In this document: positions 1 to 6,395 of the stretch, one piece after another
Numbering within the stretch: the first letter of the stretch is position 1
Layout: each line of letters begins with the position of its first letter
From: Pseudomonadota bacterium
GTDB lineage: Bacteria; Pseudomonadota; Gammaproteobacteria; Steroidobacterales; Steroidobacteraceae
NCBI GenBank assembly: GCA_021826035.1
Contig: JAKBBE010000123.1
Span: forward strand, 1,446 to 7,840
Length of the DNA stretch: 6,395 nt
Direction of reading: 5' to 3'
Notes under the pieces: model-generated
Told to the model about the DNA's origin: nothing
Databases searched by the model: none
Seen by the model: only the letters and a program-made list of their open reading frames with translations
Translations under genes and position numbers: made by a program

Positions 1-764
1 TAGACGGTCAACCCCTCTGCGCGCCAGTCGGCCACCAGGGCGTGCGTCTCGAGGCAGCAATGCGTCTGCACCTGCGTACGGAATTGCCCTTCGACGATGA
101 CTTCCGCCGCGGCGAGTCCTGCAGTGACATCACCGCGCGAGGCGCTGAGGTTCGGGCCATGGACATTGCCGTGCTGGGGCAATTGCCGCGCCGGACCGCC
201 GAAGAACTCCGTGCGTACCGTGTGCTCAAACACCCAGGGTGCATCGGGCCTGCGCGCCGCGTCGACCTCGGTGACAAACGGCAGCCGCTGGTAATCGACG
301 CCGATGAGCGCGATGGCTTCCTGCGCGGCCTGCGGCGTGAGCGCGGCGACCGCGGCGATGGGATCGCCCACGTACTGCAGGTGTCGCTGAGTCGGCTGCC
401 CGTCGCTCGCGCCGGCAAGCTCGACCGCCCGTCCGATGGGCCTGTCGATGACCTGCACGGCGAGCACGCCGGGATGGCGCTCGGCCGCTGCGACATCGAG
501 CGCGAGAATCCGGGCGTGCGGATGGGGCGAGCGCAGCAGACGCGCATGGAGCATGCCGGGCAGCTGCACATCGACGGTGAACGTTGCGCGGCCGGTCACC
601 TTGGCCCGACCGTTGCTGCGCGGCGTGGAGCGACCGACCGTCGTGAGTTCGGCATTGGGCGGCAGCGGCGGCGCTTCGCTCGCCGCGACGTGCCTGTCGA
701 CCTCACCGAGCGACACGCCGGCGATGCCGAGCGGATAGCGGTCGCTGCGGGTCTCCGCGGCCAT
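1..764 (-). CDS. Xanthine dehydrogenase-family molybdopterin-binding subunit, N-terminal part (runs off left edge)
   Basis: This is the large subunit of a molybdenum hydroxylase (xanthine dehydrogenase / aldehyde oxidase family). It would bind the molybdopterin cofactor and carry the substrate site; the substrate cannot be read from this portion. Translating the minus strand from ATG at 764 gives 254 codons without a stop, about a third of the usual 700-plus residues. Residues about 43-165 match the family's hammerhead domain: GRAKVTGRATFTVD near 52, LLRSPHPHARI near 76-86 and YVGDPIAAVAA at 131-141. The HCCLETH stretch at 235-241 matches the start of the cofactor-binding domain. The ATG lies 2 bp after the stop of the [2Fe-2S] gene with no good Shine-Dalgarno, so translation is probably coupled. 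The catalytic Glu, near the C-terminus in this family, is outside the window. The resemblance is to YagR/PaoC-like subunits, but no specific gene name is justified. Confidence 0.93.
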   Translation of the reverse strand, partial: MAAETRSDRYPLGIAGVSLGEVDRHVAASEAPPLPPNAELTTVGRSTPRSNGRAKVTGRATFTVDVQLPGMLHARLLRSPHPHARILALDVAAAERHPGVLAVQVIDRPIGRAVELAGASDGQPTQRHLQYVGDPIAAVAALTPQAAQEAIALIGVDYQRLPFVTEVDAARRPDAPWVFEHTVRTEFFGGPARQLPQHGNVHGPNLSASRGDVTAGLAAAEVIVEGQFRTQVQTHCCLETHALVADWRAEGLTV

Positions 765-766
765 GA

Positions 767-1318
767 TCAGCTATTCCCGCGCGCGGCAATGTCCATGACG
801 GCCGCGATTACGTGCGGGTAGGTGCCGCAACGGCACAGGTGTCCGCTGATCGCCGCCCGCACCTCCTCCTCCGTGGGATGCGGATTGCGCCTGAGCAATG
901 CCGCGCACGTCATGACCAGACCCGGGGTACAGAAGCCACACTGGAGCGCGTCGTGCGCGATGAAGGCGGACTGAACCGGGTGAAGCCTCTCGCCCTGGGC
1001 CAAGCCTTCAATGGTGGTGACCGCGCGGGCGCCCACATCGACGGCCAACACCATGCACGAGGCGACCGGCGCGCCATCGAGCCACACCGTACAGGCGCCA
1101 CAGGACCCGCGGTCGCACGCCACCTTCGTGCCGGTCAGATCCAGATGCTCGCGCAGCGCCTCGGCCAGCGTCGTCCTCGCCGAGAGCGACAGCGCGTACG
1201 CCGTGCCGTTGACCTCGAGCGTGACGGGTATCGACTCGGGGCCAACGACAGCCGCCGGCTCCTGCGGCGCGCAACCGCTCGAGATCGAGCGCCGGTCGTC
1301 TCGCATGCGGGTATTCAT
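767..1318 (-). CDS. (2Fe-2S)-binding subunit of a molybdenum hydroxylase
   Basis: This is the small electron-transfer subunit of a xanthine dehydrogenase-family enzyme, carrying electrons from the molybdenum centre through two [2Fe-2S] clusters. The 183-residue protein has the plant-ferredoxin cluster motif C-x4-C-x2-C-x11-C at Cys68, Cys73, Cys76 and Cys88. The second, helical cluster domain has CGFC at Cys127/Cys130 and CRC at Cys162/Cys164. All eight ligands are present, so it looks functional. An in-frame TAG 9 bp upstream of the ATG at 1318 rules out a longer N-terminus. The first 30 residues include an RR pair but no hydrophobic segment, so there is no credible Tat signal, unlike E. coli YagT/PaoA; a cytosolic enzyme is likely. 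It is the first gene of a minus-strand operon, 2 bp ahead of the molybdopterin subunit. No FAD subunit lies between them. The Shine-Dalgarno is weak. Confidence 0.95.
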   Translation of the reverse strand: MNTRMRDDRRSISSGCAPQEPAAVVGPESIPVTLEVNGTAYALSLSARTTLAEALREHLDLTGTKVACDRGSCGACTVWLDGAPVASCMVLAVDVGARAVTTIEGLAQGERLHPVQSAFIAHDALQCGFCTPGLVMTCAALLRRNPHPTEEEVRAAISGHLCRCGTYPHVIAAVMDIAARGNS

Positions 1319-1636
1319 GGATCGCTATCAGAGGCGCCAGTCGACCCCTGCGCAATGAGTACTTGTCCGGACCGGGCCATCGAACGGCACGACTTTGAGT
1401 CGCAGAAAGCCACACCACGGATGCACACCAACGATGCACGCCCTGGCCTTGACCGGGTCCGAGGAGACGGGCCGGAATGCGCACCGCCTGGCGCGGCAGG
1501 CCATCGCCTCAACGGCCGCCCTGGACAGGCGAGTGCCGCTCGACCTTCTCGATGCGGTTCCGGCCGAACCGGCCGACCGCCCGTGTTTCCCGATAACCTC
1601 CGTTTCGCGCATTCCGCTGCAGTAGACTCATGCGCC
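1319..1636. other. Divergent intergenic region without a supportable gene
   Basis: This 318 bp stretch separates the minus-strand molybdenum-hydroxylase pair from the plus-strand DUF4440 gene and should hold both promoters. Short open frames on both strands encode Arg/Pro-rich products with no recognisable domain and are treated as high-GC noise. The only clear structure is the inverted repeat at 1555-1571. A -10-like TAGACT at 1623-1628 lies just before the DUF4440 start. Confidence 0.6.
1555..1571. promoter_or_regulatory. Inverted repeat, possible operator
   Basis: CGGTTC at 1555-1560 and GAACCG at 1566-1571 form a perfect 6-bp dyad around a 5-bp centre, CGGCC. No T-run follows, so it is not a classical terminator. 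It lies 66 bp before the DUF4440 start, within the divergent promoter region, where a repressor site would be expected. Chance palindromes are common in DNA this GC-rich, so the functional call is weak. Confidence 0.3.
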
Positions 1637-2011
1637 ATGAACGCGGTTCTGTCGGCGAAAGATCACGCTCTGCTGAGGCGACTCGAGGAGTCCATGTGGA
1701 TTGAGGCCACTCGGTATGACGAGGCGTTCATGCAGGCTACGCTGGCATCGGACTTCTTCGAGGTCGGCAGATCCGGACAGCTGCACACGCGGGATGCCGT
1801 CCTCAGCGCCGCGCCCCAGCTCATCGCCGCCGTGCTGCCGTTGCGCGAACTGGAAATCCGGCTGCTCGATGACAACACTGCACAGCTCACGTATATCAGC
1901 GAATCCGCCAGCGCCGCTGGCCGGGTGCTCGCGCGACGCAGCTCAATATGGTCGAGGACGTCGCGCGGGTGGCAGCTGAGATTCCACCAAGGCACGCCTA
2001 TTCCGCCATAG
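1637..2011 (+). CDS. DUF4440 / SnoaL-like (NTF2-fold) small protein
   Basis: This 124-residue protein resembles the DUF4440 branch of the NTF2-like superfamily: small alpha+beta cone-shaped proteins that are often dimeric and of mostly unknown function. Family-like features are the N-terminal helix with LEESMW (residues 16-21) and EATRYDEAFM (23-32), then LASDFFEVGRSG (36-47), and the terminal strand GWQLRFHQGTP (111-121). The length fits a single-domain family member. The ATG at 1637 was chosen because the family-like N-terminal helix begins shortly after it. The frame is open far upstream, so the start rests on homology and not on a stop. No Shine-Dalgarno is visible. A -10-like TAGACT ends 8 bp before the ATG, which would give a nearly leaderless transcript if real. 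The gene stands alone, and no ligand or reaction can be assigned. Confidence 0.8.
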   Translation: MNAVLSAKDHALLRRLEESMWIEATRYDEAFMQATLASDFFEVGRSGQLHTRDAVLSAAPQLIAAVLPLRELEIRLLDDNTAQLTYISESASAAGRVLARRSSIWSRTSRGWQLRFHQGTPIPP

Positions 2012-2443
2012 GCCGCAATGCGGCAAACACCGCCGGCTCAGCGCATGCGGCGGGAAGCCGCCGCCCAGTGCTTCCTTGCGAATTCTTCCTAACTGGAGCC
2101 TCGCCAACACCGTGCCATTCCAAGGTGGCGCACACGATGGCGAATTCGCGGTAAACGACTCGTGAGCATCGCTCGCGGGAAAGAGGCCCGCATGGCGCAG
2201 TGAATCCGAGGCGCGGCACGTTGGAGTGAATCGCAGCCCGGAGGTCAACGCCGATCGAACTCAGCGAGTTGCGCGCCTCCCGGTGCGCGGCGGTGTCGTT
2301 TGCAGCGCCACGGTACCCGATCGCCGGCACCGGGATCTTGCATTTCTCAACACCGCGGCGGCGCGACGCTTCGGCGCAGCGACGTGCATGCGCCCGCGAG
2401 GCATTTCATCCGGCGATGGAGGTCCCGGCGCGTCCCGTGAGCT
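2012..2443. other. Gene-free region between convergent genes
   Basis: This 432 bp stretch lies between the ends of the plus-strand DUF4440 gene and the minus-strand PEP-CTERM gene, so it should hold the 3' ends of both transcripts. Open frames of 70-110 codons on both strands give no recognisable domain and have Arg/Ala/Pro-rich compositions typical of random high-GC frames. Two GC hairpins follow the DUF4440 stop: a small one at 2012-2024 and a stronger one at 2047-2064. The octamer GCGAATTC occurs at 2078-2085 and 2140-2147, probably by chance. No good terminator for the PEP-CTERM gene was found. Confidence 0.6.
2047..2064 (+). terminator. GC-rich hairpin downstream of DUF4440 gene, possible terminator
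   Basis: Positions 2047-2053 (GCGGCGG) pair perfectly with 2058-2064 (CCGCCGC) around a GAAG loop, giving a 7-bp all-GC stem 35 bp after the DUF4440 stop codon. The downstream stretch from 2071 is only moderately T-rich, with short CTTCCTT and ATTCTTCC runs rather than a true T-tract. It could act as an imperfect terminator or an RNA 3'-end stabiliser. Confidence 0.4.
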
Positions 2444-3238
2444 TCAGTGATGTCGCGTACGACGTCGTCGGACGAGCATCACCATGCCGAGCAGCCCCGC
2501 ACCGAACAGCGCAAGCGAAGCGGGCTCGGGAACCTGGACGAGGGTGGATTGCACCTGGAAGCTCGGGTCGAGCGCACCGGTGAAGGAGAACGTATCGGCA
2601 ACGGTCAACGAGTACGAGCGGATCGGGTCCGGCCCCCCGTTGACGGTGATGCCCGTGCTCGGTCCGCTGAGTGTGAGCGAGCCGATGAGATTGCTGGCGC
2701 CGCACTGATTGCGGGCGTTTCCGCCACCCTCATCGTGATCGTGGTGATGATGATGCTCATCGTCACCCCAACCGTGATCATGGTCCTGATCATCGACGTC
2801 GCCGCCGCCACAAAAATACTGGTTGGCGGTGTCGTAATAGGCCGATGAGGTGATCACGCCCCCGGCCACGTTCCCGCTCAACCCGAGCTGAAACTGGTTG
2901 AGGTTGATCGGCACGGTGAACCCGGTGGCGCTGATGACGACGGTCAGCGGGGATTGGGAGCAGCCGCCGCCGGCGCACGTCACCACGTAATCACTCAGAT
3001 TCAGACCGACCTGATTGGGCGCATAGCTCGTTCCACCGGTACCCTGCTCGATGGTCCAGCCATTGAGCGTCCCGACGTAGGACACCGAGGAGGGGGTGCC
3101 GGTGCCGCCAATCAGCAGCGGAGTGGTGTGATTGCCGCTCGAGAGGAACATCTCGATGGGACCGGCGAGCGCCGTTCCGCCGCACAGCACACCGGCTGAC
3201 GCGGCGATCAGCACCAGTTTCGGCAAGCGTATCGACAT
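2444..3238 (-). CDS. PEP-CTERM sorting domain protein with His/Asp-rich insertion
   Basis: This is an exported protein of 264 residues. Residues 1-25 form a Sec signal peptide: RLPK basic segment, hydrophobic core, ALA cleavage site after residue 25. The C-terminus is a textbook PEP-CTERM signal: VPEPASL at 236-242, a hydrophobic helix to about 256, then an RRRR cluster and RHH end. Such proteins are processed by an exosortase and are often linked to exopolysaccharide or biofilm matrix. The Ser/Thr/Gly-rich body (26-235) looks like a beta-rich secreted domain with no enzymatic motif I recognise. Residues 147-170 are a His/Asp/Glu-rich insertion lying between Cys143 and Cys179; Cys88 and Cys93 form a second close pair. 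AGGAG 7 nt before the ATG supports the start. A sigma-54-like site lies upstream. It is a single gene, divergent from the SIR2-like/TIR operon. Confidence 0.93.
   Translation of the reverse strand: MSIRLPKLVLIAASAGVLCGGTALAGPIEMFLSSGNHTTPLLIGGTGTPSSVSYVGTLNGWTIEQGTGGTSYAPNQVGLNLSDYVVTCAGGGCSQSPLTVVISATGFTVPINLNQFQLGLSGNVAGGVITSSAYYDTANQYFCGGGDVDDQDHDHGWGDDEHHHHHDHDEGGGNARNQCGASNLIGSLTLSGPSTGITVNGGPDPIRSYSLTVADTFSFTGALDPSFQVQSTLVQVPEPASLALFGAGLLGMVMLVRRRRTRHH
2729..2800 (-). repeat. His/Asp-rich low-complexity tract in the PEP-CTERM gene
   Basis: This segment encodes residues 147-170 of the PEP-CTERM protein. It is nearly all Asp, His, Glu and Gly and includes a run of five consecutive His residues (162-166) followed by DHDE. 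The DNA is a degenerate run of CAT/CAC and GAT/GAC codons, which suggests growth by slippage or local duplication. Alternating His and acidic residues are typical of Zn, Ni or Cu binding stretches; metal binding here is an inference. Confidence 0.8.
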
Positions 3239-3245
3239 TCCCGAT

Positions 3246-3250
3246 CTCCT
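3246..3250 (-). promoter_or_regulatory. Shine-Dalgarno of the PEP-CTERM gene
   Basis: The minus strand reads AGGAG here (CTCCT on the plus strand), with 7 nt between it and the ATG at 3238. It is the only strong ribosome binding site seen ahead of any gene in the window, and it fixes the PEP-CTERM start. Confidence 0.75.
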
Positions 3251-3295
3251 AACCTAGAGCGGCAACCCGATTTTCCGTGCTCGAAAGTGATATTA

Positions 3296-3311
3296 AGCAA
3301 TTTTTATGCCT
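3296..3311 (-). promoter_or_regulatory. Candidate sigma-54 (-24/-12) promoter of the PEP-CTERM gene
   Basis: Read on the minus strand the site is AGGCATAAAAATTGCT. Against the sigma-54 consensus TGGCACGNNNNTTGCW it keeps GGCA and TTGCT, with exactly 10 bp between the GG and GC dinucleotides. Mismatches are at the first T, the C after GGCA and the following G. The predicted transcript start is near 3285, giving a leader of about 47 nt that contains the Shine-Dalgarno. PEP-CTERM genes are known to be controlled by RpoN with PrsK/PrsR in several proteobacteria, which makes the match more credible. A sigma-70-like TAATAT at 3290-3295 overlaps and is an alternative. Confidence 0.55.
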
Positions 3312-3414
3312 TTTTGACTTAACCCAACAGTTTCATAGAGTTGTGTCAGCTGCGGCGCGGTCTGGACCTCAACGGTGTAAGGAATATCGACAAATTCACG
3401 CGCCCACGGCACGG

Positions 3415-3432
3415 GCCGGGGGGCCGCCCGGC
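3415..3432 (+). other. GC hairpin ahead of the SIR2-like/TIR gene
   Basis: GCCGGG at 3415-3420 pairs perfectly with CCCGGC at 3427-3432 around a 6-nt loop (GGGCCG). It lies 68 bp before the start at 3501, probably inside the 5' leader if transcription begins in the AT-rich patch around 3285-3345. There is no T-tract. It could be a leader structure or chance in GC-rich DNA. Confidence 0.35.
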
Positions 3433-3500
3433 GTTGGACTCAGGCTCAAGCCCCGGCGTAGCATGCCGCGCAGAACGACAAGGCCGCACCGCCGCAGATC

Positions 3501-4877
3501 ATGAACGCCGCAGCCCCCATGCCGCCCGAGGCGGCATTGGACGAGAACGCGTGGGACGATCTCCTAAGCTTCATCGAGGAGCGTCGGGTCATCCCGATCG
3601 TCGGCCCGGAGTTGCTCAAAGTCACCAGCGCCGATCAGCCTCGGTTGCTCTACGATCTGCTCGCCGAGCGCCTGGCGACACGCCTGAATGTTGACCCGGG
3701 AGAGCTCCCCGCGGGCTACTCGCTGAACGATGTGGTGTGCCGGTTTCTCGCCCATCGCGGCCGGCGCGAGGAGGCCTACGTTCGGCTGCGCGGGGTGCTG
3801 AAGGACCTGGACGTCGCGCCGCCCACGGCGCTGCGACAGCTCGCGGCCATCACCGACTTCGACTTGTACGTCTCCACCACATTCGACTCGCTGCTCGAGA
3901 CGGCGATCAACCTCGCCCGCTTCGATGGGGCGCACTCGACCGAGTCGCTCTCCTACTCGCCCAATCGCGTGACGGATCTGCCCGCCGAGCGTGAGCGGCT
4001 CACCCGGCCCATGGTGTATCACCTGTTTGGCAAGATCTCCGCCTCCCCGACCTACGTCGTCTCGGAGGAGGACCTGCTCGAGTATCTGTGCGCGCTGCAA
4101 AATGAACACCTGGCGCCCGAGCGACTGTTCTACGAGCTCGAGCACAGCCACCTGCTGGTGATCGGCGGCTCGCTCAGCAACTGGGTCGCGCGGCTGTTTC
4201 TGCGCATGGCCAAGCGCCAGCGGCTCTCCGCCCCGCGCGACGTCGGGGAGGTGCTGGCCGATGACCTGATCGGCGAGGAGCCGCGGCTGGTGAGCTTTCT
4301 GCAGCAGGTGAGCGTGCATACGCGCATTTACTGCGGCGCGGAACGCTTCGTCGCGGAGCTGCACGAGCGCTGGCAGGCGCGGCGCAAACCCGTCGGCGCG
4401 AGCGCCGATCCCAGCCGCTTCCTGCCCCCCGCCAAGGAGATGCCCGAGAACGCGGTGTTCATCAGCTACGCGCGCGAGGACCTGCCGGCGGTGCAGCGGA
4501 TCAAGGCGGGCCTGGAAGCGGCCGGCATCACCACCTGGTTCGACCTCGAGCGGCTGGAAAGCGGCGATGACTATGACCTGAAGGTGCAGCGCAACATCGC
4601 CCGCTGCGCGTACTTCATCGCGGTGGTCTCGCAGACCACCGAGCGCCGCCTCGAGGCGTACTTCCGCCGGGAGTGGAGCTATGCGCTCGATCGCACGCGC
4701 AACATGGCCGACGGCGCGCTGTTCATCCTGCCGGTGACCATCGACGCCACGAACCCGATCGGCGCACTCGTTCCGGAGCGCTTCCGGGCGCTGCACTTTG
4801 CCCAGCTCGAGGGCGGTGAGGTCACTGCCGAGTTCGCCCGCCGGTTGGCGCAGCTGATGCAGGCGCGCGGCGCGTGA
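3501..4877 (+). CDS. SIR2-like / TIR domain fusion protein
   Basis: This 458-residue soluble protein has two domains. Residues about 17-290 resemble the SIR2-like fold of bacterial immune and signalling proteins: RRVIPIVGPELL (28-39) at the nucleotide-binding loop, YVSTTFDSLLETA (123-135), VYHLFGKIS (172-180), and LLVIGGSLSNWVARLFL (218-234). Residues about 317-418 are a TIR domain: NAVFISYARED (317-327), GITTWFDLERLESGDDYD (342-359), YFIAVVSQTTE (371-381), and REWSYAL (390-396), where Glu391 fits the usual TIR NADase glutamate. The SIR2-like part has Thr127 and Phe176 where active enzymes have Asn and His, so it is probably not a hydrolase. The TIR domain may cleave NAD+ or make a nucleotide signal; this is inferred from family knowledge. 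The ATG at 3501 has no clear Shine-Dalgarno; a second ATG at 3519 is possible. The gene overlaps the STAND gene by 4 bp. Confidence 0.9.
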   Translation: MNAAAPMPPEAALDENAWDDLLSFIEERRVIPIVGPELLKVTSADQPRLLYDLLAERLATRLNVDPGELPAGYSLNDVVCRFLAHRGRREEAYVRLRGVLKDLDVAPPTALRQLAAITDFDLYVSTTFDSLLETAINLARFDGAHSTESLSYSPNRVTDLPAERERLTRPMVYHLFGKISASPTYVVSEEDLLEYLCALQNEHLAPERLFYELEHSHLLVIGGSLSNWVARLFLRMAKRQRLSAPRDVGEVLADDLIGEEPRLVSFLQQVSVHTRIYCGAERFVAELHERWQARRKPVGASADPSRFLPPAKEMPENAVFISYAREDLPAVQRIKAGLEAAGITTWFDLERLESGDDYDLKVQRNIARCAYFIAVVSQTTERRLEAYFRREWSYALDRTRNMADGALFILPVTIDATNPIGALVPERFRALHFAQLEGGEVTAEFARRLAQLMQARGA

Positions 4878-6395
4878 GCGCTTCTGCGGAGTCTGTGCGC
4901 ACGGCAGGCGGACCCGACTCGCAGGCGCCCGTCGATGCGCGCAACCCCTACCTCGGACTCATCTCCTTCACCGAGGAGACCCGCGAGTACTTCTTCGGGC
5001 GCGAGGAGGAAGTCGCCGAGCTGGCCCGCCGCGTGCAGCGCAAGCTGCTGACGGTGCTGTTCGGCAAGTCGGGACTCGGCAAGACTTCGATCCTGCGGGC
5101 CGGTCTGCTGCCGCGACTGCGCCGGCACGGCTATTGCCCGGTGTACGTGCGCATCGCGTACGGCCGCGACAGCCCCGAGCCCGCCGAGCAGATCAAGGCA
5201 GCCATCCGGCGCGCCGCGAGCGTCTCGGGCGAGTGGACGCAGGCGGGCGTCGCCGCCGCCGGGGAATCGCTCTGGGAGTTCCTGCATCACCGCGACGACG
5301 TGCTGCGCGATGCCGACGGGGCCCCACTGCTGCCGCTGCTCATCTTCGATCAGTTCGAGGAGCTCTTCACCCTCGCGCAAGGCGATGAGTTCGGTCGCGC
5401 ACGCGCGGCGAGCTTCATCGAGGAACTCGCGGACCTGGTGGAGAACCGCCCGCCCAAGGCGTTCGAGGCACGGCTCGATGAGGACGACAGCGCCGCGGAG
5501 CGCTTCGACTTCGCCCGCAGCGACTACCGGGTGCTGATCGCGCTGCGCGAGGACTACCTTGCTCCCCTCGAGAGCCTGCGGCAGATCATGCCGAGCCTGC
5601 TGCAGAACCGTGTGCGCCTCGGCCCCATGACGAGCGCGCAGGCCCTTGAAGCGGTGCGCCGGCCCGGTGGCCATCTGGTCTCTGAGGCAACCGCCTCAGC
5701 GATCGTACGCTTCGTGGCCGGCGGCTCGCAGCGCGCCGAGGCAACCGTCGAGCCCTCGCTGCTGTCGCTGGTCTGCCGCGAGCTGAACGATGCACGCCTT
5801 GCGCAGGGACGCGAGGAGATCTCGCTCGAGCTGCTCGGCGGCTCGCACGAGAGCATCCTGGTCAACTTCTACGAGCGCTCCCTCGCCGACCAGCCTGCCG
5901 GCGTGCGGCGGGTCATCGAGGATGAGTTGCTGACCGACTCGGGCTTTCGCGAGAACGTCGCCGAGGAGCGATTGCTGAAGCGCTTCCAGGCAGCCGGGGC
6001 CGCCCCGGAGGCACTCTCGACCCTGGTCAATCGCCGGCTGCTGCGCATCGAGGAACGGCTCGACGTGCGTCGGGTGGAACTCACGCACGATGTGCTCTGC
6101 GGGGTCGTCAAGACGAGCCGCGACCAGCGCCAGGAGCGCGAGGCGCGCGAGACGGCCGAGCGCGTGCTCGAGGAGCAGCGGGAGCGCGCGCGCGCCGCGC
6201 GCCATGCCCTGCGACGGGCACGGGCCGTTGCGCTCGGCTGCATCCTGCTCGCCGCTCTCGCGCTGTCCGCTGCACTCTTTGCCTACGTGAGCGCCGAGCG
6301 TGCGCGCCGCGCCGAACGCCTGGCGCTGCAGAACCGGGCACTCGCCGAGCAGGCGCGCAATCATGCCGAGCACCTGCTCGGCTATCTGGCGGATG
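4874..6395 (+). CDS. nSTAND1-type P-loop NTPase with transmembrane helix (runs off right edge)
   Basis: Translation from GTG at 4874 gives 507 codons without a stop up to the edge. NPYLGLISFTEE (24-35) and YFFGREEEV (39-47) are the usual entry to the novel STAND NTPase 1 domain. Walker A is GKSGLGKTS (64-72) and Walker B is LLIFDQFEELF (155-165). ALREDYLAPL (223-232) and the winged-helix-like LTHDVLCGVV (403-412) complete the STAND core. Residues about 414-450 are Glu/Arg-rich and probably coiled coil. Residues 451-471 are a transmembrane helix, followed by a second charged helix reading into the edge; related proteins often continue into TPR, WD40 or similar sensor repeats, not visible here. 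STAND proteins act as ATP-dependent switches that oligomerise on ligand binding. GTGA overlap with the SIR2-like/TIR gene implies translational coupling and a shared job, likely sensor plus effector. No Shine-Dalgarno is obvious. Confidence 0.92.
   Translation, partial: MSASAESVRTAGGPDSQAPVDARNPYLGLISFTEETREYFFGREEEVAELARRVQRKLLTVLFGKSGLGKTSILRAGLLPRLRRHGYCPVYVRIAYGRDSPEPAEQIKAAIRRAASVSGEWTQAGVAAAGESLWEFLHHRDDVLRDADGAPLLPLLIFDQFEELFTLAQGDEFGRARAASFIEELADLVENRPPKAFEARLDEDDSAAERFDFARSDYRVLIALREDYLAPLESLRQIMPSLLQNRVRLGPMTSAQALEAVRRPGGHLVSEATASAIVRFVAGGSQRAEATVEPSLLSLVCRELNDARLAQGREEISLELLGGSHESILVNFYERSLADQPAGVRRVIEDELLTDSGFRENVAEERLLKRFQAAGAAPEALSTLVNRRLLRIEERLDVRRVELTHDVLCGVVKTSRDQRQEREARETAERVLEEQRERARAARHALRRARAVALGCILLAALALSAALFAYVSAERARRAERLALQNRALAEQARNHAEHLLGYLAD

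Follow-up and report, generated by a model that had tools for sequence, protein, structure and literature searches.

A coupled SIR2-like/TIR and membrane-anchored STAND gene pair, probably the alarm half of a Thoeris-like immune circuit

The two overlapping genes at the end of the window (the whole stretch of 6,395 nucleotides that was analysed) recur as neighbours in a wide range of environmental bacteria and probably form the alarm half of a Thoeris-like, hitherto undescribed immune circuit. The reading that we favour, at a probability of about 0.5, is that the pair is a STAND-gated, membrane-tethered generator of a TIR messenger acting on SLOG/SLATT membrane effectors, the SIR2 part being non-hydrolysing.

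Results

The first gene (positions 3501..4877; all features given here lie on the + strand) encodes a SIR2-like/TIR fusion of 458 residues, recognized from its reading frame and Pfam domains and with a fold backed by model m8c61285c6d6a. The second, an nSTAND1 NTPase gene (4874..6395), starts with GTG and has its 3' end beyond the window, the corresponding protein being ~1,050-1,120 residues long in relatives. Both frames share a GTGA start/stop overlap at 4874..4877, suggestive of translational coupling. This layout had been described in the initial annotation and is borne out by the reading frame positions and the Pfam domains. The annotation had also raised the question of whether homologues are adjacent: STAND is the next gene after SIR2-TIR in 76 of the 80 fetched loci, and this holds even at 30% identity (L119). 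Three of the four remaining contigs end 0-132 bp past the SIR2-TIR gene, and the fourth locus (L026) has no STAND gene within 1,933 bp after it. A possible 4-bp NTGA overlap, with an in-frame start codon over the stop, is found in 62 of the 76 loci with STAND. Furthermore, among 149 genomes of one family, both genes are confined to the same 7 (G078, with a partial and distant match, would be an eighth but is counted as lacking the unit), and the distances of the two proteins are correlated (r 0.84, 57 loci). Adjacency, overlap and joint occurrence in the same genomes strongly support a dedicated two-gene unit, as had been proposed. Gene calls came from a simple ORF chooser that overlooked SIR2-TIR in L152 and L153, and the SIR2-TIR frame is interrupted in L064; the names of the surveyed families, putatively Lysobacteraceae and Opitutaceae, are our assignment. 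Among 8,000 proteins scored, 4,153 are related, a number that may include proteins with only TIR in common.

The SIR2_2 match (PF13289, 3864..4229, aa 122-243; E 9.7e-14, 52.1 bits against a Pfam cut-off of 24.5) lies in a SIR2-like fold of about aa 8-296 with structural matches to ThsA, DSR2, KomC, Avs5 and SPARSA chains. GPELL (3603..3617, aa 35-39) replaces the sirtuin glycine-rich motif, which reads GAG(I/V)S. That sirtuins bear such a motif is stated in the available part of PMC12931631. The catalytic register was set by alignment to SIR2_2 proteins of other genomes, because no sirtuin was retrieved from the PDB chains with a profile built on the sequence of the SIR2-like half. In this alignment, Thr127 (3879..3881) occupies the site of the catalytic Asn of the TTN[YFW]D motif of active SIR2_2 proteins, and Phe176 (4026..4028) that of the His in the HG of active SIR2 proteins. 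Among the matches listed, the Asn position is Thr in 197/197 rows and Asn is absent from it in 120/120 rows of a second clade, while the His position is Phe or Leu in 197/197 and 120/120; both residues are thus lost in 317/317 homologue rows, which are not deduplicated, overlap partly between window, loci and database proteins, and derive from the best 120 matches per protein search. Conversely, [ST]TN[YFW]D is kept in 24 of 27 other SIR2_2 proteins aligned for comparison (from 30 loci fetched in other genomes, 27 of which yielded such a protein), and a simple pattern finds the HG His in 20 of them. The SIR2-like half, judged by its residues, is degenerate, although it is as conserved as the TIR (mean identity 0.757 and 0.729). 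Of the two NAD-linked folds noted in the initial annotation, both are present, but the SIR2 catalytic residues are gone, so that the TIR alone is likely to be an active enzyme.

The TIR_2 domain (PF13676, 4455..4835, aa 319-445; E 1.2e-19) carries at Glu391 (4671..4673) the predicted catalytic glutamate, which aligns with the Glu of FFKKEW in PDB 3h16 and is kept in 197/197 and 120/120 rows (317/317 among the matches listed). Its fold resembles in structure that of the TIR of SPARTA, an NAD+-depleting enzyme. The PADLOC ThsB model matches the window protein weakly (E 0.0035), and ThsB_TIR exceeds the Pfam cut-off in a SLOG-SLATT-linked TIR of L108 but not in the window protein.

The STAND protein contains an nSTAND1 domain (PF20703, 4946..6184, aa 25-437; E 4e-38, 132.5 bits against 27.1) with Walker A GKSGLGKT (5063..5086, aa 64-71), Walker B LLIFDQFEE (5336..5362, aa 155-163) and a THD motif (6083..6091, aa 404-406) present in 49/49 relatives, which resembles the MHD motif known elsewhere among STAND proteins. 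Every listed position of these three motifs is identical in at least 45 of 49 aligned relatives, which strongly supports the NTPase switch with intact Walker motifs reported at first. The membrane tether also holds, since a hydrophobic helix at about aa 446-475 (6209..6298) is found in 49/49 relatives and is the sole segment above threshold in 46, the other three (L041, L050 and L070) having a second one inside the NTPase part. The long helix around this segment fits the coiled coil of the initial annotation. Full-length relatives (~1,050-1,120 residues, more than 1,030 in 59 of 61 frames closed within the contig, L055 and L075 being shorter) continue past the transmembrane helix into a C-terminal TPR superhelix, a sensor that lies past the end of the window. 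Lys and Arg are richer before the helix than after it in 46 of 49 relatives, and this positive-inside bias hints at a periplasmic TPR part. No match to the STAND protein was found by sequence in the PDB.

The TPR part stands apart by its divergence, with a mean identity of 0.30 versus 0.74-0.75 elsewhere in the two proteins. Between the close relatives L030 and L032 it has been replaced (identity 0.21, versus 0.90 for SIR2-TIR and 0.86 for the NTPase), and its dN/dS exceeds those of SIR2-TIR and NTPase in 11/11 pairs, picked by hand and with three sharing L002-L004. Positive selection on it was considered; pairwise dN/dS is raised yet stays below 1 (0.16-0.47). As far as these comparisons tell, the TPR sensor is mosaic and fast-changing, as in immune receptors.

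Three different types of nucleotide-signalling gene, coding for SLOG-SLATT, SLATT or TPR-S-SLOG-cyclase proteins, adjoin the unit, and 27 of 80 loci have one of them at a distance of no more than about 600 bp. In the close relatives L003 and L004 it is a SLOG-SLATT gene on the downstream side. Contig ends truncate many of the other 53, in which no third gene is seen at this range, and the window itself stops before the position where one could appear. Genome-wide, SLOG-SLATT is present in 7/7 unit-bearing genomes of the first family versus 28/142 others, and in 15/18 SIR2-TIR genomes of the second versus 25/132 others; the 18 were hand-picked by a match reaching the SIR2 part (G415, G517 and G507 being partial matches), and G390, G405 and G461 are those without SLOG-SLATT. 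Among 27 unit-bearing genomes searched with a SLOG-SLATT profile, G018 and G025 gave no match, and G008 matches solely through its TPR-S-SLOG-cyclase. A SLATT_1 match just under the Pfam cut-off (24.0 and 24.8 versus 26.3 bits) occurs in 2 of 5 SLOG-2TM proteins, and third-gene proteins matched no PADLOC model at E 0.001 (5/5). Away from the unit, SLOG-SLATT has a TIR reading frame at a distance of up to 600 bp in 13 of 20 regions (7/11 from unit-less and 6/9 from unit-bearing genomes), distances being taken between open frames and not start codons; the ORF chooser overlooked SLOG-SLATT in L154, L155 and four of these regions, the last four being recovered. Unlinked SLOG-SLATT genes mostly lie beside another TIR, so that their service in trans to the unit is conjectural. 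A strict three-gene operon was rejected: most loci have no third gene nearby, and where there is one, its type, strand and side of the unit differ between loci, often with a further TIR next to it. The whole system is nonetheless probably larger than two genes, to judge from gene neighbourhoods and co-occurrence. In Opitutaceae, several TIR genes surround few effectors.

Characterised defence systems make repeated use of TIR, STAND and SLOG modules, according to the portions of PMC11204291 and PMC12931631 available to us. A scan confined to the flanks of the unit (28 loci, the 103 proteins nearest to it) gave no sign of defence-gene enrichment, only scattered generic matches (32 families, 25 of them listed). 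A recurrent housekeeping neighbour was sought in the same mixed flanks and was not found. Five related loci only (L002-L005 and L015) have a secreted-type gene cluster on their upstream side. Phage records and viral contigs yielded no copy at the limits used, and the one plasmid record is a 2.6-Mb replicon typed as non-mobilizable. The immune role first suggested thus keeps the support of module content and a diversifying sensor, and finds none in a defence-island signal or a phage or viral copy.

Discussion

In the favoured mechanism, a trigger would be bound by the TPR superhelix at the STAND C-terminus and the nSTAND1 domain would drive an ATP-dependent assembly at the membrane, clustering the SIR2-TIR partner. 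The SIR2-like part, no longer hydrolysing NAD, could act as a scaffold or as a regulator that binds nucleotides. The TIR would be switched on by the clustering and convert NAD+ into an ADP-ribose-type messenger. The messenger would target a protein of the SLOG-SLATT, SLATT or TPR-S-SLOG-cyclase type, whose gene may adjoin the unit or lie at another site of the same genome; the 2TM parts would make the membrane leaky and arrest the cell. A broader scheme, which we put forward tentatively, is an NLR-like branch of TIR messenger immunity, in which a periplasm- or membrane-facing TPR sensor and the STAND protein drive a TIR synthase, the sirtuin half has changed from an enzyme into a scaffold or a sensor of the messenger, and a single SLOG-SLATT channel is shared by the unit and the TIR-TPR arrays of Opitutaceae, so that many interchangeable sensors would converge on one effector.

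The messenger itself might be dispensable, if the STAND-activated TIR simply depleted NAD+ and killed or stalled the cell as a stand-alone abortive infection effector, nearby SLOG and SLATT genes belonging to other systems. The SPARTA-like TIR fold would suit this view, as would the 53 of 80 loci (many of them truncated by contig ends) in which no third gene is seen at up to about 600 bp and the unlinked SLOG-SLATT genes that mostly have their own TIR neighbour (13/20 regions); we nevertheless hold it doubtful, as SLOG-SLATT co-occurs with the unit genome-wide in two families and three nucleotide-signalling gene types adjoin it. An SIR2-like half that is still catalytic through an altered active site, giving a protein with two NAD+-consuming activities, is highly improbable: its conservation equals that of the TIR and PaAvs5-1 tolerates NG for HG, but the Asn is lost in 317/317 listed rows, the glycine-rich motif is altered too, and the Asn-to-Ala mutant of PaAvs5-1 loses immunity (both PaAvs5-1 results from the available part of PMC12931631).

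The purpose of the pair might also not be immune. The STAND-TPR protein would then sense an envelope, metabolic or social cue, the TIR messenger would set a physiological response, and sensor divergence would reflect a change of ligand, not an arms race. Mixed flanks without a defence-island signal, the single non-mobilizable plasmid record with no phage or viral-contig copy, and a TPR part that may face the periplasm (46/49) all agree with this. It is made unlikely by the patchy presence of the unit (7/149 genomes of one family), by the swap of the TPR part between close relatives and by the recurrence of its modules in characterised defence systems, as far as the parts of the sources cited above go. 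If the messenger reading is true, a widespread pair adds to TIR messenger signalling a separate, NTP-driven and membrane-anchored gate, reminiscent of plant and animal NLRs, and retains a sirtuin fold under strong constraint after the loss of catalysis. It would also connect TIR enzymes with membrane effectors of the SLOG-SLATT kind, a connection given as a prediction in the available part of PMC9503650.

No description of the gene pair was found in the literature searched, which covered few subscription journals and no preprints, and one may be in print. PADLOC gave no strong full-length match for both genes: in the first protein only the TIR part is matched strongly (E 2.2e-12 at best), and the best match for the 507-residue STAND part has an E of 0.05. 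Predicted counter-invader systems with nSTAND1 (PMC8195603) share with the unit nSTAND1 as the core NTPase of multi-domain proteins, sometimes within EACC1 systems, but the passages compared describe no SIR2-TIR paired with nSTAND1-TM-TPR or SLOG-SLATT. The TIR-SLATT neighbourhoods of Firmicute phages likewise place a TIR beside a 2TM SLATT gene, predicted to be a membrane effector regulated by ADP-ribose derivatives; these are phage-borne, and the passages of PMC9503650 compared mention neither a STAND gate nor a SIR2 fusion. Avs5 (AVAST type 5), with a predicted nSTAND3 and, in PaAvs5-1, a need for the SIR2 Asn (PMC12931631, in part), has the same SIR2 fold, STAND switch and C-terminal repeats such as TPR. 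It is, however, a single SIR2-STAND-repeat polypeptide, whereas the unit has SIR2 and STAND on separate genes, its STAND is an nSTAND1 with a transmembrane helix, its SIR2 is devoid of Asn and His, and a TIR is added.

In Thoeris, the ThsB TIR makes an ADP-ribose-type messenger and the ThsA effector is a SIR2-SLOG or TM-macro protein. A SIR2_2 search of 5 unit-bearing genomes returned nothing besides SIR2-TIR (the second match in G012 being another SIR2-TIR), and therefore no SIR2-SLOG ThsA at that threshold. The unit shares with Thoeris a TIR with the catalytic Glu and a SLOG-bearing partner gene, and the several TIR genes per few effectors of Opitutaceae recall the one ThsA that accompanies one or several ThsB (PMC11204291, in part). 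It differs in the fusion of its TIR to a degenerate SIR2, in the nSTAND1-TPR protein that accompanies this fusion as a separate partner, and in its neighbouring partners, which are SLOG-SLATT, SLATT or TPR-S-SLOG-cyclase proteins.

Results

In the window, the SIR2-TIR gene (3501-4877, + strand; 458 aa, SIR2_2 (PF13289) and TIR_2 (PF13676) domains) is followed on the same strand by an nSTAND1 (PF20703) NTPase gene (STAND). The GTG start codon of this gene (4874) belongs to a GTGA overlap, and its 3' end is cut off by the window edge. Upstream lie a divergent gene (2447-3238, - strand) for a PEP-CTERM protein that is rich in Asp and His over a long stretch, a DUF4440 gene and two genes for a molybdopterin xanthine/aldehyde dehydrogenase (3-1318, - strand; Ald_Xan_dh_C/MoCoBD_1 part and Fer2/Fer2_2 subunit). 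A cluster of secreted-type proteins, possibly of the same family as the PEP-CTERM protein, precedes the unit in loci L002-L005 and L015.

SIR2-TIR and STAND form a real unit. A genome scan found 89 relatives, and STAND lies downstream of SIR2-TIR in 76 of the 80 loci kept; the contigs of L012, L015 and L024 stop at most 132 bp further on, and L026 lacks STAND in 1,933 bp. The distance from the SIR2-TIR stop to the matched STAND start is 60 bp or less in 65 loci, 61-200 bp in 9 and above 200 bp in 2, with an in-frame NTGA overlap in 62 of the 76. In the family of G016 (probably Lysobacter), seven of 149 genomes contain a full SIR2-TIR and the same seven contain STAND, adjacent to it; one further SIR2-TIR match (G078) is partial and distant. 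Across 57 loci, the pairwise distances of one protein track those of the other (r 0.84, permutation p 0.0005), shared host ancestry still being included in this value. In a second clade, that of L119 from Paraburkholderia (418 of 7,999 scored proteins being related), L119 carries the pair at 30% and 36.5% identity. A 47%-identical copy in genome G012 likewise has an adjoining nSTAND gene.

In L157 (5891-16553) the SIR2-TIR/nSTAND pair occurs twice in tandem, and the STAND proteins are larger (1,283 and 1,240 aa). Two genomes (L151, 9289-9660; L152, 9050-9448) encode a small protein of ~125-130 aa, presumably of the four-helix-bundle type, between the two genes of the pair. On the Paraburkholderia megaplasmid of L119, a CHAT (caspase-like) gene (1-1461, + strand) precedes the divergent pair at a distance of ~4.5 kb.

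Averaged over all pairs from 57 loci, identity is 0.757 for SIR2, 0.729 for TIR, 0.752 for nSTAND and 0.297 for TPR, and some near relatives diverge mainly in the TPR part. L030 and L032 share 0.90 identity in SIR2-TIR, 0.86 in the NTPase and 0.21 in TPR (0.87, 0.88 and 0.38 for L021/L039); L025 and L034 are 94-100% identical up to residue 550, drop to 58-80% and finish at 92%. All 11 pairs picked by hand have a higher dN/dS in the TPR part (0.16-0.47) than in NTPase or SIR2-TIR, with no value above 1. The TPR sensor is a mosaic, a pattern as in interchangeable recognition modules that does not in itself prove pathogen pressure. In 46 of 49 proteins the Lys/Arg content is higher on the N-terminal side of the transmembrane helix than on its C-terminal side, weakly suggesting that the TPR domain faces outward.

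Clustering of flank genes gave three recurrent third-gene types. A SLOG plus 2TM/SLATT-like fusion lies within ~600 bp of the unit in 16 of 80 loci (2.5 and 2.1 kb off in L059 and L066). A SLATT_1 protein is encoded near it in 5 loci. In 6 more (L014, L017, L021, L027, L029, L039; L021 and L027 scanned with Pfam) the third gene encodes a TPR-S (PF20308)-SLOG-adenylate/guanylate-cyclase protein, hinting at a cyclic-nucleotide branch. The SLOG label comes from alignment reading and one sub-threshold SLOG-family match (E 0.011). SLATT_1 is matched in two of five scanned fusions (24.0 and 24.8 bits) and one SLATT-only protein (24.6 bits), each time below the 26.3-bit cut-off. L056 has only a weak DUF4231 match, L066 has no Pfam match, and no PADLOC model matched the five third genes examined at E 0.001.

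The SLOG-SLATT/SLATT profile matches 25 of 27 unit-bearing genomes, and in 24 of them E is 4e-60 or lower. The match in G008 comes solely from its TPR-S-SLOG-cyclase; G018 and G025 have no match. At E 1e-40, with kinship uncorrected in both families, SLOG-SLATT occurs in 7/7 genomes with the unit vs 28/142 without it in the family of G016 (Fisher p 2.4e-5) and in 15/18 vs 25/132 in that of G021 (probably Opitutaceae; p 1.1e-7). In the latter family, 48 of 150 genomes have a TIR close to that of SIR2-TIR, and SLOG-SLATT is present in 37/48 of these vs 3/102 of the others (p 8.9e-22).

Several Opitutaceae embed the unit among tandem TIR-TPR genes, eight more TIR genes surrounding the pair on one strand in L150. 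Such arrays (L150, 1-19850; L153, L154, L155, L156) in several cases include a SLOG-SLATT gene.

Discussion

Our preferred mechanism, most likely in our judgment, runs from trigger through STAND and a TIR signal to a SLOG/SLATT response. The TPR part would bind a trigger, nSTAND1 would then assemble at the membrane, the dead sirtuin scaffold would mediate clustering of the SIR2-TIR partner, the TIR would produce an ADP-ribose-type signal, and the SLOG/SLATT partner would answer at the membrane. The first half of this scheme draws on anatomy and on co-occurrence; the messenger, the effector and what the unit is for are inferred. SLOG-SLATT genes not beside the unit have a TIR frame within 600 bp in 13 of 20 regions (7/11 in genomes without the unit, 6/9 in genomes with it), and the only such TIR scanned, from L108, clears the Pfam ThsB_TIR cut-off (26.4 vs 21.2 bits). 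This speaks for SLOG-SLATT being the effector of a TIR; by the same token, the TIR served by an unlinked SLOG-SLATT gene may be a different one.

Some observations weigh against an immune role, which the initial annotation had proposed beside signalling. The nearest flank genes (103 of 112, 28 loci, no control regions) gave scattered generic PADLOC matches at E 1e-10, with RtcR-type regulators, helicases and two TIRs among the 25 of 32 families listed, and Pfam families that are mixed and in part metabolic among the 25 of 132 listed. No relative was found in phage records at E 1e-10 or in viral contigs with two peptide patterns; one plasmid record carries a relative (E 1e-20).

The literature already covers nSTAND1 and assigns it a place among predicted conflict systems (PMC8195603); our literature search found no paper on SIR2-TIR with nSTAND1-TM-TPR. 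Assignment to Avs5 was rejected because SIR2-TIR and STAND are separate polypeptides, and no ThsA of the SIR2-SLOG kind that would mark the unit as Thoeris was found in the five unit-bearing genomes searched. The Opitutaceae TIR arrays and SLOG-SLATT-linked TIRs resemble Thoeris, where one ThsA is paired with one or several ThsB (PMC11204291), and SLOG-SLATT genes with an adjoining TIR resemble the TIR-SLATT neighbourhoods of Firmicute phages (PMC9503650). We file the unit, which works in parts like Thoeris and in parts like Avs, as an apparently new variant among TIR/STAND NAD-signalling systems.
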